Origin: Ignavibacteriota bacterium
GTDB taxonomy: Bacteria > Bacteroidota > Ignavibacteria > UBA10030
NCBI GenBank assembly: GCA_003170475.1
Contig: PMZI01000014.1
Location: forward strand, 1 to 62,995
DNA: 62,995 nt
Direction of reading: 5' to 3'
Below are positions 1 to 62,995 of this stretch, in pieces. The notes under the pieces were generated by a model, which was given only the letters and a program-made list of their open reading frames with translations, had not been told where the DNA came from and did not search any database. Each line of letters starts with the position of its first letter. Positions within the stretch are counted from its first letter, which is position 1. A program made the position numbers and the translations under genes.

Positions 1-58
1 GTATTTTTGAGATGAGTTCTAGTTACTTCGTCATGGATCTCAGGGGTTTTCTCTCCAC

Positions 59-472
59 TTACTCCCCCATGACCTTCACAACCACTCGTTTTCTTCGTTG
101 TCCATCGAATTCAGCATAGTAGACCTGCTGCCACGGACCGAAATCAAGTTTCCCGTCCGTCACGGGAATAACCACTTCATGATGCATCAAGAGGCTTTTG
201 AGGTGAGAGTCCCCGTTTGACTCCCCCGTTCTATGATGTCTGTAGTCGGGATTGAAGGGTGCAAGTTGTTCCAGCCACTGGTCGATATCCTGTATCAGTC
301 CGGATTCTGCGTCGTTCACATATACGGCAGCCGTGATATGCATCGCCGAAACAAGGATCATGCCTTCTTTGATTCCGCTCTTGTCGAGGATTTTCTCGAT
401 CTCCGAGGTGATGTTAACGTATTCACGGTGCTTCTTGGTGTTGAACCAGAGGTATTCTGTACATGATTTCAT
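59..472 (-). CDS. YjbQ/UPF0047 family protein (secondary thiamine-phosphate synthase-like)
   Basis: A 137-residue protein with the full layout of the YjbQ/UPF0047 family: an N-terminal strand region, '[13 protein letters not shown]' near residue 45, '[18 protein letters not shown]' near residue 78 with its conserved histidines, and the closing '[18 protein letters not shown]' near residue 113. The length is normal for the family. E. coli YjbQ has weak thiamine-phosphate synthase activity, but the physiological role is unsettled, so the product name is conventional. Its start overlaps the stop of the upstream GH13 gene by one base (TAATG at 474-470), so the two are translationally coupled and probably share the promoter at 2401-2430. 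The coupling does not suggest a shared pathway. Confidence 0.9.
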
Positions 473-2307
473 TATTTGCCCCGTTCGGCAGTTGTCGATG
501 GCAAAAAGACCATGTAATCGAGAGGTTTCATCTCTATAGAAAGGCGTCCGTTTGCCGAGGTGACGGGCGTTTTCGTGAAATACTCCATGAAGCCATTGGT
601 TTTGAACGTCGGCACTTCAACATCACAGGTGCGTTGATCGTGTGACATGTTCAGCACAACCAGGACCCGGTCATTTCCCAGCTCCCTCACAAACGAGAGG
701 ACCTTGCCACTGCTTGAGTTGGCGACAGGCACGTACTCGCCTCTTCGAAGCGCAATGTGCGACGACCGCAGTTCCGCAAGGGCCTGATAGAACGCACGAA
801 ATTCGATGTTCTTCGTCCAGTCAATTTCGACCTTGTCAAAGAGACTCAGCCTCTTTTCGTTGCCGGCTTCCTCCCCGTTGTAGATAAGAGGGATCCCGGG
901 ATACGTAAACGACAACACAGCAGTAGTCTTTGCCCCCTTCGGCGAGTATTTCATCACTGCGGGAGCGTCCCAAGCATTCTCGTCCTGATTTGTGTTGAAT
1001 CGCAGTCGTAACGAACCCTTTGGAAATTGAACTCCCTCGATCCTTAAGATTTCATCAAATACTTGCGTTGGCGCACTGCCATCGATCACTCTTGACAGAT
1101 CATCGTAGGCAGCCCAGGAGTACGACACATCAAACGCTTCTACGTGGTGCTCCGGCAATGTGCCTTCCGATAACATCATCACCGGCTTGATCTTGTCGAG
1201 TTCGGAACGTGCGTGCTGCCAGAAATCTGTAGGGACATCTTTCGCACCGTCACATCGAAATCCGTCAATCCCGACATCGCGCACCCAGTACTTCATCATC
1301 TCGATCATGTACTTGCGCAATTCGTGGTGTCCATAGTTCAACTTGGCAACATCACTCCAAATCGGATTCGGAGAGGTGATTGCTCCCTCCTCATTCTTCA
1401 CGTACCACTCGGACTGCTCCATGAACATTTTGCTGTCCCATGCCGTGTGCCCGGCGACCAGATCGATGATGATTTTCATCCCTCTTGAGTGGACGGAGTC
1501 TACGAGGGATTTAAATTCGTCCAGCGAGCCATATTCGGGGTTGATAGCGTAGTAGTCCTGAACCGAGTACGGACTTCCAAGGGTCCCCTTCCTGTTCAAT
1601 TCACCAACGGGATGAATCGGCATGAGCCAGATAACCCCTACACCGAGAGCTTTCAACTCCGGGAGTCTTTGTTCAAGCGTCCTGAATCCCCCCTGGTGGG
1701 AAAACGAACGCAGATAGACTTCATAAATGACGGCATCGCGAACCCATTCTTCGCTCGAACGTGCCGGTTTGCTCGAAAGATCTGTTCTGTATACATCCAG
1801 GAGATGGTCCTTTGGAACAAGGCTCACAGGCCTGTAGAGTTCTCCCATCGCCCCGTGGTCTGACACGCGCACAACAAGTTCCTTTTTGCCCGGGACATTT
1901 TCGGCAGAAAGATCAACCCAAAACGGATCGCCGTGACACACCGCGCTCCCAATCTTCTTTCCATCCAGCCAAACATCCACCTCATCCTCAATCGCCCCAA
2001 AGAAGAGGGCCAGAGGTTTTGATGTAGTATCGACCGTGAATGTTGTCGCGAACCAACGGGCGCCTGAGGGCGCTGGTGGTCCTGTGAGTATACGCTCGCG
2101 ACTAATTTCCGTAGGCTGCCAATGAGAGCGATCAAAGTCTTTCCGGAACCATTGCTCCTCGATGCCCCTTTCCGTAGAATCTGCCTTGAACACCCAATGT
2201 TCATTCAGTGGCATTGCGAATTCTTCTTTCCGGGAGCAACCGCCAACAAAGCCTATAGCGACCGTCAACGACAGCAAGAGCATCCTCGGTTTAACGCTTT
2301 TCTTCAT
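472..2307 (-). CDS. GH13 alpha-amylase-family lipoprotein
   Basis: A 611-residue exported glycoside hydrolase. The start at 2307 is chosen because it gives a lipoprotein signal peptide with lipobox 'VGGC' (Cys24); an in-frame start at 2475 would lie upstream of the promoter. Residues about 40-165 form a galactose-binding/jelly-roll domain ('[10 protein letters not shown]'). The GH13 barrel follows: '[10 protein letters not shown]' (region I, about 279-288), '[14 protein letters not shown]' with nucleophile Asp353, 'MMLSEGT' with acid/base Glu381, and '[10 protein letters not shown]' with Asp442. Two normally conserved positions differ: the Asn of DxxxNH is Gly, and the His of region IV 'NHD' is Gln. 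A neopullulanase/cyclomaltodextrinase-like maltodextrin hydrolase is the likeliest role, acting in the periplasm or at the surface. The substrate is not certain. Confidence 0.85.
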
Positions 2308-2400
2308 TCCGGTTTTCCATGAAATGGACGTGACAACAATGGCGTTGACGATCTCGTGCACTTTCAGGGGCAAGATACGGCTACGATGGGAGGATTTCCA

Positions 2401-2430
2401 CAAATCTAGACATAAATGCTGTGGAGTCAA
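2401..2430 (-). promoter_or_regulatory. Predicted Bacteroidota-type promoter for the GH13-yjbQ operon
   Basis: Reading leftward, TTG (2430-2428), 19 nt, then TAGATTTG (2408-2401), an exact fit to TAnnTTTG. It would give a leader of roughly 90 nt before the start at 2307 and supports that start over the one at 2475. Confidence 0.5.
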
Positions 2431-2900
2431 AGAAAAAACCCAATACGCAACACTAAACCTCGCCTCCGTCAGCACAGAAGTCGATCAACTCGATTCGTTG
2501 GCTTGAATATCCGGCAGGACTCTCAGTGTTTCTGATGCACCGCGAGAACGAATCGCAGATTCACCGCCTGCAATCTCTGGTTGCCTCTAACATTCTCTCT
2601 TCACTCTGACGTCGCGGGTCTGAGAATGATCACATGAGACTGGAAGAGATAGTCGAATCGAATACGCAGGTCCTTTGACTTAGAATCTGTCAACAGGATC
2701 GCTGGCTGCAAACGTCAATGATTGAGCCTTTCATTCCTGCACAGGGGAAGCAAAACTAATATTATGCCGAAACATGCGGGTAGCAGAGTCGTGAATACGG
2801 GCAAATCTGTGAGATCGTACTTCCAGATTTGGAGAATCATTTCGGTGAACAATTGCAGAGCGATTGTGACGCGAAAAAACTGCAGGAATACTAAGAAAAA
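2431..2900. other. Intergenic stretch with no supported feature
   Basis: This lies between the GH13 promoter and the HU terminator. Short overlapping reading frames here have no signal peptide, motif or ribosome-binding site that I recognise. Nothing is called. Confidence 0.5.
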
Positions 2901-2940
2901 CGCGAAAAAAAAGGGCCAGCTGTTTTCGCCAGCCGGCCCT
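2901..2940 (-). terminator. Rho-independent terminator of the HU gene
   Basis: An inverted repeat at 2912-2940 (AGGGCC arms extended by an imperfect inner stem around a TTTTC loop) is followed on the minus strand by a run of eight T (complement of the A-run before 2912). It begins 25 nt beyond the HU stop codon. Confidence 0.8.
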
Positions 2941-2964
2941 CAAAAACTCCCAGTTAAACTGAGG

Positions 2965-3255
2965 TTATTTCTTTATTCCCAGCACAGCTTCTTTCGCTGC
3001 TTTTGCGACTCTGAATTTCACTACTGTTTTTGCTGGGATCTGAATCTGCTCGCCAGTCGCAGGATTTCGGCCTATTCTGGCCTTGCGCGCAACCAGCACA
3101 AGCTTTCCGATGCCTGGCAATGTAAAGGAATTTTGGGCTTCGCGATATGCCAGATGCGCCATTTCCTCGAGAATTGCCACGGCTGTTTTTTTCTTGAGCT
3201 CAAACTTGCTGGCGAGATGCGCTGCAACTTGGCTCTTTGACATCGGCTTTCCCAT
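2965..3255 (-). CDS. HU/IHF family DNA-binding protein
   Basis: A 96-residue nucleoid protein of the HU/IHF family. It starts 'MSKSQVAAHLASKF' after a short MGKP extension and has the helix 'KKTAVAILEEMAHLA', the turn 'FTLPGIGKLVLVARKARIGR' and the DNA-arm motif 'GRNPATGEQIQIPAKTVVKFR' (about residues 62-82). The C-terminus 'LGIKK' is typical. The start at 3255 has an AGAGAGGA ribosome-binding site about 8 nt upstream. It is monocistronic, between its own predicted promoter (3365-3394) and terminator. HU homodimers bend and wrap DNA. Whether this is the main HU or a paralogue cannot be told from the window. Confidence 0.93.
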   Translation of the reverse strand: MGKPMSKSQVAAHLASKFELKKKTAVAILEEMAHLAYREAQNSFTLPGIGKLVLVARKARIGRNPATGEQIQIPAKTVVKFRVAKAAKEAVLGIKK

Positions 3256-3364
3256 ATATAAATCCTCTCTTATAGATTTGTGGAGAGTATTGTGATTAGT
3301 TAAAGCACACTTGAAACAAAAACCTGTAGTTCCTTACGCTGCTGTCTACCACCAAATTCCCTAG

Positions 3365-3394
3365 CAAATATAAGGTTTTCAAAACCAATGTCAA
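3365..3394 (-). promoter_or_regulatory. Predicted promoter of the HU gene
   Basis: Leftward TTG (3394-3392), 19 nt, TATATTTG (3372-3365): a perfect TAnnTTTG element with canonical spacing, giving an untranslated leader of about 100 nt. Confidence 0.6.
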
Positions 3395-3890
3395 TAAGAA
3401 AATGAAAATAGTTCAATGTTTACGGGCATCATTTTCCACTGTGCCTTGCGGCTGCGACTTCGCCCACAAACCATTCAAACCAATGCGGTTACAGCCGCGC
3501 AAAAACCCCAATGAAATCAGTCACGGAGAGCCAAAGCTCTTATTGTCGTCGAGCGGCGGATTTGTTCAACCTGCTAGTCAAGTCTCTGAAGCTCGCGGCG
3601 AATCGTTGATCTTCGTCGTGCGCACCGAATTTCGATCAGAGTTTTTCTGGGATGAGATTCTCAACTTCGAAATGGAGTTGCGGGATCAACACTGGGGTTA
3701 CTGAGGACCACACTGCATCCATGAATTCAATGTCTCATCTCGTGGCACTCTTCGGAGAGCACCCTCAATTATCGCGCTTCTCGTATTCTGCTCCGTGCTG
3801 GAGTACGCTCGAGCAAAAACGAATTGCTTTTCACCGGCGAACCAAACGCAAGACTCACATTTGATAACTTTGCCGTAACACTTTTTTCTC
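3395..3890. other. Intergenic stretch between divergent HU and TonB-receptor promoters
   Basis: About 500 bases without a supportable gene. Overlapping short frames (for example 3402-3704) lack recognisable motifs. No RNA gene or repeat was recognised. Confidence 0.4.
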
Positions 3891-3921
3891 TTGTGTTTCT
3901 TCCTTTTGTTCGGTAGGTTTG
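3891..3921 (+). promoter_or_regulatory. Predicted promoter of the Oar-like TonB receptor
   Basis: TTG (3891-3893), 20 nt, TAGGTTTG (3914-3921), matching TAnnTTTG. The implied leader is about 165 nt, long enough to hold post-transcriptional control, though no known riboswitch was recognised. Confidence 0.45.
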
Positions 3922-4094
3922 CAGCGTTAAAATTATTCGCAACATGTTCTGTTTTTGTGTCATCATTCCGCTTTCACTTTGATTCCACTCCCATTTTTGA
4001 ACATCTCAAACTCAACGCATCATGAAGATTCGCTTGCACGATGCACCGTCTGCATGCTTATCTTTTCAATTCACCACCCACTAAGGAGGCTAGT

Positions 4095-7000
4095 ATGAAG
4101 CCAACCATTACAAAATGGTTCGCAGTTGCTTTACTCGCTTTGCTCTGTGTTGGAACCTCTTCGCTGTTGGCTCAAGGTATTACAACTGCCGCTATCGGCG
4201 GCAAGGTTGTGAGCACAACCGGCGAGGCACTCCCTGGAGCAAATATCATTGCTGTACACACTGCAAGCGGCACGACGTATGGCACGAGTTCGCGTCCCAA
4301 CGGCCGGTTCAACATCCCAAACGTCCGCGCCGGTGGCCCGTACACAGTGACCGTGTCATTTGTCGGTTACAAGAAAGCTGTTGAGGAAAATGTCTACACG
4401 ACATTGTCGCAGACGATCGATTTGAACTTTACCCTCGTTGAGGAAGCTATACAAGCTGCCGAAGTCGTCATCACCGGTCAACGCAACACGGTGATGAGCG
4501 CCGGACGAACCGGATCCTCCACGAACCTCGACAAACTCACCCTTGCAACTCTTCCTACGATTTCCGGAAAGATTCAGGACTTCATCCGCCTTACTCCTGA
4601 ATCCCGCGGGAACACTGGTTACGGTGGAGACTCCTTCATTGGCCAGGACAGTCGATACAACAACACCACAATCGACGGCGCATACTTCAACAACTCGTTT
4701 GGACTGATGGGTCAGCCCGGTGAACGTACGGGCGTTGCGCCAATCTCGCTGGACGCAATCGAGCAGGTGCAGGTCAACATTGCACCGTACGATGTTCGCC
4801 AGGGAAACTTTACTGGCGCGGCGATGAATACGGTCACAAAGAGCGGCCAGAATAATTTCTTCGGTACAGTTGCCTACGGAACCCGTAACCAGGGTTGGGT
4901 CGGCACGCACGCCGGTGACAATACCTACAATCCTGGCACCTTTGACTACAACAAGATCACACTCAGCCTCGGCGGCCCGATTATCAAGAACAAGTTGTTC
5001 TTCTTCGTCAACTACGAAGGGGACAAGACCACGCAGCCGGGAACGACGTACACTGCTAACCCGGGCGGCGCGACCGCAGTTGGCAACATGACGAGGGTTC
5101 TCGCGAGTGATCTCGACGCCTTGTCCAGTTTCCTCACTACAAAATTTGGATACAACCCCGGGGCTTATCAAGGGTACAATTTCGAGACTCCCGGTAAACG
5201 CTATTTGGCCAAAGTCGACTTCAACCTCGACCAAAACAACAAGATTGTCGTTCGGTACAATAGGCTCGATTCACAAACAGACGTCCTCCTATCAAACTCT
5301 TCTTCGCTCGGTTGGGGCACGCGACGTTCAAACAATAATGGCCTGAACTTCGCTGGATCGAACTACACTATCCTTGAAAACGATCGTTCGGTCGTCGCCG
5401 AATGGAACTCCGTCGTGAGCAACAACATGGCGAACAACATGATTTTTGGTTACAGCTTCAGCGATGAGAGCCGCGGTGATGTTGGCACCTTGTTCCCGTT
5501 TGTCGACATTCTGAATTCGAACCTGGTGTACACCTCGTTCGGATCTGAGCCGTTCACGCCCAACAACGAGCTCCGGTACTGGAGCTATCAGTTACAGGAC
5601 AACTTCACGTGGGACCTTGGCGATCACGTTCTGACGTTTGGATTCTCGGGTGAGAAGTATCACTCCGAAAATGTCTTCTTCCCCGGCAAGCAGAGCGCGT
5701 ATGTCTACAATTCGCTGCAGGATTTCTATACTGATGCGAATGGCTACTTGGCCAACCCAAACCGGACAGTCTCACCTGTCACAGCAAAGATGTTCCAGGT
5801 TCGTTATATCAACATTCCCGGCATGGTGAAGCCTACCCAGCCCCTCGATGTTTATTATTGGGGTGCGTATGCTCAGGATGAGTGGCAGGTCGTGAAGGGA
5901 TTGAGATTGACACTTGGATTGCGGTTTGACATTCCGAGTTTTGGAGCCACTGGCTTTGATAACCCGAATGCTGATGCTCTGACCTTCATGGACGAGAATG
6001 GCAGTCCGGTAAAGTACAATTCAGGAAAGCTGCCGGATCCAACCATTCTGTTCTCCCCACGCGTTGGATTCAACTGGGATGTCCTTGGCGATCGCTCCAC
6101 ACAGGTTCGTGGCGGAACGGGCGTCTTCACGGGCAAGCCGGCGTACGTTTGGATTTCCAACCAGATCGGCAACACCGGTGTGTTGACGGGTTTCCTGTCT
6201 GTGACAAACACGACGGCATATCCGTTCAATCCGAATCCCGATGCCTACAAGCCGACGAATGTAACGGGAGCCCCCGCTTCAACCTATGAGTTGGCTTTGA
6301 CGGATCCCAATTTCAAGTTCCCACAACAGTGGCGTTCTAACATCGCCGTTGACCAGAAACTTCCTCTGGGTCTTATTGGCACAGCCGAGTTCATCTACGG
6401 CCGTGAGATCAATGGCGTCTACTATATCAATGCCAACCAGACGGCTCCTAATACAGCCTTCGTTGGACCGGACAATCGACCACGATGGACGACCACAAAC
6501 CGTATCAATGCAAACGTCCAAGATGCAGTGGTCATAAAGAACGAAAACAGCGGATACAACTACACGTTTTCCGCTGCGTTGGAGCGTCCACTAGCTGATG
6601 GCTTCTACGGAAAGGTTGCATACAACTACGGCATCGCGAAGAACACTGTTGACCCCGGTTCGATTGCATTCGGATCGTGGAGTGGCAATCAGGTGCCCGG
6701 AAACGCCAACAATGCTCCAGTCGGATACTCGCCGACTTCTCCGGGAAGTAGACTCTTTGCGTCACTCTCCTATCGTGCAGAGTACTTCAATTTCGGTGCG
6801 ACGACTGTTTCGTTGTTCTGGGATACGTATACATACGGCAACGGAAGCTACACGTATGCAGGCGACCTCAATGGCGATGGAAACACCAGCAACGACCTGA
6901 TCTACATCCCGAAGAGCACATCTGAGATGAACTTTGTGCAATTCGCATCCGGTGGTGTTACGTACACACCAGCTATGCAGGCTGCTGCATGGGATGCATA

Positions 7001-7406
7001 CATCAATCAAGACAGTTACCTGAACTCACGTCGCGGCCAATATGCAGAACGCGGTGGCGCATTCCTGCCTATGGTCGCCAGGGCTGACCTGAGCATTGTG
7101 CAATCCGTCTTCACCGACATGTTCACACTGCATCATTCACTCGACATCAGGTTTGATATCCTGAACGTTGGGAACCTGATCAACAAGCAGTGGGGCCAGG
7201 CCCAGCATTTCGTCAACCTACAGCCTCTGAGTGTGCCCAGTACAGCACAAGGCGGTCCCGTCGTGACGACTGGCGCGAGTGCTGGACAACCTCAGTTCCT
7301 AATGCGCGTTGTGAATGGTGCCTTGATGGACCACACCTTCGACAAGAATAGTGCCCTGTCGGATGTGTACAGCTTCCAGCTTGGCATCAAGTACTATTTC
7401 AACTAA
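4095..7406 (+). CDS. Oar-like TonB-dependent outer-membrane receptor
   Basis: A 1103-residue outer-membrane protein. The start at 4095 has a strong AAGGAGG at 4083-4089 and yields a clean signal peptide ending 'SSLLAQ'; an ATG at 4041 is in frame but lacks both. After the signal comes a carboxypeptidase-regulatory-like beta domain ('GGKVVSTTGEALPGANIIAV', about residues 32-115), then a plug ('NTVMSAGRTG', 'PESRGNTGYGGDSFIGQDSR') and a large barrel ending in 'SFQLGIKYYFN' with terminal aromatic residues. Length and layout match Oar/SusC-like receptors. No SusD partner is adjacent, which argues against a glycan-utilisation locus. The substrate is unknown. The gene is monocistronic, with a strong terminator at 7426-7457. 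Confidence 0.88.
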   Translation: MKPTITKWFAVALLALLCVGTSSLLAQGITTAAIGGKVVSTTGEALPGANIIAVHTASGTTYGTSSRPNGRFNIPNVRAGGPYTVTVSFVGYKKAVEENVYTTLSQTIDLNFTLVEEAIQAAEVVITGQRNTVMSAGRTGSSTNLDKLTLATLPTISGKIQDFIRLTPESRGNTGYGGDSFIGQDSRYNNTTIDGAYFNNSFGLMGQPGERTGVAPISLDAIEQVQVNIAPYDVRQGNFTGAAMNTVTKSGQNNFFGTVAYGTRNQGWVGTHAGDNTYNPGTFDYNKITLSLGGPIIKNKLFFFVNYEGDKTTQPGTTYTANPGGATAVGNMTRVLASDLDALSSFLTTKFGYNPGAYQGYNFETPGKRYLAKVDFNLDQNNKIVVRYNRLDSQTDVLLSNSSSLGWGTRRSNNNGLNFAGSNYTILENDRSVVAEWNSVVSNNMANNMIFGYSFSDESRGDVGTLFPFVDILNSNLVYTSFGSEPFTPNNELRYWSYQLQDNFTWDLGDHVLTFGFSGEKYHSENVFFPGKQSAYVYNSLQDFYTDANGYLANPNRTVSPVTAKMFQVRYINIPGMVKPTQPLDVYYWGAYAQDEWQVVKGLRLTLGLRFDIPSFGATGFDNPNADALTFMDENGSPVKYNSGKLPDPTILFSPRVGFNWDVLGDRSTQVRGGTGVFTGKPAYVWISNQIGNTGVLTGFLSVTNTTAYPFNPNPDAYKPTNVTGAPASTYELALTDPNFKFPQQWRSNIAVDQKLPLGLIGTAEFIYGREINGVYYINANQTAPNTAFVGPDNRPRWTTTNRINANVQDAVVIKNENSGYNYTFSAALERPLADGFYGKVAYNYGIAKNTVDPGSIAFGSWSGNQVPGNANNAPVGYSPTSPGSRLFASLSYRAEYFNFGATTVSLFWDTYTYGNGSYTYAGDLNGDGNTSNDLIYIPKSTSEMNFVQFASGGVTYTPAMQAAAWDAYINQDSYLNSRRGQYAERGGAFLPMVARADLSIVQSVFTDMFTLHHSLDIRFDILNVGNLINKQWGQAQHFVNLQPLSVPSTAQGGPVVTTGASAGQPQFLMRVVNGALMDHTFDKNSALSDVYSFQLGIKYYFN

Positions 7407-7425
7407 CATCTGTTAGAAAGATAGG

Positions 7426-7457
7426 AGCCGCCTCTCTTTCGGGAGGCGGCTTTTTTT
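7426..7457 (+). terminator. Rho-independent terminator of the TonB receptor
   Basis: A nine-base stem AGCCGCCTC / GAGGCGGCT followed by seven T, starting 19 nt after the stop codon. Confidence 0.9.
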
Positions 7458-7498
7458 ATTCTCCGTCAGTCGGCAGGGTAACCAATGGGCTCTCGGAT

Positions 7499-8461
7499 AT
7501 GATCTCGCAGTCCATCACAGACAGCCAGAACTTTGTAAAAGCGCTCCAAACGGGCTATCTCCCCGACCTTCAAAGAACCCCAAAAGGCGAGTTCCACAAT
7601 CATTCCATACTTGGAACAAGGATTGAGCGCGTTGAGTCGTGGCTGAACAATCTGCTTCCCCACCCCCCTGCACAGATGTCATCACTGGACGAAATGATCA
7701 AGTATGCTCATGACGTCCTTTATCCACACACCGACACGCTCGCAGGCTTTCAATTCACTGCTCAGTCTGCTATTGATGACGCTGTCGCCGACGGTGTGAC
7801 TGCTCTCGAAATGAGTCTCGATGTACGTTTTATGTCCATGTTCCAGAACGGTCCGGACAAGTTCTTTACCTTTGTTGCTCATCTTATCGACGCGAACAAA
7901 GCCCATATCGATTTCCGCCCCGAGATTGGCATGTCAAAAGATCGTTTCGGCCCTGAGCAGTTGCGCCAGGCATCGCTCTGCGTGCAGTCCGGGATATTCC
8001 GATCCATTGACTTGTATGGCAATGAAACAGCGCAACCGCCGGATGCATATCGGGAGATCTACTCTGAGGCTCGGAAGTCAGGGCTCAAACTCAAGGCACA
8101 TGCGGGCGAATTCTCCGGTCCGGAATATGTCGCGAAAACGATGGATATTCTTCAGGTGGACGAAATCCAGCATGGCATTGGCTCAGCAACTTCACAACGG
8201 CTGATGCGGCGACTGCATCGGGAAGGAATTCGATTGAACGTTTGTCCGAGCAGCAACGTAGCACTCGGTGTCGTGCGCGATATAGCCCATCACCCCATCA
8301 GGACTCTCGTCGACAACGGTGTGAAGGTCACCATTAACACCGACGACCTCATGATCTTCGGTCAGAGTGTCTCGCAGGAATACTTGCTGTTGTATCAATC
8401 CGGAGTGCTTAAAGCTGAGGAGCTTGATGGAATCAGGCGGGAAGGACTGACCTCGCTCTAG
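7499..8461 (+). CDS. Adenosine deaminase-family (ADA/AMP deaminase) metal hydrolase
   Basis: A 320-residue TIM-barrel deaminase. The zinc and catalytic motifs are present in order: 'EFHNH' (His33, His35), 'DLYGNE' (about 171-176), 'HAGE' (His201, Glu204), 'QHGIG' (His225) and 'INTDD' (Asp282/283). The family deaminates adenosine or related 6-aminopurine nucleosides in the cytoplasm. The N-terminus is not the usual 'KAELHLHLDG', and the C-terminus is slightly short, so the substrate may differ. Aminofutalosine deaminases of the futalosine pathway belong to related families, and that pathway is encoded 40 kb away, but nothing in the sequence decides this. There is no strong ribosome-binding site; the start must lie before His33. 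Confidence 0.8.
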   Translation: MISQSITDSQNFVKALQTGYLPDLQRTPKGEFHNHSILGTRIERVESWLNNLLPHPPAQMSSLDEMIKYAHDVLYPHTDTLAGFQFTAQSAIDDAVADGVTALEMSLDVRFMSMFQNGPDKFFTFVAHLIDANKAHIDFRPEIGMSKDRFGPEQLRQASLCVQSGIFRSIDLYGNETAQPPDAYREIYSEARKSGLKLKAHAGEFSGPEYVAKTMDILQVDEIQHGIGSATSQRLMRRLHREGIRLNVCPSSNVALGVVRDIAHHPIRTLVDNGVKVTINTDDLMIFGQSVSQEYLLLYQSGVLKAEELDGIRREGLTSL

Positions 8462-8578
8462 CAGGCTCTCGCTGAACGGTGCGAAGTCCTGGTGAAACAT
8501 CGTTTACGCCTATGTTTGACCCCGCGTCGGAGAACCGGTGTGCGAACTCACGGTGAACCCCCTGTCAACAGATGGGTT

Positions 8579-9418
8579 CTAATCTAGTTTCTCCAGGCAA
8601 TAGAAGCATCTTCCTGATTCCGCGTCCCGATAGAATCCCTTCACTCGGTACCCCCTCATCAAGAGATATTGAAATGCTTCGCGCGTGTTGAATCTCCAAT
8701 CGGCGGCACATGCGAGAGCATGACTCATGAGTTCGTGTATGTCCTCGGGAATTTCCACCCGCGCTTTAGACTCGAGAATTGCCAGATTGATAGCAGGGCT
8801 TGATGCGCGATCGTTTTCAACTGTCCGGTACACCGCCATCGGGGCCGTGACGAAGGGCTCATGGTCAAAGCGATGCTTCTCATCCAGTATCTCGACTATA
8901 CGCTCTGAATCAATCTGCCAGATCACCACAAACCTGTCTGTCCCGATTCCACGAAACAGTTTGCTGTCATCCCCTGATCCATACATGTTTGTGGAGTATT
9001 CAAGAACCCCGGCACCGAGGATGTTGAAGTTCATTTGTGCGTTCTTGGCGACGAGGGGATCGTACGTCCAGTAGACGACAGGCACGCCCATGCGAAGGAG
9101 AGTAGTTCTTTGGTACAGTTTAAGCTTAGTACCAATGCCTTTGTTTCTGTTGCCGTCCTTCACCGCGAGCATGTGCGACCAGTGAACGGGGATACCGTCA
9201 CGAACCCCCGTAAAGCCAAACACAGTCCCGATCAATGCATCCTGTCTGTCAAACGCCCCCGCAGCAATTCCCCCAATTTTCTGAACTATTTTCGCCAATG
9301 GACCTGTCACGATCTCTTCAATGTCAGCCCCCCACGTTTCGCGTTGGAGAGACTCGAACTCGGTGTACTCCGAGTCCTCTCGCAATGGTCTGATGGTATA
9401 TTCGAGTTCAGAATTCAT
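8579..9418 (-). CDS. GNAT superfamily N-acetyltransferase (COG3375-like)
   Basis: A 279-residue protein. The start at 9418 ('MNSELEYTIRPL') is chosen because the residues upstream of it are basic and unlike the family. The first 160 residues look like a GNAT fold: 'YTIRPLREDSEYTEFESLQRE', an acetyl-CoA-loop region 'GNRNKGIGTKLKLYQR' near residue 90, and 'VYWTYDPLVAKNAQMNFN' near residue 115. This arrangement resembles the 'predicted GNAT superfamily' group of about 270 residues whose substrate is unknown. The C-terminal 120 residues are not recognised. It stands alone, facing away from tRNA-Asp. Confidence 0.75.
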   Translation of the reverse strand: MNSELEYTIRPLREDSEYTEFESLQRETWGADIEEIVTGPLAKIVQKIGGIAAGAFDRQDALIGTVFGFTGVRDGIPVHWSHMLAVKDGNRNKGIGTKLKLYQRTTLLRMGVPVVYWTYDPLVAKNAQMNFNILGAGVLEYSTNMYGSGDDSKLFRGIGTDRFVVIWQIDSERIVEILDEKHRFDHEPFVTAPMAVYRTVENDRASSPAINLAILESKARVEIPEDIHELMSHALACAADWRFNTREAFQYLLMRGYRVKGFYRDAESGRCFYCLEKLD

Positions 9419-9576
9419 GAAGAAGGCGCCCAGGAATAAAGGTGAAGAGCGTGCCGGTGAATTGTCCGATAAGCGATCTGCGCAAAAAGTATTGGATGGT
9501 GAGGAGAGAGTCAAGCCTTCCGGCAGAAAACTCTTGCAATTTCTCAATGTTTCGTGTAAATTGGTTTGATTTGCTC

Positions 9577-9632
9577 CACGGAGTCATAGCTCTTTGACTC
9601 CGCCCCAAGCAACGGGGCTTCGCTCAGGGCAA
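9577..9632. repeat. Hairpin repeat copy 1 beside tRNA-Asp
   Basis: It begins CACGGAGTCATAGCTC and forms the stem GGAGTC (9580-9585) / GACTCC (9596-9601), followed by a second G/C-rich hairpin and the sequence CTTCGCTCAGG. Copy 2 lies 81 bases downstream with the same order of parts. Confidence 0.5.
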
Positions 9633-9657
9633 TCTCAGATATTTCTCTAACATCGTT

Positions 9658-9716
9658 CACGGGGTCGTAGTCCTTCGACTCGGCCGCCAAATAAAGGCGT
9701 CCTCGCTCAGGACGTC
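9658..9716. repeat. Hairpin repeat copy 2 beside tRNA-Asp
   Basis: It begins CACGGGGTCGTAG, continues CCTTCGACTCGGCC and ends near CCTCGCTCAGGACG. Its first ten bases after CAC equal the first ten of the adjacent tRNA-Asp gene. A relative of the second half occurs at 41661-41706. Confidence 0.5.
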
Positions 9717-9740
9717 CTCCTCAGGGACACAAAAGCACAT

Positions 9741-9815
9741 GGGGTCGTAGCTCAGTTTGGTTAGAGCGCCTGCCTGTCACGCAGGAGGTCGAGGGTTCGA
9801 GTCCCTTCGGCCCCG
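9741..9815 (+). tRNA. tRNA-Asp (anticodon GTC)
   Basis: A complete cloverleaf. The acceptor stem GGGGTCG (9741-9747) pairs with CGGCCCC (9808-9814). The D-arm is GCTC...GAGC, the anticodon stem-loop CCTGC-CTGTCAC-GCAGG has GTC in the loop, and the T-arm is GAGGG-TTCGAGT-CCCTT. The discriminator is G at 9815; CCA is not encoded. A terminator follows at once. Confidence 0.97.
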
Positions 9816-9820
9816 CCTGA

Positions 9821-9853
9821 AACAAAAAATCCCCTTCACGGGGATTTTTTGTT
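9821..9853 (+). terminator. Terminator after tRNA-Asp
   Basis: A 14-base perfect stem, AACAAAAAATCCCC with GGGGATTTTTTGTT, separated by a five-base loop. Its A and T flanks make it usable in either direction. Confidence 0.9.
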
Positions 9854-9949
9854 TGACGTTACATGCGTCGGACTCTTGTCCCGATAGTCTATTGACTGAT
9901 CCGGATCGTCCCCGCTTCCCTTCTCCTAACTCTCCACACCTGGTACGGC

Positions 9950-9980
9950 TTGCACTAGAAACAGAATAGCTCTATCATTT
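9950..9980 (+). promoter_or_regulatory. Weak candidate promoter for the secreted hydrolase-like gene
   Basis: TTG (9950-9952), 20 nt, TATCATTT (9973-9980). The spacing is right but the second element has two mismatches from TAnnTTTG. Confidence 0.25.
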
Positions 9981-10035
9981 TACGCATGCCTGCATAGATT
10001 CCGTTTCAAACATATCGGAGAATGAAGGCCATACG

Positions 10036-13000
10036 ATGAAAAGAACTTCCGCTTTGATTTTTCTCGTCCTGCTTTTTCCGATTCTTGCAGCACTCCACGC
10101 CGAAGGGCAGCACGCGACAAAAGTGATTCCCGGCTTCTCCATCAGTCCGTATTTCGGCGAGCAAGTAGCCACATTCCTCTACAATCCTGAGGTCCGGATC
10201 CATATCAACGCACCGCCGATCAATTCGTTCGATGCGACGAAGCCGACGGCGCTCGTATTTTTCGCTCTCCCGAACGGCAATACCATCGAGATGACCGTTG
10301 GCAAACAGGTCGGGCCCAACGACGATTGGCACTACGACATCCAACACATTGGCGCTCAGACGCGATTCCTGCGCACGAAGATCAAGGACACCAACGTCGT
10401 CATCATCTACCTCGAGGCAAACGCCGCCAGCGGCTCCCTCGCCTGGACAACCTGGAGCAGCCGGTTCTCTAACAATGCGGCTCTTGTCAAGGGCTTGATC
10501 GATTCTATGAAGTCGATGTTCAGTGGTTATCATCCCTACGTTGTGATTTCGAGTCACAGCGGTGGTGGCTCATTCGTATTCGATTACTTGAATAGCGCCA
10601 GCAGCATTCCTGCTGAGGTGAAGCGGATTGCGTTCCTCGACAGCGATTACAATTACGACAACACTTATGGACTCAAATTGCGGAGTTGGCTCGATGCCGC
10701 CCCGGATCACTTCCTGAGCGTCCTGGCCTACAATGACAGCATCGCTCTCCTCAACGGACTGCCTTTCGTGAGCGCAACGGGTGGAACATGGTACAGAACG
10801 CGCATGATGATTGCGTACTTTTATAACTACTATCCTCTTACTACCACCGAAGACTCGAACTTCATCTCGTGCACAGCTCTCAACGGAAGAATAAAGATCA
10901 TACTCAAACAGAATCCGACCCAAGCTGTCCTCCACACAGTTCAGGTGGAACTGAACGGTTTCATCCAAACAATACTCTCCGGAACACCACTCGAAGGATC
11001 AGGATATGTCTATTATGGGCCTCGAGCCTATTCACAATACATTCAAACCTCGAACCCTGTCCCCAATCCTGTTCAGTTTCCACCGCGCCCTGCCGGGGCG
11101 ATGACGGGTTCACAGTTCATGAATTCCGTGGCGTCGATGACGTTTGATCAGCGCGAGACTGAAATCTACAAACAGATTTCTCAAGGAAACGTCCCTGATT
11201 TCATGCGGGGCTTCAAAAAGATTCAGTCGTCTTTCCAGGATGCGAACGGAATCTCGCACACCATTATCTACGAAGTGACGCCCGACTACCTCAGCATTGG
11301 ATCAGATGAAGACTTCTGCCGCGTTCCGATGGGACCGATCACGGCTCAGAAACTGGCAAACCTCTTCAACGCGTCCATGCCTACACCGAAACTCGTTGAC
11401 GATATCTACTCAAAAGCTGATGTGAAACTCGCTCCTGTCACATATACTCCTGTGGGCAGCCAGAATGAATTGGTTTCAAAGTTCGTCGAGCACAATACGG
11501 CCATAGAGGCACAGCGTGTTGCCGCCGGACAGTCTCTCGGGGCACTCGTCGGTGGGATCAAGAAAGATGTTGTCCTCAGCAACAAGATCTCCGACTCCGT
11601 CAATGCAAACCATGTCGTGATCTATGGCTGGCACCAGCTCAATGGCGTCCCCATCCAGCCGGTCTTTAGCGGCCATATCAACTCATACGTTGATTACAGC
11701 CACGGCATTCGATGGATCAACAAGGACATGCTCGTCGACAGTGTTGTCATGTCGGCGAGCCAGGTCCTGACCAATCCTACTCTCTACAAAATCCTCAGCA
11801 ATGAATCCGGTGTGATGAGTCAACCCAGCTACTTGAAAAACAACTTCCCTCCGGCTGTGCCGAAATCCTTTGGTGTCCGAACCGAATCCGGGAACTCGCT
11901 TCGGATCATCGTCCAACCGGACTCAACGGTGACTGGCTATGTGATTCTCGTCAGCAAAGATGGGGTCAGTTTCACTGACTCATTGGTAACCACCCCTAAC
12001 AACCTCGTGCTCACTAATCTCCTGAGAGACTCTTTATATTTCGTCAAGATGGTAGCATTCAATCAAATCGGCTCCTCGGTGCCATCGGAAGTCCTTGCCG
12101 GCGTTCCTGCGGTAGTCCAGCCTCAAGCACTCATCGTCAACGGATTTGACCACGCGTCAGCAGGAAATACGCACGACTTCATCAGACAACATGGTTCTGC
12201 CTTCATGGCCAACCGGGTATCTCTCTCTTCTGCCACGAATGACGCCATCGTTGACGGACTGTTTTCGCTGACGGACTACACAGTGGTGGACTACATCCTG
12301 GGAGATGAGAGCTATGTGGACGAAACATTCAGCGCTGCAGAGCAAGTCAAAGTCAAAACCTTCCTGCAAAATGGGGGAAAGCTCTTTGTCTCCGGCTCTG
12401 AGCTGGCGTGGGATCTCGGTTTCAAGGGGACACCTTCTGACAAGGACTTTCTCAACAATTTTCTCAAGGTGAAGTATATCAATGACGCCCCCGATGGATC
12501 CCCCGGGTCGACATATCAGGCCGAGGGGATCAGCGGAACTCTCTTCGGCGGATTCCCGAATATCTCATTCGACAATGGAACGCACGGTACCATCGACGTC
12601 CAATGGCCCGATGTCATCAGTCCCATGCCGGGAGCCGTCGGAATCGCGAAATATGCTAACCTTGACACTTCGTCGGGTTACAGCGGCGTTTCGTATCAGG
12701 GATATTTCCCTTCAGGAACCAGACCGGGGATGTCCATCGTCCTTGGGTTCCCGTTCGAGACGGTCTACCCACAAAGCCTGCGCACGCAACTTTTGAGCAG
12801 GGTCCTGAACTTCTTCGGGACCATTTCTGCTGTCGGGCATGCGGAGACAATACCGACGGCATTTGCCCTCTATCAGAACTTCCCCAATCCCTTCAATCCC
12901 TCCACAACTATCCGGTACGATCTTCCGAGTGATGCCTTTGTTGTGCTCAGAATTTTCAACACGCTTGGCCAGGGCATCGACAAGTTGATAGACGCACGAC

Positions 13001-13119
13001 AGAGTGCCGGACATCACTCGGTGAGTTGGAGTTCAAACCACATTCCGAGCGGAGTCTACTTCTATCGGCTGGAAGCGGACAGCCGGCTCGAAACGAAAAG
13101 GATGTTGGTCTTAAAGTGA
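10036..13119 (+). CDS. Secreted T9SS cargo: alpha/beta-hydrolase-like domain, Fn3, type A sorting domain
   Basis: A 1027-residue exported protein. The signal peptide spans about residues 1-23 and a GAAGG ribosome-binding site lies 7 nt before the start. Residues about 60-330 resemble an esterase: 'VVISSHSGGGSF' near residue 175 is a nucleophile-elbow pattern (S-H-S-G-G), and 'IAFLDSDYNYD' follows. A fibronectin type III-like segment lies near residues 615-695 ('GYVILVSKDGVSFTDS'). Residues about 700-930 ('ALIVNGFDHASA', 'FLQNGGKLFVSGSE') look like the flavodoxin-like domain seen in secreted proteins loosely named xanthan lyase. The last 85 residues are a T9SS type A sorting domain ('YQNFPNPFNPSTTIRYDLP', ending 'KRMLVLK'). 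It is probably secreted and surface-attached or released. No enzymatic activity is proven. Confidence 0.8.
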   Translation: MKRTSALIFLVLLFPILAALHAEGQHATKVIPGFSISPYFGEQVATFLYNPEVRIHINAPPINSFDATKPTALVFFALPNGNTIEMTVGKQVGPNDDWHYDIQHIGAQTRFLRTKIKDTNVVIIYLEANAASGSLAWTTWSSRFSNNAALVKGLIDSMKSMFSGYHPYVVISSHSGGGSFVFDYLNSASSIPAEVKRIAFLDSDYNYDNTYGLKLRSWLDAAPDHFLSVLAYNDSIALLNGLPFVSATGGTWYRTRMMIAYFYNYYPLTTTEDSNFISCTALNGRIKIILKQNPTQAVLHTVQVELNGFIQTILSGTPLEGSGYVYYGPRAYSQYIQTSNPVPNPVQFPPRPAGAMTGSQFMNSVASMTFDQRETEIYKQISQGNVPDFMRGFKKIQSSFQDANGISHTIIYEVTPDYLSIGSDEDFCRVPMGPITAQKLANLFNASMPTPKLVDDIYSKADVKLAPVTYTPVGSQNELVSKFVEHNTAIEAQRVAAGQSLGALVGGIKKDVVLSNKISDSVNANHVVIYGWHQLNGVPIQPVFSGHINSYVDYSHGIRWINKDMLVDSVVMSASQVLTNPTLYKILSNESGVMSQPSYLKNNFPPAVPKSFGVRTESGNSLRIIVQPDSTVTGYVILVSKDGVSFTDSLVTTPNNLVLTNLLRDSLYFVKMVAFNQIGSSVPSEVLAGVPAVVQPQALIVNGFDHASAGNTHDFIRQHGSAFMANRVSLSSATNDAIVDGLFSLTDYTVVDYILGDESYVDETFSAAEQVKVKTFLQNGGKLFVSGSELAWDLGFKGTPSDKDFLNNFLKVKYINDAPDGSPGSTYQAEGISGTLFGGFPNISFDNGTHGTIDVQWPDVISPMPGAVGIAKYANLDTSSGYSGVSYQGYFPSGTRPGMSIVLGFPFETVYPQSLRTQLLSRVLNFFGTISAVGHAETIPTAFALYQNFPNPFNPSTTIRYDLPSDAFVVLRIFNTLGQGIDKLIDARQSAGHHSVSWSSNHIPSGVYFYRLEADSRLETKRMLVLK

Positions 13120-13230
13120 AGTTGGTAAAAACTTCTGGCATGCTCAGTGTCCCACCGGTCGCTGAACTCATCTGCAAAACCGGCTGAAAGCGAGTGTTTG
13201 CGAATGGGCCCTCGTTGCTTACAATTCTCC

Positions 13231-13261
13231 TTGCCCTTGAATCCAAAGGTTCTTACTTTTG
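13231..13261 (+). promoter_or_regulatory. Predicted promoter of the acyl-CoA/ACP synthetase gene
   Basis: TTG (13231-13233), 20 nt, TACTTTTG (13254-13261), a perfect TAnnTTTG. It overlaps the in-frame ATG at 13259 and so supports the later start at 13310. Confidence 0.55.
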
Positions 13262-13309
13262 CAGGCCTTCAAACGCCGTATCCGGCATCAATACCAATGG
13301 GAAAACACT

Positions 13310-14830
13310 ATGCTTCTGCATCACCAATTTGTGCGGACGGCAAAGACGTACGAGTCCAAGATTGCCGTCATTGACCGGACTCTGAACCGGCGGCTGACAT
13401 ACAAGAAAGCTTTGATAGGTTCCCTGATGCTCATGAAGAAATTCGAGAGCTACAGTCCGGGATTCCTGGGTATCATGCTGCCAAACTCTGCCGGCTCCGT
13501 GTTGGCAATTCTGGCCACTCTGATGAGTGGTCGTGTCCCTGTCATGATCAACTACTCCACCGGAGCAGCTGCAAATTGTGATTTTGCGCAGAAGAAATGT
13601 GCCTTCAAGACAATCATAACCTCCAGAACTTTGTGTGAAAAGATTAATTGCCGCAAAGTCGACGGGATGGTCTTTCTTGAAGACATTATGAAATCAGTGG
13701 GCTTCCTTGACAAGATCAAGGCTGCCTTCAAGGCTGGGCTCCCTGTCGAGCGCATTCTCAAGAGCATCCACCAAGGGGACGAAGATGACACCCTGCTCAT
13801 ATTGTTCACGAGCGGCAGCGAGAAGGAGCCAAAGGGTGTTCAGCTTACTCACAGAAATATTTCTTCAAACTACGTTGCCCTGAAAAAGGCCATTATTTTC
13901 TCGGCTGAAGATACTTTCCTCGCAAATCTCCCTTACTTTCACGTCTTCGGGCAAACCGCAAATCTCTGGGTTCCTCTTGCGGAAGGAATGACGATTGTAA
14001 CCTATGCCAATCCTCTCGACTTCAAAACGATTTGCGATATTGTTCGGGAAGAGAAAGTGACATTGATGGCAGGAACTCCGACGTTCTTCTGGGGGTATCT
14101 GAGAAATTCGAAGCCGGGAGACTTCTCCACGGCCCGGATCCTTCTCTCGGGCGCAGACAAGTGCCCCGATGCGCTCCGCAAAGGAATGATGGAGAAACAT
14201 GGAAAGGTTTTACTCGAGGCATATGGAACAACAGAGACCAGTCCTGCTATTACCGTAAACACCCTTGAGAACAATCGGCCAGGTAGCGTTGGGCGACCGA
14301 TCGAAGGTGTCCAGGTAAGGGTCGAGAACTACGAATCAGGCGAACCATGTGCTGTGGGAACTATCGGGAAGATCCTCGTGAAGGGAGACAACGTTATGAA
14401 AGGATACTTTGACGACTTCGAGCAAACGTCTCTGAGTATCCGACATGGATGGTACGACACGGGAGACATGGGCTACCTCGATGCAGATGGTTACTTATGG
14501 CACGTGGGTAGACTGAAGCGCTTCCTGAAAGTCGGCGGCGAGATGGTATCACTGATCAGAGTCGAGGACGTCCTGGAGAAACTTCTCCCTCCGGATGTCG
14601 AATGCTGTGTCGTCGAGGTGCCGGACCCAATTCGAGGATCCAGGATCATTGCCACCGTTACGCGTCCAATAGATGAAAAAGGGACGCTGAAAAAAATGGC
14701 AGAACAGCTCCCAAGCATTGCGATGCCAAGCAGATTCGTCGTCATGCCGGAGATGCCAAAGACGGGGAGCGGGAAGATAGATTTCAGAACGATTACGGAG
14801 AAGGTTCGGGATATCATCCAGTCTCAATGA
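13310..14830 (+). CDS. AMP-binding acyl-CoA / acyl-[ACP] synthetase (Aas-like)
   Basis: A 506-residue adenylate-forming enzyme that activates a carboxylic acid, probably a fatty acid, with ATP and transfers it to CoA or ACP. Motifs in order: P-loop 'LFTSGSEKEPKGVQLTHRN' (about 165-183), 'YGTTETSPAI', 'GWYDTGDMGYLDADGYLWHVGR', and catalytic-lysine region 'PKTGSGKIDFR' near the C-terminus. The 'KVGGEMVSL..VE' segment is characteristic of the Aas/acyl-ACP-synthetase branch; the acyltransferase half of Aas is absent. The start at 13310 (MLLHHQF) is preferred over 13259, which lies in the predicted promoter. It is monocistronic. Confidence 0.85.
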   Translation: MLLHHQFVRTAKTYESKIAVIDRTLNRRLTYKKALIGSLMLMKKFESYSPGFLGIMLPNSAGSVLAILATLMSGRVPVMINYSTGAAANCDFAQKKCAFKTIITSRTLCEKINCRKVDGMVFLEDIMKSVGFLDKIKAAFKAGLPVERILKSIHQGDEDDTLLILFTSGSEKEPKGVQLTHRNISSNYVALKKAIIFSAEDTFLANLPYFHVFGQTANLWVPLAEGMTIVTYANPLDFKTICDIVREEKVTLMAGTPTFFWGYLRNSKPGDFSTARILLSGADKCPDALRKGMMEKHGKVLLEAYGTTETSPAITVNTLENNRPGSVGRPIEGVQVRVENYESGEPCAVGTIGKILVKGDNVMKGYFDDFEQTSLSIRHGWYDTGDMGYLDADGYLWHVGRLKRFLKVGGEMVSLIRVEDVLEKLLPPDVECCVVEVPDPIRGSRIIATVTRPIDEKGTLKKMAEQLPSIAMPSRFVVMPEMPKTGSGKIDFRTITEKVRDIIQSQ

Positions 14831-14867
14831 GCTCTTCAGGAGACCGGCAGATTCAAAGTGAGTAGAG

Positions 14868-14891
14868 AGCCCCACGCGACGCGGGGCTTTT
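14868..14891 (+). terminator. Terminator after the acyl synthetase gene
   Basis: AGCCCC / GGGGCT stem with a nine-base partly self-pairing loop, followed by four T. Confidence 0.7.
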
Positions 14892-15005
14892 GCTTGCAGT
14901 GGATTGCGACGGCTCGCAATTCGATTGCAGACATCCTCACGTATCGCACAGGGATCCTTCCCGCACCCCTCTTCGGCTGAAGAGGATGTCATTGACTTCG
15001 TCCGG

Positions 15006-15040
15006 AAAAAGAAAGAGCCCCGATTTCGGGGCTCTCTTTT
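15006..15040 (-). terminator. Bidirectional terminator serving the OmpA-like gene
   Basis: A ten-base stem AGAGCCCCGA / TCGGGGCTCT with A-rich and T-rich flanks on both sides. It lies 46 nt past the stop of the leftward OmpA-like gene and also backs up the rightward acyl synthetase terminator. Confidence 0.85.
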
Positions 15041-15085
15041 CCAAAACTTGTTTCTCCGAATCGTCTGACCCGGATATCCACTGAC

Positions 15086-15934
15086 TTACTTCTTCACTAA
15101 TTCGACGCGACGATTCTTTGCCCGTCCTTCTTCGCTTCGGTTATCGGCAACCGGTCGATCTTGCCCAAATCCTGCTGAGCTGAGCCGTGACGTCTGTATG
15201 CCTGCCTTTACCAGCGCAGCGACGACTGATTTGGCTCTTTCTTCCGACAGCTTCAAATTACTTTTGGCGTCGCCAACATTGTCCGTGTGTCCCTCTACGC
15301 TGAGTTTCAAGTCGGCGTTGGTCTTGAGCAGCTGCACGATTTGTTCGACGATGGACTCAGATTCGGGTTTGATCATGGATTTTCCCGTATCAAAGTGAAT
15401 GTCAAGAGCAATGAACCCGTTCTTATTGATTGCATCAAGCATGTCGGAGGCGGCAATATCCTGACGCATGAGTTGCTTCTCCAACACTGTCACAGTATAG
15501 TCATCGCCCATGCTCCAAATATCGGTCCATATTTCTACATTCTCTCGAGTGATGCATGCCGTGAGGACCTCGCGATTGTATCGGTTGTCTTCGTAGGACT
15601 CCGATCTTCCCTCAAAGAGTATCTTTCCGCCGATTTTCTTTATTGCATTGGAGTAGTTGCGCCGGATCTGCAGCTCGCTGGGCACCGGCTTAAGCGACTC
15701 CTTTGGTCGATAGGTTACCGTGGTCACTTTCCCTTCCAATGTCACCAACGCTTTCCCATTGAAGAATTTAAACGCATCGAATTCCTTTGTATCAACGTTT
15801 GTGATATAGTAACCGGTCATACGGTTGAATAGAGCAGGATCTTTCGTCCCTGGCTCGTCCTCCTGGGCGAATCCCTTGGAAACAAGGAGAACTAGCGCAG
15901 CGAACAATAAGGCGGTTGAACGCAGACGAAACAT
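15086..15934 (-). CDS. OmpA-like peptidoglycan-binding outer-membrane protein
   Basis: A 282-residue protein. The start at 15934 has AAAGGA upstream and opens a signal peptide ending 'SKGFAQ'; an in-frame start at 16021 lacks both. The central 130 residues are a unique domain ('PALFNRMTGYYITNVDTKEFDAFKF' region) without a motif I know. The C-terminal domain is OmpA/MotB-like: 'LDIHFDTGKSMIKPES', 'LSVEGHTDN', 'LSEERAKSVVAALV' and 'NRRVEL', including the Asp and Arg that bind diaminopimelate. It probably tethers the outer membrane to the wall. The gene is divergent from gatE and has its own promoter and terminator. Confidence 0.85.
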   Translation of the reverse strand: MFRLRSTALLFAALVLLVSKGFAQEDEPGTKDPALFNRMTGYYITNVDTKEFDAFKFFNGKALVTLEGKVTTVTYRPKESLKPVPSELQIRRNYSNAIKKIGGKILFEGRSESYEDNRYNREVLTACITRENVEIWTDIWSMGDDYTVTVLEKQLMRQDIAASDMLDAINKNGFIALDIHFDTGKSMIKPESESIVEQIVQLLKTNADLKLSVEGHTDNVGDAKSNLKLSEERAKSVVAALVKAGIQTSRLSSAGFGQDRPVADNRSEEGRAKNRRVELVKK

Positions 15935-16033
15935 AGGGTGGGTTCCTTTCATCATGAGCAGGCGACAGCGGTGCTGGATGGAATAGCGATGGTGCATGGG
16001 TGCGGACGATGCGTTCCGCAAAACAACCTGTTG

Positions 16034-16064
16034 ACAATATAGGACCGCGAATACAGAGATTCAA
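16034..16064 (-). promoter_or_regulatory. Predicted promoter of the OmpA-like gene
   Basis: Leftward TTG (16064-16062), 20 nt, TATATTGT (16041-16034), one or two mismatches from TAnnTTTG. The leader would be about 90 nt. Confidence 0.45.
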
Positions 16065-16188
16065 GCATCTGCTGGTGAAAAGTTGGAACATTCATCACAA
16101 GCAACCACCTCATGCTTGCCTGGGATTGGAGCTCCTGCTTGTCGCCTCAAGGCGAAGAAGAGGGACGCCATCAGCAATTCCTCACTTG

Positions 16189-16218
16189 TTGATTTTGCAC
16201 ATTTGTTTCGTAAATTCA
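16189..16218 (+). promoter_or_regulatory. Candidate promoter of gatE-gatD
   Basis: TTG (16189-16191), 19 nt, TAAATTCA (16211-16218). The spacing is canonical and the -7 element imperfect. If used, gatDE has a native-type bacterial promoter. Confidence 0.35.
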
Positions 16219-16278
16219 ATCCGATCTGATGTCTGAGGACTTGCGAGCCTATGTTTTTCCGTCGGGAAGCGCGACACT

Positions 16279-18195
16279 ATGACGTTTAAACCTTTCAGCG
16301 AAATGACCGACAGCGACTATGCCGCTATCGGCTTCAAGTCTGGATTGGAAATTCATCAACAACTCTTGACGGAAAAGAAGCTCTTCTGCCGTTGCCCTGC
16401 CGGCCTCTACAGCGACTCCTTCAACGCGGAAATTCTTCGCCATATGCGGCCTACCCTCTCCGAACTCGGTGAGTACGATGGGACCGCCCTCATGGAGTTC
16501 AAAACAAAGAAGGAAATCATCTATCAGATCAACCACAGCACTGTCTGCACCTATGAGATGGACGATACACCTCCTTTTGAGTTGAATGATCAGGCCTTGG
16601 ACATCGCGCTGGAAATCGGACTGCTCTACGGCTGCAACATGGTCGACGAGATTCACATCGCCCGAAAACAATACCTTGACGGCAGCATTCCGACGGGGTT
16701 CCAGCGTACGACGATCGTCGGCGTACAGGGCAGTATCCCGTACAAAGACCGAAAAATCACGATCGTCCAGCTCGGACTGGAAGAAGACGCTTGTCGCGAG
16801 GTGAGCGATGTCGAGCACCGGCGGGTCTACCTCACAGATCGTCTCGGGATGCCACTCATCGAAACGGTGACAGCCCCCGACATGCGCACACCGCAAGAAG
16901 TTGCCGAAGTGGGAGACATCCTTCGCAAGCTCGTTCGGAGTACCGGAAAAGTTCGCACAGGACCGGGAGCTGCCCGGCAGGACGTCAATGTCAGCATCAC
17001 AGGCGGGACGCGTGTTGAAATCAAAGGCGTTCCAAGAATTCCAAACATTCCATTACTGACGTACAATGAAGCAATGCGTCAGTTCAATCTCCTACGCCTG
17101 CGCGATGAATTGCATCAGCGCGATATCACGATGGACACCTTTGAATCCCGAGCCGAAGAAGTGACAAAGCTTCTCCGAAAGACCCATTACATGCCGGTGA
17201 AAAATGCGATCGCAGAAGGAATGATGGCGCAGTGCGTTTTGTTGAAGGGCTTCAAAGGACTGCTTCGGTGGGAAACCCAAACAGATACCTATTTCTCGCG
17301 AGAAATCTCTGACCGCGTGAGAGTCATCGCCTGCCTGACGACGCTTCCAAACATCATTCATTCCGACAGCCCCAGCGAGACCCTCGCCTCCTCCGAATGG
17401 CGGGTTCTCAAGAAAGCCTTGAGCGCGACCGAAGATGACACGCTTGTTCTCGTTTGGGGCAATACGATCGACGCTACATCAGGGGCCTCGGAGATCGCGG
17501 TCAGGGCGAAGGAAGCTACCCTCGGAGTCCCGTCTGAAACCCGGCAGGCGCTCCGCGACGGGACAAACGGATTTGAACGAATTCTTCCCGGCCCCGATCG
17601 GATGTATCCCGACACGGACCTTCCACCCCGACGTATCACGCGGGAACATCTGAAAGATATAAGCGCCAAAGTCCCACGCCCGTTCTACGAAAACATTCGT
17701 TGGTACAACGAGCTCGGCATTCCCAATGATGTCAAAGATCCCCTGAGCATTTCGCCGTACTCGGCCCTCTTCGAGTCTGCTGTGAAACGCTGGAATGTTC
17801 AGCCGACACTTGCGTCAGTCGCATTGATTCAATTTCCAAAGCGCATTGCCCGCGCACTCGGACGTTGCGTGACATTCCCTGCACATTCCATGAAAGAACT
17901 CCTCCTTGCGCTGAAGGATCATACTCTGACGCGAGAAGGCATCCTTCCCGCATTACGGGAGATTGCATCAGGCCGGGAGTTCACGCGCGATTCTCTCCCT
18001 CCTCTTTGCTCCGAAGAAGAATTCGTCGAGGCGCTCAATAAATCACTCTCGGTGATCTCCAGAACAAAGATCCGGCGCCCCGAAAAGAAATCGGAAGTGT
18101 TGATGGGACTTATCATGAATGATCTCCGTGGCCGTATCGAAGGTCACGTCGTTGCAACCAGGATTGCCAGCATATCTGCGGAGGTTCGGCCATGA
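16279..18195 (+). CDS. gatE: Glu-tRNA(Gln) amidotransferase subunit E (archaeal type)
   Basis: A 638-residue tRNA-binding/kinase subunit of the two-subunit GatDE amidotransferase, which makes Gln-tRNA(Gln) from Glu-tRNA(Gln). The cradle domain has 'GFKSGLEIHQQLLTEKKLFC' (about 18-37) and 'YEMDDTPPFELN'. What separates it from bacterial GatB is the AspRS-like insertion (about 345-430, 'ACLTTLPNIIHSDSPS' onward), the GatE hallmark 'ILPGPDRMYPDTDLPP' (about 434-449), the length (GatB is near 480) and the adjacent gatD. The C-terminal YqeY-like tail 'RRPEKKSEVLMGLIMNDLRGRI' binds the tRNA elbow. Its stop overlaps the gatD start by ATGA. Base composition resembles its neighbours, so any transfer is old. 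Confidence 0.93.
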   Translation: MTFKPFSEMTDSDYAAIGFKSGLEIHQQLLTEKKLFCRCPAGLYSDSFNAEILRHMRPTLSELGEYDGTALMEFKTKKEIIYQINHSTVCTYEMDDTPPFELNDQALDIALEIGLLYGCNMVDEIHIARKQYLDGSIPTGFQRTTIVGVQGSIPYKDRKITIVQLGLEEDACREVSDVEHRRVYLTDRLGMPLIETVTAPDMRTPQEVAEVGDILRKLVRSTGKVRTGPGAARQDVNVSITGGTRVEIKGVPRIPNIPLLTYNEAMRQFNLLRLRDELHQRDITMDTFESRAEEVTKLLRKTHYMPVKNAIAEGMMAQCVLLKGFKGLLRWETQTDTYFSREISDRVRVIACLTTLPNIIHSDSPSETLASSEWRVLKKALSATEDDTLVLVWGNTIDATSGASEIAVRAKEATLGVPSETRQALRDGTNGFERILPGPDRMYPDTDLPPRRITREHLKDISAKVPRPFYENIRWYNELGIPNDVKDPLSISPYSALFESAVKRWNVQPTLASVALIQFPKRIARALGRCVTFPAHSMKELLLALKDHTLTREGILPALREIASGREFTRDSLPPLCSEEEFVEALNKSLSVISRTKIRRPEKKSEVLMGLIMNDLRGRIEGHVVATRIASISAEVRP

Positions 18196-19580
18196 CCGTT
18201 CCAGACAGCTACAGAGGCTATCGCGGCAAAGCGCTGGAGACTCTGAAATCGTTCGATGCGATGGTTTGGAGCGATGTCGAGATCACGACCGACGCAGGCT
18301 CCTTCACGGGCATCGTTCTACCTCGTTCGGAAACAGCCGATCCTCTGCATATCGTCTTGAAGCTTCGAAGCGGCTACAACATCGGCGTGGCGGCGGAGAG
18401 TGTACGCGCGATCGCGGTGAACGGACGGAAAGAGGCCCATTACAAAATCCCCGAGAAGGCATTCCCTTTCGACCCTGCCAAGCCACGGGTAAAGCTTCTC
18501 GGCACTGGCGGGACTATTGCCAGCAGGCTCGACTACAGGACTGGTGCAGTCATCCCTGCGTTTTCTCCCGGTGAACTCTACGGCTCGGTCCCGGAGTTGG
18601 CGGATATCTGCAATCTTGAGACTGAAAAACTGTACGGCGTCTTTAGCGAGAACATGGGGCCGGAACAGTGGATCGGCACAGCACAAGCCATAGGCCGCGA
18701 GATCGCGAAAGGCGTGCAGGGAATTGTGATTGGCCACGGTACTGATACCATGCACCATACGGCTGCCATTCTTTCGTTCATGGTGCAGAATTCTCCGGTG
18801 CCGATCGTCATGGTCGGTTCGCAACGATCGAGCGATCGTCCCTCCTCCGATGCCGCACTCAACCTCATGCATAGCGTCAAGACCGCAGCCGAAAGCGACA
18901 TTGCTGAAGTCATGGTTTGCATGTTTGGTCCGACTTCCGATCAGTACGGACTGCTCCATCGAGGCACGCGGGTCCGAAAGATGCACTCCAGCTACCGCTC
19001 GACCTTTCGAACGATTGGGGATATTCCGATTGCGATGGTCAGTCGAGAGAAGATCACTCCCCTGCGGCAGGACTACAAACGGCGTCGCAAGGACCAGGAC
19101 GTCGTCATCAATACGGCGTTCGAAGAAAAGGTCAGCATTGTCTACTACTATCCGAACATGAAACCGGACATCATCGACTCCCTCATCGACAACAATTACC
19201 GGGGAATCATCATCGCCGGGACCGGTCTTGGGCATGTCAACAAACCTCTCTACCCCGCCCTCAAGCGAGCGCATGAGAAGAACATTGCCGTCTACATGAC
19301 CGTCCAGACCCTGTGGGGATATGTTCAGATGTACGTCTATGACACTGGAAGAGACATGATGGAACTCGGTGTGGTGCCGTCGGCAAATATGCTGCCCGAA
19401 GTCGCCTACATGAAGCTTGGCTGGGCATTGGGCCAAACGGATGATCTGGTGAAAGTGCGCCAAATCATGATGACGCCCGTCGCCGGCGAAATCACAGAGC
19501 GTGAGCCAAGCAATGGCTATCTCGTTTTTCAGGGAGGCATCCCGGAAGTCGAGGAATTCATCTCCCGATATCGTCGATAA
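18192..19580 (+). CDS. gatD: Glu-tRNA(Gln) amidotransferase subunit D (archaeal type, asparaginase-like)
   Basis: A 462-residue glutaminase subunit of GatDE that frees ammonia for transamidation. Residues 1-95 are the GatD N-terminal beta-barrel domain ('YRGKALETLKSFD', 'VLKLRSGYNIG'), absent from plain asparaginases. The asparaginase-type catalytic residues are all present: Thr108 in 'LGTGGTIAS', Thr184-Asp185 in 'GHGTDTMHHTA' and Lys263 in 'RVRKMHSSYRSTF'. The C-terminal region ('GTGLGHVNKPLYPALKRA', 'PEVAYMKLGWALGQTDD') matches archaeal GatD closely. It starts on the ATGA overlap with gatE. A free cytoplasmic asparaginase is unlikely given the N-terminal domain and the gatE partner. Confidence 0.93.
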   Translation: MTVPDSYRGYRGKALETLKSFDAMVWSDVEITTDAGSFTGIVLPRSETADPLHIVLKLRSGYNIGVAAESVRAIAVNGRKEAHYKIPEKAFPFDPAKPRVKLLGTGGTIASRLDYRTGAVIPAFSPGELYGSVPELADICNLETEKLYGVFSENMGPEQWIGTAQAIGREIAKGVQGIVIGHGTDTMHHTAAILSFMVQNSPVPIVMVGSQRSSDRPSSDAALNLMHSVKTAAESDIAEVMVCMFGPTSDQYGLLHRGTRVRKMHSSYRSTFRTIGDIPIAMVSREKITPLRQDYKRRRKDQDVVINTAFEEKVSIVYYYPNMKPDIIDSLIDNNYRGIIIAGTGLGHVNKPLYPALKRAHEKNIAVYMTVQTLWGYVQMYVYDTGRDMMELGVVPSANMLPEVAYMKLGWALGQTDDLVKVRQIMMTPVAGEITEREPSNGYLVFQGGIPEVEEFISRYRR

Positions 19581-19640
19581 CTGCACGATCGTTTCCGATC
19601 CATCCAACTGATTGCGGTCGGCATCCATCAATTCTCATTT

Positions 19641-19670
19641 TTGATTTTCCCTAACTTCTTCGTATATTTA
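19641..19670 (+). promoter_or_regulatory. Predicted promoter of the pdhABC operon
   Basis: TTTTTG ending at 19643, 19 nt, TATATTTA (19663-19670): seven of eight matches to TAnnTTTG. The leader is about 45-50 nt. Confidence 0.5.
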
Positions 19671-19723
19671 CGGTTGCTGCAAAGGGAATCCGGCACCGTC
19701 AAACTGAAGTGAATAAAGGTAGA

Positions 19724-20758
19724 ATGAACAGTACTGCTCCTGTAGCTCCTCCGAAGCAAAGCAACTCCCGACTTTTGGGACTTCCCCGCGAGACTCTCCT
19801 CATTTGGTATGAAGACATGCTCCTCGTCCGGAGATTCGAGGAGAAATGCGCTCAGCTGTATGGGATGGGCATGATCATGGGCTTCTGCCATCTCTACAAC
19901 GGCCAGGAAGCTGTCTCCACCGGAGCCATCAGGGGGGCAATCAATCCGGACGACTACGTCATCACGGCATACCGAGACCACGGCCAGGCGATTTCCAAGG
20001 GAGTTGATCCGAAAGCTATCCTCGCAGAACTGCTCGGCAAATATACCGGCACAACAAAAGGAAAAGGCGGATCGATGCACATCTTCGATCGCGCCAAAAA
20101 TTTTCTTGGCGGCCATGCGATCGTTGGCGGTCACATCCCCATCGCCGCGGGAGTAGCATTCGCGATCAAGTACCGAGGAGAAAAGAAAGTGTGCCTCTGC
20201 TTCATGGGTGATGGAGCAACAAACATCGGAGCATTTCACGAAGGCCTTAATCTTGCCGGACTGTGGAAACTCCCTGTCATTTATATCATCGAGAACAACA
20301 AGTACGGCATGGGAACGTCCGTGGAACGCGCCTCTGCTGTCGAAGATTTGTACAAGAAAGCCTACGCCTATAATATCCGCAGCGAAGTCGTCGATGGCAT
20401 GGATGTTCTCGACGTCTACCAGAAAGTGAAAGCGGCGGCCGACCGCGCGCGCGAAATCTATGAACCCACGCTCCTCGAGATTGAGACATACCGATTCCGA
20501 GGCCATTCGATGTCTGATCCCGTGAGCGGCCATTACCGATCGAAAGAAGAAGTCGAACGACTCAAGAAATCCGATCCGATCATCCATCTTGCTGAAACCC
20601 TTAAGGAAGAGGGGATGATAACGGATCAGTACCTCGACGAAGCTGAAGAACGGGTCAAGAAAATCGTACAGGAGTGTGTTGAGTTCGCGGAAAATAGTCC
20701 TGAACCCCCAATCGATGAACTTTGGAAAGATGTCACCATCGAAAGGAGCGGAGAATAG
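19724..20758 (+). CDS. pdhA: Pyruvate dehydrogenase E1 component, alpha subunit
   Basis: The thiamine-diphosphate half of the E1 heterotetramer, decarboxylating pyruvate and acetylating the E2 lipoyl group. Seen: 'YEDMLLVRRFEEKCAQLYGMGMI', 'AYRDHGQAI', the ThDP/Mg motif 'GDGATNIGAFHEGLNLA...ENN' (about 168-198) and the phosphorylation-loop-like 'YRFRGHSMSDP'. Length (344) is normal. The ATG at 19724 with AAAGG just upstream is chosen; a GTG at 19709 in the same frame is the alternative. It is the first of three genes; only 2 nt separate it from pdhB. Other 2-oxo acid E1 enzymes are possible, but 'HIPIAAGVAFA' and the motif set favour pyruvate. Confidence 0.9.
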   Translation: MNSTAPVAPPKQSNSRLLGLPRETLLIWYEDMLLVRRFEEKCAQLYGMGMIMGFCHLYNGQEAVSTGAIRGAINPDDYVITAYRDHGQAISKGVDPKAILAELLGKYTGTTKGKGGSMHIFDRAKNFLGGHAIVGGHIPIAAGVAFAIKYRGEKKVCLCFMGDGATNIGAFHEGLNLAGLWKLPVIYIIENNKYGMGTSVERASAVEDLYKKAYAYNIRSEVVDGMDVLDVYQKVKAAADRAREIYEPTLLEIETYRFRGHSMSDPVSGHYRSKEEVERLKKSDPIIHLAETLKEEGMITDQYLDEAEERVKKIVQECVEFAENSPEPPIDELWKDVTIERSGE

Positions 20759-20760
20759 CG

Positions 20761-21747
20761 ATGGCGATCGTCAGTTTGCGTGAGGCGCTCAATCAGGCTA
20801 TTGATGAAGAAATGACCCGCGACGAGCGTGTGTATATGATGGGCGAAGAAGTCGCGAATTATCAAGGCGCATACAAAGTCAGTCAGGGATTGCTCCAGAA
20901 GTGGGGTCCGAAGCGAATACTCGATACACCCATCGCAGAAGCCGGATTCGCCGGCCTTGGGATAGGATCGGCGATGCTTGGGCTTCGTCCCATCGTCGAA
21001 TTCATGACCTGGAATTTTTCTCTGGTGGCATACGATCAGATTGTCAATAACGCCGCAAAAATGCTCTCCATGTCCGGTGGCAATTTCAGCGTTCCGATTG
21101 TCTTCCGGGGTCCGGGCGGGGCTGCCCATGGACTCGGGGCCACCCACTCGCAAGCATTGGAATCTATCTACAGTCATTTTCCGGGGTTGAAGGTCGTCAT
21201 GCCTTCAAACTGCAAGGATGCGAAGGGCCTTCTCAAGAGCGCAATCCGTGACGACAACCCGATCGTCTTCATCGAAAGCGAAGTAATGTATGGTGACAAA
21301 GGCGAAATTCCTGACGGCGAATACACCATCCCCATCGGCGTAGGGGAAGTGAAAAAAGAAGGGAAAGATGTCACCATCGTTTCTTGGTCAAAAGTGCTGG
21401 CGCATGTTGTTTTGAGCGCTGTCGACGTTCTCCAGGAAGAATTGAACATCAGCATCGAAGTGATCGACCCCCGAACCATTCGACCCATGGACTACGACCT
21501 CATCGTGTCGTCTGTCAAGAAGACGAACCGTCTGGTAATAGTTGAGGAAGGCTGGCCATTTGCGGGAGTTGGCGCCCAGATCTCTCATGAAGTTGCTGCA
21601 AGAGCATTTGATCATCTGGATGCGCCTGTGGAAAGAGTCACACAGGAAGACGTGCCGCTTCCTTACGCTCACGCCCTTGAGGCGCGCTCCCTGCCAAACC
21701 TTGACAAGATCCGGTCAGCGGTGAAAAAAGTCCTCTATCTCGACTGA
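20761..21747 (+). CDS. pdhB: Pyruvate dehydrogenase E1 component, beta subunit
   Basis: A 328-residue partner of PdhA. Typical segments: 'SLREALNQAIDEEMTRDERVYMMGEEV', 'GPKRILDTPIAEAGFAGLGIGSAMLGLRP', 'MSGGNFSVPIVFRGPGG' and 'EVIDPRTIRPMD'. The start at 20761 follows GGAG about 7 nt upstream, itself inside the end of pdhA, so translation is coupled. An upstream in-frame ATG at 20722 would add 13 basic residues and is not used by the family. It supplies the pyrimidine-binding half of the ThDP site. Confidence 0.93.
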   Translation: MAIVSLREALNQAIDEEMTRDERVYMMGEEVANYQGAYKVSQGLLQKWGPKRILDTPIAEAGFAGLGIGSAMLGLRPIVEFMTWNFSLVAYDQIVNNAAKMLSMSGGNFSVPIVFRGPGGAAHGLGATHSQALESIYSHFPGLKVVMPSNCKDAKGLLKSAIRDDNPIVFIESEVMYGDKGEIPDGEYTIPIGVGEVKKEGKDVTIVSWSKVLAHVVLSAVDVLQEELNISIEVIDPRTIRPMDYDLIVSSVKKTNRLVIVEEGWPFAGVGAQISHEVAARAFDHLDAPVERVTQEDVPLPYAHALEARSLPNLDKIRSAVKKVLYLD

Positions 21748-21764
21748 ATGAAAAAGGCAACTCC

Positions 21765-22976
21765 ATGGCGACATTGATCAAAATGCCGAAGCTGAGTGAC
21801 ACGATGGAAGAGGGTGTCATTCTCAAGTGGCTTCGCAAAGAAGGCGAAAAGATCAAGCAAGGGGATATCCTTGTAGAGATTCAGTCTGACAAGGCGGACA
21901 TGGAGCTCGAAGCCTATGATTCCGGTGTTGTCCGCAAGATCTTCGTCCCTGAAGGTGGAAAAGCTCCGATCGGAGGATTGATCGCGATTATCGGTGCGCC
22001 TGAGGAAGACATTTCCGCTGTCCTCTCGGGCTCTCCCACCGTGTCAGCGTCAAAAGCGGGAGCACAAGCCAATCCAACGCTCTCTCCCACGTCCCAGGCA
22101 TCTACAACGGCTGAGCTACTCGACAGCAAGGGAAAGGCCTCTCCCCTGGCCCGCAGACTGGCTAGAGAAAACAGGATAGACCTAACAGCCGTCTCAGGCA
22201 CCGGTCCTCAGGGAAGAGTGATCAAGAGAGACCTCGAAGGCATGATCTCCGGTAAACCCGCCGGCGCTACGCCGGTTTCTCGACCGATCATTCCTGGAAC
22301 AGCAGAGGATGTTGAACTCTCTCCTATCCGGAAAACAATTGCAAAACGTATGACAGAGAGCAAAACGACAGCGCCGCATTTCTATGTTACTGTTGAAGTT
22401 GATATGGATCCGGCGATGACCTTCCGGGATCAGATCAACGCCGTCAAGGAAATCAAGCTCTCGTTCACAGACATTATCATCAAGGCCACCTCGGAAGCTC
22501 TGATGAAACATCCTCAGGTCAATGCCACTTATCTTGGCGACAAGATGCGGCAGTATCACTATACACACATTGGCGTTGCCGTGGCCTTGGAAGAGGGATT
22601 GGTGACACCGATCGTACGCAACTGCGAGCAGAAGCGTCTCGATCAGATTAATGCCGAGCTCCGCGACCTCGTGGAACGGGCACGCACCAGGAAACTCAAG
22701 CCGGACGAGTATCTTGGAGCCACGTTCACTATAAGCAATCTCGGAATGTTTGGCGTTGAGGAATTCGCAGCCATCGTAAATCCCCCCGAGGGAGCGATTC
22801 TCGCCGTGGGAGGGATTATTGAGAAACCAGTTGTCAGAAATGGAGAAATCGTCATCGGCCACACCATGAAAGTGACGCTTTCCTCCGATCACCGTATTAT
22901 TGATGGCGTGGTCGCCGCTCGATTCATGCAGGATTTCAAAAAGATTCTCGAAAATCCGGCATCACTCGTTCTCTAG
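21765..22976 (+). CDS. pdhC: Pyruvate dehydrogenase E2, dihydrolipoamide acetyltransferase
   Basis: A 403-residue E2 with one lipoyl domain (about 1-78; lipoylated Lys in 'EIQSDKADMEL', residue 44), a Ser/Ala/Pro-rich linker, a peripheral subunit-binding domain ('SPLARRLARENRIDLTAVSGTGPQGRVIKRDL', broken here for display; about 126-157) and the acetyltransferase core from about 185. The catalytic 'DHRIIDG' sits near the C-terminus. It follows pdhB by 17 nt and is closed by the terminator at 23009-23037. The E3 gene (lpd) is not in the operon or the window, so E3 must be encoded elsewhere. Confidence 0.92.
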   Translation: MATLIKMPKLSDTMEEGVILKWLRKEGEKIKQGDILVEIQSDKADMELEAYDSGVVRKIFVPEGGKAPIGGLIAIIGAPEEDISAVLSGSPTVSASKAGAQANPTLSPTSQASTTAELLDSKGKASPLARRLARENRIDLTAVSGTGPQGRVIKRDLEGMISGKPAGATPVSRPIIPGTAEDVELSPIRKTIAKRMTESKTTAPHFYVTVEVDMDPAMTFRDQINAVKEIKLSFTDIIIKATSEALMKHPQVNATYLGDKMRQYHYTHIGVAVALEEGLVTPIVRNCEQKRLDQINAELRDLVERARTRKLKPDEYLGATFTISNLGMFGVEEFAAIVNPPEGAILAVGGIIEKPVVRNGEIVIGHTMKVTLSSDHRIIDGVVAARFMQDFKKILENPASLVL

Positions 22977-23008
22977 GGAACTCGTTCGAGCAAGAATGTT
23001 TACCGAAA

Positions 23009-23037
23009 GAGCCCGGCTTCGTGTCGGGTTCTTTTTT
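23009..23037 (+). terminator. Terminator of the pdhABC operon
   Basis: A stem GAGCCCG / CGGGTTC (one G-T pair) followed by six T, 32 nt after the pdhC stop. Confidence 0.85.
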
Positions 23038-23054
23038 CGATGTGAGACGATACT

Positions 23055-23654
23055 ATGCCGAAGTCGATTCGCCAGAGAATTGCAGAAGAAATGACAGGAG
23101 CGGCGCTTCCGTTTCTCGCATTTTGTATTGCGCTGAACCTCACCGCCGGACAGATCACCGCGGCTTTGAAAATTCCTCTCTATCTTGATTCCATTGGCAC
23201 CATTCTCGTGGCAGTCCTCGTTGGCCCATGGTCAGCGGTCATCTGTGGAAGCACGGCAAATTTGCTCGCAGCGGCATTTGGCAACCCAACGATGATTTTC
23301 TTTATCCCCGTAGTTGTCGTCATTGGTGCGTTTTCAGGGTTCCTGGCCAAGAAGGGTTGGTTCCGAAAATGGTACCTGGTTGTCATTGGGGGGATCTTGC
23401 AGGGCGTGCTGGCAGCGTGCATTTCAGCTCCGATCTCAGCATATGTTTTCGGCGGAGTCATGATGGCCGGAACGGACTTCCTTGTGCTCTATTTTCGATC
23501 CGTCGGCAATACGTTGCTTAACAGTGTCTTCTATCAAGGACTCGCCTCGGACCCGGCAGACAAGCTCGTCAGTTTTCTCATTGTCTTCTTTCTCACAAAG
23601 AATCTCCCCCAACGTCTCCTCAGTCGGCTGCGTGGAGCTGCAAACGTAGGATAA
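23055..23654 (+). CDS. ECF transporter substrate-binding (S) component
   Basis: A 199-residue integral membrane protein with about five or six hydrophobic segments and the S-component signature near the N-terminus ('ALKIPLYLDSIGTILVAVLVGPW', shown in part: residues about 36-58). It binds a vitamin or cofactor precursor and docks on EcfT. The next three genes are EcfT, EcfA and EcfA', so this is a dedicated group I-type ECF transporter in the inner membrane. The substrate cannot be told from sequence by eye, and no riboswitch was recognised upstream. It begins 17 nt after the pdh terminator and has only a weak ribosome-binding site. Confidence 0.8.
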   Translation: MPKSIRQRIAEEMTGAALPFLAFCIALNLTAGQITAALKIPLYLDSIGTILVAVLVGPWSAVICGSTANLLAAAFGNPTMIFFIPVVVVIGAFSGFLAKKGWFRKWYLVVIGGILQGVLAACISAPISAYVFGGVMMAGTDFLVLYFRSVGNTLLNSVFYQGLASDPADKLVSFLIVFFLTKNLPQRLLSRLRGAANVG

Positions 23655-23658
23655 GAAA

Positions 23659-24423
23659 ATGCCCGTGAGAGCGTATCTCGATTTGCCGTCTAAGCTCGCC
23701 CTGGTGTTCCTTCTTTGGGTATGCGCGTTCACTCTGTCGTGGACCTTTCAAGTCAGCCTCTGCCTGCTGCTTGTCATCGCACGATTCGCCATTCCGGCGT
23801 TTCGACCGTTGTCTCCAAGGTCAGCAACGGCGTTCTCGAAGTTCATTGTCTATAGTATCAGCGTCGCGCTCCTTGTCGTGTGCCTGAACGCCTTGTTTAT
23901 CAAGACCGGCGGCACGATTGCCACGGTGCTGGGCTTTTCGTTTTACGAGGATGGCCTTCTCTTCGGTCTCAAAACCGCATCCCGGCTCATTCTCTTATCA
24001 TTCTCCGTTTTGATGTTCTTCATTTCGACGCCACTGCCGGTCCTCATCGGCTATCTACAGGAAAAGGGGCTTCCCCCCTCCCTCGTTTTAGTTTTGCTGC
24101 TGACGCTTCACTTCCTCGATCAATTACCGAGGAGAATTCATCAGATCTTTCTGGCCCAACAGGCCAGAGGAGCTCCCGTGGACGCCGGAGTTATTTCAAG
24201 AACGAAAGCGCTCTTGTCGATTCTCTCCCCACTGGTTTTGGCTTCAATCGTCGAGAGCATTGAACGCGGCACGGCACTCGAACTTCGGGGCTTTCTGAGC
24301 CGACCTGCAGCAGACCGAATACCTGCGCAAATCGGCAAGCAGGATAACCTTCTTGGGATCTGCTTTTATTTCCTGTCGCTCGCAATCTTATTATACTCGA
24401 TCTATCGATGGCTCATCGCCTGA
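23659..24423 (+). CDS. ecfT: ECF transporter transmembrane (T) component
   Basis: A 254-residue membrane scaffold of the CbiQ/EcfT family. It shows four to five hydrophobic segments in residues 10-130, then the two cytoplasmic coupling helices with Ala-Arg-Gly-type motifs: 'LAQQARGAPVDAG' (about 165-177) and 'LELRGFLSRP' (about 208-217). These grip the grooves of the ATPases. It starts 4 nt after the S component and its 3' end overlaps the first ATPase gene by 16 nt, so all four subunits are translated together. Confidence 0.88.
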   Translation: MPVRAYLDLPSKLALVFLLWVCAFTLSWTFQVSLCLLLVIARFAIPAFRPLSPRSATAFSKFIVYSISVALLVVCLNALFIKTGGTIATVLGFSFYEDGLLFGLKTASRLILLSFSVLMFFISTPLPVLIGYLQEKGLPPSLVLVLLLTLHFLDQLPRRIHQIFLAQQARGAPVDAGVISRTKALLSILSPLVLASIVESIERGTALELRGFLSRPAADRIPAQIGKQDNLLGICFYFLSLAILLYSIYRWLIA

Positions 24424-25238
24424 TCATTGAAAATCTATCGCTACAGTATTCGTCGTCTGAGCCAAAGGCGCTTTCGTCGCTGTCAGTCGACGTTCCGGCC
24501 GGTTCGTGCTGCGCCATCATTGGTCCCACAGGAGCCGGAAAATCAACCTTGCTCCATTGCCTTGCGGGCACGATGCACAGACAACATCCCGAGTCGGTGG
24601 CTTCGGGTCGTCTTCAGCTTGGAGAAACCCGATTCGAGGGACTGCCTGACCACATTCTCTTCCCCGTTGCGGCTCTCGTGCTCCAGGATCCCTATGTTCA
24701 GATCTCCGGCGTCAGAGATACAGTGTTCGAGGAAATCCTCTTCACCCTGGAAAACCTCGGCGCCGCGCCACAGAACCCGAGAAAGATCATCATGCCACTT
24801 CTTCAGAGGCTTGGGATCGATCATCTCGCGAACCGGAAGCCCACGTCGCTTTCCGGGGGAGAAACTCAACGTGTTGCCCTTGCGGCAATCTTAGTCGCTC
24901 AGCCGTCTATCCTCTTGCTGGATGAACCCACCTCGGCGCTCGATTCAAATGCGCAGGACAAACTGCGTGCGATTTTGCGTTCACTGCGCGGCACTACCAC
25001 TGTCATGATGAGCGACACTCAGATCGATTTTGCACTCGCCATTGCAGATCAGATTCTCCTGCTTGACCATGGAACCATCGTGTTCGCGGGAAGCCCAAGT
25101 GCTTTGCTCTCGCGGGCACGTGAATATTCCTCCATTATCCCGGTGGAAAGCTGGCTCGCGACTCAGTCGTTTCTCACATCGCTCCAGACATCTTCCGGAC
25201 ACCAGAAGTTGATCTCCAAAGCACTCGGCCTGCAATGA
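24408..25238 (+). CDS. ecfA: ECF transporter ATP-binding protein, first copy
   Basis: A 276-residue ABC ATPase with an intact set of motifs: Walker A 'GPTGAGKSTLL' (about 40-50), Q-loop 'LQDPYVQISG', signature 'LSGGETQRVALAA', Walker B 'ILLLDEPTSALD', and an H-loop region where the usual His is replaced ('MSDTQIDFA'). The C-terminal 50 residues are variable. It energises the S/T pair. The stop overlaps the next gene by ATGA (25235-25238). Confidence 0.9.
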   Translation: MAHRLIIENLSLQYSSSEPKALSSLSVDVPAGSCCAIIGPTGAGKSTLLHCLAGTMHRQHPESVASGRLQLGETRFEGLPDHILFPVAALVLQDPYVQISGVRDTVFEEILFTLENLGAAPQNPRKIIMPLLQRLGIDHLANRKPTSLSGGETQRVALAAILVAQPSILLLDEPTSALDSNAQDKLRAILRSLRGTTTVMMSDTQIDFALAIADQILLLDHGTIVFAGSPSALLSRAREYSSIIPVESWLATQSFLTSLQTSSGHQKLISKALGLQ

Positions 25239-25978
25239 CAATTGAATTCATAAACGTTAATTTCCGATATCAGGATGAGCATCAGGTTTTGAGCAACTTG
25301 TCGTTCGTTGTTGAACCCGGCGCTTTCCTGCTCGTCATCGGGCAGAACGGCGTCGGCAAGAGCACCTTGCTCAAGCTCATGAATGGCATTCTCAAGCCCA
25401 CCTCCGGCAAGGTCCTCGTAGGAGGGCTTGACACAACGAAGCACCCAACATCGCGCCTTGCCGCCAAGATCTGCGTGACATTTCAAAATCCCGCCGACCA
25501 GATCTTCGCCCCGAGCGTCCAGAAGGAAGTTGAATTCGCGCCGCGGAATCTCAAACGCCCGGACATTGACGAACTCGTCTCCCGCGCGCTCTCGCTCTGT
25601 TCACTTGACACCGTTCGCACCAAACATCCCTACGATTTACCTTCTCCACAGCGAAGGCTCCTGACGATCGCAAGCGCGATAGCCTCAGGAGCTCCGTATC
25701 TCGCCTTTGACGAACCGAGCGCCGGATTGTCCCAGATTGAGCGCATAGTCCTTGAGAGGCTTCTACAAGAGTTGAAACGCGATGGGCGAGGATTCGTGGT
25801 CGTCTCACACGACCTCGGACTCTTCCTACGGCATGCGTCACAGGTTCTTGTGCTCAGCGGTGGAACGAACATTTTCTTCGGAAGTCCGGAGGATTTGCTT
25901 GACCAGGGAGGTTCTTTGCGCAAAGCTGGGTTGAAACTTCCCCTGCCTCTCAGGTTGGAACGACTGGCGAATCGATGA
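25235..25978 (+). CDS. ECF transporter ATP-binding protein, second copy (degenerate signature)
   Basis: A 247-residue partner ATPase. Walker A 'GQNGVGKSTLL' (about 34-44), Q-loop 'TFQNPADQIF', Walker B 'YLAFDEPSAGLS' and H-loop 'VVVSHDLGLF' are good. The ABC signature is not: the LSGGQ position reads 'LPSPQRR'. Combined with a missing H-loop His in the first copy, this suggests a heterodimer with one canonical and one altered ATP site, an arrangement known in other ABC pairs. It is the last gene of the ECF operon and converges on the LysM gene with 26 nt between them. Confidence 0.87.
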   Translation: MTIEFINVNFRYQDEHQVLSNLSFVVEPGAFLLVIGQNGVGKSTLLKLMNGILKPTSGKVLVGGLDTTKHPTSRLAAKICVTFQNPADQIFAPSVQKEVEFAPRNLKRPDIDELVSRALSLCSLDTVRTKHPYDLPSPQRRLLTIASAIASGAPYLAFDEPSAGLSQIERIVLERLLQELKRDGRGFVVVSHDLGLFLRHASQVLVLSGGTNIFFGSPEDLLDQGGSLRKAGLKLPLPLRLERLANR

Positions 25979-26004
25979 GTACTACGGATGGTATGGGGAT
26001 ACTT

Positions 26005-28368
26005 CTAGAGTGCACCGTTTGCCGAGGCTCTTGACGAGCCTGGAATCTTGAGGAGTTGATTGACCTTGATCTTTGACGAGTGAAGATTGTTATAGCGCAT
26101 GAGCTCTTTTGGAGTTGTGCCGTATTTCAGAGCGATTTTCGAAAGCGTCTCCCCCCTCTTCACTTTGTGCTTCTGCTCCACAGCTCTTTCTTTCGCCACC
26201 GGGTTTGCGGGTTTCACTTCCGCCTTCTGAACCGGTGCTTGCGTTTCGATGATCTTCGTTCGCTCTTCTGGTTCATTGTAGATATCCACGCTCTGTCCCG
26301 CGACGATCTTGTTCCCTTTTAGTCCATTCCAGGTCCTGAGATCGCTGACGCTGACGCCAAACTCCTTCGCAATTTTCTCCAGAGCATCTCCGGGCTGCAC
26401 GGTATATTGAACCCATCCACGGCCGTTTTCGGAGTCCTTCGAAGGGGTGTTCGAGGCAACCACCTCGTTGGAGGTTCCAACTTCTTTTCTTGAAAGATCC
26501 CGTTTCTCGGCAAACGACATTTCATCGACTTTCCTGAGTCGCTCTGCCTTCGCCCCCTCTACCCAAACGACCAACTGCTCGCCGGCCTGGATCGTGCTAC
26601 CGTAGCCGATGTTATTCCAATTACGCAGATCACTTGCCCTGACGCCATACCACTCTGCAATGTGCCCAATGGTGTCACCCCGCTTGACAGTGTATGCGAG
26701 TTGCTCTTTTCCTTTGGGCGCCTTAAGCGATGTCTTCGTTGATCTCGAACTACGAACAACTTCAGGTTTTGCCGCAGCCAGTGCAGCCTGCTTACCTTTT
26801 CCAAAGGTCACCTTGTCGACCTTTTTGTCGTATTCGAACGGGACTTTCGCCAGTTCAATCTCTTCGAGCGACACGGGAATTGCCAGTGAAGAACCGACTT
26901 TCAGCGGCCGATTTGTTTTGATGTTGTTGATGTCCCGCAGAACAGACGCGGTCACCCCGTATTTTGTCGCAATTTTTGCGAGGGTCTGGCCCTTTTGCAC
27001 CTTGTGCATCACCCATGCCTTTTTTTGATCCGCAGGGACCTGTGCGTAGTTCTTGAGGAAATTGTCCTTGCTGCCGAGAGGAATTCGGAGGCGATATCCG
27101 GTCACGCCGGCTGGCGTGTACAATCTGAGAAGTTCGGGATTCAATTCCTGTAGTGTCTCAACGTCGCACTCGACACATTTGGCGAGTACCCTTAAATCGA
27201 CACAATCATCTATCGTGACCACATCAAACATCAGTGGATCAGCGGGTTTCACGTTGAACCCATATTTTTCCGGTTCCATCGCCATCCTGGCGACAGCGAT
27301 ATATTGAGGGATGTAGTTTCGTGTCTGCCGGGGGAGATACTTGCGCATTTCCCAGAAATCCAGCTTTCCACTTCGCCGAATACCCCGATAGATGCGGCCT
27401 GCACCAGCGTTGTAGGAGGCAAGAACGAGGTTCCAATCACCGAGATCGGCGTAGAGGTCCTTCATGTGACGCGCAGCTGCCCGCGTGGATTTCTCGAAAT
27501 CGCGGCGCTCGTCATACCAAAACGATACTTTCAAGCCGTAGAGACTTCCTGTCGCCCGAATAAACTGCCAGAGCCCCACAGCTTTGGCCCAGGACTGTGC
27601 GTCGGCACGCAATCCGCTTTCTGCCATCGAAAGATAAATGAGTTCTTCGGGGACCCCTTCTTCAGCGAAAACTTTCCGCATCGTAGGGAAGTACTTGCCT
27701 CCGAGGTACAGCCATCGTTCGAAGTGATCCCTTCCCCTGTTCATGAAGAAGCTAATCGCACGCTCGACATACTCATTATAAGGAAGAGGCACCATCGTGC
27801 CGGCGATATCATTCTTCGGGACTTCGATTTTGGTAGGTACAGAGGACTCGATGTCATTGTCCAATTGTACAAGCAAAGCTTGATCCGACGCAGATTTGCC
27901 AAGGTCTCTGTGGCTCTTAATGTACTTCTTGTAGTCATCCTTAACGCTTTTGTCAAGGTCGATGAAGTCCTTGTTCGCCTCGACATCATAGTATTGAAGC
28001 TGTTCCAATATTCTGTTGGCGTTCTCGAATTCGGGAACGACCATTGTCGAATCCCCTGCCTCTTCTGCGGCCAATGCAGCGACGTAGTGTTGACGAGCCG
28101 CTTCCATACCACGCGAAATCAAAACCGATTCCGTTTCCACGGTATCCGCGATCCCGTTTGAGACAATCTGGGTGTCAGTAAGAGCAATCGGTTCGTTGAA
28201 TGGAGTGTTCTGTGACCCGGATGGGCTTGGAGGGATTGAATCTCTTGAAGATGCTGATTGTTTCGCGATTTTCTCCATACGGGCGAGAGCCGCTTCACCT
28301 CTGGTTGAACGCTCAGAGGAGCAACTGACGACGAGAAGACACAGCAAACCTAAAAGATATCGCTTCAT
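26005..28368 (-). CDS. MltD-like lytic transglycosylase lipoprotein with four LysM repeats
   Basis: A 787-residue lipoprotein. The start at 28368 gives '[18 protein letters not shown]' with lipobox Cys16. After a helical N-terminal region comes an SLT domain: '[22 protein letters not shown]' (shown in part; the catalytic Glu is in 'AESGL'), '[17 protein letters not shown]' and '[10 protein letters not shown]'. Four LysM peptidoglycan-binding repeats follow ('[16 protein letters not shown]', '[16 protein letters not shown]', '[16 protein letters not shown]', '[16 protein letters not shown]'). It cleaves glycan strands to 1,6-anhydromuropeptides at the outer-membrane inner face. It is longer than E. 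coli MltD (about 450), mainly from extra LysM units and linkers. Monocistronic. Confidence 0.9.
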
Positions 28369-28405
28369 CAGCCCCCAAATGGAGAAGTTGAGTTCTTTCA
28401 ACAAC

Positions 28406-28436
28406 CTAAGATAGCACAATTCCTGCGAACAATCAA
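28406..28436 (-). promoter_or_regulatory. Predicted promoter of the LysM transglycosylase gene
   Basis: Leftward TTG (28436-28434), 20 nt, TATCTTAG (28413-28406). The last two positions deviate partly from TAnnTTTG. Confidence 0.4.
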
Positions 28437-28732
28437 TGAATTCGGGGATTGAGCGTGGACCCTGACACTCTCACTCAGATTCGGATGATCGATGTTGCAC
28501 AAACTTCCCGATCTCCTCAAAACTCCATCCATCGAGAAAAAGATCGAGATTCTCCGGGCAGACTGCTTTCCTTTCTTGTGGGGAAGGAAGACGGTGTCCA
28601 TCAGCAAGCCGCGTCCTCGCGCCCCTTCGACGAGCATTCACCTGTTCATTGGCGCAATGCAAATAGCGAGGCCCAGGAATCTCTTCCCGGGCCTATGGAA
28701 TGATGCCTCGAACGCATCCTTCTCTTCGGAAG
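28437..28732. other. Intergenic stretch downstream of the CpxP-like gene
   Basis: No gene is supported. It contains a G/C-rich hairpin at 28669-28694 (AGGCCC / GGGCCT with an inner GGA / TCC) that may end the sigma operon, although it lacks a clear T-run on the minus strand. Confidence 0.35.
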
Positions 28733-29122
28733 CTATCGATCCGGGTTCTCCCGCCGCTTCGCTTCCCGCTCGTCCATTTCTTTGATATAATCATCGAAAA
28801 GCTTGTTCTGCTCTGGCGCCAGCAATACTCTAATCGACAACCTGAGAGTATCGCGCTTCAAGTGAAATGTCTGCCAGTATCCGTTCTGCACTTGACCGAA
28901 ACTCTGACGGAAAGCCTCAAGGATGGAATCCACTTTCACCGCCTGCGAAGCGTTGAGGTGCAGCCGTTCGGCAAATTGCTTCTGTATTGCGGCCCGCGTC
29001 GGTCGATGGCTTCCCCCCTGACCCGCGAAGTATGTCCTTCCGATATACCCACCCGCAACAAGGCCCAGCAGGAAACTCAGCAGCACGAAAATAAACGTCT
29101 TAGTTTTTAATCCCATGGCCAT
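28733..29122 (-). CDS. CpxP/Spy-like periplasmic protein
   Basis: A 129-residue protein with an N-terminal membrane anchor or signal ('FIFVLLSFLLGLVAGGYIG') followed by a helical region: 'RAAIQKQFAERLHLNASQAVKVDSIL' (shown in part) and 'LLAPEQNKLFDDYIKEMDER'. The pattern 'L-x-L-(T/N)-x-x-Q' and 'L-x-P-E-Q' is that of the Spy/CpxP/heavy-metal-sensor group, which act as ATP-independent chaperones or stress sensors in the periplasm. It follows the anti-sigma factor by 5 nt, so it probably senses envelope stress for, or is an output of, the sigma/anti-sigma pair. Confidence 0.75.
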   Translation of the reverse strand: MAMGLKTKTFIFVLLSFLLGLVAGGYIGRTYFAGQGGSHRPTRAAIQKQFAERLHLNASQAVKVDSILEAFRQSFGQVQNGYWQTFHLKRDTLRLSIRVLLAPEQNKLFDDYIKEMDEREAKRRENPDR

Positions 29123-29127
29123 GCACC

Positions 29128-29583
29128 CTATCGAGTAAGAGCTGCTATCATCACATCGTCTTTTGAAAGCTCATGCTGACTTCCAATGACTGCATGAGCA
29201 GCAGAGTCCGACGACTCGCCGCTGAAATATCGTTCTTCTCCCACCACCGGTTGCGGCGTGAGATAACTCCCTACGGCAACCAGGGCGAAAACGATTACGC
29301 AGAGAGCAACAACGACGTTTCTGGCAAACCGTTCCGGGCCCAACCATATCACATATTCCTGCTCCTGTTGCCTCACTGCCCGTTGAACGGAGTACACGAA
29401 CGATTCCGGCAAAACAACTGACGCAGCATCCCGAATCGATGCCCGGATAGCTCTCAGTACCTGCACCCTTTGCTGGCACACAGCACATCCTTCAACGTGC
29501 GCCTGAAACGACTTCACTTCACGCTCACTCAGCTCGTTGTCGACGTAGGCCGACACCTGACGTTCAAAGGATTTGTGATTCAT
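29128..29583 (-). CDS. Zinc-finger (HC2-type) transmembrane anti-sigma factor
   Basis: A 151-residue anti-sigma factor. The N-terminal zinc motif is 'AHVEGCAVC' (about residues 28-36), the H-x3-C-x2-C of the ZAS/zf-HC2 family; 'SAYVDNELSEREVKSFQAHV' leads into it. One membrane segment ('VVVALCVIVFALVAVGSYL', about 90-108) is followed by a short periplasmic tail. It should hold the cognate sigma factor at the membrane until a signal arrives. Its start overlaps the sigma stop by ATGA. Confidence 0.87.
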   Translation of the reverse strand: MNHKSFERQVSAYVDNELSEREVKSFQAHVEGCAVCQQRVQVLRAIRASIRDAASVVLPESFVYSVQRAVRQQEQEYVIWLGPERFARNVVVALCVIVFALVAVGSYLTPQPVVGEERYFSGESSDSAAHAVIGSQHELSKDDVMIAALTR

Positions 29584-30161
29584 GTTCTCTCCTGAAAGTA
29601 GTCTTTCAGCAATTCTCTCAACTCTTCCCGTGCGCGGAAAATCCGTGATTTGACCGCTTGTTGTGAAATCCGAAGCGTTTTCGCGATCTCCCCATACGAG
29701 AGATCCTGATATTCACGCAGAAGAATAACCGTTCGGTGAAGAGGCGATAATTTACCAAGAGCGCCCCGGATGACTTCCTCTTTTTCCTTCTGCAACAACT
29801 CGTCAGAGGCAGTAACAATCACCTTTGACTTCTTCTCCCCTTCGAGCTTCTTTTCTGTCAAAAAATCCAGAGGAATCAGCTTTCTGATTTTCTTTCTCCG
29901 GATTTCGTCGATACACAGATTCACTGCTATCCGATAAATCCAAGAGTACAAAGATGAATCATACGCAAAGCGCTCAAGCGACCGGAACACTCGTACAAAC
30001 ACCTCTTGGCTCAAATCATCTACTTCTTCCCGGTTACCAAGGGTCAGATAAATGATGTTCGCCACCTGGCGGTGATATCGCCTCACAATCTCTTCGAATG
30101 CCTTCTGATCTCCATTGCGGAAGGCTTCGATGAGCTTGAAATCGTCAACTTGGTGTTCCAC
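29580..30161 (-). CDS. ECF-family RNA polymerase sigma factor (RpoE-like)
   Basis: A 193-residue sigma-70 family protein with only regions 2 and 4. Region 2: 'DQKAFEEIVRRYHRQVANIIY' (shown in part) and 'DLSQEVFVRVFRSLERF...SLYSWIYRIAVNLCIDEIRR'. Region 4: 'LGKLSPLHRTVILLREYQDLSYGEIA' and 'ISQQAVKSRIFRAREELRELL'. It directs transcription of an envelope- or stress-response regulon and is paired with the downstream anti-sigma and CpxP-like genes. A GAAACTTT sequence at 30202-30195 resembles an ECF -35 element and would fit autoregulation. Confidence 0.92.
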   Translation of the reverse strand: MEHQVDDFKLIEAFRNGDQKAFEEIVRRYHRQVANIIYLTLGNREEVDDLSQEVFVRVFRSLERFAYDSSLYSWIYRIAVNLCIDEIRRKKIRKLIPLDFLTEKKLEGEKKSKVIVTASDELLQKEKEEVIRGALGKLSPLHRTVILLREYQDLSYGEIAKTLRISQQAVKSRIFRAREELRELLKDYFQERT

Positions 30162-30187
30162 GCTTGACTGGATGATAAACGGTTATC

Positions 30188-30218
30188 GAATAGTAAAGTT
30201 TCTCGCCATCGTTGACAA
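30188..30218 (-). promoter_or_regulatory. Candidate promoter region of the ECF sigma operon
   Basis: Two readings overlap here. One is TTG (30218-30216), 20 nt, TACTATTC (30195-30188), a weak housekeeping promoter. The other is GAAACTTT (30202-30195), an ECF-type -35 that would allow autoregulation. Neither is strong. Confidence 0.3.
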
Positions 30219-30333
30219 ACAACCACAACTGGAGCTCCAAAACCGCATTCCTGTAAAGCTCTTCAGAAGTAGGAATACCCGACATTGTGTCTCTTGGGCT
30301 CGCGCTCTCCCTACCTTCAACAATTTCAAGAGG

Positions 30334-31443
30334 TTAGCAGGAAAGGACCGTCTCGATCACGCCTCCGCAAACCACATCATCGCCATCGTAGAGGACCACA
30401 GATTGGCCAGGAGTAATCGCCCTTTTTGCCCTTTCGAACACCACACGAATTCCAGATCCCTCCTCGGAATAGACCGTCGCGGCAGAAGCTTCATCCTTGT
30501 ACCGAACCTTTACCTGAACCGACATCCCCTCTGGAACGGTCGACAAGCTCACCATGTTAATTTGACAAGCCGTGAGTCCGTTTCGCATCAACTCCTCCTG
30601 CGAACCAATATGCACAGTATTGGATTTCTTTTCGATTTCGGTCACATAGACGGGTTTCCCGAATGAACCGATTCCGCGCCGTTGCCCGATCGTGTAAAAC
30701 GGATAGCCCCGGTGCTTACCGACAACTTGATCTCCCATCTTGATTTCCCCGGACGATACCCGTGATTCCAGATCCGGAACGCGTTCCTTGAGAAATCGTT
30801 CGTAGCTGTTGTCAGCCACAAAACAGATTTCGAAACTTTCCGCTTTGTTCGCGGTCCGCAGTCCGAAGCGGCGTGCAAGATCCCGCACTTCTGTCTTGGC
30901 CATGTTTCCGAGGGGAAACATAGTCTTGCTCAGCGCAGCCTGGGACAAACCCCAGAGGGCGTACGATTGATCCTTCGCATCGTTGACAGCCTTCGATACA
31001 ACATAACGTTGGCGCGTCGTATCGAAGCGTACTCTCGCATAGTGGCCGGTGGCAAGGAATTGCCCGCCCAGCGCCTCGGCTTTTCGCAGCAGCTCACCCC
31101 ACTTGATTTCCCGATTGCAGATAATGCATGGGTTTGGCGTACGACCCTGAAGATACTCATCGACGAAATTTCCGATCACCCGTTGGCTAAAAGCCTCCCG
31201 AAAATCAACGACGTAGTGCGGGATTCCGATTTGTGCGGCGACCGCGCGTGCATCACTCATGGCACCGAGCCCGCAACAACTGGTCTCATTGGCCACATTC
31301 CCCCCGACCTCGTCGAAGTCGTAGGTCTTCATGGTCACACCGATAACGTTGTAACCCTGTTCCTTCAACAAAGCTGCGGCAACAGAGGAATCAACGCCAC
31401 CGCTCATCGCCACCACAACCGTCGTATTGTTCTTTTCTGCCAT
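30334..31443 (-). CDS. mnmA: tRNA-specific 2-thiouridylase MnmA
   Basis: A 369-residue enzyme that thiolates U34 of tRNA-Lys, -Glu and -Gln. The PP-loop is 'AMSGGVDSSVAA' (about 12-23). The two catalytic cysteines are visible in 'NPCIICNREIKW' and 'SFEICFVADN' (about residues 105 and 200). 'GHYARV' and 'KDQSYALWGLSQ' are also typical, as is the C-terminal barrel ('IGQRRGIGSFGKPVYV'). The start at 31443 is where homologues begin; an in-frame start at 31500 adds an unrelated hydrophobic stretch. It is monocistronic, and no sulphur-relay genes are next to it. Confidence 0.95.
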   Translation of the reverse strand: MAEKNNTTVVVAMSGGVDSSVAAALLKEQGYNVIGVTMKTYDFDEVGGNVANETSCCGLGAMSDARAVAAQIGIPHYVVDFREAFSQRVIGNFVDEYLQGRTPNPCIICNREIKWGELLRKAEALGGQFLATGHYARVRFDTTRQRYVVSKAVNDAKDQSYALWGLSQAALSKTMFPLGNMAKTEVRDLARRFGLRTANKAESFEICFVADNSYERFLKERVPDLESRVSSGEIKMGDQVVGKHRGYPFYTIGQRRGIGSFGKPVYVTEIEKKSNTVHIGSQEELMRNGLTACQINMVSLSTVPEGMSVQVKVRYKDEASAATVYSEEGSGIRVVFERAKRAITPGQSVVLYDGDDVVCGGVIETVLSC

Positions 31444-31548
31444 ACAACTCAAAAATAGCAAATAAAAAACGCAGAAGACACACGATTCTTCTGCGCTCAT
31501 TGCTCCGTCAAAAGCACCTGCGAACTCTGCACCTGTCTCTACACCACG

Positions 31549-32487
31549 CTATTTCGGAATCCTCCTGCCAAACTGGTTGGAGTTCGCTTTTCGCTCAAAG
31601 TACTGATAGGTCAATCGTGATATCTCCTCGATGATCCGTGGACCGTCTGATTCGCGTGCCAACAACTTCGTCATAACGCAGATGGCGTACGGGGCCTTCG
31701 GCAGATAGACAATCCCAACGTCACAACGAACTCCTTCGACGTCCCCTTCTTTGTTCGCGACGATGATCTCAGCCGGAGTCCCGGACCTGATTGGACCGTC
31801 CTTCGGCTTCTGAAGAATCGAGAGCATTTCATCGCTCGCCTTCTTGTTGACGATTTCTCCATGATAGAGTTTCTCCAGGATCATCAACACTTCCTTGGGC
31901 GTTCCAATGTTCTCCCGCCCTTCGGTGGCTGCCTTCATGTCCATCATCATGCGCTGCAACTTGGTCTTGACGGCACCTTGAGACCTAAGGAACTTGTTCA
32001 CGTTCTCCATGCCAACCTGCCTAATAAGCAAGTTGGTTGCGGTATTGTCGCTCAACACAATCATCAGCACCGCGTAGTCTCTGATGCTCATCGAGACGCT
32101 GGACTCGCCAAGCTCGTTCAGAATACCGCTACCGGCAACCCGGACTGAAGATGGGAGTTGCACAATGTCACTCAATCGGATTTTGTGTTCGTCAGCCTGA
32201 TGATAGAGTTCAGCCAGAATATGAATCTTGATGGAACTCGCCTGAGGAAAGATTTCGTTCTCATTGATCGAGAACTTCTCCCCGGTTGCCAAATTCTTGA
32301 TCGCTACCCCTACCACGGCATCGGAAGTCTCGGCAATGGTGCGCACCCGTTGTGCAAATTGCCCCTTCAAAGGATCATCCGCAGAATATGTAAAGGATCC
32401 AAAGAGGAGGATGGCCAAACCGACAATCACTGCCCAGCGGGCAGGTTGCCCTTTCCCCGAGCCGCTCATCCATGTGTGCGAGTTCAT
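31549..32487 (-). CDS. Class A beta-lactamase-like serine hydrolase
   Basis: A 312-residue exported protein of the beta-lactamase/transpeptidase-like fold. Seen: signal/anchor (about 17-35), 'SSIK' (Ser84-Lys87) as SxxK, 'SDN' (145-147), and 'KEG' (245-247) in place of KTG. The omega-loop ExxLN motif with the deacylating Glu is not evident; the region reads 'RMMMDMKAATEGREN'. It may therefore be a housekeeping serine hydrolase or a penicillin-binding protein relative rather than an efficient beta-lactamase. It is the last gene of a three-gene operon, overlapping the tlpA-like gene by ATGA (32484-32487). Confidence 0.8.
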   Translation of the reverse strand: MNSHTWMSGSGKGQPARWAVIVGLAILLFGSFTYSADDPLKGQFAQRVRTIAETSDAVVGVAIKNLATGEKFSINENEIFPQASSIKIHILAELYHQADEHKIRLSDIVQLPSSVRVAGSGILNELGESSVSMSIRDYAVLMIVLSDNTATNLLIRQVGMENVNKFLRSQGAVKTKLQRMMMDMKAATEGRENIGTPKEVLMILEKLYHGEIVNKKASDEMLSILQKPKDGPIRSGTPAEIIVANKEGDVEGVRCDVGIVYLPKAPYAICVMTKLLARESDGPRIIEEISRLTYQYFERKANSNQFGRRIPK

Positions 32488-33044
32488 AAGTCTCCCTTCA
32501 TCTTGTCAACCTCTTTCTTGAAATCGGCGTACGATTGCTGACCGACATGAAAGAACTGTTCCTTCCCGTGTGAGTCGTAGATCAATGACGCGGGAAGGGC
32601 TCCACTCCAGGATCGATTCAGAGCGTTAATGAAATCCTCCTGATGCTGGAACTGAGCAACGTAGACGCGGAATGAAACGTTGGTCTTCCGCAGAAATGGG
32701 ATGATCTTGGTGTCAACTTCGTCGGGATAGTCAGCACTGATGGCAACAACCTCTACCGCCGTCGTGTCGTAGGCATGCGAAAGCTTCACCAGATCAGGGA
32801 ATTCCGCGACGCACGGTGCACACCAGGTCGCCCAGATGTTCAAAACGAGAATCCGACCGTTTCTTTCGCCGATCAATTTCTTGAGGCCTGCTTCATCAAT
32901 CGGCTCAACAAAGAAATCGGTTTGTGAGCTGGTCTGCGCTCGATCCTTCATGGCGTGTGGGCCACTGTCATTCCTGCTGCGACAGGCAAGGCCTGTGAGC
33001 AGGGCAACAACCAGGACTGTGCAGAAAACGAGCTTCTCCATCAC
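32484..33044 (-). CDS. TlpA/ResA-like thiol-disulfide oxidoreductase lipoprotein
   Basis: A 186-residue thioredoxin-fold protein. The signal peptide ends at a lipobox-like 'LTGLAC' (Cys21). The active site is 'ATWCAPC' (about 74-80), followed by 'FPDLVKLSHAY', 'VVAISADYPDE' and the cis-Pro region 'GALPASLIYD'. It reduces disulfides in periplasmic proteins, as in cytochrome c maturation. It overlaps both neighbours by ATGA, in operon with a second redoxin upstream and the beta-lactamase-like gene downstream. Confidence 0.87.
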   Translation of the reverse strand: MMEKLVFCTVLVVALLTGLACRSRNDSGPHAMKDRAQTSSQTDFFVEPIDEAGLKKLIGERNGRILVLNIWATWCAPCVAEFPDLVKLSHAYDTTAVEVVAISADYPDEVDTKIIPFLRKTNVSFRVYVAQFQHQEDFINALNRSWSGALPASLIYDSHGKEQFFHVGQQSYADFKKEVDKMKGDL

Positions 33045-33613
33045 TTGATTCGCTTAATGGAACATCCAAACGCTTTAGTCTCAGTTACTTCGACGGATTT
33101 GCCTTCAAGAATTCGGTCCAACGCAGTGCGGAGATCTTTGGAGGTGACACGGTTTTCCCGTTGTGAATCGTCGATCCTGCCATGATAGAGAACCTCCAGC
33201 TTCGAATTCAGGACATAGATTTCCGGTGTAACAGAGGCTTCTAGCTTGTCTGCAATGACGTTGTTCCAGTCTTTCAGCACCGGGAATTTGAATCCATGTT
33301 CATTCGAGTGATTCCGAACCTCTTCCGCATTTTCCTCTTTATTTGAATTGATGCCAATGAACGCAACGCCTTTCGAACTGTAGTCCTTGTAAAGTTCGAC
33401 CATTCTCCCGTTGTAGCCATTGGAGACAGGACACTGAGTCGCAATAAACATCACAACAATTGCTTTGGATGATTTGTAGTCAGCCAGAGAGTGCTTTGCG
33501 CCGTTGTAGTCCTCAAGAGTAAAATCGCTCACCTTTTTCTTCGTGTCCTCTGCCCGGAGAACTGAAGAAAGCAGCACGACTGCAGTCAAGACAATGAAAA
33601 GCTTCCTCGCCAT
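33041..33613 (-). CDS. Exported redoxin/thioredoxin-family protein with a single-Cys motif
   Basis: A 190-residue protein. The start at 33613 has AAAGGA about 9 nt upstream and begins a signal peptide 'MARKLFIVLTAVVLLSSVLRA'. The fold is AhpC/TSA-Redoxin-like: 'FTLEDYNGAKHSLADYKSSK', 'VVMFIATQCPVSNGYNGRM' with the single Cys in 'CPVS', 'GINSNKEENAEEVRNHSNEH' and 'SVTPEIYVLN'. The usual second Cys of CxxC is replaced, as in the 'CPVSN' group of planctomycete and Bacteroidota redoxins; another Cys lies near the C-terminus ('AFGCSIKR'). First gene of the redoxin-TlpA-beta-lactamase-like operon. Confidence 0.83.
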   Translation of the reverse strand: MARKLFIVLTAVVLLSSVLRAEDTKKKVSDFTLEDYNGAKHSLADYKSSKAIVVMFIATQCPVSNGYNGRMVELYKDYSSKGVAFIGINSNKEENAEEVRNHSNEHGFKFPVLKDWNNVIADKLEASVTPEIYVLNSKLEVLYHGRIDDSQRENRVTSKDLRTALDRILEGKSVEVTETKAFGCSIKRIK

Positions 33614-33783
33614 AACCAGTTCCTTTCGATGATGAGAGAACTTGCATTCGGGAAAACGGGGGCTCCCGCTCCCGTACAACTCAACGGCAGAGAGAGCCGA
33701 CTGGTTCCCTCGTCGCACTGCCTTGACATCTCACTCGAAATCTTCCGAAATTTAAAGAAATGAGGCCGGGAAATCAAACTCCC

Positions 33784-35799
33784 TCAGAGTGCAAAATCCA
33801 ACTGCACACTGACGTGCTTGTTTTCGCCCGCGCTCCCCGCATTCGATTTCTCACTCTTTGTCAGCGAATACTTCACAGCAAGCGCCAGAATCTGTCCCCA
33901 CCGGTAATGACCGAGAATGTAACACCGAAAGCCGCTCCCGAACAACGCAGGAGTGGAATATGCTCCCGGCAGATCGGCTTCATATTCATATACTCGTGAT
34001 TCATAAGACTCAGTCTGAAATGCAACAATTCTCGCACTCACCGAGAGATCAGCGCCGATATCATCGGTCAGATCCTGGAAGAAGAGCATGCCACGCTCCT
34101 GTGCGGATTCGTGTTCCAGTCCTGTGGAGACAATTTCGACGCAGTTTTGCCAACGAAGCGATCCGATGGGGTCGATGCGAAGGGTCGCCCGAAATGTCGT
34201 TCGCCCCTTGCTCTCGCTGCCAGACTGAAGGATATCGACGACATTCAAGAGATCATTTGATTCCGTTTTGTCCTTCTGTCGAAATTGGATCCCGATCCCC
34301 AGATTGCCACGGATTCTGAGATCGGCTTCGACGGAGTATTCATGTCCTTGTGAAGTCATCAGCGAGCTGAATGTTCGCCACGGGAAGGTGAATTGATCGA
34401 CATAGGCTGTAATTCTCAACCAGGCGGCCGGAAGGATTGTGAGTCCGGTATAGATCCCTGATTCGTTCTTGCATCCATTTTCGGATTCGCTGAATCCCGA
34501 ACTATGGAAGTTGTTGTAACTTCTTGAATATGATCTGAACAGGAAGGCGACGCTCAGGTTCGAGAGAAGATTCGCTGAGAATCCAGCGATCGCCGCGGGC
34601 GCTCTCGAACGGTCATGAGCAATTTCCGCGAACACACTCGTGGATCCGTCCGTGTACAGGCCGTCCACACCATATGCGGAGGCGAGATTCCCCTGAAAAC
34701 CAAACGGCCCGGACAATCTCACGCTTTCATCAAATCGTGAACTGAACCCCGACACCCCCAGTTTTATCCCTATTCCCAGATCGATCGTCGCCCGGGCGCC
34801 GAAAGTCTTTTCCCGAAGCCGATCCCGCTTCGCGAGTTCAGTGTCCGTCCGATGCAGATCATCTGATGCAAGATGAGTGATCGCGCCTGCACTGTCCGTG
34901 ATCGCGTCAGACAGTTTGTTCGAGTAGAACAAATGGAGACCGAATCCTCGCTGTTGAGTGTTCACTCCGATTCCTCGAAACGTCATGGACTGCCCTGTCG
35001 AGAGAGACGGCCACACTCCCATCCCATTTCTCGCGACGCCGGATGTCGCCTCACCTCCCTTGGAGAAACCTGAAGGCCTCCAAAACACCAATCCCTGGCC
35101 ACCATCAACCAGATAGTCTCCCAGCACCAGTCGCGTGGAACATGCAGGAATGTTGGCCTCGATTTGCCATCTGAAAAGATCGGCATAGTTCTTCTCACCG
35201 GGGTCCTTTGATGTCAGAAGTCCGAACGACAGCGATGAGCCCGTCAGCCATTCATCGTTCCCCTTCGATTTGCGTGATTCCGGCGAAAGGCTGAATCGTC
35301 CTGCAATTCTTGTGTAGACCTTATCGGGCGCGCCCAGGTATCGGACGCCATCAGATGCAGGGTCTTCCGAGAGCTTCCGATCCATCCGCAATCGCACATT
35401 CAGAACCGGGCGAGAGTTTCGGCGAGACGTCTTGCCCATGAACGTGACATATGGCCCAATTGCCTCGATCACTTCCGGCTCAAGACCCTCGATATTGTGC
35501 AGGTCTTTTTTGGATTCAATCGGATGACTTTTGCGGTAAGTCACAATGCGATAGGCCGCCTGAGCACTCATTCCGGGAATTTGCTGCAACTCGGCAGCAT
35601 TCGCGTGCGAAATATCCAAAGGATCCTCCTCCAACTGCCGAAGATTGTCGAGATACGGCATGACATCGATCGTCTCCGATGCGGGCTCCACGATGCGGGT
35701 GCTCATTTCCACTCCAGGAATTCTCAGCGTGTCACGCGACTCCTGCCATCCTCCCCCTCTACAAAGTTGAGCCCTCACGAGCAGAATGAGAATGAGCAT
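33784..35799 (-). CDS. Helix-hairpin-helix (ComEA-like) N-terminal, outer-membrane barrel-like protein
   Basis: A 671-residue protein starting at 35799 with a hydrophobic signal ('MLILILLVRAQLC'). Residues about 45-105 carry a ComEA-type tandem helix-hairpin-helix ('ISHANAAELQQIPGMSAQAA', 'KKDLHNIEGLEPEVIEAIGP'). The remaining 560 residues are alternating polar/aromatic strands ending '...HVSVQLDFAL', like an outer-membrane barrel. This pairing is seen in conserved Bacteroidota proteins of unknown role; DNA binding by the HhH is possible but unproven. An in-frame ATG at 36078 would run inside the upstream gene and is rejected. It follows the PorV-like gene by 22 nt. Confidence 0.75.
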   Translation of the reverse strand: MLILILLVRAQLCRGGGWQESRDTLRIPGVEMSTRIVEPASETIDVMPYLDNLRQLEEDPLDISHANAAELQQIPGMSAQAAYRIVTYRKSHPIESKKDLHNIEGLEPEVIEAIGPYVTFMGKTSRRNSRPVLNVRLRMDRKLSEDPASDGVRYLGAPDKVYTRIAGRFSLSPESRKSKGNDEWLTGSSLSFGLLTSKDPGEKNYADLFRWQIEANIPACSTRLVLGDYLVDGGQGLVFWRPSGFSKGGEATSGVARNGMGVWPSLSTGQSMTFRGIGVNTQQRGFGLHLFYSNKLSDAITDSAGAITHLASDDLHRTDTELAKRDRLREKTFGARATIDLGIGIKLGVSGFSSRFDESVRLSGPFGFQGNLASAYGVDGLYTDGSTSVFAEIAHDRSRAPAAIAGFSANLLSNLSVAFLFRSYSRSYNNFHSSGFSESENGCKNESGIYTGLTILPAAWLRITAYVDQFTFPWRTFSSLMTSQGHEYSVEADLRIRGNLGIGIQFRQKDKTESNDLLNVVDILQSGSESKGRTTFRATLRIDPIGSLRWQNCVEIVSTGLEHESAQERGMLFFQDLTDDIGADLSVSARIVAFQTESYESRVYEYEADLPGAYSTPALFGSGFRCYILGHYRWGQILALAVKYSLTKSEKSNAGSAGENKHVSVQLDFAL

Positions 35800-35821
35800 C
35801 ACGATAAAGTCCGGCGTAGCC

Positions 35822-36634
35822 CTACGGCGATATCGTGACGGATAGTTCAACCTGATGTGTCCACCCGAGTTGAGGATGGCTGCATCCCGCGTAGGAGAAT
35901 TCGAACCCATTCGCCCTGATGCCAAATCCACACGAAAATTTATCGGGATTGTCGGAAATCCCGAGCTGGAGAGAAAGCATATCCAGAAGCTGCTGTTCAT
36001 AGCCGAATTTCTTGATGATAGGAAAGCGTATATCTTTCTCCAGCTCAGCGGTGAGCCTGGAGTTTCCTGTGATTTCATAACACACCCCCATGCTGAAGAT
36101 TTGCGGTAGTTGCTCTGGTTGTATTCCTATGCTCGCCTGAGTGATGTTGGTCCAACACCAACCCGCGCGAATGTCTTCCGTGACTGCTGCGATTCCTCCG
36201 GCGTCAAGGATGAATTGTGAAGAGGACCCATATCGTTCGATAGCGAGACGATGGAGATGCGTTGTTGCGCCCAGAGAAACCCACTCATTCACTTTCGCAC
36301 CGAAAGCAAGGGCTGCGTTCGTTTCGTTGTAGAGGTTGTAGCCAAAATGTTCAATAACAATACCGGCAGTGCAGAACGCAAATGGCATCGCTGCGCCGAC
36401 GCTGACCTTGCGCAGCTCGTTCATCCCAAACTGTGCCGGCGAAAAAAACGCAGCCCCCCGAAACGACGAGACCCACGCAAGCCCGGCCGGATTGTAACAA
36501 ACGGCCCACGGATCGTCTGCAATCGCGACATACGAATTTGCGAGACCGATCGCTCTCGTTCCCCAACCATTCCTTTCGAAACCCGAATGTGCTGCAATGG
36601 GGAAGGCTGCGAGCAGAAGGAGAATCCTCGCCAT
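35822..36634 (-). CDS. PorV/PorQ-like outer-membrane protein
   Basis: A 270-residue protein with a signal peptide ('MARILLLLAAFPIAAHS') and an AAGGTGAG ribosome-binding site about 9 nt upstream of 36634. The N-terminal mature motif 'GWGTRAIGLANSYVAIADDP' and 'CYNPAGLAWV' is the hallmark of the PorV/PorQ (FadL-like) family, some members of which shuttle T9SS cargo at the cell surface. The length is a little short for PorV (about 390). It is first in an operon with the HhH-barrel gene and diverges from the PorD-like gene, so a T9SS-linked role is plausible. Confidence 0.75.
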   Translation of the reverse strand: MARILLLLAAFPIAAHSGFERNGWGTRAIGLANSYVAIADDPWAVCYNPAGLAWVSSFRGAAFFSPAQFGMNELRKVSVGAAMPFAFCTAGIVIEHFGYNLYNETNAALAFGAKVNEWVSLGATTHLHRLAIERYGSSSQFILDAGGIAAVTEDIRAGWCWTNITQASIGIQPEQLPQIFSMGVCYEITGNSRLTAELEKDIRFPIIKKFGYEQQLLDMLSLQLGISDNPDKFSCGFGIRANGFEFSYAGCSHPQLGWTHQVELSVTISP

Positions 36635-36647
36635 GTCGGTTCTCACC

Positions 36648-36678
36648 TTGTGAGAACTTGAGAAAATGCCTATATTGA
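36648..36678 (+). promoter_or_regulatory. Predicted promoter of the DUF4835 gene
   Basis: TTG (36648-36650), 20 nt, TATATTGA (36671-36678), giving a leader of about 20 nt. Confidence 0.45.
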
Positions 36679-36706
36679 TCATGGACGACTATTAGAGTGG
36701 GGGTTT

Positions 36707-37618
36707 ATGACACTGCGACGAGCGTTGGTTCTGGTTGGCTCAATTCTTCTGTTGAATTGCGGATTGGTCGCACAGGAATTGAATTGCGAAATAACGGTGA
36801 ACACTGACAATATTTCGTCAGCGTTACGCGACAATTTGAGGACGTTTGAAGCGGATATTCGAAAGTACCTCAACAACAACCGTTACACAGATGAGGACCT
36901 CGGCGGAGAGAAAATCGATTGTGCAATGACGGTGTTTTTCCTCACGGGGACGACCGACTACCGTTACGCGGCGCAGGTGATCATCGTCAGCCAGCGACCG
37001 GTCTACAAGGGGAACGACAAGTCAGGCAAAAACACGCAGGTGATCAGAATTCTTGACGAAAAGTGGGAGTTCACGTACATCCCCAATCAACCGATGAACA
37101 AGGACGATTACCGATTCGATGCGCTGACTTCGTTTCTCGATTTCTACGCCTACATGATCATCAGTTTCGACCTTGAGACGTACATCGAGCTTTCGGGCTC
37201 GCGCTATCTGCAGAAGGGACTCAATCTTTGCAATGCCGCAACCGCTTCGGCGTTTTCGAGCGGATGGCAGGCTGCCACGGGAGGTTCGTACAGCAGATTT
37301 ACGTTCGTCGATGAGATTACGAACATGAAGTCCCAGCAGTTTCGCGAAGCCTTCAACGTCTATCATTTCGACGGCCTCGACCTCCTGTCCACAGACCCCA
37401 AGAAGGGTATGGACAATATGCTCAAAGCGATCGAGTCCATCGCAGATTTGCGCCAGAAGCAGAATCCCCGCAGCATTCTGGTAAAGACATTCTTTGACTC
37501 GAAGTATCTCGAGATCGCCGAAACCTTCCTCGCGTGGCCCGACCGGAGTGTCTACGACCGCCTCATTATTGCGGATCCTGCTCACCAAGGAACGTACGAT
37601 ACCTATCGAAGGCGATAG
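36707..37618 (+). CDS. DUF4835 family protein (PorD-like)
   Basis: A 303-residue exported protein with signal peptide 'MTLRRALVLVGSILLLNCGLVAQ' (shown in part by residues 1-23). The mature start 'ELNCEITVNTDNI', then 'YTDEDLGGEKIDCAMTVFF', 'DDYRFDALTSFLDFYAYMII', and the C-terminal 'FFDSKYLEIAETFLAW' are characteristic of DUF4835, a Bacteroidota-specific family that some annotations call PorD and link to type IX secretion or gliding. Its biochemical role is not established. It lies opposite a PorV-like gene, consistent with an envelope or T9SS function, and converges on the HEAT-cyclophilin gene. Confidence 0.8.
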   Translation: MTLRRALVLVGSILLLNCGLVAQELNCEITVNTDNISSALRDNLRTFEADIRKYLNNNRYTDEDLGGEKIDCAMTVFFLTGTTDYRYAAQVIIVSQRPVYKGNDKSGKNTQVIRILDEKWEFTYIPNQPMNKDDYRFDALTSFLDFYAYMIISFDLETYIELSGSRYLQKGLNLCNAATASAFSSGWQAATGGSYSRFTFVDEITNMKSQQFREAFNVYHFDGLDLLSTDPKKGMDNMLKAIESIADLRQKQNPRSILVKTFFDSKYLEIAETFLAWPDRSVYDRLIIADPAHQGTYDTYRRR

Positions 37619-37635
37619 AAGTCCTTCCTGCCGAG

Positions 37636-39747
37636 CTACTCGATTGTAACCTTCTTCATCGTGTCGCCAATCTGGATGCGATCGACGACATCCTGGCCGC
37701 TGATGACACGGGCGAAGATCGTGTACCGGCCGTCAAGATGCGGAGTCGGGATGTGAGTAATGAAGAATTGGCATCCCTCTGTGTCCTTTCCCGCACTTGC
37801 TATTCCTGCTGTCCCGCGGCCAAAACCAGCGAACGAAAACTCAGATCGAATCGCATATCCAGGCCCTCCCCACCCATCACCCCGTGGGTCGCCCCCCTGA
37901 ATAACGAAGTTCGGAACAACCCGATGAAACAAGAGTCCATCGTAGAAATGTTTTCTCGCCAGCTTCACAAAACTCATGGCCGTGAAGGGCGCATCATCTT
38001 TGAGAAGCTGCAAAGTGATCGTCCCTTTGTTCGTTTCAATCACCACTTTCGATGAAGCGTTCAGAGACTCCAGGAGGGCCCAATCGTAGTCTGTGTGGAG
38101 TGCCTTGGTCGATTTTGGAATCCTGGCGCTGTAATCTTTGCCAGTGATTTGACGCAATGCCTCGGCAGCGGCGACAGCGACAGTCTTGTCAGGATCATCG
38201 AGAGCCTTTTCAAGCGTCGGAACAAACCGCTTGTCTTTGATGACCCCCATGGCAGCCGCGGCGGCTTGCATGGGCTCAACGTCGTCCGGAGATGAGAGTT
38301 TTTCGAACGCGCTCTTCAGCGCGAGGGCGATTGAATCGGCAAGGTGTCCATCCTTGAAGATCCCTAAGAAAGTCGTATCAGCCAGCGCAGTGGACACCAG
38401 ATGCGTGATGGCCATGTCCTTCCGCTTCAAGGAATTAAGTGTCTTCCGAAACAACGTCGGCCGGGCATCGATCCAATCGGGATCTCCCGTTCGGATCTTC
38501 GTCATGATCAAGGCGGGGGTCAGCAGCCGATGGATGAAATCCCACGCAGCCATTGCGATCCTCACATTGGGGTCGTCGAGAACTCTCAGCATGATCGAGA
38601 GACTGCGCCCGGTTGGTATATAGGTCAGCGCTTCCAGGACTTTCGTCTGTTCTCGGACGGAGAGATTCTTCTCCGCAAGAAAGTTTCTCTGAGTAAACTC
38701 CTCCGGAAAGAATCTCGCCAGTGCGATGAAGGCCTCGCCGCGGGTCAATTCGGCCGCCGGATTCCTCGTCGTAGACAGTGTTATCAGCATCTCCTGCAAT
38801 TTCATCGTATCCGCCGACGTCATGACCTCAGGCTTCGCCATGTTGTTCAATGATTGGAGAGCGGCGATTTTGACATGATCATTCAAAGAACCGAGGCACT
38901 CAACCAAATCGTTCACAAGTTCAGGCTGCGAGGCCGAGAGCGCTGCAATGGTACGGACAAGTTGTACTTCGACCAGCCAGTTTGGATTTTTCTCATCGGC
39001 TTCCTGCGCAGCCCTGAGAAGATCCACGGCAGAGCTCGACTTGGAACGACCCACAAGTGTAACAAGATTCACGCGCACATCAACATCCTGGTCCTGAGCG
39101 AGGCGCGTGAGTTCCTCCTGTCGTTTTGCGATCTCTACGTCTATCAGTCCGTGGGGGGCGGCACGCCACAACGCGAACAATGCCCTCCATCGAACCTCAG
39201 AGGATGCATGGGTCGTTTGCTCGAAACAAAACCAAATCGACCGCTCGTTTTTTATCCCTCGCAACGCAAAACGGGCGACTGACATGACCCGTTCCGCATT
39301 GATGAATGCATTGGCGCCATGCAGTGAATCCGTGACAACTTCGTCAAGCGCTTTCTCATCTCCGATCCTTCCCAATGCCTCGAACATTCTTCCCGCCGCC
39401 ATCGAATCATCTTCGAGCTTCAATCGAGTGAGAATATCCGTCTGAGCTTTGTTCGACCCGATCTGACCGAGTGCAAAAGCCGCCGACGCTCGAACAATTC
39501 GATCGGAATCACTCAGAAGCCCCGCAATCGAGGGTAGAGTCGTGGAATCCTGTATGTTCGCAAAAGCAATGAGTGCCCGCGAACGAAGCTGCGGATTTTG
39601 GTTCGCCAGATACTTGGTCAACAATCCATTCCCCAGCGACCGCTGATCCTGAAGCATGAGGATTTCCCTCTCGGCCTCCGAAAGTTTCTGTCCGAAAGAA
39701 AGCATCGGAGCGAAAGCGAGGGCAAACAACAACCATTTCATTTTCAT
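37636..39747 (-). CDS. HEAT-repeat protein with C-terminal cyclophilin peptidyl-prolyl isomerase domain
   Basis: A 703-residue exported protein with signal peptide 'MKMKWLLFALAFAPMLSFG'. Residues about 25-530 are HEAT-like repeats ('RSRALIAFANIQDSTTLPSI', 'RIVRASAAFALGQIGSNKAQ', 'KTVAVAAAEALRQITG'). The last 155 residues are a cyclophilin: 'FVKLARKHFYDGLLFHRVVPNF' region, 'IQGGDPRGDGWGGPGY', 'GIASAGKDTEGCQFFIT' and 'HLDGRYTIFARVISG'. It probably acts as a periplasmic folding factor, with the HEAT array binding clients. The start has AAAGGA upstream. The fold order is unambiguous; the clients are unknown. Confidence 0.87.
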   Translation of the reverse strand: MKMKWLLFALAFAPMLSFGQKLSEAEREILMLQDQRSLGNGLLTKYLANQNPQLRSRALIAFANIQDSTTLPSIAGLLSDSDRIVRASAAFALGQIGSNKAQTDILTRLKLEDDSMAAGRMFEALGRIGDEKALDEVVTDSLHGANAFINAERVMSVARFALRGIKNERSIWFCFEQTTHASSEVRWRALFALWRAAPHGLIDVEIAKRQEELTRLAQDQDVDVRVNLVTLVGRSKSSSAVDLLRAAQEADEKNPNWLVEVQLVRTIAALSASQPELVNDLVECLGSLNDHVKIAALQSLNNMAKPEVMTSADTMKLQEMLITLSTTRNPAAELTRGEAFIALARFFPEEFTQRNFLAEKNLSVREQTKVLEALTYIPTGRSLSIMLRVLDDPNVRIAMAAWDFIHRLLTPALIMTKIRTGDPDWIDARPTLFRKTLNSLKRKDMAITHLVSTALADTTFLGIFKDGHLADSIALALKSAFEKLSSPDDVEPMQAAAAAMGVIKDKRFVPTLEKALDDPDKTVAVAAAEALRQITGKDYSARIPKSTKALHTDYDWALLESLNASSKVVIETNKGTITLQLLKDDAPFTAMSFVKLARKHFYDGLLFHRVVPNFVIQGGDPRGDGWGGPGYAIRSEFSFAGFGRGTAGIASAGKDTEGCQFFITHIPTPHLDGRYTIFARVISGQDVVDRIQIGDTMKKVTIE

Positions 39748-39794
39748 TTCTGAATTTCCTTTGCGTACAGTTTAACGCGAGTGTTTGCCTGTGT

Positions 39795-39860
39795 GGTCAG
39801 ACTGGTCCCGAAGGTCCCAAGGGGATCCCTTCGGGAGATGGCTTCGCCAAATGTCTGACC
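39795..39860. repeat. Diverged first copy of the 69-bp palindromic repeat, loop-expanded
   Basis: GGTCAGAC (39795-39802) and GTCTGACC (39853-39860) form the outer stem found in the later copies, but about 50 bases fill the loop, including a second hairpin with CCCGAAGG and CCTTCGGG arms. The trailing TACCAT matches the next unit. Confidence 0.6.
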
Positions 39861-39878
39861 TACCATACGTTTTCCGTA

Positions 39879-39997
39879 GGACAGACATTCTTGTTTGTCC
39901 CCTTTTGGTCAGACAGGAATGTCTGACCTACCATGTTGCCGTAAGCAGGACAAACATTCTTGTTTGTCCGTTTTCGGTCAGACAGGAATGTCTGACC
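39879..39997. repeat. Tandem 69-bp palindromic repeat, two copies
   Basis: Each unit has two 9-bp-stem, 4-base-loop hairpins. Hairpin A is GGACAAACA-TTCT-TGTTTGTCC (39879-39900 with one G-T pair; 39948-39969 perfect). Hairpin B is GGTCAGACA-GGAA-TGTCTGACC (39907-39928 and 39976-39997, identical). The A-to-A and B-to-B spacing is 69 bases in both cases. The array lies between the leftward TatD-radical SAM and HEAT genes and could act as a transcript-end structure. Confidence 0.85.
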
Positions 39998-40017
39998 TAC
40001 CGGGTACCCATTGCATC

Positions 40018-41424
40018 CTAGAAATAGGGCCGTAAGCGGAAATGGGCACCAATGTTTTTCTCTACAAACTCTTCTGCAGACGGAATATCGATTTCCGGCA
40101 TTCCAACGACCGTCATGACGACTTCAGGGAGGTGCTGAACACATTCCCGTGCGAATTCAACCATGGCATGGTGATACTTTTCTCCATCCAGCCGCATAAG
40201 CTCACCATACTGTTTTGGGTCAATGGAATTCAAACTGATAGAAACACTGTCGATGAGTCCGACCAATTCCGGCACAATATTCCGATGGTTGATGACGTTT
40301 CCGTGACCATCCGTGTTGAGCCGCACCCTTCCTCCCTTGTCCTTCACCGACCTCGCCACTTCCTTGATAACATCAAGGCGAATTGTCGGCTCGCCGTAGC
40401 CGCAAAACACTATCTCTTCATAATTCTTCGGATCACCGATCGCTTCGAGGACCTCTCCGGCACTCGGTTCTTTCTCGATCCTCAGATTATGTCCTTTGAC
40501 AATCGCTTCCCCCTTCCGATCGCAGAAAATGCAGTCAGCATTGCATCGTATCGTGATATTGAGGTAGAGCGAATTCTTCAGCTTGTAAGCAATCCGCGGA
40601 GGGTCCATGGGACCGATATTGAAGAGTCTCTGTGTATTGAACCGAGCAGCACGGGCGACATCCTCAAGAGACGCCCCGAAGACATCTGCAATCTTCTGGG
40701 CGACAAGAACGACATTGGCAGGCTCATTCCTCTTTCCCCGGAGTGGCACCGGCGAGAGATACGGGGAATCGGTTTCAAGCAGAATGTGATCATACCCAAC
40801 GCTTTTCAGAGTTTCGATGACCGGCGAATTCTTGAATGTCACAATACCTGGATAGGAAACCAGGAACCCCAGCTCCATCAGCACATTCGCCTCGTCAGGA
40901 CTTCCCGGAAAGCAATGAAACACGCCCCGTCGGGCCGGCACTCGCGTATGGACGTTCGACTCCGCAGCACGCCATTGTGAATTGGCTGTGACCGCCTCAT
41001 CGACGGCTGCGATTGCATCGTCTTGCGACTCACGTGTATGCACGACAATCGGGAGATTATGTCGGATCGCTATCTGGATCTGTTTTCTAAATACCTCCTG
41101 CTGAATGCCCCGTGGCGAGAAATCGTAGTGGTAGTCCAACCCAATCTCGCCGACTGCGACCACTTTCTTGTGTTCCGTCATTCGCTCGATTTTCCCGAGA
41201 GCGTCAGCCGAAGCTTTCGATGCATCGTGCGGATGAATTCCCACACAGGCGTAGACGTTCGGATATTTATCGGAAAGCGCAATCGCTTCGAGGCTCGATT
41301 CGACCGTTGTCCCGGGGACAATGATGGTCTCAACACCTGCACCTCTGGCCCGGTCAAGGACTTGCTCGAGATCGGGCTTAAAATCTTCCGAATTCAGGTG
41401 CGCATGCGAATCAATGAACATCAT
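40018..41424 (-). CDS. TatD-family metal nuclease fused to a TatD-associated radical SAM domain
   Basis: A 468-residue two-domain protein. Residues 1 to about 270 are a TatD DNase/hydrolase: 'FIDSHAHLNSEDF', 'CVGIHPHDA', 'VGEIGLDYHYD', 'VVHTRES', 'FHCFPGS' and 'LLETDSPYLSP' supply the metal-binding His, Glu and Asp residues. From about 275 onward is a radical SAM domain, with 'ITIRCNADCIFCDRKGEA' holding the CxxxCxxC cluster, then 'VFCGYGEPTIRLDVI' and 'RLNTDGHGN'. A separate radical SAM protein is often encoded beside tatD; here the two are one chain. The reaction of the radical SAM half is unknown. Start 41424 (ATG) is used; a GTG at 41430 is possible. Confidence 0.9.
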   Translation of the reverse strand: MMFIDSHAHLNSEDFKPDLEQVLDRARGAGVETIIVPGTTVESSLEAIALSDKYPNVYACVGIHPHDASKASADALGKIERMTEHKKVVAVGEIGLDYHYDFSPRGIQQEVFRKQIQIAIRHNLPIVVHTRESQDDAIAAVDEAVTANSQWRAAESNVHTRVPARRGVFHCFPGSPDEANVLMELGFLVSYPGIVTFKNSPVIETLKSVGYDHILLETDSPYLSPVPLRGKRNEPANVVLVAQKIADVFGASLEDVARAARFNTQRLFNIGPMDPPRIAYKLKNSLYLNITIRCNADCIFCDRKGEAIVKGHNLRIEKEPSAGEVLEAIGDPKNYEEIVFCGYGEPTIRLDVIKEVARSVKDKGGRVRLNTDGHGNVINHRNIVPELVGLIDSVSISLNSIDPKQYGELMRLDGEKYHHAMVEFARECVQHLPEVVMTVVGMPEIDIPSAEEFVEKNIGAHFRLRPYF

Positions 41425-41786
41425 TCTCACTTTGGTAAGAGTCTCTCACGAAGACCGAACGGCGTTCAAAATAGTGACAAGTCCGGTGTGTTGCAAGAAA
41501 GGATCAGGCATACTGTGGAGACGTAGCTCCCAGAAGCAATAGTCACATTGGCACCAGGGCATTTGTGTCACCCCGAGTTGTTCCGCTCTGTTAATCCCGC
41601 TTATTAGCGAAATCCTAAGAGGCGGGACTTCTACCGGAGCCTAACACTGAAGACCCGAACATCCTTCGACTCAGCGAGTTGAACAACGCCCGCCTCGCTC
41701 AGGATTATTTCGGGACGACAGTGGAAGAGAAGCAAATTCACGCTCGATTCTTGCTGCCTTTGTGGCAAGAATTCTCGAAGGTGAGT
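41425..41786. other. Intergenic stretch with one dispersed-repeat relative
   Basis: About 360 bases upstream of the TatD fusion and downstream of the second TonB receptor. The only structure recognised is the repeat at 41661-41706. No gene is supported. Confidence 0.45.
41661..41706. repeat. Relative of the tRNA-Asp-proximal repeat
   Basis: ATCCTTCGACTC ... CGCCTCGCTCAGGAT matches the second half of the repeat at 9658-9716 (CCTTCGACTC...CCTCGCTCAGGAC). A shorter match (CATCCTTCGACAG) lies near 50471. Confidence 0.45.
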
Positions 41787-44021
41787 CTAGAACAGCCCTT
41801 CGACTGTCAAGTAATATGTGCGAACGGGGCCCAGATTGCCGAGGAGCTCAACGTAGCTGTAGTTGAGGAGATTGTTGATGTTGAATCCGATGCGAAGCGG
41901 ATAGCCGAGGTCAATCAAATCGTAGGAAGCTCGCACATCGACGATCTTGATCGCAACTCGAGCGTCTCCGTCCACAATCGGTGCAAGACGGACCAGGTTC
42001 TCGTCAATACGTTCAATTCTGGACAGAAACCGGAAATCGACGGAGGCCCGAACGCGATTCCACGAGAGCAGACCCCCCGCATACAGAATGTGCCGCGGAC
42101 GAAACTTCAGGATTACGTTGTCGCCAACATCCCACGGCCACGTGTATGTGTAGCCGATTTCCGTGGAGAACCACTTTTTCCACCATTCGACGCGAACGTC
42201 TGCCTCCACCCCTTCGATCATTGCTTTTGTGACGTTATCGAACTGAATCACCGGCCCTTCGACTTCGTACGTGCTCGACGGGTTAGGACGATATTGCTTG
42301 ATCTGCACGCTGGGTTCGATCAGGTCTTTGAAATCATTGCGGAACGCTGCAACATCCACCACGATCATCGACCCAATCGACCGATTGATTCCGACTTCGT
42401 AGGAGAGGCTTGATTCAACCTTGAGATCCGGGTTTGGCAGAACAGCGACTGCCGAGACGTTCGTCGAACTTTCGATATAGAGCTCACCAATCGCGGGGTA
42501 TCGAAACCCCGAACCGAACGAGGCTCGGATACTCGTCTCCTTGTCAGGCATATAGACAAGTCCAACCTTTGGATTGAGCTGAGCAGTTGCTTTCAGGACT
42601 GAAACTCTCTCCCAGTCGAAACGCAGACCCGCCGTCAGCTTGAGTTCCCCCGTGACGCCCATTTCATCCTGTGCATACACGGCTGCCCCCACGCCGGGAT
42701 GTGTGCCGAACAGATTCGCTTCAACACGATCATAATTGCTCGCGAAACCGAATGTCAGTGTGTGAGACGAGTTCATGTCATACGTCGCCTGTGCATCGAC
42801 ACTGAACAAATGCGAAGTAGAGACATTGTTTACTCTGCCGGAGCTGTCATCCCGCCAGAAATTGCCGAAGTAGATCCCTTTCACCGTATAGAACAATTTA
42901 TCGGAGACAAATTCCTTATAGGCCACGCTGATGTTTCCCCGATCGGATGTGACCAGTCCATTGCGCTGACTTTCGGCAGGCCGGAGCGGCTCCTGAAGGC
43001 TATTCCACCAGAAGAAATTTCCGTGCGTTCGATAGAGATAGTTACCGGCGATCGTCAGGCTCTGAGAACTCGAAAGATCGTATTTCGCTTTTGCGAACAG
43101 GCTCCAACGCTGGTAGGTGTCATTTTCCCTGAAACTCTCGTCGACAGTCCGGCCGACACTCACCAAATACTTCAGCGATCCTGTTCCGCCCGCGTAGCTT
43201 CCGATGACTCCGCTGTTGAACCTCGGCTTTGTCGTCCATTGCCATTCCGGATACTGAGGCTTATCATAGAGACCCGAAAATGCCCTGAAGCGAAACTCCG
43301 GTTGAGCGGGCGTCTCTCGTGTGATGACATTGATGACACCTCCGAGCGCACTCGAGCCATAGAGAGCAGAACCCGCGCCCTTGACGATCTCGATGCGCTC
43401 AACCTCGAACATCGGAATCGTCTCCCAGTTGATCTCGCCGGTGTCGCCGGTGATGTACGGCAGGCCATCGAGGAGCACCAGGACCCTGCTTCCGACACCC
43501 CGGTTGTATCCGGTCGAGCCGCGAATATTTACTTGATCCGACATCATGTTGACACCCGGGACATAACGCAACGCATCATCCAGCGTCACGTTGTTTCGAT
43601 CGGCAATCATTTTTGCGCTTACCGTGGCAACGCTGACCGGAACTTCCTGAAAGCTCTGCTCCCTCCTGTTCGCCGTGACGATGACGGGTTCAGACTGAAT
43701 CGGCGATGAGTGGATCTGTATGTCAAGCGTCGTCGCTTCGTCTGCGACGGACTTCACACCATCCAGCCTGATTCGCTCATAACCGATCATAGACACCGTC
43801 AATGCATAGGATCCGACGGGAACGCGGGCGATGCTAAACTTTCCGTTCGCATCAGTCGCAGCTCCGAGGAAAGTCCCCTGAAGAGTAACATTCGCGCCGA
43901 CAACAGCTTGACCCGTTTCCGCGTCTTTGATGGACCCTTTCAACGTTCCATGCGCCGGCTGGCAAACCAATGCAGAGCACCACACGAGACACAGGGCGAT
44001 ATTAATTGTGAGGGCTTTCAA
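41787..44021 (-). CDS. TonB-dependent outer-membrane receptor (BtuB/CirA-like)
   Basis: A 744-residue receptor. Signal peptide (about 1-24), carboxypeptidase-regulatory-like domain ('GSIKDAETGQAVVGANVTLQ', about 29-105), then a TonB box-like stretch and plug: 'VPGVNMMSDQVNIRGSTGYN', 'VLVLLDGLPY' and 'EVERIEIVKGAGSALYGSSA' are classic. The barrel ends 'GPVRTYYLTVEGLF' with terminal Phe. Siderophores, cobalamin or metal complexes are usual ligands of this size class; the specific one is not visible. Its start overlaps a small lipoprotein gene by ATGA, so the two likely work together at the outer membrane. Confidence 0.9.
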   Translation of the reverse strand: MKALTINIALCLVWCSALVCQPAHGTLKGSIKDAETGQAVVGANVTLQGTFLGAATDANGKFSIARVPVGSYALTVSMIGYERIRLDGVKSVADEATTLDIQIHSSPIQSEPVIVTANRREQSFQEVPVSVATVSAKMIADRNNVTLDDALRYVPGVNMMSDQVNIRGSTGYNRGVGSRVLVLLDGLPYITGDTGEINWETIPMFEVERIEIVKGAGSALYGSSALGGVINVITRETPAQPEFRFRAFSGLYDKPQYPEWQWTTKPRFNSGVIGSYAGGTGSLKYLVSVGRTVDESFRENDTYQRWSLFAKAKYDLSSSQSLTIAGNYLYRTHGNFFWWNSLQEPLRPAESQRNGLVTSDRGNISVAYKEFVSDKLFYTVKGIYFGNFWRDDSSGRVNNVSTSHLFSVDAQATYDMNSSHTLTFGFASNYDRVEANLFGTHPGVGAAVYAQDEMGVTGELKLTAGLRFDWERVSVLKATAQLNPKVGLVYMPDKETSIRASFGSGFRYPAIGELYIESSTNVSAVAVLPNPDLKVESSLSYEVGINRSIGSMIVVDVAAFRNDFKDLIEPSVQIKQYRPNPSSTYEVEGPVIQFDNVTKAMIEGVEADVRVEWWKKWFSTEIGYTYTWPWDVGDNVILKFRPRHILYAGGLLSWNRVRASVDFRFLSRIERIDENLVRLAPIVDGDARVAIKIVDVRASYDLIDLGYPLRIGFNINNLLNYSYVELLGNLGPVRTYYLTVEGLF

Positions 44022-44515
44022 AATGGCTGCGGAGGCGGTTTGTAGAAGTTGACCCGGAAGCTGATCCCCGGAGTGAACACTCCTTCATTCACAATCACAG
44101 GGATGGGAAGCGGTGGGGTGTCGTTCGTCGCGTAGACTCCAACGACCCTCAGGCTGTGCACATTGATATCATTCGCGAACCGCTGAATGACTCCCACGTA
44201 TTTGTACGTCGCTACGGGAGGACTGAAAGAATATGAAACAGAATCGACATTGAAGGGAAGACTCTTGTCGGATGCCGGATAGAGATAGATGGTTGGGGGA
44301 TTGGAAATCAGCCCCTGCACCACTTTGACAGAGTCCAGCGGATACACCTGCGAGGCGAACAACCAGAGTGAGTTCAGGCTGTCGGGCGAAGGCCAGGTCC
44401 CTTTTTCAAAATAGAGAGTCCCGCCGAACCCCGGCTCGACGCTTGGTGGCGGCGCCAAACCGTGATCACACGACACAAGGAACATGGCAATAATCAGAAG
44501 CGATAAGCTCTTCAT
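44018..44515 (-). CDS. Small lipoprotein coupled to a TonB receptor
   Basis: A 165-residue protein of no family I recognise. The start at 44515 gives 'MKSLSLLIIAMFLVSCDHG' with lipobox Cys16. The mature part is Pro- and aromatic-rich with predicted beta strands ('GTLYFEKGTWPSPDSLNSLW', 'VATYKYVGVIQRF'). It ends 'FYKPPPQPF' and overlaps the TonB receptor start by ATGA. Position suggests an outer-membrane partner that helps capture the ligand, as SusD-like or HmuY-like lipoproteins do, but there is no sequence similarity to those that I can see. Confidence 0.7.
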   Translation of the reverse strand: MKSLSLLIIAMFLVSCDHGLAPPPSVEPGFGGTLYFEKGTWPSPDSLNSLWLFASQVYPLDSVKVVQGLISNPPTIYLYPASDKSLPFNVDSVSYSFSPPVATYKYVGVIQRFANDINVHSLRVVGVYATNDTPPLPIPVIVNEGVFTPGISFRVNFYKPPPQPF

Positions 44516-44621
44516 GATCTGAAGGAAAGTACCGATAGCACCATTCAAAAGCAACGGAGGTGGTTTAAACTGCCAACAACAAAACGCGCTAATTTGTTTC
44601 TCGCAGCGCCGGTTTTCAGGG

Positions 44622-44652
44622 TTGGAAATCTTGGCAGTCTTGCGTATATTTT
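44622..44652 (+). promoter_or_regulatory. Predicted promoter of the menG-mqnD operon
   Basis: TTG (44622-44624), 20 nt, TATATTTT (44645-44652) followed by G. The leader is about 40 nt. Confidence 0.45.
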
Positions 44653-44698
44653 GCGTTTGTGAGTCAGTCGGACCGATCAGCCATCAAAGGGAAGAGTT

Positions 44699-45445
44699 TT
44701 GGAGCTCTCTGTGCAGGAACCACTCTCAACGGAACGCCAAACGTACGAACATTCGTATGTCAGGTCACTGTTCGACAAGATTGCCCCGCACTACGACTTT
44801 TTGAACCATTTCCTCAGCCTCGGATTCGATATCCTTTGGCGGCGAAAAGCGATCCGACTTCTCAGCGAGCATCACCCAAAATCGATCCTCGACATCGCCA
44901 CTGGGACCGGCGATCTTGCGATTGAAGCCTCCAAACTCCCGGTAGAACACATCTGCGGTGTCGACCTTTCCCCGGAAATGTTGAAATTCGCTCAAAAGAA
45001 AATTCTCCGGCGCGGCCTGAAACCACGCATTGTTGTTGAAGAAGGATCGGCAGAATGTCTTCGATTTCCGGACAACCGGTTCGACGCCGTCATGGTGGCA
45101 TTTGGCATTCGGAATTTTTCGAACCTCAACGAAGGACTTCGGGAGATGCTCCGAGTCATTCGGCCCGGCGGTGCGGCCATGATCCTGGAGTTCTCGAAAC
45201 CGAGGCGCACTCCCTTCAAGCAGCTCTATGCATTCTATTTTGCCAGAATACTTCCCCGGCTCGGCGGGATGATTTCGAAAAGTCCCGAGGCTTACCAGTA
45301 TCTTCCCAGCACCGTGCAAACATTTCCAGACGGCGAACGACTTCTCGACATTCTCCACTCCATTGGCTTTGTCAGGTCACATCATTACCCCCTCACGTTG
45401 GGAATCGCCACGGTGTATGTTGCAGAAAAACCTACTCAACCATAA
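44699..45445 (+). CDS. menG: Demethylmenaquinone methyltransferase (UbiE/MenG)
   Basis: A 248-residue SAM-dependent methyltransferase that makes the last methylation in menaquinone synthesis. The motifs are classic: 'VRSLFDKIAPHYDFLNHFLS' (about 21-40), 'ILDIATGTGDLAIEA', 'GVDLSPEMLKFAQKK', 'AFGIRNFSNLNEGLREMLRV' and 'GGAAMILEFSKP'. The start is a TTG at 44699 supported by an AAAGGGAAG ribosome-binding site at about 44686-44694; a GTG at 44711 is too far from it. It is first in an operon with mqnD and an amidohydrolase, which ties it to menaquinone rather than ubiquinone. Confidence 0.93.
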   Translation: MELSVQEPLSTERQTYEHSYVRSLFDKIAPHYDFLNHFLSLGFDILWRRKAIRLLSEHHPKSILDIATGTGDLAIEASKLPVEHICGVDLSPEMLKFAQKKILRRGLKPRIVVEEGSAECLRFPDNRFDAVMVAFGIRNFSNLNEGLREMLRVIRPGGAAMILEFSKPRRTPFKQLYAFYFARILPRLGGMISKSPEAYQYLPSTVQTFPDGERLLDILHSIGFVRSHHYPLTLGIATVYVAEKPTQP

Positions 45446-45453
45446 CGAAAACG

Positions 45454-46287
45454 ATGATGGAACGAATTATACGCGTTGGACACAGTCCGGATCCGGATGA
45501 TGCATTCATGTTTTACGGCCTCTCGAGCGGGAAAGTCAAGCTCGAAGGGATTACGATTCAACATCAACTCGAGGATATTCAGACCCTGAATGAGCGGGCA
45601 TCGCGAGGAGAACTTGAAGTCACCGCCATTTCCGCCCATGCCTTTGCACACGTTGCCGACAAGTATTGGATTATGAGAACGGGGGCTAGCATGGGCGAGG
45701 GATACGGTCCCGTGATCGTCTCGAAGAAGTACCGAACGCTCGACGAACTTAAGGGGAAGAAGGTTGCAACTCCGGGCAAGCTCACAACAGCGACCCTCCT
45801 CTTCACGATATTCACCGAAGGGATCGACCATGTTGACATACCTTTCGATCAGATCATGGACCGGGTCACCAGCGGCGAATTTGACGCAGGGTTGTTGATC
45901 CACGAAGGCCAGATCACGTACCAAAATGAGGGTTTCAACAAGATCCTTGATTTCGGAGAATTGTGGCAGCGATTGTACAGTCTCCCCCTCCCGCTCGGAC
46001 TTGACGTCGTACGCAAGGATCTCGGTGAGGAACTGGCGCGGAAGCTGTCGATTGGACTTCGGCAGAGCATCCACTTCGGCTACACCCACCAGAAAGATGC
46101 TATCCCGTACGCGCTGCAGTACGGCCGGGGGATCAGCGAAGATCTCGGTTCTCGATTCGTAAAGATGTATGTCAGCGAACTCACGATCGATATGGGAGAG
46201 GGCGGAAGAAAAGCCCTGGAACTGCTGTTCAAGCTGGGTGCTGAGCGGGGTGTGATCCCGGCAATTCCGAGTATCGACTTATACTAA
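45454..46287 (+). CDS. mqnD: 1,4-dihydroxy-6-naphthoate synthase (MqnD)
   Basis: A 277-residue MqnA/MqnD-family enzyme that turns the cyclic futalosine product of MqnC into 1,4-dihydroxy-6-naphthoate. It opens 'MMERIIRVGHSPDPDDAFMF', the MqnD-type 'G-x-S-P-(C/D)-x-D-x-F' motif, followed by 'VTAISAHAFAHVADKYWIMR' and 'DAGLLIHEGQITYQNEGF', where the MqnD-type His lies. The bilobal fold is that of periplasmic binding proteins, but there is no signal peptide. The start is at the ATG-ATG at 45454 or 45457, 8 nt after menG. A longer reading frame from 45055 overlaps menG and is not real. MqnA is present separately as a fusion, which supports the MqnD call. Confidence 0.9.
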   Translation: MMERIIRVGHSPDPDDAFMFYGLSSGKVKLEGITIQHQLEDIQTLNERASRGELEVTAISAHAFAHVADKYWIMRTGASMGEGYGPVIVSKKYRTLDELKGKKVATPGKLTTATLLFTIFTEGIDHVDIPFDQIMDRVTSGEFDAGLLIHEGQITYQNEGFNKILDFGELWQRLYSLPLPLGLDVVRKDLGEELARKLSIGLRQSIHFGYTHQKDAIPYALQYGRGISEDLGSRFVKMYVSELTIDMGEGGRKALELLFKLGAERGVIPAIPSIDLY

Positions 46288-46302
46288 CCCGGCATCTATT
46301 TC

Positions 46303-47223
46303 ATGATCGGGCTTTTCAAAATATTCGATGTCCACGTCCATTTCTATTCCAATTCGTACTTCCGCTTTCTTGTCCGGCAGAAGACGAACCGGCTCGATAT
46401 CAATGCAGAGCTCAAGAACCTTTCCGCAAAAGGGCGAATAGAGATCCCGGGCGAAGATCCTGTGCTTCTCGCGAAGCGATGGATTGAAGTCATCGACAAA
46501 TGGAAAATCGAGCGGATGTCCCTCATCAGCAGCATCCCCGGTGATGAGGATGCCGTTGTCAAGGCGGTTCAGGCCTATCCGACCCGTTTCACCGGTTTCT
46601 TCGCGGTTGATCCGAACTCCAACCTCCTCATGCCAACTGCTGAGAAGAGGTTGAAGCAGGACAAATTGCGCGGCATCTTCCTCTACCCTTCTTTATATCA
46701 TATCAGCGTTGCAGATCCGTGGCTTGATCCACTGTTCAAGCTCTGTGAAGAAGTGAAGGCGGTTGTCTTCACCCAATTCGGTAGACTGACGATCAGGCCG
46801 CGCGAATATGTCGGAATACCGACCACACCGAACGAAGAGTTTACGAACCCGAAAGACCTCATTCCGGTTGCGAAGAAGTATCCGGGGATTCGATTTGTGA
46901 TTCCGAATTTTGGAGCTGGGAGGTTTGAGGAGACACTGGAAGTGGGGAAAATGTGTCCGAACGTGTACGTGGACACGGCGGGATCGAATTCATGGACGAA
47001 TGAACACCCTGCAAAACCCGATCTGCGCACCGTATTTCAAAAAACTCTGGCTGTCTTTGGTCCTGGCCGGATCCTCTTCGGTTCAGATTCCGGTCTTTTC
47101 CCTCGCGGTTACCGCTATGACATCGTCGACAATCAGACGAAGCTTGTGCAGGAGATGAGGATTCCCCTCGGTGACGCAAAGAAGATCTTCTACGAAAACG
47201 CGGCTGCGTTGGCTCAATCCTGA
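46303..47223 (+). CDS. Amidohydrolase-2 family metal-dependent hydrolase
   Basis: A 306-residue TIM-barrel hydrolase or decarboxylase. 'FDVHVHFY' near the N-terminus is the metal-binding HxH, 'VIPNFGAGRF' carries no His at the usual site, and 'ILFGSDSGLFP' near residue 262 gives the last metal-site Asp. Members of this family hydrolyse or decarboxylate aromatic and cyclic substrates. It follows mqnD by 15 nt in the menG-mqnD operon, so a role in the futalosine pathway or in turnover of a pathway intermediate is worth considering. The family is not that of known aminofutalosine deaminases. Confidence 0.75.
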   Translation: MIGLFKIFDVHVHFYSNSYFRFLVRQKTNRLDINAELKNLSAKGRIEIPGEDPVLLAKRWIEVIDKWKIERMSLISSIPGDEDAVVKAVQAYPTRFTGFFAVDPNSNLLMPTAEKRLKQDKLRGIFLYPSLYHISVADPWLDPLFKLCEEVKAVVFTQFGRLTIRPREYVGIPTTPNEEFTNPKDLIPVAKKYPGIRFVIPNFGAGRFEETLEVGKMCPNVYVDTAGSNSWTNEHPAKPDLRTVFQKTLAVFGPGRILFGSDSGLFPRGYRYDIVDNQTKLVQEMRIPLGDAKKIFYENAAALAQS

Positions 47224-47248
47224 GTTGCTCCCTCCTGCAAATCCCCCA

Positions 47249-48556
47249 TCACTTCTGTAGGATCAGTTTCCTCGTTTCTACAAATGCCCCGGCTTGTATC
47301 TGATAGAAATAAACTCCGCTCGGCAATCCCGCCGCGTTCCATTGCCGCGAATATGTTCCCGCAGCCAATTCCTTTGTAACCAGCACAGCCACTTCCCTTC
47401 CCAAAGCATCAAACACCTTCAGAGAAACAATCGACCTCCTTGGCAGATCAAATGAAATGGAGGTGGATGGATTGAAGGGATTGGGGTAATTCTGATGCAG
47501 GGTGAAGCCATGCGGAACGTCTGCAACGACTCCTTCGACCGACGTCACCAGCTCGGAGAGCGCTCGGCGAAATACTTTTCCACCCGGACTGCCGTAGAGG
47601 CCAGAAGTTCCCGCGTAGATATACGGGCCCACCACCATGAGTGCATCTATTTCCGTGCTTGTCAGCCCTGTATTGTCCCGTATCCAGGTTGTGCCAAAAT
47701 CGTTCGTGTAGTAGAATCCACCTCCACTTGTGCCGGCGAAGACGGTAGTACCGTACGCAGCAATCGAGTACACGTATGGATCGGTGACGCCGTTGGAAGC
47801 CGCGTGCCATTCATCCCCATTGTTCGTTGACACGTACACGCCCGATCCATCCGTCCCGGCAAAAAGTGTGGTTCCTGAAAGAACGAGACAATTGACAACA
47901 TTCGTCGATGAACCAAGGCCGTTACTGACTGAGCTCCAGGTTGTGCCCTGGTCGTGCGAGCGAAAGACTCCGGCAGAAAGAGATGGGTAGCCCCGGCTCC
48001 CGGTCCCTGCAAACAGGTCCGAACCCGATCGGATTATTGTTCTGACCGTTGCGTTTGTGAGGCCAACATTGTATGCCGTCCAGGATTCACCGGCGTTTGT
48101 GGAGACAAAAACACCACCGCCATCGGTCGCAGCACACAGGGTTGTTCCGAAATCAATTATCCCCTTGATAGTTTCACTCGTGATCCCGCTTGATTTCTTT
48201 ATCCAGGTTGCCCCGGAATCCGTGGATACGAAAACACCGCGAAATGTTCCGGCATAGAGTTTCGGGCCGGAAGGAGTCAGACTGTAGACCGTGGGGTAGA
48301 AGAAGTGGCGCTGGAAGTAGTCCTCGTAGGGGAGGCCTTGCGGTAGCAGAAACCACGTCGACCCATTGTCTGTCGATCGGTATGGTCCTCCAAAATCGAC
48401 TCCTGCGTATAACTTTGAGCCGTAGGACCCAAGACATACTACATTTTCACTCATCCCAGCCAACTGAACCCATTGCGCCGTGGCAGTTGATGCGAGATGA
48501 GCGATGATGAGGATCAACAGGAGAAGCCGGGGTTTCGAAATGCACCGTGCTATCAT
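47249..48556 (-). CDS. Secreted beta-propeller-like protein with T9SS type A sorting domain
   Basis: A 435-residue exported protein. The start used (48556) opens a signal peptide 'MIARCISKPRLLLLILIIAH' ending 'STATAQ'. About seven repeats of a BNR/YCF48-like unit follow ('YRSTDNGSTWFLLPQGL', 'FVSTDSGATWIKKSSGI', 'YVSTNNGDEWHAASNGV'), forming a propeller. The last 85 residues are a T9SS sorting domain ('LHQNYPNPFNPSTSISFDLP' and 'SGVYFYQIQAGAFVETRKLI'). Upstream in-frame ATGs at 48607 and 48643 exist, and a run of nine G on the coding strand (48623-48615) lies between them. It resembles the next gene upstream. The ligand is unknown. Confidence 0.82.
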   Translation of the reverse strand: MIARCISKPRLLLLILIIAHLASTATAQWVQLAGMSENVVCLGSYGSKLYAGVDFGGPYRSTDNGSTWFLLPQGLPYEDYFQRHFFYPTVYSLTPSGPKLYAGTFRGVFVSTDSGATWIKKSSGITSETIKGIIDFGTTLCAATDGGGVFVSTNAGESWTAYNVGLTNATVRTIIRSGSDLFAGTGSRGYPSLSAGVFRSHDQGTTWSSVSNGLGSSTNVVNCLVLSGTTLFAGTDGSGVYVSTNNGDEWHAASNGVTDPYVYSIAAYGTTVFAGTSGGGFYYTNDFGTTWIRDNTGLTSTEIDALMVVGPYIYAGTSGLYGSPGGKVFRRALSELVTSVEGVVADVPHGFTLHQNYPNPFNPSTSISFDLPRRSIVSLKVFDALGREVAVLVTKELAAGTYSRQWNAAGLPSGVYFYQIQAGAFVETRKLILQK

Positions 48557-49022
48557 GCGTCGAACTACGAGAGTGATTGAATTTTCGTTGTGCCCGGTCT
48601 TCTGCATCGAGCTGCCCCCCCCCATAATTTGTGTCCGCTGCACTGATAGCGGGTTAACATCGCTGCAGAAGTGAGCAAATCGCCCTCATCGCGTCACAAC
48701 ACCCAGATGTACGTTACGTTGATGCGCTCTGATGCGCAAGGGCTTGAACTGGGTATTATGCGAATGGTCAGAAATCGGAAAGTAGTGTTTGCAGTAAGAT
48801 TTCGGAGGTTTCGACGCTCATTGTGGTGATGGCTGCCACGCGGTGTGGGCTGGACTAGAAGCCATGCTTGTTGCGATGGATTCGTGCCGTCCGCTGAAGC
48901 GGACGGGAATGGTGCGGATTTTCTGATGGGGGTGCATTCTGCGTATCCAAAAAGAAGCCCGTCTTCTACTCGAGAATTCACGGAAAGATGACGGACTTCT
49001 ACGCAAATAGTACGGCGTCACC
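48557..49022. other. Intergenic stretch with repeat copy A of the hairpin element
   Basis: About 465 bases between two propeller genes. It holds a C9 tract (48615-48623) and the element at 48850-48908. No reading frame continues the propeller protein or supplies a missing sorting domain. Confidence 0.45.
48850..48908. repeat. Hairpin element, copy A
   Basis: CTGGACTA (48850-48857), 29 bases, then CCGTCCGCTGAAGCGGACGG (48887-48906), a 20-base palindrome with 9-bp arms. Copy B at 50189-50247 has the same parts at the same spacing. Confidence 0.65.
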
Positions 49023-50015
49023 TCAACGGCTTCGTCGCCGCACAGGTCTGAAATCCGACAGCGACCTTCTCCACACGCCATCTCCCCAGGTTCCGACGAA
49101 AACATATTTGTCCGTCACTGCGATCGAGCGTATGTTCATGTTCGTCAATCCACCGCTTGCCGGAGTCCACTTCTTTCCGCCATTGGGCGAGTAGTACACC
49201 CCGCCTTCTGTCCCTGCGAAGAGAATCGATTTGCCGTTCTTCTCTAAGGTACTTCCAAGAGACCAGACATACAGATTCTTGAGTCCAGAGCTGATGTGTT
49301 CCCAGACATCGTTCCCAGACAACCAAGCGCCAGTGCCAATGATCGAACCGGCAAAAAGATCATGTCCGCCACCACGAGCCGGGCAGACTGTAAAAGCGTG
49401 AACGTCGCGAACCCCTTTGGCCTCCTTCCATTGTTTGCCACCATCCGAGGAGAAATAAACAGGGCCGATAGTTCCAGCATACAGATATGAATCTCTTGAA
49501 GCCAAGCACCAAATCTCCTGCGGGTACTTCTCTGCATTCGTGCTTACCCAATGTGATCCGAAGTCTGTCGAGCAATACACGCCATCGTAGTAGGTTCCCG
49601 CATACATCATCACACTGCCGTCAGATCCGGGAATGACGGCAAACGCAAAGATATTTGGTCTCGCCAGGGAGATTTCGGCTTGTTTCCATGTTTTGCCTTT
49701 GTCACCCGAAACATAGATTCCGCTGCCATTCGTGCCTGCGACAATATGTGATCCAAAGACTGCAAGCGAAACCACATCGATGTCGTTCAGGCCAAGCAAT
49801 GTCCAGTGAGATCCATTGTCCGTTGAAGAAAACACTCCTCCACCGGAACAGCCAGCGAAGATGTCAGTCCCATTTGTACTATCCCGGGACTTCGTCATGG
49901 CATAGACGTGCTGGTATCTCAGACGGGAACCAAGCTGTAGCCACTGTGGATAGGCTGTTGAGAGGAAGATACAAAGGCAGAAAAATGAGTACGTGAGCAG
50001 ACGGAAAGTCTTCAT
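49023..50015 (-). CDS. Secreted beta-propeller-like (YCF48/BNR) protein without sorting domain
   Basis: A 330-residue protein with signal peptide 'MKTFRLLTYSFFCLCIFLST' ending 'AYPQ' and about six BNR/YCF48-like units ('FSSTDNGSHWTLLGLND', 'YVSGDKGKTWKQAEIS', 'YFSSDGGKQWKEAKGV', 'YYSPNGGKKWTPASGGL'). It is a paralogue of the adjacent 47249-48556 gene. It stops at 'VWRRSLSDFRPVRRRSR', just where the paralogue goes from its last propeller unit into the sorting domain, so the export tail has been lost or never gained. The gene is flanked by two direct copies of a hairpin element. Its product may remain periplasmic. Confidence 0.78.
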   Translation of the reverse strand: MKTFRLLTYSFFCLCIFLSTAYPQWLQLGSRLRYQHVYAMTKSRDSTNGTDIFAGCSGGGVFSSTDNGSHWTLLGLNDIDVVSLAVFGSHIVAGTNGSGIYVSGDKGKTWKQAEISLARPNIFAFAVIPGSDGSVMMYAGTYYDGVYCSTDFGSHWVSTNAEKYPQEIWCLASRDSYLYAGTIGPVYFSSDGGKQWKEAKGVRDVHAFTVCPARGGGHDLFAGSIIGTGAWLSGNDVWEHISSGLKNLYVWSLGSTLEKNGKSILFAGTEGGVYYSPNGGKKWTPASGGLTNMNIRSIAVTDKYVFVGTWGDGVWRRSLSDFRPVRRRSR

Positions 50016-50188
50016 GACGGATCTCCCTTCGATGGCAGGACGGTGCGGCGGGGATGTCAGTGTTGAAAGGTACCTCGAAGAATGTTGAAGCGCAAATCGT
50101 GACCGAAGGCGGGGAAAATGGAACTGCCAAAAACGGCAAAGGCGGTTCGGGACATGATGCGTGGCGTGTGGGCGTTACCTCACACGAT

Positions 50189-50247
50189 CTGGACTAAAGT
50201 CTGTTTGTATTGTGTGGGTGTCTCTCCGTCCCCTGAAGGGGACGGGA
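50189..50247. repeat. Hairpin element, copy B
   Basis: CTGGACTA (50189-50196), 29 bases, then CCGTCCCCTGAAGGGGACGG (50226-50245). The palindrome differs from copy A by one paired change on each arm (C/G to G/C), so the stem is kept. Confidence 0.65.
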
Positions 50248-50296
50248 AGGGAGATGATTCACTACTACTGTGACGGTCTTCTTGACTTTGCCCTTT

Positions 50297-50420
50297 CCAC
50301 GCAGAGCGTGGGAGCGAGCCAAGATCGTAACCCGAAGGGTTTGGACCTCAGACCAAGCCGTTCGTTTGTAACGAACGGCGACGGACGAAGGCTGGAGCGT
50401 CACGCAACCTAAAGGTTGCG
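50297..50420. repeat. Cluster of short perfect palindromes
   Basis: Within about 125 bases: CCACGC-AGA-GCGTGG (50297-50311), AACCC-GAA-GGGTT (50329-50341), TTGG/CCAA (50341-50356), a 10-bp stem with arms GCCGTTCGTT and AACGAACGGC (50357-50379) and CGCAACCT-AA-AGGTTGCG (50403-50420). The whole stretch from 50016 to 50556 has no supportable gene; it holds copy B of the hairpin element and this cluster. Confidence 0.7.
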
Positions 50421-50556
50421 ATTACGGGTCAAGACTGCGATTCACGCGGCTGCGGATTGCTGAGCAGGTACATCCTTCGACAGAGTTTACCCCGTCGCAA
50501 GACGAGGAGGTGGTTTCGGATTCTGGACACCAGATGCGGAATGACGATGTGACACT

Positions 50557-50910
50557 TCAATACAGCGTGTCAACATCTGCGACGTGGTTGTCTCGAATAG
50601 TGATCATGATCGATTGCCTCTTTGCGCGGCTGCCGGGATCGAGCTTCAGCTGCAAACTGTCGTACACAAGAGTTCCATATTCCGGACCATACCAGTTTTC
50701 TTTCTCCGGATCCCCGAGTGCGCCCAGTAATGCACGGCGGTGCATCCCCTTCAGGGAATCGATCGCCCCTGCACTCCAAACCCGTTCCAATCTGTTCACC
50801 TTCAGCTCGGCCTCGCGCTGTGTTTCGGATTTGCATCCCAGGAATCCCAGGAGAACCAGGATTGGAACTATGAAGCCCAGAGCAATGCGAACAGGGAGCA
50901 CGGGTATCAT
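50557..50910 (-). CDS. Small lipoprotein at the end of the mqn operon
   Basis: A 117-residue protein. The start at 50910 has AAGG upstream and opens a lipoprotein signal ('ALGFIVPILVLLGFLGC', Cys26). The mature part ('LKGMHRRALLGALGDPEKEN', then 'LVYDSLQLKLDP' and 'SIMITIRDNHVADVD') has the sequence rhythm of SmpA/BamE-like folds, where 'G-x-P' precedes a Tyr-rich strand, but the match is only by eye. It is 35 nt downstream of mqnC on the same strand. An in-frame start at 51045 would overlap mqnC and is rejected. Function unknown. Confidence 0.65.
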   Translation of the reverse strand: MIPVLPVRIALGFIVPILVLLGFLGCKSETQREAELKVNRLERVWSAGAIDSLKGMHRRALLGALGDPEKENWYGPEYGTLVYDSLQLKLDPGSRAKRQSIMITIRDNHVADVDTLY

Positions 50911-50945
50911 CCTTTTACCTTGCTCAGAGTGACTGATGCTTTTTG

Positions 50946-52043
50946 CTACGGTGCGACTTCGGTCGGCTGCGTTACACCGAGAATCTCGTACAACGTTGTG
51001 CGTTGTGCGGCAGCAAACCCGGATTCGTGAATCAGCTGAATGCACTCATCGACGTTCGTCTTGTTGACGAAGTTCGCGGCGGCATGGACGTTTTCTTCCA
51101 ACAGGGTTCCGCCAAAATCGTCAGCACCGAAATGCAGAGCAATCTGGCCGGTCTTCTTCCCTTCGGAAAACCACGATGCCTGTATGTGGGGGAAGTTGTC
51201 GAGGTAGATTCGGGAGAAAGCGATCATCTGAAGATATCGCGTCGAACTGGCATAGTGAGGAATAATCTTCTCGAGCGGAGTGTTCCCGGGCTTGAATGAC
51301 CACGGAACAAACGCCGTGAAACCACCGGTCTCATCCTGAAGCTTGCGGATGCTTTCCAGATGCTCGAGGACGTCTTCATCTGTTTCGAGATGCCCGTACA
51401 TCATCGTCGCCGTAGACTTGAATCCAATCTTGTGAGCTTCGCGCATCACGTCGAGCCAATCGGCTGAAGTCCCCTTTTTGCTGCTGATTTTCTTCTTTAC
51501 ACGATCCGCCAAAATCTCCGCTCCGCCGCCGGGAATTGACCTCAGTCCGGCGTCCCAAAGCTGTTGGAGGACCTCATTTATTGTGAACCCTGAAATCTGC
51601 GACATTCCAATGATCTCTGAGGTTGAAAAGAAATGTGGATAGATTTGCGGAACCTCTGCAACTGTCCTACGGACCATCTCGAGGTAGTAGTCAAAGGTCA
51701 GCGAGGGATGCACACCACCTTGCAGCAGAACTGTTGTAACACCCTGAGCCGCAGCCGCCTTGAAATTCTGGATCATCTGATCGACGGTGTAGGTATACTC
51801 CCCCTTCTCACCAGGATGCCGATAGAACGCGCAGAAGATGCAATCGATGTTGCAGACATTCGAATAGTTCGGATTCGTGTCGATCAAGTATGTTACCGAT
51901 CGATCAGGATTCTTATGAAAGCGAATCTCATTGGCGAGGGCTCCCAGATCGAGCAGCTCCAGATGCCGAAGCAAAAGGAGCCCTTCCTCCTGCGTGATCC
52001 GATTTCCTTTTCTTACCTTTTCTTGCAACCCTTCAACCGTCAT
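50946..52043 (-). CDS. mqnC: Cyclic dehypoxanthinyl futalosine synthase (MqnC)
   Basis: A 365-residue radical SAM enzyme that cyclises dehypoxanthinyl futalosine in menaquinone synthesis. The cluster motif is 'SNVCNIDCIFCAFYR' (Cys64, Cys68, Cys71). 'LLQGGVHPSLTFDYYLEMVR', 'GLRSIPGGGAEILADRV', 'TATMMYGHLETDEDVLEHL', 'FVPWSFKPGNTPLE' and 'LHFGADDFGGTLLEENV' are typical of MqnC and separate it from MqnE. Length is normal. It follows the TIR-like gene by 9 nt in the leftward mqn operon. Product feeds MqnD, encoded in the menG operon. Confidence 0.95.
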   Translation of the reverse strand: MTVEGLQEKVRKGNRITQEEGLLLLRHLELLDLGALANEIRFHKNPDRSVTYLIDTNPNYSNVCNIDCIFCAFYRHPGEKGEYTYTVDQMIQNFKAAAAQGVTTVLLQGGVHPSLTFDYYLEMVRRTVAEVPQIYPHFFSTSEIIGMSQISGFTINEVLQQLWDAGLRSIPGGGAEILADRVKKKISSKKGTSADWLDVMREAHKIGFKSTATMMYGHLETDEDVLEHLESIRKLQDETGGFTAFVPWSFKPGNTPLEKIIPHYASSTRYLQMIAFSRIYLDNFPHIQASWFSEGKKTGQIALHFGADDFGGTLLEENVHAAANFVNKTNVDECIQLIHESGFAAAQRTTLYEILGVTQPTEVAP

Positions 52044-52052
52044 GACTCTCTC

Positions 52053-52898
52053 TTATAATGATATGACGTAACCTGCTCCTTTGAGCTCCTTCATGATGCT
52101 TAAGCTTGCTTCTTCGAGCTTGACGACGATCGGCTTGGTGAGAACGCCGGGAATATTCTTTGGTACTTCTACATCCGACATGTGCAGCACAACCACGTGT
52201 CCCCTGCCAAGCTTTCCGACAAAATGCCCCAGTTCAAACATCGCGTACGCCGTATCATCGGAATTGAAGATGAAGAACGCGAATCGTGCATCCGGATCAT
52301 CCGGAATGGAATCGAGCGCAAGCATCTCGCCTCTGATCCGGTCGAGAGGAATCTCGGAGACGCCGATATCATCCAGAAAAGCAGCCAGCTGCTGACGCAA
52401 CGGATCATTGATCTCCCCCACGACATATGCCGACTTTGGAGCTACTGGTGCGGATGCAGCAACAGTAACCGGCTGAGGAGCCGCAGCAGGGACACCACCC
52501 GGCTTGGGGGGGGGCTTCAGCGTTCGGACACCACTTGTAGACTCAGTCTGAGCTACTGCAGGCTGCTCTTGAACGTGCGGCCTCTGGACCGGTACAGGTT
52601 CGACAGCAAGCTCAGGCGACGCTTTCAACTTCTCAACGAGCTCCCTGATACTCGAGAGTGTCAAGTACGCGGACGCCTGATAGAAGAATCCACCGTTGGA
52701 GTCACCGACGATCTTGTTCTTGTACGGAACTCCAATTGGTCCCACCACCTCTAGAGATTCCAGGCATGCTTTGCGCCACGCCAGATATTTGTCCTGCATA
52801 CGCGCATTGTATCCCGAGAAATCGAAGCCACCGAGAGGGGACAGCTTCGTTCCTTCTTCCACAAGTTTTTCAAATCTTTGGAGCAGATTCTCAGACAT
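52053..52898 (-). CDS. TIR-like predicted nucleotide-binding domain protein within the mqn operon
   Basis: A 281-residue cytoplasmic protein. Residues about 5-95 are a helical N-terminal domain ('LLQRFEKLVEEGTKLSPLGG', 'YLAWRKACLESLEVVG'). Residues about 96-155 are a Pro/Ala-rich linker encoded partly by nine consecutive C on the coding strand. Residues about 157-281 resemble the TIR-like domain of predicted nucleotide-binding proteins (PF10137/Cap12 type): 'DPDARFAFFIFNSDD', 'AMFELGHFVGKLGRGHVVVL' with the expected Glu222, 'VEVPKNIPGVLTKPI' and 'IMKELKGAGYVI'. The usual first motif (VVHGHD) is replaced by 'VVGEIND'. Such domains occur in immune effectors that bind cyclic nucleotides and cleave NAD; here the setting is a biosynthetic operon. 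Start 52898 is chosen as the family-like beginning. Confidence 0.7.
   Translation of the reverse strand: MSENLLQRFEKLVEEGTKLSPLGGFDFSGYNARMQDKYLAWRKACLESLEVVGPIGVPYKNKIVGDSNGGFFYQASAYLTLSSIRELVEKLKASPELAVEPVPVQRPHVQEQPAVAQTESTSGVRTLKPPPKPGGVPAAAPQPVTVAASAPVAPKSAYVVGEINDPLRQQLAAFLDDIGVSEIPLDRIRGEMLALDSIPDDPDARFAFFIFNSDDTAYAMFELGHFVGKLGRGHVVVLHMSDVEVPKNIPGVLTKPIVVKLEEASLSIMKELKGAGYVISL
52506..52514. repeat. Nine-base G/C homopolymer in the TIR-like gene linker
   Basis: A run of nine G on the plus strand (nine C on the coding strand) encodes three Pro codons near residues 129-131. Slippage would frameshift the TIR-like domain out of the protein. Confidence 0.6.
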
Positions 52899-52919
52899 AG
52901 ACGGTGCTAAGCAACAGGC

Positions 52920-52988
52920 TTTCTTTGCGTCGCTGTGCGGCTTGGCGGTTATCATTTACCGCAAAGAGCGCCACGAGCGCAGCTAAGG
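52920..52988. repeat. Imperfect palindromic repeat between mqnE-A and the TIR-like gene
   Basis: TTTGCGTCGCTGTGCGG ... ACCGCAAAGAGCGCC forms a long imperfect inverted repeat around GGCGGTTATCATTTACCGC. Related sequence (GCAGAGTCGCAAAGAACGC) lies at 58206-58235. It fills the 96-nt gap within the operon. Confidence 0.5.
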
Positions 52989-52994
52989 AGTTGT

Positions 52995-54866
52995 TCATTT
53001 TTGTTCCACTTCCGTTTCAACAGATGCCAGCAGATTCTCAAACACCTCTATCGCCCGCCACTCTCTTTCTCCCATCCGATAATTAAATCCCTGCAGGTAT
53101 TCTGTTGCTTCCATAGGATTCAATCCGATACGTCCGGCGTGCATCTGACTGATCCGCTCGAGCTCGAGTTCCCCCTTTTCAAGTGCATCTTGAATAAGTG
53201 AAGCCAGCTCATCTCGCGACGCCAGCGGCAGTGCTTTTCTGACTGCCCACACTGCAAACACGAACGGCAGTTTCTGCCAGTCATACCACTCCGTTGCGAG
53301 GTCATACACAAGTTCAAACTTCTCCAATCCGAATTTCTGTCGCCTGAGCGCCTCGTCTCCGATCAGAAGAACCGCATCGAAGCCCTCGTAGTCGTTGACG
53401 CCCGAATGAAGACGTTTCAACTCAGCCTTGACGCCATGCTTCTTTTCCAGCAACACCCGGAGAAGGCGAACAGAGGTGGCCGTGTCATCAATGATGCCAA
53501 TGACTTTGTTATTCAACTCCTGCCAGCCGTGGTTACTGAAGAGCATGACGCTCTTCACTTGATCCCTGGTAGCAATGCAATACGGCAGCGGTGTGAGGAT
53601 GTCCTTCTGGCTGAGGTAGTCCGCCAGCGAGAACAATCCGGCATCAATCTGATTGTTCCGCGAGAGATCGCCCATCCTGCGCGGAGAAACTGGAAGTAGT
53701 TTGAACTTCCGTTTTTCAAAATGATGATAGAACGGAACAGAATTGAGATAAGGAATTTGGCCGATGACGTTCGGCGAAAACACATTCAAGGGATTATAGA
53801 AGACATCCCGCTCAACAGGGACCTTGCCGGCATCCCGAATGATCTTGATGATCTTTTCCTTCGTTAACTGCATCGGAGTGATCGCGCCTGCGTCGTGAGC
53901 GATCTTCTCGCCGCCGACGGTTCCATCCAAATCATCCGCTCCGAAGTTCAGAGCGACGGAAGCAACTTCCTCAGTCAGCATCACCCAATACGCCTTGATA
54001 TGCGGGAAATTGTCGAGCATGAGTCGGGATACAGCGATCATCTTCAGGTCATCAATCGCCGAGGTGAACCGATGCGTCGGCTTGATGCCGGTATCTCCGG
54101 GTTGGAACGCGAGTGGTATGAAGGTAAGGAAACCGCGGGTTTCGTCCTGCAAAGAGCGCAGCTTGATCAGGTGATCGACGCGTTCCTCAAGGGTTTCGAT
54201 ATGCCCGTAGAGAATCGTGCTGTTCGTGGGGATCCCCATGCGATGCGCTGCACGATGGATATCCAGCCATACCTTGGCGCCTATCTTTGAACTAAAGAGC
54301 CGCTTTCTCACACGTTCTGAAAACACTTCTGCACCGCCTCCGGGCATGGTGCGCATGCCTGCATCTTTCAACTGCTTCAGGACTTCCTCGATGGGGAGTT
54401 TGAACTTTTTGTGGAAGAAGTCGATCTCCACCGCTGTGAATGCTTTGATGTCGGCATCGGGGAATTGCTGCTTGATCTGCCGAAGCATTTCGAGATAGTA
54501 ATCCCATTTCCAATCCGGATGTAAGCCTCCGGTGATATGCACTTCATGAATGTCTGGCGTAAGCTTATGCAGAATCTCGTGGATGGTCATCTCGTACGCG
54601 TCCGGCTGACCGGCTTTGGTCGCAAAGTCACAGAACTTGCACGCCAGAACGCAGATGTTCGTCGGTTCAATCTTCTGATTCAGCACAAAGTAGACTGCAT
54701 CTCCGCTACGCGCCTTCTGAACGAAGTGAGCCATCTTGCCTAAAGAGATGACATCGATCGTCCGGAACATCGTCAGGCCATCGTCAAACGAGAGCCTTTC
54801 TCCACGCTGCACCTTCTCCCAGATCGGAATCAGGCTCGTGTCCATAAAATGTATTGTCTGTCCCAT
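52995..54866 (-). CDS. Fused aminofutalosine synthase (MqnE) - chorismate dehydratase (MqnA)
   Basis: A 623-residue bifunctional protein. Residues 1 to about 365 are MqnE, the radical SAM enzyme that joins 3-enolpyruvyl-benzoate to the adenosyl group of SAM: 'TNICVLACKFCDFATKAG' holds Cys72, Cys76 and Cys79, with 'HITGGLHPDWKWDYYLEMLR', 'GMRTMPGGGAEVFSERV' and 'LNFGADDLDGTVGGEKI'. Residues about 366-623 are MqnA, which dehydrates chorismate to that substrate: 'NVIGQIPYLNSVPFYHHF', 'DAGLFSLADYL' and 'AVLLIGDEALRR'. The two catalyse consecutive first steps. AAAGGA precedes the start. It lies 12 nt after the UbiD-like gene. Confidence 0.93.
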   Translation of the reverse strand: MGQTIHFMDTSLIPIWEKVQRGERLSFDDGLTMFRTIDVISLGKMAHFVQKARSGDAVYFVLNQKIEPTNICVLACKFCDFATKAGQPDAYEMTIHEILHKLTPDIHEVHITGGLHPDWKWDYYLEMLRQIKQQFPDADIKAFTAVEIDFFHKKFKLPIEEVLKQLKDAGMRTMPGGGAEVFSERVRKRLFSSKIGAKVWLDIHRAAHRMGIPTNSTILYGHIETLEERVDHLIKLRSLQDETRGFLTFIPLAFQPGDTGIKPTHRFTSAIDDLKMIAVSRLMLDNFPHIKAYWVMLTEEVASVALNFGADDLDGTVGGEKIAHDAGAITPMQLTKEKIIKIIRDAGKVPVERDVFYNPLNVFSPNVIGQIPYLNSVPFYHHFEKRKFKLLPVSPRRMGDLSRNNQIDAGLFSLADYLSQKDILTPLPYCIATRDQVKSVMLFSNHGWQELNNKVIGIIDDTATSVRLLRVLLEKKHGVKAELKRLHSGVNDYEGFDAVLLIGDEALRRQKFGLEKFELVYDLATEWYDWQKLPFVFAVWAVRKALPLASRDELASLIQDALEKGELELERISQMHAGRIGLNPMEATEYLQGFNYRMGEREWRAIEVFENLLASVETEVEQK

Positions 54867-54878
54867 TCTTCCTTTGCC

Positions 54879-56657
54879 CTACGTCCAGTACTCTTTCCAA
54901 CGACTGTCAACCTTTTTGACAATATCTTCCGGCATCTTCAGCGCCTCGGGATACCCCGTTTTCCACGTTGCATCGATCCCCATGAGACCTTTGTAGATAG
55001 GAGAAATGCCCATCAAACTCTGCTCGGAGAATATGACATCCCGTTCGCAGTCGAATCTCGTAAAGACGCCCCAGATAGTGTTCTCACGATCCCGAATATC
55101 CACATCTTCGCTCACCGCAGTGATCATCGTAAGGTGTTGAAGTTCTTTGCGCTTGACCAGTTTCTCAACCACTGCCCTTCCCTTCTCCGCCACCTTGACG
55201 AGCAGAAGGCAATTATCCCAGACATACGCATCGAGAATTCTTCGATCCATGGCGCGTATGTCGGACAACCGCGCACGGGAAGTCGACTTCAGTTTGGATT
55301 TTGTCTCACTCTCAGGACGCTGCTTTCGAGTGGCATCGAGAATCATCTTGCTGCCGAGTTCCATTCTGAAGCTTGTAAAATCGAGCGTGTCGAGCGGAAC
55401 CCTCGGAAGAAGAACAAAGTCAAAATGCGGATCGAAATTCTGACCAATCTCTTTCAGAACCACGCTCCAGTCTCGAACATCAACACCCGCTGAAACAAGA
55501 ACCAGGCACTTCGTCAACGAAAGCTGGCCGGTTCCCAGCAAGCCCAGCGCCGCTTTCATCGCCTCTTTCTTGTACCGCGCATCGACCGAAACGACCAGGA
55601 GATTGTGAAAGCCCGATTCATAATATGCCCACACATCCCGAACTTCCGTGTGCAGCATTCGGGCAAGAGGTCCAAGAATCTCCTGTGTCGCATCTCCAAG
55701 GAATTTGTCTTCCATCGGCGGTATCCCTACAACAGTTGCGGGATATACCGGGTTCCTGCGATGCGTCATGGCCGTCAGCCGAAAGACAGGAAAATCAGCT
55801 GAGTGCGAGTAATGACCAAAGTGGTCACCGAATGGTCCCTCGCGTCTTCGTTCTTTCTGGTGAACGACGCCCTCAAGAATGAACTCTGCATTCGCGGGGA
55901 CTTGTATCGGGATGCTCTTTCCGAGTGTCATGCCGATCGACGCTCCCCGAAGGAATGCTGCGAAAGCGACTTCATCCATTCCCTCCGGAAGTGCTGCAAC
56001 GGAAGCAAGCAACAACGCCGGATCCGTTCCTAATGCAACAGCAACCGGAAGATCCTTACCGAGTTGTTCAGCGCGATGATAATGGAATCCTCCCCCCTTT
56101 TGAATCTGCCAGTGCATGCCGGTTGTCTTTGCATCATACACGTGAAGCCGATAGATCCCGACGTTTCGCTTGCCGTCGACAGGATCGTATGTCATGACCT
56201 GGCCGAGGGTCAGAAACCGGCCGCCATCTCCGGGCCAGCACGTCTGAATTGGCAGAGCATCCAGATTTGGCTCGGCGACCACACGCTGCGAATCTGCGAA
56301 GGCTACACCCCTACCGCGCGACGAGAGAGCTTTGAAGACCATCGTGCGCTGCTTCCAAAACGTTCCAGGACGCGGCGGCATCATCGACTCGGCGAAGCTG
56401 AGGAGCTCTCTGCCGATGTCACCCGGATGCCTGCCAAGCGCATGCTCGATGCGTCTCTCGCTCCCGTAGACATTGATCGCAAGCGGGAATCTTGAGCCTT
56501 TGACATTCTCAAAGAGGATGGCCGGTTTGTTCTCGCGAAGTCCCCGAATCGCAATCTCAGTGAGCTCGAGATACGGATCGACTTCAACGCTGATTCTTCG
56601 GAGCTCGCCAATGGATTCCAGGTAGCGAAGATAATCACTCAAGGAGGGGAATTTCAT
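54879..56657 (-). CDS. UbiD-family prenylated-FMN decarboxylase (MqnL-like)
   Basis: A 592-residue decarboxylase. 'SLSDYLRYLESIGELRRISV' at the start, 'GIYRLHVYDAKTTGMHWQIQ', 'EGPFGDHFGHYS' with the UbiD Glu, 'TVVGIPPMEDKFLGDATQEI' and 'LLPRVPLDTLDFTSFRMELG' are UbiD-family landmarks. In the futalosine route a UbiD-type enzyme removes the carboxyl group of the prenylated 1,4-dihydroxy-6-naphthoate. It needs the prenyl-FMN made by the adjacent UbiX-type gene, 26 nt upstream. The mqn context is the reason to prefer MqnL to UbiD. Confidence 0.9.
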   Translation of the reverse strand: MKFPSLSDYLRYLESIGELRRISVEVDPYLELTEIAIRGLRENKPAILFENVKGSRFPLAINVYGSERRIEHALGRHPGDIGRELLSFAESMMPPRPGTFWKQRTMVFKALSSRGRGVAFADSQRVVAEPNLDALPIQTCWPGDGGRFLTLGQVMTYDPVDGKRNVGIYRLHVYDAKTTGMHWQIQKGGGFHYHRAEQLGKDLPVAVALGTDPALLLASVAALPEGMDEVAFAAFLRGASIGMTLGKSIPIQVPANAEFILEGVVHQKERRREGPFGDHFGHYSHSADFPVFRLTAMTHRRNPVYPATVVGIPPMEDKFLGDATQEILGPLARMLHTEVRDVWAYYESGFHNLLVVSVDARYKKEAMKAALGLLGTGQLSLTKCLVLVSAGVDVRDWSVVLKEIGQNFDPHFDFVLLPRVPLDTLDFTSFRMELGSKMILDATRKQRPESETKSKLKSTSRARLSDIRAMDRRILDAYVWDNCLLLVKVAEKGRAVVEKLVKRKELQHLTMITAVSEDVDIRDRENTIWGVFTRFDCERDVIFSEQSLMGISPIYKGLMGIDATWKTGYPEALKMPEDIVKKVDSRWKEYWT

Positions 56658-56683
56658 AGAGGGTCGTTTCTCATGACGATTGT

Positions 56684-57235
56684 TTACTCAAGCTCCTCGG
56701 CTCTCCAGCCCTGTGACTGACGGAGACCAACAACGCCAAGGACTTTTTCCACGTAGGCCTGGACAAACTCATCGACTGATTTCGGCACATGGTACATCGG
56801 AGGCGAAATCGGCATGATGATTGCTCCGTCGCGAGACAATCGTGCGCATTGTTCAAGCGTAATGGTTGATAACGGAGTCTCCCGGATGCACAGGACCAGT
56901 TTGAATCGCTCCTTGAGAGCAACCTGGGCTGCCCGGGTAATCAGGGTATCGCCGATGCCCGAGGCAATTTTGCCCAATGTGGAAGTTGAGCAAGGGAAAA
57001 CGACAACAGCGTCAATGTCATTTGAGCCGGAAGCAATTGGCGCTGACAGATCGTCATCGGAAAACTCTCTCTTAACGTCCGGCAGCAGGTCCTTCACACC
57101 AATGCCCAGCTCGTCCTTCAGAAGCACTTTCCCCCATTTGCTCACGACGAGGTACTTCTCCGCATCGCACCGCTTGAGGAACTCCCGCGCATAGATCGCA
57201 CCCGACGATCCCGTTATGCCGATGACAATTCTCAT
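56684..57235 (-). CDS. UbiX-family flavin prenyltransferase (MqnM-like)
   Basis: A 183-residue flavoprotein that attaches a dimethylallyl group to FMN, producing the cofactor used by UbiD-type decarboxylases. It opens 'MRIVIGITGSSGAIYAREFL' and has 'DLSAPIASGSNDIDAVVVFP', 'CSTSTLGKIASGIGDTLITRAA', 'LVLCIRETPLSTITLEQC' and 'ISPPMYHVPKSVDEFV', all hallmarks. Its start overlaps the UbiA stop by ATGA (57232-57235). Length and motifs are normal. Confidence 0.94.
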   Translation of the reverse strand: MRIVIGITGSSGAIYAREFLKRCDAEKYLVVSKWGKVLLKDELGIGVKDLLPDVKREFSDDDLSAPIASGSNDIDAVVVFPCSTSTLGKIASGIGDTLITRAAQVALKERFKLVLCIRETPLSTITLEQCARLSRDGAIIMPISPPMYHVPKSVDEFVQAYVEKVLGVVGLRQSQGWRAEELE

Positions 57236-58074
57236 GGGAAATACACCCCGACGACGATCATTCCCAGGATCACAAACCCAAGCACTGCGTTGATCTTAAA
57301 AAAAGCCATTTCGACATCCTCTGCCTTCTTGTGCTCAAGGTAGAGCAAGAAGCCCGAGAGCACCAGAAGCGGCAATGCCGCGATTGCTCTGATGTACAAG
57401 ATGAACAACAACGCCAATGCAATGAACGACAAAAAATGGAGACTCGCTGAAATTCGCAGAGCCGTCCGTCTCCCGTAGCGAGACGTGAAGGAATACAGCT
57501 GCTCCCGACGATCAAACATTTCGTCGAGAGTCGAATAGATGATGTCGAATCCTGTCACCCAGCAGAGTGTGAAAAGTGCGAGCAAAGCGCCAGGAAGGAG
57601 ATTCGAGAGCGATTGCTGCACTGCAAACCACCCTCCAAGAGGACCCATGGCGAGTCCTAATCCCACACCAAAGTGTGCCAATGCTGTGAACCTCTTCATG
57701 TAAGGGTAGACAGTGAAGACGAGAAGCGGCAGAGGTGACATCATCAAGCAGAATGGCGAAATAAGAGCCGCTGCTCCCACATAGAGGGCGATACCGGCCA
57801 AAAGAACCAGCCCGCCTTCCAGGACACTCATTCGACCGCTCGGTATTTCACGTACCGATGTACGTGGGTTGCGCCTATCGATTTCCCTGTCGATCAGTCG
57901 ATTCAGCGACAACGCTGCTGTCCGCGCACCGGTGGCGGCAGCCAGAACCAGACCCAGGAGAGCCAACGTCGGAGGTTCTTTTGCTGCCAGAAATACACCG
58001 CTGTAGATGAGCGGAAGAGAAAAGAGGGTATGTTCAATCTTGACGAATCGGACAATCTTCTGAAATTGATGCAA
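57232..58074 (-). CDS. UbiA-family polyprenyltransferase (MqnP-like)
   Basis: A 280-residue inner-membrane prenyltransferase with about eight to nine hydrophobic helices. The two Asp-rich motifs are 'LNRLIDREIDRRNPRT' (about 56-71) and 'DIIYSTLDEMFDRREQ' (about 175-190). It attaches the isoprenoid chain to 1,4-dihydroxy-6-naphthoate in the futalosine route. The start is a TTG at 58074, with AAGG 7 nt upstream; it is where UbiA proteins normally begin. First gene of the operon UbiA-UbiX-UbiD-MqnE/A-TIR-MqnC-lipoprotein, driven by the promoter at 58108-58138. Confidence 0.92.
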   Translation of the reverse strand: MHQFQKIVRFVKIEHTLFSLPLIYSGVFLAAKEPPTLALLGLVLAAATGARTAALSLNRLIDREIDRRNPRTSVREIPSGRMSVLEGGLVLLAGIALYVGAAALISPFCLMMSPLPLLVFTVYPYMKRFTALAHFGVGLGLAMGPLGGWFAVQQSLSNLLPGALLALFTLCWVTGFDIIYSTLDEMFDRREQLYSFTSRYGRRTALRISASLHFLSFIALALLFILYIRAIAALPLLVLSGFLLYLEHKKAEDVEMAFFKINAVLGFVILGMIVVGVYFP

Positions 58075-58107
58075 CGAGCTACCTTGCGTGTTGGCCGTGA
58101 TTTTCCT

Positions 58108-58138
58108 TCAATATAACGGAATTTGTTTAGCCAATCAA
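58108..58138 (-). promoter_or_regulatory. Predicted promoter of the mqn operon
   Basis: Leftward TTG (58138-58136), 20 nt, TATATTGA (58115-58108), with a leader of about 25-30 nt before the TTG start at 58074. Confidence 0.5.
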
Positions 58139-58156
58139 GAAATGCAAATCAGCCCT

Positions 58157-58190
58157 GAAAAAGCAAATGCCATCAAATTCGATGGCATTT
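58157..58190 (-). terminator. Terminator of the metG operon
   Basis: A perfect 10-bp stem AAATGCCATC (58165-58174) / GATGGCATTT (58181-58190) with a six-base loop; on the minus strand GC then TTTTT follow. It lies about 80 nt past the metG stop, just before the mqn promoter. Confidence 0.7.
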
Positions 58191-58205
58191 TGCGCAGTAT
58201 TGTCT

Positions 58206-58235
58206 CCCGCAGAGTCGCAAAGAACGCAAAGGTTC
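58206..58235. repeat. Short relative of the GCAAAG repeat
   Basis: CCCGCAGAGTCGCAAAGAAC then GCAAAGG. It shares the GCAAAG-type core of the palindromic element at 52920-52988 but only one arm. Confidence 0.35.
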
Positions 58236-58271
58236 TTGTTCCTGGATTACTTAACGTATTGCGTGATCTTT

Positions 58272-60344
58272 TTACTTGATGAGGCTTCCACTCTCGAGAT
58301 CACCGTTGACTGTCAAGAGCTCGAGTTTCCCCGTACTGTCGCTGGCGGCAAGCAGCATCCCATTCGATTCCTGCCCCATCAGCTTTGCAGGCTGAAGGTT
58401 GGAGACAACTGCAATCCGCTTTCCGACAAGATCTTCCGGTTTGTAGTGCTGGGCGATGCCGGCAACGATCTGACGCCGTTCTGAGCCTATCTCCACTTGA
58501 ATTTTCAGAAGTTTTTCGGATTTTGGGACGCGCTCAGCGCTTATCACGAGTGCGAGTCGCAACTCCACTTTCTTGAAATCGTCGATCGATATCTTTGGCT
58601 TCGCCTCGATCGCGGGCTTCGGCTGCTCAGGAGCGGCCGGATTGTTCAGTGCCTCTATGATGTCTTCGATTTGCTTGTCCTCAATTTTCGTTACGAGTAT
58701 TTCTGCCTTCTTCAATGAATGTCCGGCCTGCAATTTCAATTCGCCGGCACTTTCCCACCCTGCTGCTGAAGGCGTGCCCTCGAGATTCAGCGTCGCCCAG
58801 ATCTTCTGAGCCATAACGGGAACAACAGGTTCCATCAATATGGCAAGCGAGCGAACCACCTGCAAGCAGGTGTTCAGTGTCATTGCGCACTGTTCCAGGT
58901 TGGACTTTGATGTCTTCCAGGGCTGACCGTCGTTAAAATATTTGTTTGCCGCCCTGGCGACATTCATAGATTCGATCACCGCCTCCCGAAACTTGTAGCG
59001 ATCGTAGAGATCGCCGATTTTCGTCGGCGCGTCGGCCAGTACTGCAATCATCTCCTTCTCCAGAGGTCCGATCGATCCGGAAGACGGCACGACACCATTG
59101 AATGTCTTCTCGGTGAATGCAAGCGTCCTGTTCACAAAATTACCGAAAATATCAGCGAGTTCGTTGTTCGTTCTCGCCTGAAAGTCCTTCAGATAGAAAT
59201 CGCTGTCCCGCGATTCCGGCAAGTTGATCGCAAGCGTATAGCGAAGTGAATCGGCCGAGAAATGCTTGAGGAAATCCTGAAGGTCAATACCCCAACCCCT
59301 GCTCTTGGAGAACTTTTGTCCTTCAAAATTCAAGAACTCATTCGCTGGAACATTCTCAGGCAAGACATACTGTTCTCTGCCGGCGTCGTTCCATGCCATC
59401 AGCATGGAGGGAAAGACTATGCAGTGAAAGACCACATTGTCTTTTCCGATGAACGCGACGTATTTCGTGTCAGTGCCGAGCCAGTACTCTTTCCATTTGT
59501 CCGGTTTCCCGATCCCGGCAGCCCACTCCTTTGCAGAAGAGATGTAGCCGAGAACGGCATCGAACCAGACATACAAGACCTTTGATTCATATCCCGGAAC
59601 AGGCACAGGAACACCCCAACTCAGGTCCCGTGTCACCGCCCTATCCTTCAATCCTTCCTTGAACCAACTTTCACAATATCGAAGGACATTCTCCTTCCAT
59701 CCATCCCGCGCAGACCGCTCCTTGATATACGCTTCCAGTCGGGTTTGGAAGTCACCCAGAGGGAAGTACCAATGCGACGTCGTGCGAACAATTGGGGTTG
59801 TCCCGCACAGTTTGCATTTCGGGTCGATGAGCTCTGCTTGATTCAGCCATGTCCCGCAATTCTCACACTGGTCGCCACGGGCCTGGGTGTATTTGCAGCT
59901 CGGACATGTCCCTTCGACATAACGATCGGCAAGGAACATCTTGTCCTTCTCGCAGTACAGCTGCAGTTCTTGTTTCTCACGCAGGATTCCTCGTCGGTGG
60001 AATTCGGCAAAAAACTCCTGCGCAGTCTTGTGATGAAGGGGAAGTGAAGTTCTAGAATAGTTGTCGAAACTTATCCCCACGTTTTTGAACGCCTCTTTGT
60101 TCATCGCGTGGTAGCGGTCAACCACAGCCTGAGGAGTGATTTTCTCCTTTTCCGCTGTTACAGTAATGGCCACACCGTGTTCATCCGATCCGCAGATGAA
60201 CAGGACATCGCGTTTTTGTGCCCGCTGATAACGGACATACATGTCCGCCGGAAGATACGCGCCCGCAAGATGGCCAAGATGGAGTGGACCATTTGCGTAC
60301 GGCAATGCCGCTGTAACAAGAATTCTTTGAGGTTGGGATTTCAC
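58272..60344 (-). CDS. metG: Methionyl-tRNA synthetase
   Basis: A 690-residue class I synthetase. The start 'RILVTAALPYANGPLHLGHLAGAYLPAD' region carries the HIGH motif as 'HLGH'; the KMSKS motif is 'KFSKSRGWGID' (about 340). The zinc knuckle region is complete: 'CPSCKYTQARGDQCENC' and 'CKLCG' (about 148-182). The anticodon-binding helical domain follows, and the last 105 residues are a C-terminal tRNA-binding (Trbp111/EMAP-like) domain: 'DFKKVELRLALVISAERVPK', 'LKIQVEIGSERRQIVAGIAQ' and 'NLQPAKLMGQESNGMLLAAS'. It is 13 nt downstream of holB and ends the operon. Cytoplasmic. Confidence 0.96.
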   Translation of the reverse strand: MKSQPQRILVTAALPYANGPLHLGHLAGAYLPADMYVRYQRAQKRDVLFICGSDEHGVAITVTAEKEKITPQAVVDRYHAMNKEAFKNVGISFDNYSRTSLPLHHKTAQEFFAEFHRRGILREKQELQLYCEKDKMFLADRYVEGTCPSCKYTQARGDQCENCGTWLNQAELIDPKCKLCGTTPIVRTTSHWYFPLGDFQTRLEAYIKERSARDGWKENVLRYCESWFKEGLKDRAVTRDLSWGVPVPVPGYESKVLYVWFDAVLGYISSAKEWAAGIGKPDKWKEYWLGTDTKYVAFIGKDNVVFHCIVFPSMLMAWNDAGREQYVLPENVPANEFLNFEGQKFSKSRGWGIDLQDFLKHFSADSLRYTLAINLPESRDSDFYLKDFQARTNNELADIFGNFVNRTLAFTEKTFNGVVPSSGSIGPLEKEMIAVLADAPTKIGDLYDRYKFREAVIESMNVARAANKYFNDGQPWKTSKSNLEQCAMTLNTCLQVVRSLAILMEPVVPVMAQKIWATLNLEGTPSAAGWESAGELKLQAGHSLKKAEILVTKIEDKQIEDIIEALNNPAAPEQPKPAIEAKPKISIDDFKKVELRLALVISAERVPKSEKLLKIQVEIGSERRQIVAGIAQHYKPEDLVGKRIAVVSNLQPAKLMGQESNGMLLAASDSTGKLELLTVNGDLESGSLIK

Positions 60345-60357
60345 TGCTTTGCTGAGA

Positions 60358-61476
60358 TTATGATGCGAGAGATCGTTTCAAGTCGATTGCAAGACCAGTG
60401 ACAACAAGAGGAAGGTAGCCATTTTTGCCAACAAGAGCAATGCTCGCTTCGACCCGCTCCAGAGCCTGTGCGAGCTTCGCGCGCGGAAATTTCTGATTGA
60501 AGCTTGTGAGATCTTTAAGATGGTCGAGATTCAGGAGTCCTTCTTCTCCCTGTTCGCGCAGAACCAAAGCATCACGCAGCCAGACACCGAGCAGTTTCAT
60601 CCATCGTTCGACGGCAGACCGATCTCCGAGTCCCGCGATGCGTTCAATCTCCTGGGCAAGGGGGATCTTGTGCGCGCCCAGAAGCAGGCGAAGAAACTGT
60701 ACCGCCTCCTGACGTTGTTCGACCATATCCACGGAGAGAAGCTCAAGTGCCGATGTGTAACTTCCGTGGGCCAGACGGGCAATCAACGCTGCCTGGTTTT
60801 TTTCGACGCCATTTCGTGAAATCAAGGCTTCCTGCAACTCTTCCTCGCTCAAAGGATCAAACTGGAGAAGCTGACACCGTGAGATGATCGTTGGAAGCAA
60901 CTGTTCTTTCTGGGCAGTTGTCAGAATAAAAATGGAATCCGAAGAAGGTTCTTCAAGGGTTTTCAAAAGGGAGTTGCTCGCTTCCGCATTCATTTCTTCG
61001 GCGTTCGAAATAATGAAGACGCGTTTTCCCCCTTCAAATGCCGAGAGGGCCGCCTCACGCCGGACATTGCGCACGCTGTTAATCTTGATGAAGTTCGCCT
61101 TCGGAACTTCAATGCGATGATAGGGATTCTCTGCCTTCAGCCGCAACTGTTCCTTGACAGAGTTGAGCTGGTCTTCGGACAACGACCCGACGGGATCATC
61201 CCCCGACTGCTCATTTTTCCCGATCGGCAGAGCGAACACAAGATCCAGGTTCGGATGCTGAAGCAGGTCGATCTTTCTGCAGCTTGCACATGTCCCGCAC
61301 GGTTCGAGCTTGTTCTCCAGGCAGTTCAGCGCGCGGGCAAATTCGATCGCCATCGCATCTTTACCGACCCCTTCCCCACCCCAGAACAGATGCGCGTGAG
61401 CAATGGTCCCCGACGAAATCACCCGTCGGAGAAGCTCTTTGACTCGGTGTTGACCTATGACGCGCTCCCATCCCAT
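60358..61476 (-). CDS. holB: DNA polymerase III delta' subunit (clamp-loader)
   Basis: A 372-residue AAA+ clamp-loader subunit. 'VIGQHRVKELLRRVISSGTI' and 'AHAHLFWGGEGVGKDAMAIE' mark the start; the P-loop reads GxxGxGKD, with Asp in place of Ser/Thr, as expected for the ATP-inactive delta' subunit. The zinc cysteines are in 'NCLENKLEPCGTCASC' (Cys52, 60, 63, 66). 'VFIISNAEEMNAEASNSLLKTLEEP' (shown in part) and 'TIISRCQLLQF' with the SRC motif follow. It lies between the BamA-like gene and metG, with short gaps. A DnaX role is unlikely because the P-loop is altered and the C-terminal extension is absent. Confidence 0.92.
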   Translation of the reverse strand: MGWERVIGQHRVKELLRRVISSGTIAHAHLFWGGEGVGKDAMAIEFARALNCLENKLEPCGTCASCRKIDLLQHPNLDLVFALPIGKNEQSGDDPVGSLSEDQLNSVKEQLRLKAENPYHRIEVPKANFIKINSVRNVRREAALSAFEGGKRVFIISNAEEMNAEASNSLLKTLEEPSSDSIFILTTAQKEQLLPTIISRCQLLQFDPLSEEELQEALISRNGVEKNQAALIARLAHGSYTSALELLSVDMVEQRQEAVQFLRLLLGAHKIPLAQEIERIAGLGDRSAVERWMKLLGVWLRDALVLREQGEEGLLNLDHLKDLTSFNQKFPRAKLAQALERVEASIALVGKNGYLPLVVTGLAIDLKRSLAS

Positions 61477-61486
61477 TCAAGAGTCC

Positions 61487-62995
61487 CTAGAAGGCATGAC
61501 CGATACCAAAATGAAGAACGAAGTTCCCAAGCGTTTCCTTGTAGAACTGTTTTTGCGTGATCCACTGATGCCCTGCGACGTCCGCCGGGTCATACACCCT
61601 AAATCCAAAGTCAACTCTGACGGGTCCGGCGATGGTTGCGTAGCGCACTCCCATCCCCGAGGCCATTGCGAAGTCGGTGACGCGCATCTGATCTACCGTT
61701 GGCCAGACGTTTCCGACATCATAGAAGAAGACGAGTGAGAATTTGTTCAATTCAATAAACCCAACTCTTCCGGCGTTCTTGAGAAGGTTCCATCGCTCTT
61801 CCACACTCGCTTCAAACACCGTATTTCCCCCCTCCTCGGGAAATCTCGAGGCAGACAGTTCCCGCGCCCTCCATCCCCGAACGCTGCCGCTTCCTCCTCC
61901 GAAGAACCTGCGGGTGATCGGAACAGGGGCTGGAGAATTTCCGTACAGAACCGAAACACCGCCATAGAGACGCAATGCAAGAATAGCATCCTGGACTCCG
62001 GACGGATCCCAATACCAGTTGCCTCGACCGGCGAGCTTGACGTATTTCGAATATGGCAGATCGATCCCGAACAGGCCGCCGAATACGGAAGGAATGATCC
62101 CGGCCTCTTCAAAAGTAATGGAATGGAAAAATCCGCCGGAGGGATAGAAGGCATCATTGCGCTTGTCCCTCTGCAGCGTCCCCGAGATAATAGAGTTAAA
62201 CTGCGGACGCCGATCAATGCTGAGCGAATCGAAGTAAAGAGCGCCGATTTGGGCATTGATCGGTTCGTAGCCGATGCGCTCCAGGCTCCAATCGAGAAAG
62301 ACCGTCGTGTACTCGGCCGTCTGGGATGTCACTCCAATCCGTCCGCGTATAATGGGGTTGAAATAGTACTTGTTCCGCTTGTCAACGATGAACGACAGAG
62401 ACGGCGTAAGTGATGTCTTGTTGTTGAGGAAAAACGGCTGGTTGACTTGAAACGAAAGCTCCGCATTTCCAATGACGCTGCTGTCCCTCAACCCGGTCCC
62501 ATGAAACACTCGTGAAAACTCCACATCCTGGATCGACTGGATCTGGACCTGCAATTTTGCTTCGAAATATCGGGCGCCACCAGAAAAATTTCGATGGTTG
62601 TACCCCAAACCGAGAAGAACGTTAAAGGCGTTGTTCTCGTCATTGACACCCACTTCTGGCACGATTTCCTGAAATGGGCGCGGCCGCACGAAGACCTGCA
62701 TCGGTATTGCCTGTCCGCTGTCCGATTTCAACCCAACGATCGGCTCGATGCGCGATGCCTCAAAGACTCCGAGTCGGTTCAGGTTCCGCTCACTGTCCCT
62801 TCGCCTGGCTTCGCTATAGAAATCCCCCTGTTTGAAATCCAGATGCTGCCGGATAACGTCGCTGTCGACATTCCAACTCACTGCTGTGTCCTGACGGACG
62901 CTAATGTCACCGAATACGTAGCGTTTTCCACGAGAGACGGCAACGATCAGGGTGAAGTTGTTTGAGGAGGTATAGCGATGCCCGACGACGCTATC
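61487..62995 (-). CDS. Omp85/BamA-family outer-membrane protein, 5' end outside the window
   Basis: The reading frame is open through the window edge, so the first residues of this leftward gene are missing; 502 codons are visible. The visible start has POTRA-type sequence ('RGKRYVFGDISVRQDTAVSW', 'FKQGDFYSEARRRDSERNLN'), followed by the Omp85 barrel: 'YNHRNFSGGARYFEAKLQ', 'RRFFGGGSGSVRGW', the 'VRGW' motif of the L6 loop, and a C-terminus 'LGNFVLHFGIGHAF' with terminal aromatic Phe. A GTG at 62881 could mimic a start but lies inside the POTRA region. It may be a TamA-like or secondary BamA-like assembly factor. It is in the same orientation as holB (10 nt apart). Confidence 0.87.
   Translation of the reverse strand, partial: DSVVGHRYTSSNNFTLIVAVSRGKRYVFGDISVRQDTAVSWNVDSDVIRQHLDFKQGDFYSEARRRDSERNLNRLGVFEASRIEPIVGLKSDSGQAIPMQVFVRPRPFQEIVPEVGVNDENNAFNVLLGLGYNHRNFSGGARYFEAKLQVQIQSIQDVEFSRVFHGTGLRDSSVIGNAELSFQVNQPFFLNNKTSLTPSLSFIVDKRNKYYFNPIIRGRIGVTSQTAEYTTVFLDWSLERIGYEPINAQIGALYFDSLSIDRRPQFNSIISGTLQRDKRNDAFYPSGGFFHSITFEEAGIIPSVFGGLFGIDLPYSKYVKLAGRGNWYWDPSGVQDAILALRLYGGVSVLYGNSPAPVPITRRFFGGGSGSVRGWRARELSASRFPEEGGNTVFEASVEERWNLLKNAGRVGFIELNKFSLVFFYDVGNVWPTVDQMRVTDFAMASGMGVRYATIAGPVRVDFGFRVYDPADVAGHQWITQKQFYKETLGNFVLHFGIGHAF

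Follow-up and report, generated by a model that had tools for sequence, protein, structure and literature searches.

A GatDE amidotransferase pair of archaeal type in Ignavibacteria and other bacteria, encoded in most carriers together with GlnRS

We found that an Ignavibacteriota genome (4.08 Mb in 85 contigs, rated 96% complete) almost certainly codes for both subunits of the amidotransferase GatDE at positions 16279–19580 of the window, i.e., of the whole 62,995-nucleotide stretch analysed, which is contig C76 of this host. In the host's class GatDE goes with GlnRS, the opposite of archaea, and it is well supported that in the host and in the carriers tested the pair is auxiliary and not a replacement. 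We give about an even chance to the broader reading that several bacterial phyla have a second, GlnRS-linked archaeal-type amidotransferase working outside Gln-tRNA supply, either in trans-editing repair of Glu-tRNA(Gln) or on a changed substrate. Excerpts of a review state that GatDE is now found in archaea only, that all known archaea lack GlnRS, and that coupling of GatDE to archaeal tRNA(Gln) may explain this absence (PMC9499178). Also, an excerpt of a 2014 survey states that the two Gln-tRNA(Gln) routes were not known to be encoded together in any bacterium (PMC4206432). No description of bacterial GatDE was found in the titles and abstract openings of the literature searched, a body of text outside which most subscription papers fall, and database annotation may already name the proteins.

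Both genes lie on the forward strand, are full-length and overlap by 4 bases, as the initial annotation had it. The first, gatE (16279–18195), encodes the 638-residue Glu-tRNA(Gln) amidotransferase subunit E and was assigned from equivalog scores, an AlphaFold2 model and PDB matches; the second, gatD (18192–19580), encodes the 462-residue glutaminase subunit and was assigned from equivalog scores, PDB sequence matches and a motif alignment. With the NCBIfam equivalogs, GatE reached 526 bits with NF003107 and 450 bits with TIGR00134 (cut-offs 456 and 320), and no GatB model exceeded 132 bits, with cut-offs starting at 314.8, which places the protein outside GatB. GatD reached 514 bits with NF003217 and 509.5 bits with TIGR02153 (cut-offs 310 and 324). 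It also exceeded the cut-off of the type I asparaginase model TIGR00519 (389 vs 260.5 bits); however, the higher scores of the GatD models, the GatD_N domain and the gatE partner ruled out a plain type I or II asparaginase. The GatE layout, with borders placed by eye, comprises a GatB-like catalytic core, an AspRS-like insert at residues ~290–405, and helical and tail domains; the 'GPDRMYPDTD' motif is present. GatD has an N-terminal barrel followed by an asparaginase-type domain with its motifs, and Pfam recognized GatD_N and both asparaginase domains. In alignments of bacterial and archaeal sequences, T105, T108, T184, D185 and K263 of GatD and E24, H26, E168, E169 and D170 of GatE were among the invariant positions, some of which are presumably catalytic. 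The AspRS-like insertion, the 'GPDRMYPDTD' motif, the GatD barrel and the asparaginase-type catalytic residues had been noted in the initial annotation.

Archaeal GatDE structures were the best PDB relatives by sequence for both subunits, and the enzymes of Pyrococcus abyssi (1ZQ1) and Methanothermobacter thermautotrophicus (2D6F) share with the bacterial pair the two subunits, the domain order and the catalytic-type motifs. The AlphaFold2 model of GatE (mean pLDDT 83.5) had 1zq1_C (E 4.3e-39) and 2d6f (E 5.5e-38) as best fold matches, and fold-based alignment showed 33–37% identity to archaeal GatE. As for bacterial GatCAB, the core of GatE shares its ancestry with GatB (GatB_N), whereas GatD is asparaginase-like and GatA is an amidase. 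The MurT/GatD system of Gram-positive cell-wall amidation has only the name GatD in common with it; by its family matches the host GatD sides with archaeal GatD and the asparaginases.

A chimeric contig or assembly join was ruled out by collinearity with a sister genome (G003, locus L034), which gave a single unbroken blastn match across window positions 16277–23198 and collinear matches at 13224–15991 and 16173–16228, ahead of gatE. Since the collinearity with sister genomes extends to either side of gatED, the contig is not chimeric, and the composition breaks proposed earlier as a sign of chimerism were absent. The GC content of gatED (0.535–0.551 in 2-kb windows) shows no sharp step; however, it lies at the top of the window's range (0.470–0.551). 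The short match at 16173–16228 (forward strand) is a block of 56 bp of conserved non-coding sequence that lies some 50 bp ahead of gatE and is 91% identical in L034, whereas the flanking matches are only 77% and 81% identical. This conservation suggests that the block may be the promoter region of gatED, in line with the local promoter postulated initially, although no consensus promoter was called upstream of gatE on the same strand. A search of the window for riboswitches and RNA leaders at Rfam thresholds found a tRNA alone.

gatED is a two-gene unit. GatE and GatD were on one strand, mostly adjacent, in 119 of 125 loci, a set that counts some genomes twice. Among the six loci with GatE alone, four (L052, L106, L142 and L144) end ~420 bases or less from gatE, and two belong to genome G015, where over 4 kb of examined sequence downstream of gatE showed no GatD. 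Across 80 loci, no neighbor family occurred in more than 14 once frames overlapping gatE or gatD were excluded; judged by representatives, the commonest (14 loci) was PhoH/PIN and another (7 loci) aldehyde dehydrogenase. Since no neighboring gene recurs widely, the context of gatED indicates no other pathway.

The initial annotation had raised the possibility that GatDE replaced GatCAB, which absence of gatA, gatB and glnS from the genome, combined with archaeal nesting, would have supported. All three genes were found in the host, together with AsnRS (491 bits), bacterial GluRS (TIGR00464, 451 bits over the scored portion) and two tRNA-Gln. GlnRS (TIGR00440, 771 bits, cut-off 426) is encoded on contig C13 side by side with GluRS, GatB (416 bits) has its YqeY domain, and GatA scored 612 bits (cut-off 481). 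The presence of GlnRS, GatA and GatB thus refutes replacement for the host genome. It also sets the host apart from GatDE archaea, which lack GlnRS, a difference that concerns the setting and not homology. At the GluRS position, placed by eye, that presumably corresponds to T. thermophilus Arg358 and parts discriminating from non-discriminating enzymes, the host has Arg. Several GluRS from genomes without GlnRS have Arg there as well, and the position is therefore not diagnostic here.

Association with GlnRS extended across the host's class. In a sample of 149 genomes, GlnRS occurred in 36 of 39 GatE-positive vs 43 of 110 GatE-negative genomes (p = 2e-9), and in the 133 genomes that were at least 90% complete, in 33 of 34 vs 39 of 99; the Fisher tests on this sample take no account of relatedness. 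When GatE was permuted within those families in which its presence differs, p was 0.00035, mainly owing to one family (f16) with GlnRS in 4 of 4 carriers and 0 of 7 non-carriers; this permutation lacked G333 and G359, two near-complete f12 carriers outside the class sample that have no GlnRS and in which GatB was confirmed on genome stretches. GatE calls in the class sample were based on how many PF02934 matches a genome had and how strong they were, among the matches listed and with rounded E-values; G101 and G105, whose extra matches were short fragments, were entered as GatE-negative, and sub-cut-off GlnRS fragments in G445 and G451 were counted as GlnRS present. Also, GlnRS was over the cut-off in 17 of 20 further GatE-positive relatives and in 41 of 50 named GatE-positive genomes (50 of the 80 loci, overlapping the class genomes, e.g., G536 and G248 with identical coordinates); in G554 it was found in two sub-cut-off fragments. 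Unlike archaeal GatDE, the bacterial pair lives with GlnRS and AsnRS, and often with GatB.

GlnRS was undetected in 14 carriers overall, indicating that it is not an absolute partner of GatDE; these carriers, and the fact that the within-family signal came mainly from f16, count against GatDE as an accessory to normal tRNA(Gln) charging. Nine GlnRS-less carriers had GatB (G005, G046, G333, G359, G495, G532, G533, G535 and G552), and the four named carriers with GluRS and without GlnRS all had both GatB and GatA. Four GlnRS-less named bins had no GluRS match either (G520, G531, G534 and G566) and are probably too incomplete for judgement. With regard to GatB, no match was found in 12 of 39 class-sample carriers and in 25 of 47 named carriers (the 50 without G531, G534 and G566), and GatA was over the cut-off in none of 19 GatB-less carriers searched, compared with 14 of 14 GatB-positive genomes; for G340, G401 and G433 the search covered GatA and GlnRS. 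The absence of GatA and GatB from some carriers would fit GatDE as the sole Gln-tRNA route, but 24 of the 25 GatB-less named carriers had GlnRS, the remaining one (G520) being without GluRS match too, and G502 (74% complete) was the only class-sample carrier without both GlnRS and GatB. Among all carriers tested for both, only G502 and the poor bin G520 were in this state. With all three genes in the host as well, we consider replacement of GatCAB extremely improbable. All 12 GatB-less carriers of the class that entered the AsnRS search had AsnRS over the cut-off, and all had GlnRS (G012, G033, G047, G058, G170, G213, G248, G476, G480, G488, G508 and G516). Asn and Gln should thus be directly chargeable in these organisms, and a codon-supply role for GatDE is not obvious.

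We further examined the tRNA(Gln) species. Both host isoacceptors, tRNA-Gln(UUG) and tRNA-Gln(CUG), have U1-A72 and G73, and they differ clearly in build, with G3-C70 in the former and C3-G70 in the latter; G3-C70 is included in the bacterial Gln identity list given in an excerpt of PMC9976931. This difference would fit a division of labor in which GlnRS charges tRNA-Gln(UUG), and GluRS with GatDE (or GatCAB) serves tRNA-Gln(CUG). However, the same CUG type was present in GatE-negative genomes with GlnRS and so does not track GatDE, making such a division quite improbable; a tRNA dedicated to GatDE was ruled out by the same observation. U1-A72 was read in 66 of 67 CTG tRNA-Gln (41 from GatE-positive and 26 from GatE-negative genomes, a part of all such sites), two of these readings being made after a one-base slip was corrected by eye, and the remaining one (G439) was cut by the contig end. 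Discriminator A73 was found in 5 GatE-positive and 3 GatE-negative genomes, with mostly G73 otherwise; A73 therefore does not track GatDE either. In contrast, an excerpt of PMC9499178 states that archaeal GatDE recognizes A1-U72 together with the D-loop and that the tRNA(Gln) of archaea carries A73. A1-U72 was seen neither in the host nor in the other tRNA-Gln read, an observation that counts against repair of Glu-tRNA(Gln) by the bacterial enzyme.

The bacterial pair evolves in an uneven manner: the catalytic machine is held tightly and the GatE tail drifts fast. Between host and G003, dN/dS was 0.046 for GatE and 0.014 for GatD, rough values because synonymous sites are near saturation; within GatE, dN was 0.046 in the core and 0.21 in the tail. 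Purifying selection on gatED was seen between the host and four relatives. Mean identity over 41 bacterial GatE was 72% in the core and 24% in the tail, compared with 58% and 37% between two archaeal GatE, and 79% and 61–65% over 21 GatB of the same order. The corrected tail/core distance was ~5 in 11 order-level GatE (1.10/0.22), ~2 in the 21 GatB (0.43–0.49/0.24), which come from other genomes than the GatE set, and ~1.8 between the two archaeal GatE, where it was derived from identities. GatD is conserved far more than GatE; its asparaginase domain showed 86% mean identity over 33 bacterial sequences vs 61% between two archaea. In archaeal GatE, the tail is the part that grips the tRNA. Its fast drift in bacteria is odd for an enzyme recognizing a nearly constant tRNA.

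These rates, the excess conservation of GatD, the missing A1-U72 and the lack of obvious need where GatCAB-less carriers charge directly are all consistent with a changed function, in which catalysis would be kept but the tRNA(Gln) elbow no longer strictly recognized, the enzyme acting on another glutamyl or aspartyl substrate or as a regulated amidohydrolase. On the other hand, the tail is confidently folded in the AlphaFold2 model and retains the C-terminal 'LMGxxMxxLRGR' stretch, the GatE core residues match those of archaeal enzymes, and no neighboring gene hints at another pathway. We regard a changed function as possible but less than likely.

GatE is not confined to the host. It was present in 6 of 6 genomes examined from the host's genus, and this, together with the low dN/dS, agrees with the earlier suggestion that the pair has long been kept in a plainly bacterial genome. 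In a phylum sample, GatE was over the cut-off in at least 30 of 395 genomes, all within the host's class; this is a lower bound, as at most three candidates per genome were scored. In the named-genome scan the best 80 of 559 confirmed relatives were all bacterial records and were labeled Ignavibacteria, Bacteroidetes, Chlorobiota, Kapabacteria, Aminicenantes, Acidobacteria, KSB1, Calditrichota or 'bacterium'. Thus, presenting GatDE as a feature of one bacterium was correct but understated, as it recurs in several bacterial phyla. Among mobile elements, none of 64 pattern matches in viral contigs coded for a relative, none of 14 matches in phage records spanned 80% of GatE, and 41 plasmid records were found, of which the 30 listed included one archaeal GatE (Natrinema), the other rows covering 32–41% of GatE at 24–29% identity, several of them annotated gatB. 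The patchy distribution within families, two very divergent copies (G401 and G209) and the GatD-less GatE of G015 might point to a redundant relic of an old acquisition that is being lost. Such decay appears unlikely, however, given the purifying selection described above and motifs that are invariant across aligned copies.

In a GatE tree with GatB as outgroup, for which the program warned of long branches, the three euryarchaeal GatE that made up the archaeal sampling grouped together (100/100), apart from a clade of 26 bacterial GatE (89/61). The bacterial sequences were not nested among the three euryarchaea, and Aminicenantes GatE fell at two places. Host GatE was 63–66% identical to full-length Aminicenantes copies and 59–66% to most class members outside its own order. 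Similarly, host GlnRS was 65–68% identical to the GlnRS of six Aminicenantes and Acidobacteria carriers, whereas host GluRS was only 34–37% identical to that of the same six, compared with 55–68% to GlnRS-bearing class members. These identities are compatible with an exchange between bacterial phyla that involved gatED as well as GlnRS.

Our leading reading, held at somewhat below even odds, is that the bacterial GatDE branch, its catalytic motifs intact, is auxiliary to normal tRNA(Gln) charging and most probably repairs mischarged Glu-tRNA(Gln); from sequence evidence this would be our first guess at a mechanism, closely followed by a changed substrate, its main rival. GatD would hydrolyze glutamine (or asparagine) and hand the ammonia to GatE, which would activate the gamma-carboxyl of the glutamyl ester and then amidate it. 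The likeliest substrate would be Glu-tRNA(Gln) made in error by GluRS, GlnRS or AspRS, and formation of Gln-tRNA(Gln) would amount to mischarged-tRNA repair and not to codon supply. Glutamyl-tRNA synthetase activity is reported for a bacterial AspRS in the title of PMC6523644, which makes AspRS one possible source of mischarged tRNA.

That GatDE recurs across a bacterial class, in most cases alongside GlnRS and with tRNA(Gln) of bacterial type, challenges the rules that GatDE is archaea-only and that it excludes GlnRS. If true, repair of Glu-tRNA(Gln) or a changed substrate would be a GatDE role undescribed in the literature searched. These bacteria make it possible to ask directly which task a tRNA amidotransferase performs where codon supply does not depend on it, and where GatDE originated.

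Within the amidotransferase pair, GatD (window 18192-19580, forward strand) was far better conserved than its partner GatE across loci L024-L147. At most bacterial loci in this set, identity to the window proteins was about 77-97% for GatD and 59-86% for GatE. A conserved non-coding block of 56 bp (window 16173-16228) was located upstream of gatE (16279-18195, forward strand). Two GatED pairs, at loci L065 (genome G401) and L067 (genome G209), were strongly diverged, with about 42% identity for GatE and 66-71% for GatD, and had very long branches in the tree.

Unusual layouts of the two genes were also observed. At six loci (L044, L055, L086, L107, L113 and L123), the top GatD match lay about 1-3 kb away from GatE rather than adjoining it, and at several of these loci the match was only partial; split genes or frameshifts are possible explanations for such distant or partial matches. 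At L026 (genome G015), GatE was present and no GatD match was found across the more than 4 kb of downstream sequence searched. The archaeal gatE of Natrinema thermotolerans (CP031304.1, L258) was spread over two frames in this record and was missing from the gene table consulted.

The window's own genome has two tRNA-Gln genes, on contigs C13 (L168) and C26 (L173), which differ in build. The tRNA-Gln with anticodon UUG resembles a typical GlnRS-type tRNA and the CUG tRNA-Gln is of another type, which is common across the class Ignavibacteria. AsnRS scores against the TIGR00457 profile fell into two groups, at about 620 and about 490 bits, which separated G236, G417, G459 and G487 from the other class genomes. 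These two score groups suggest that two types of AsnRS occur within the class.
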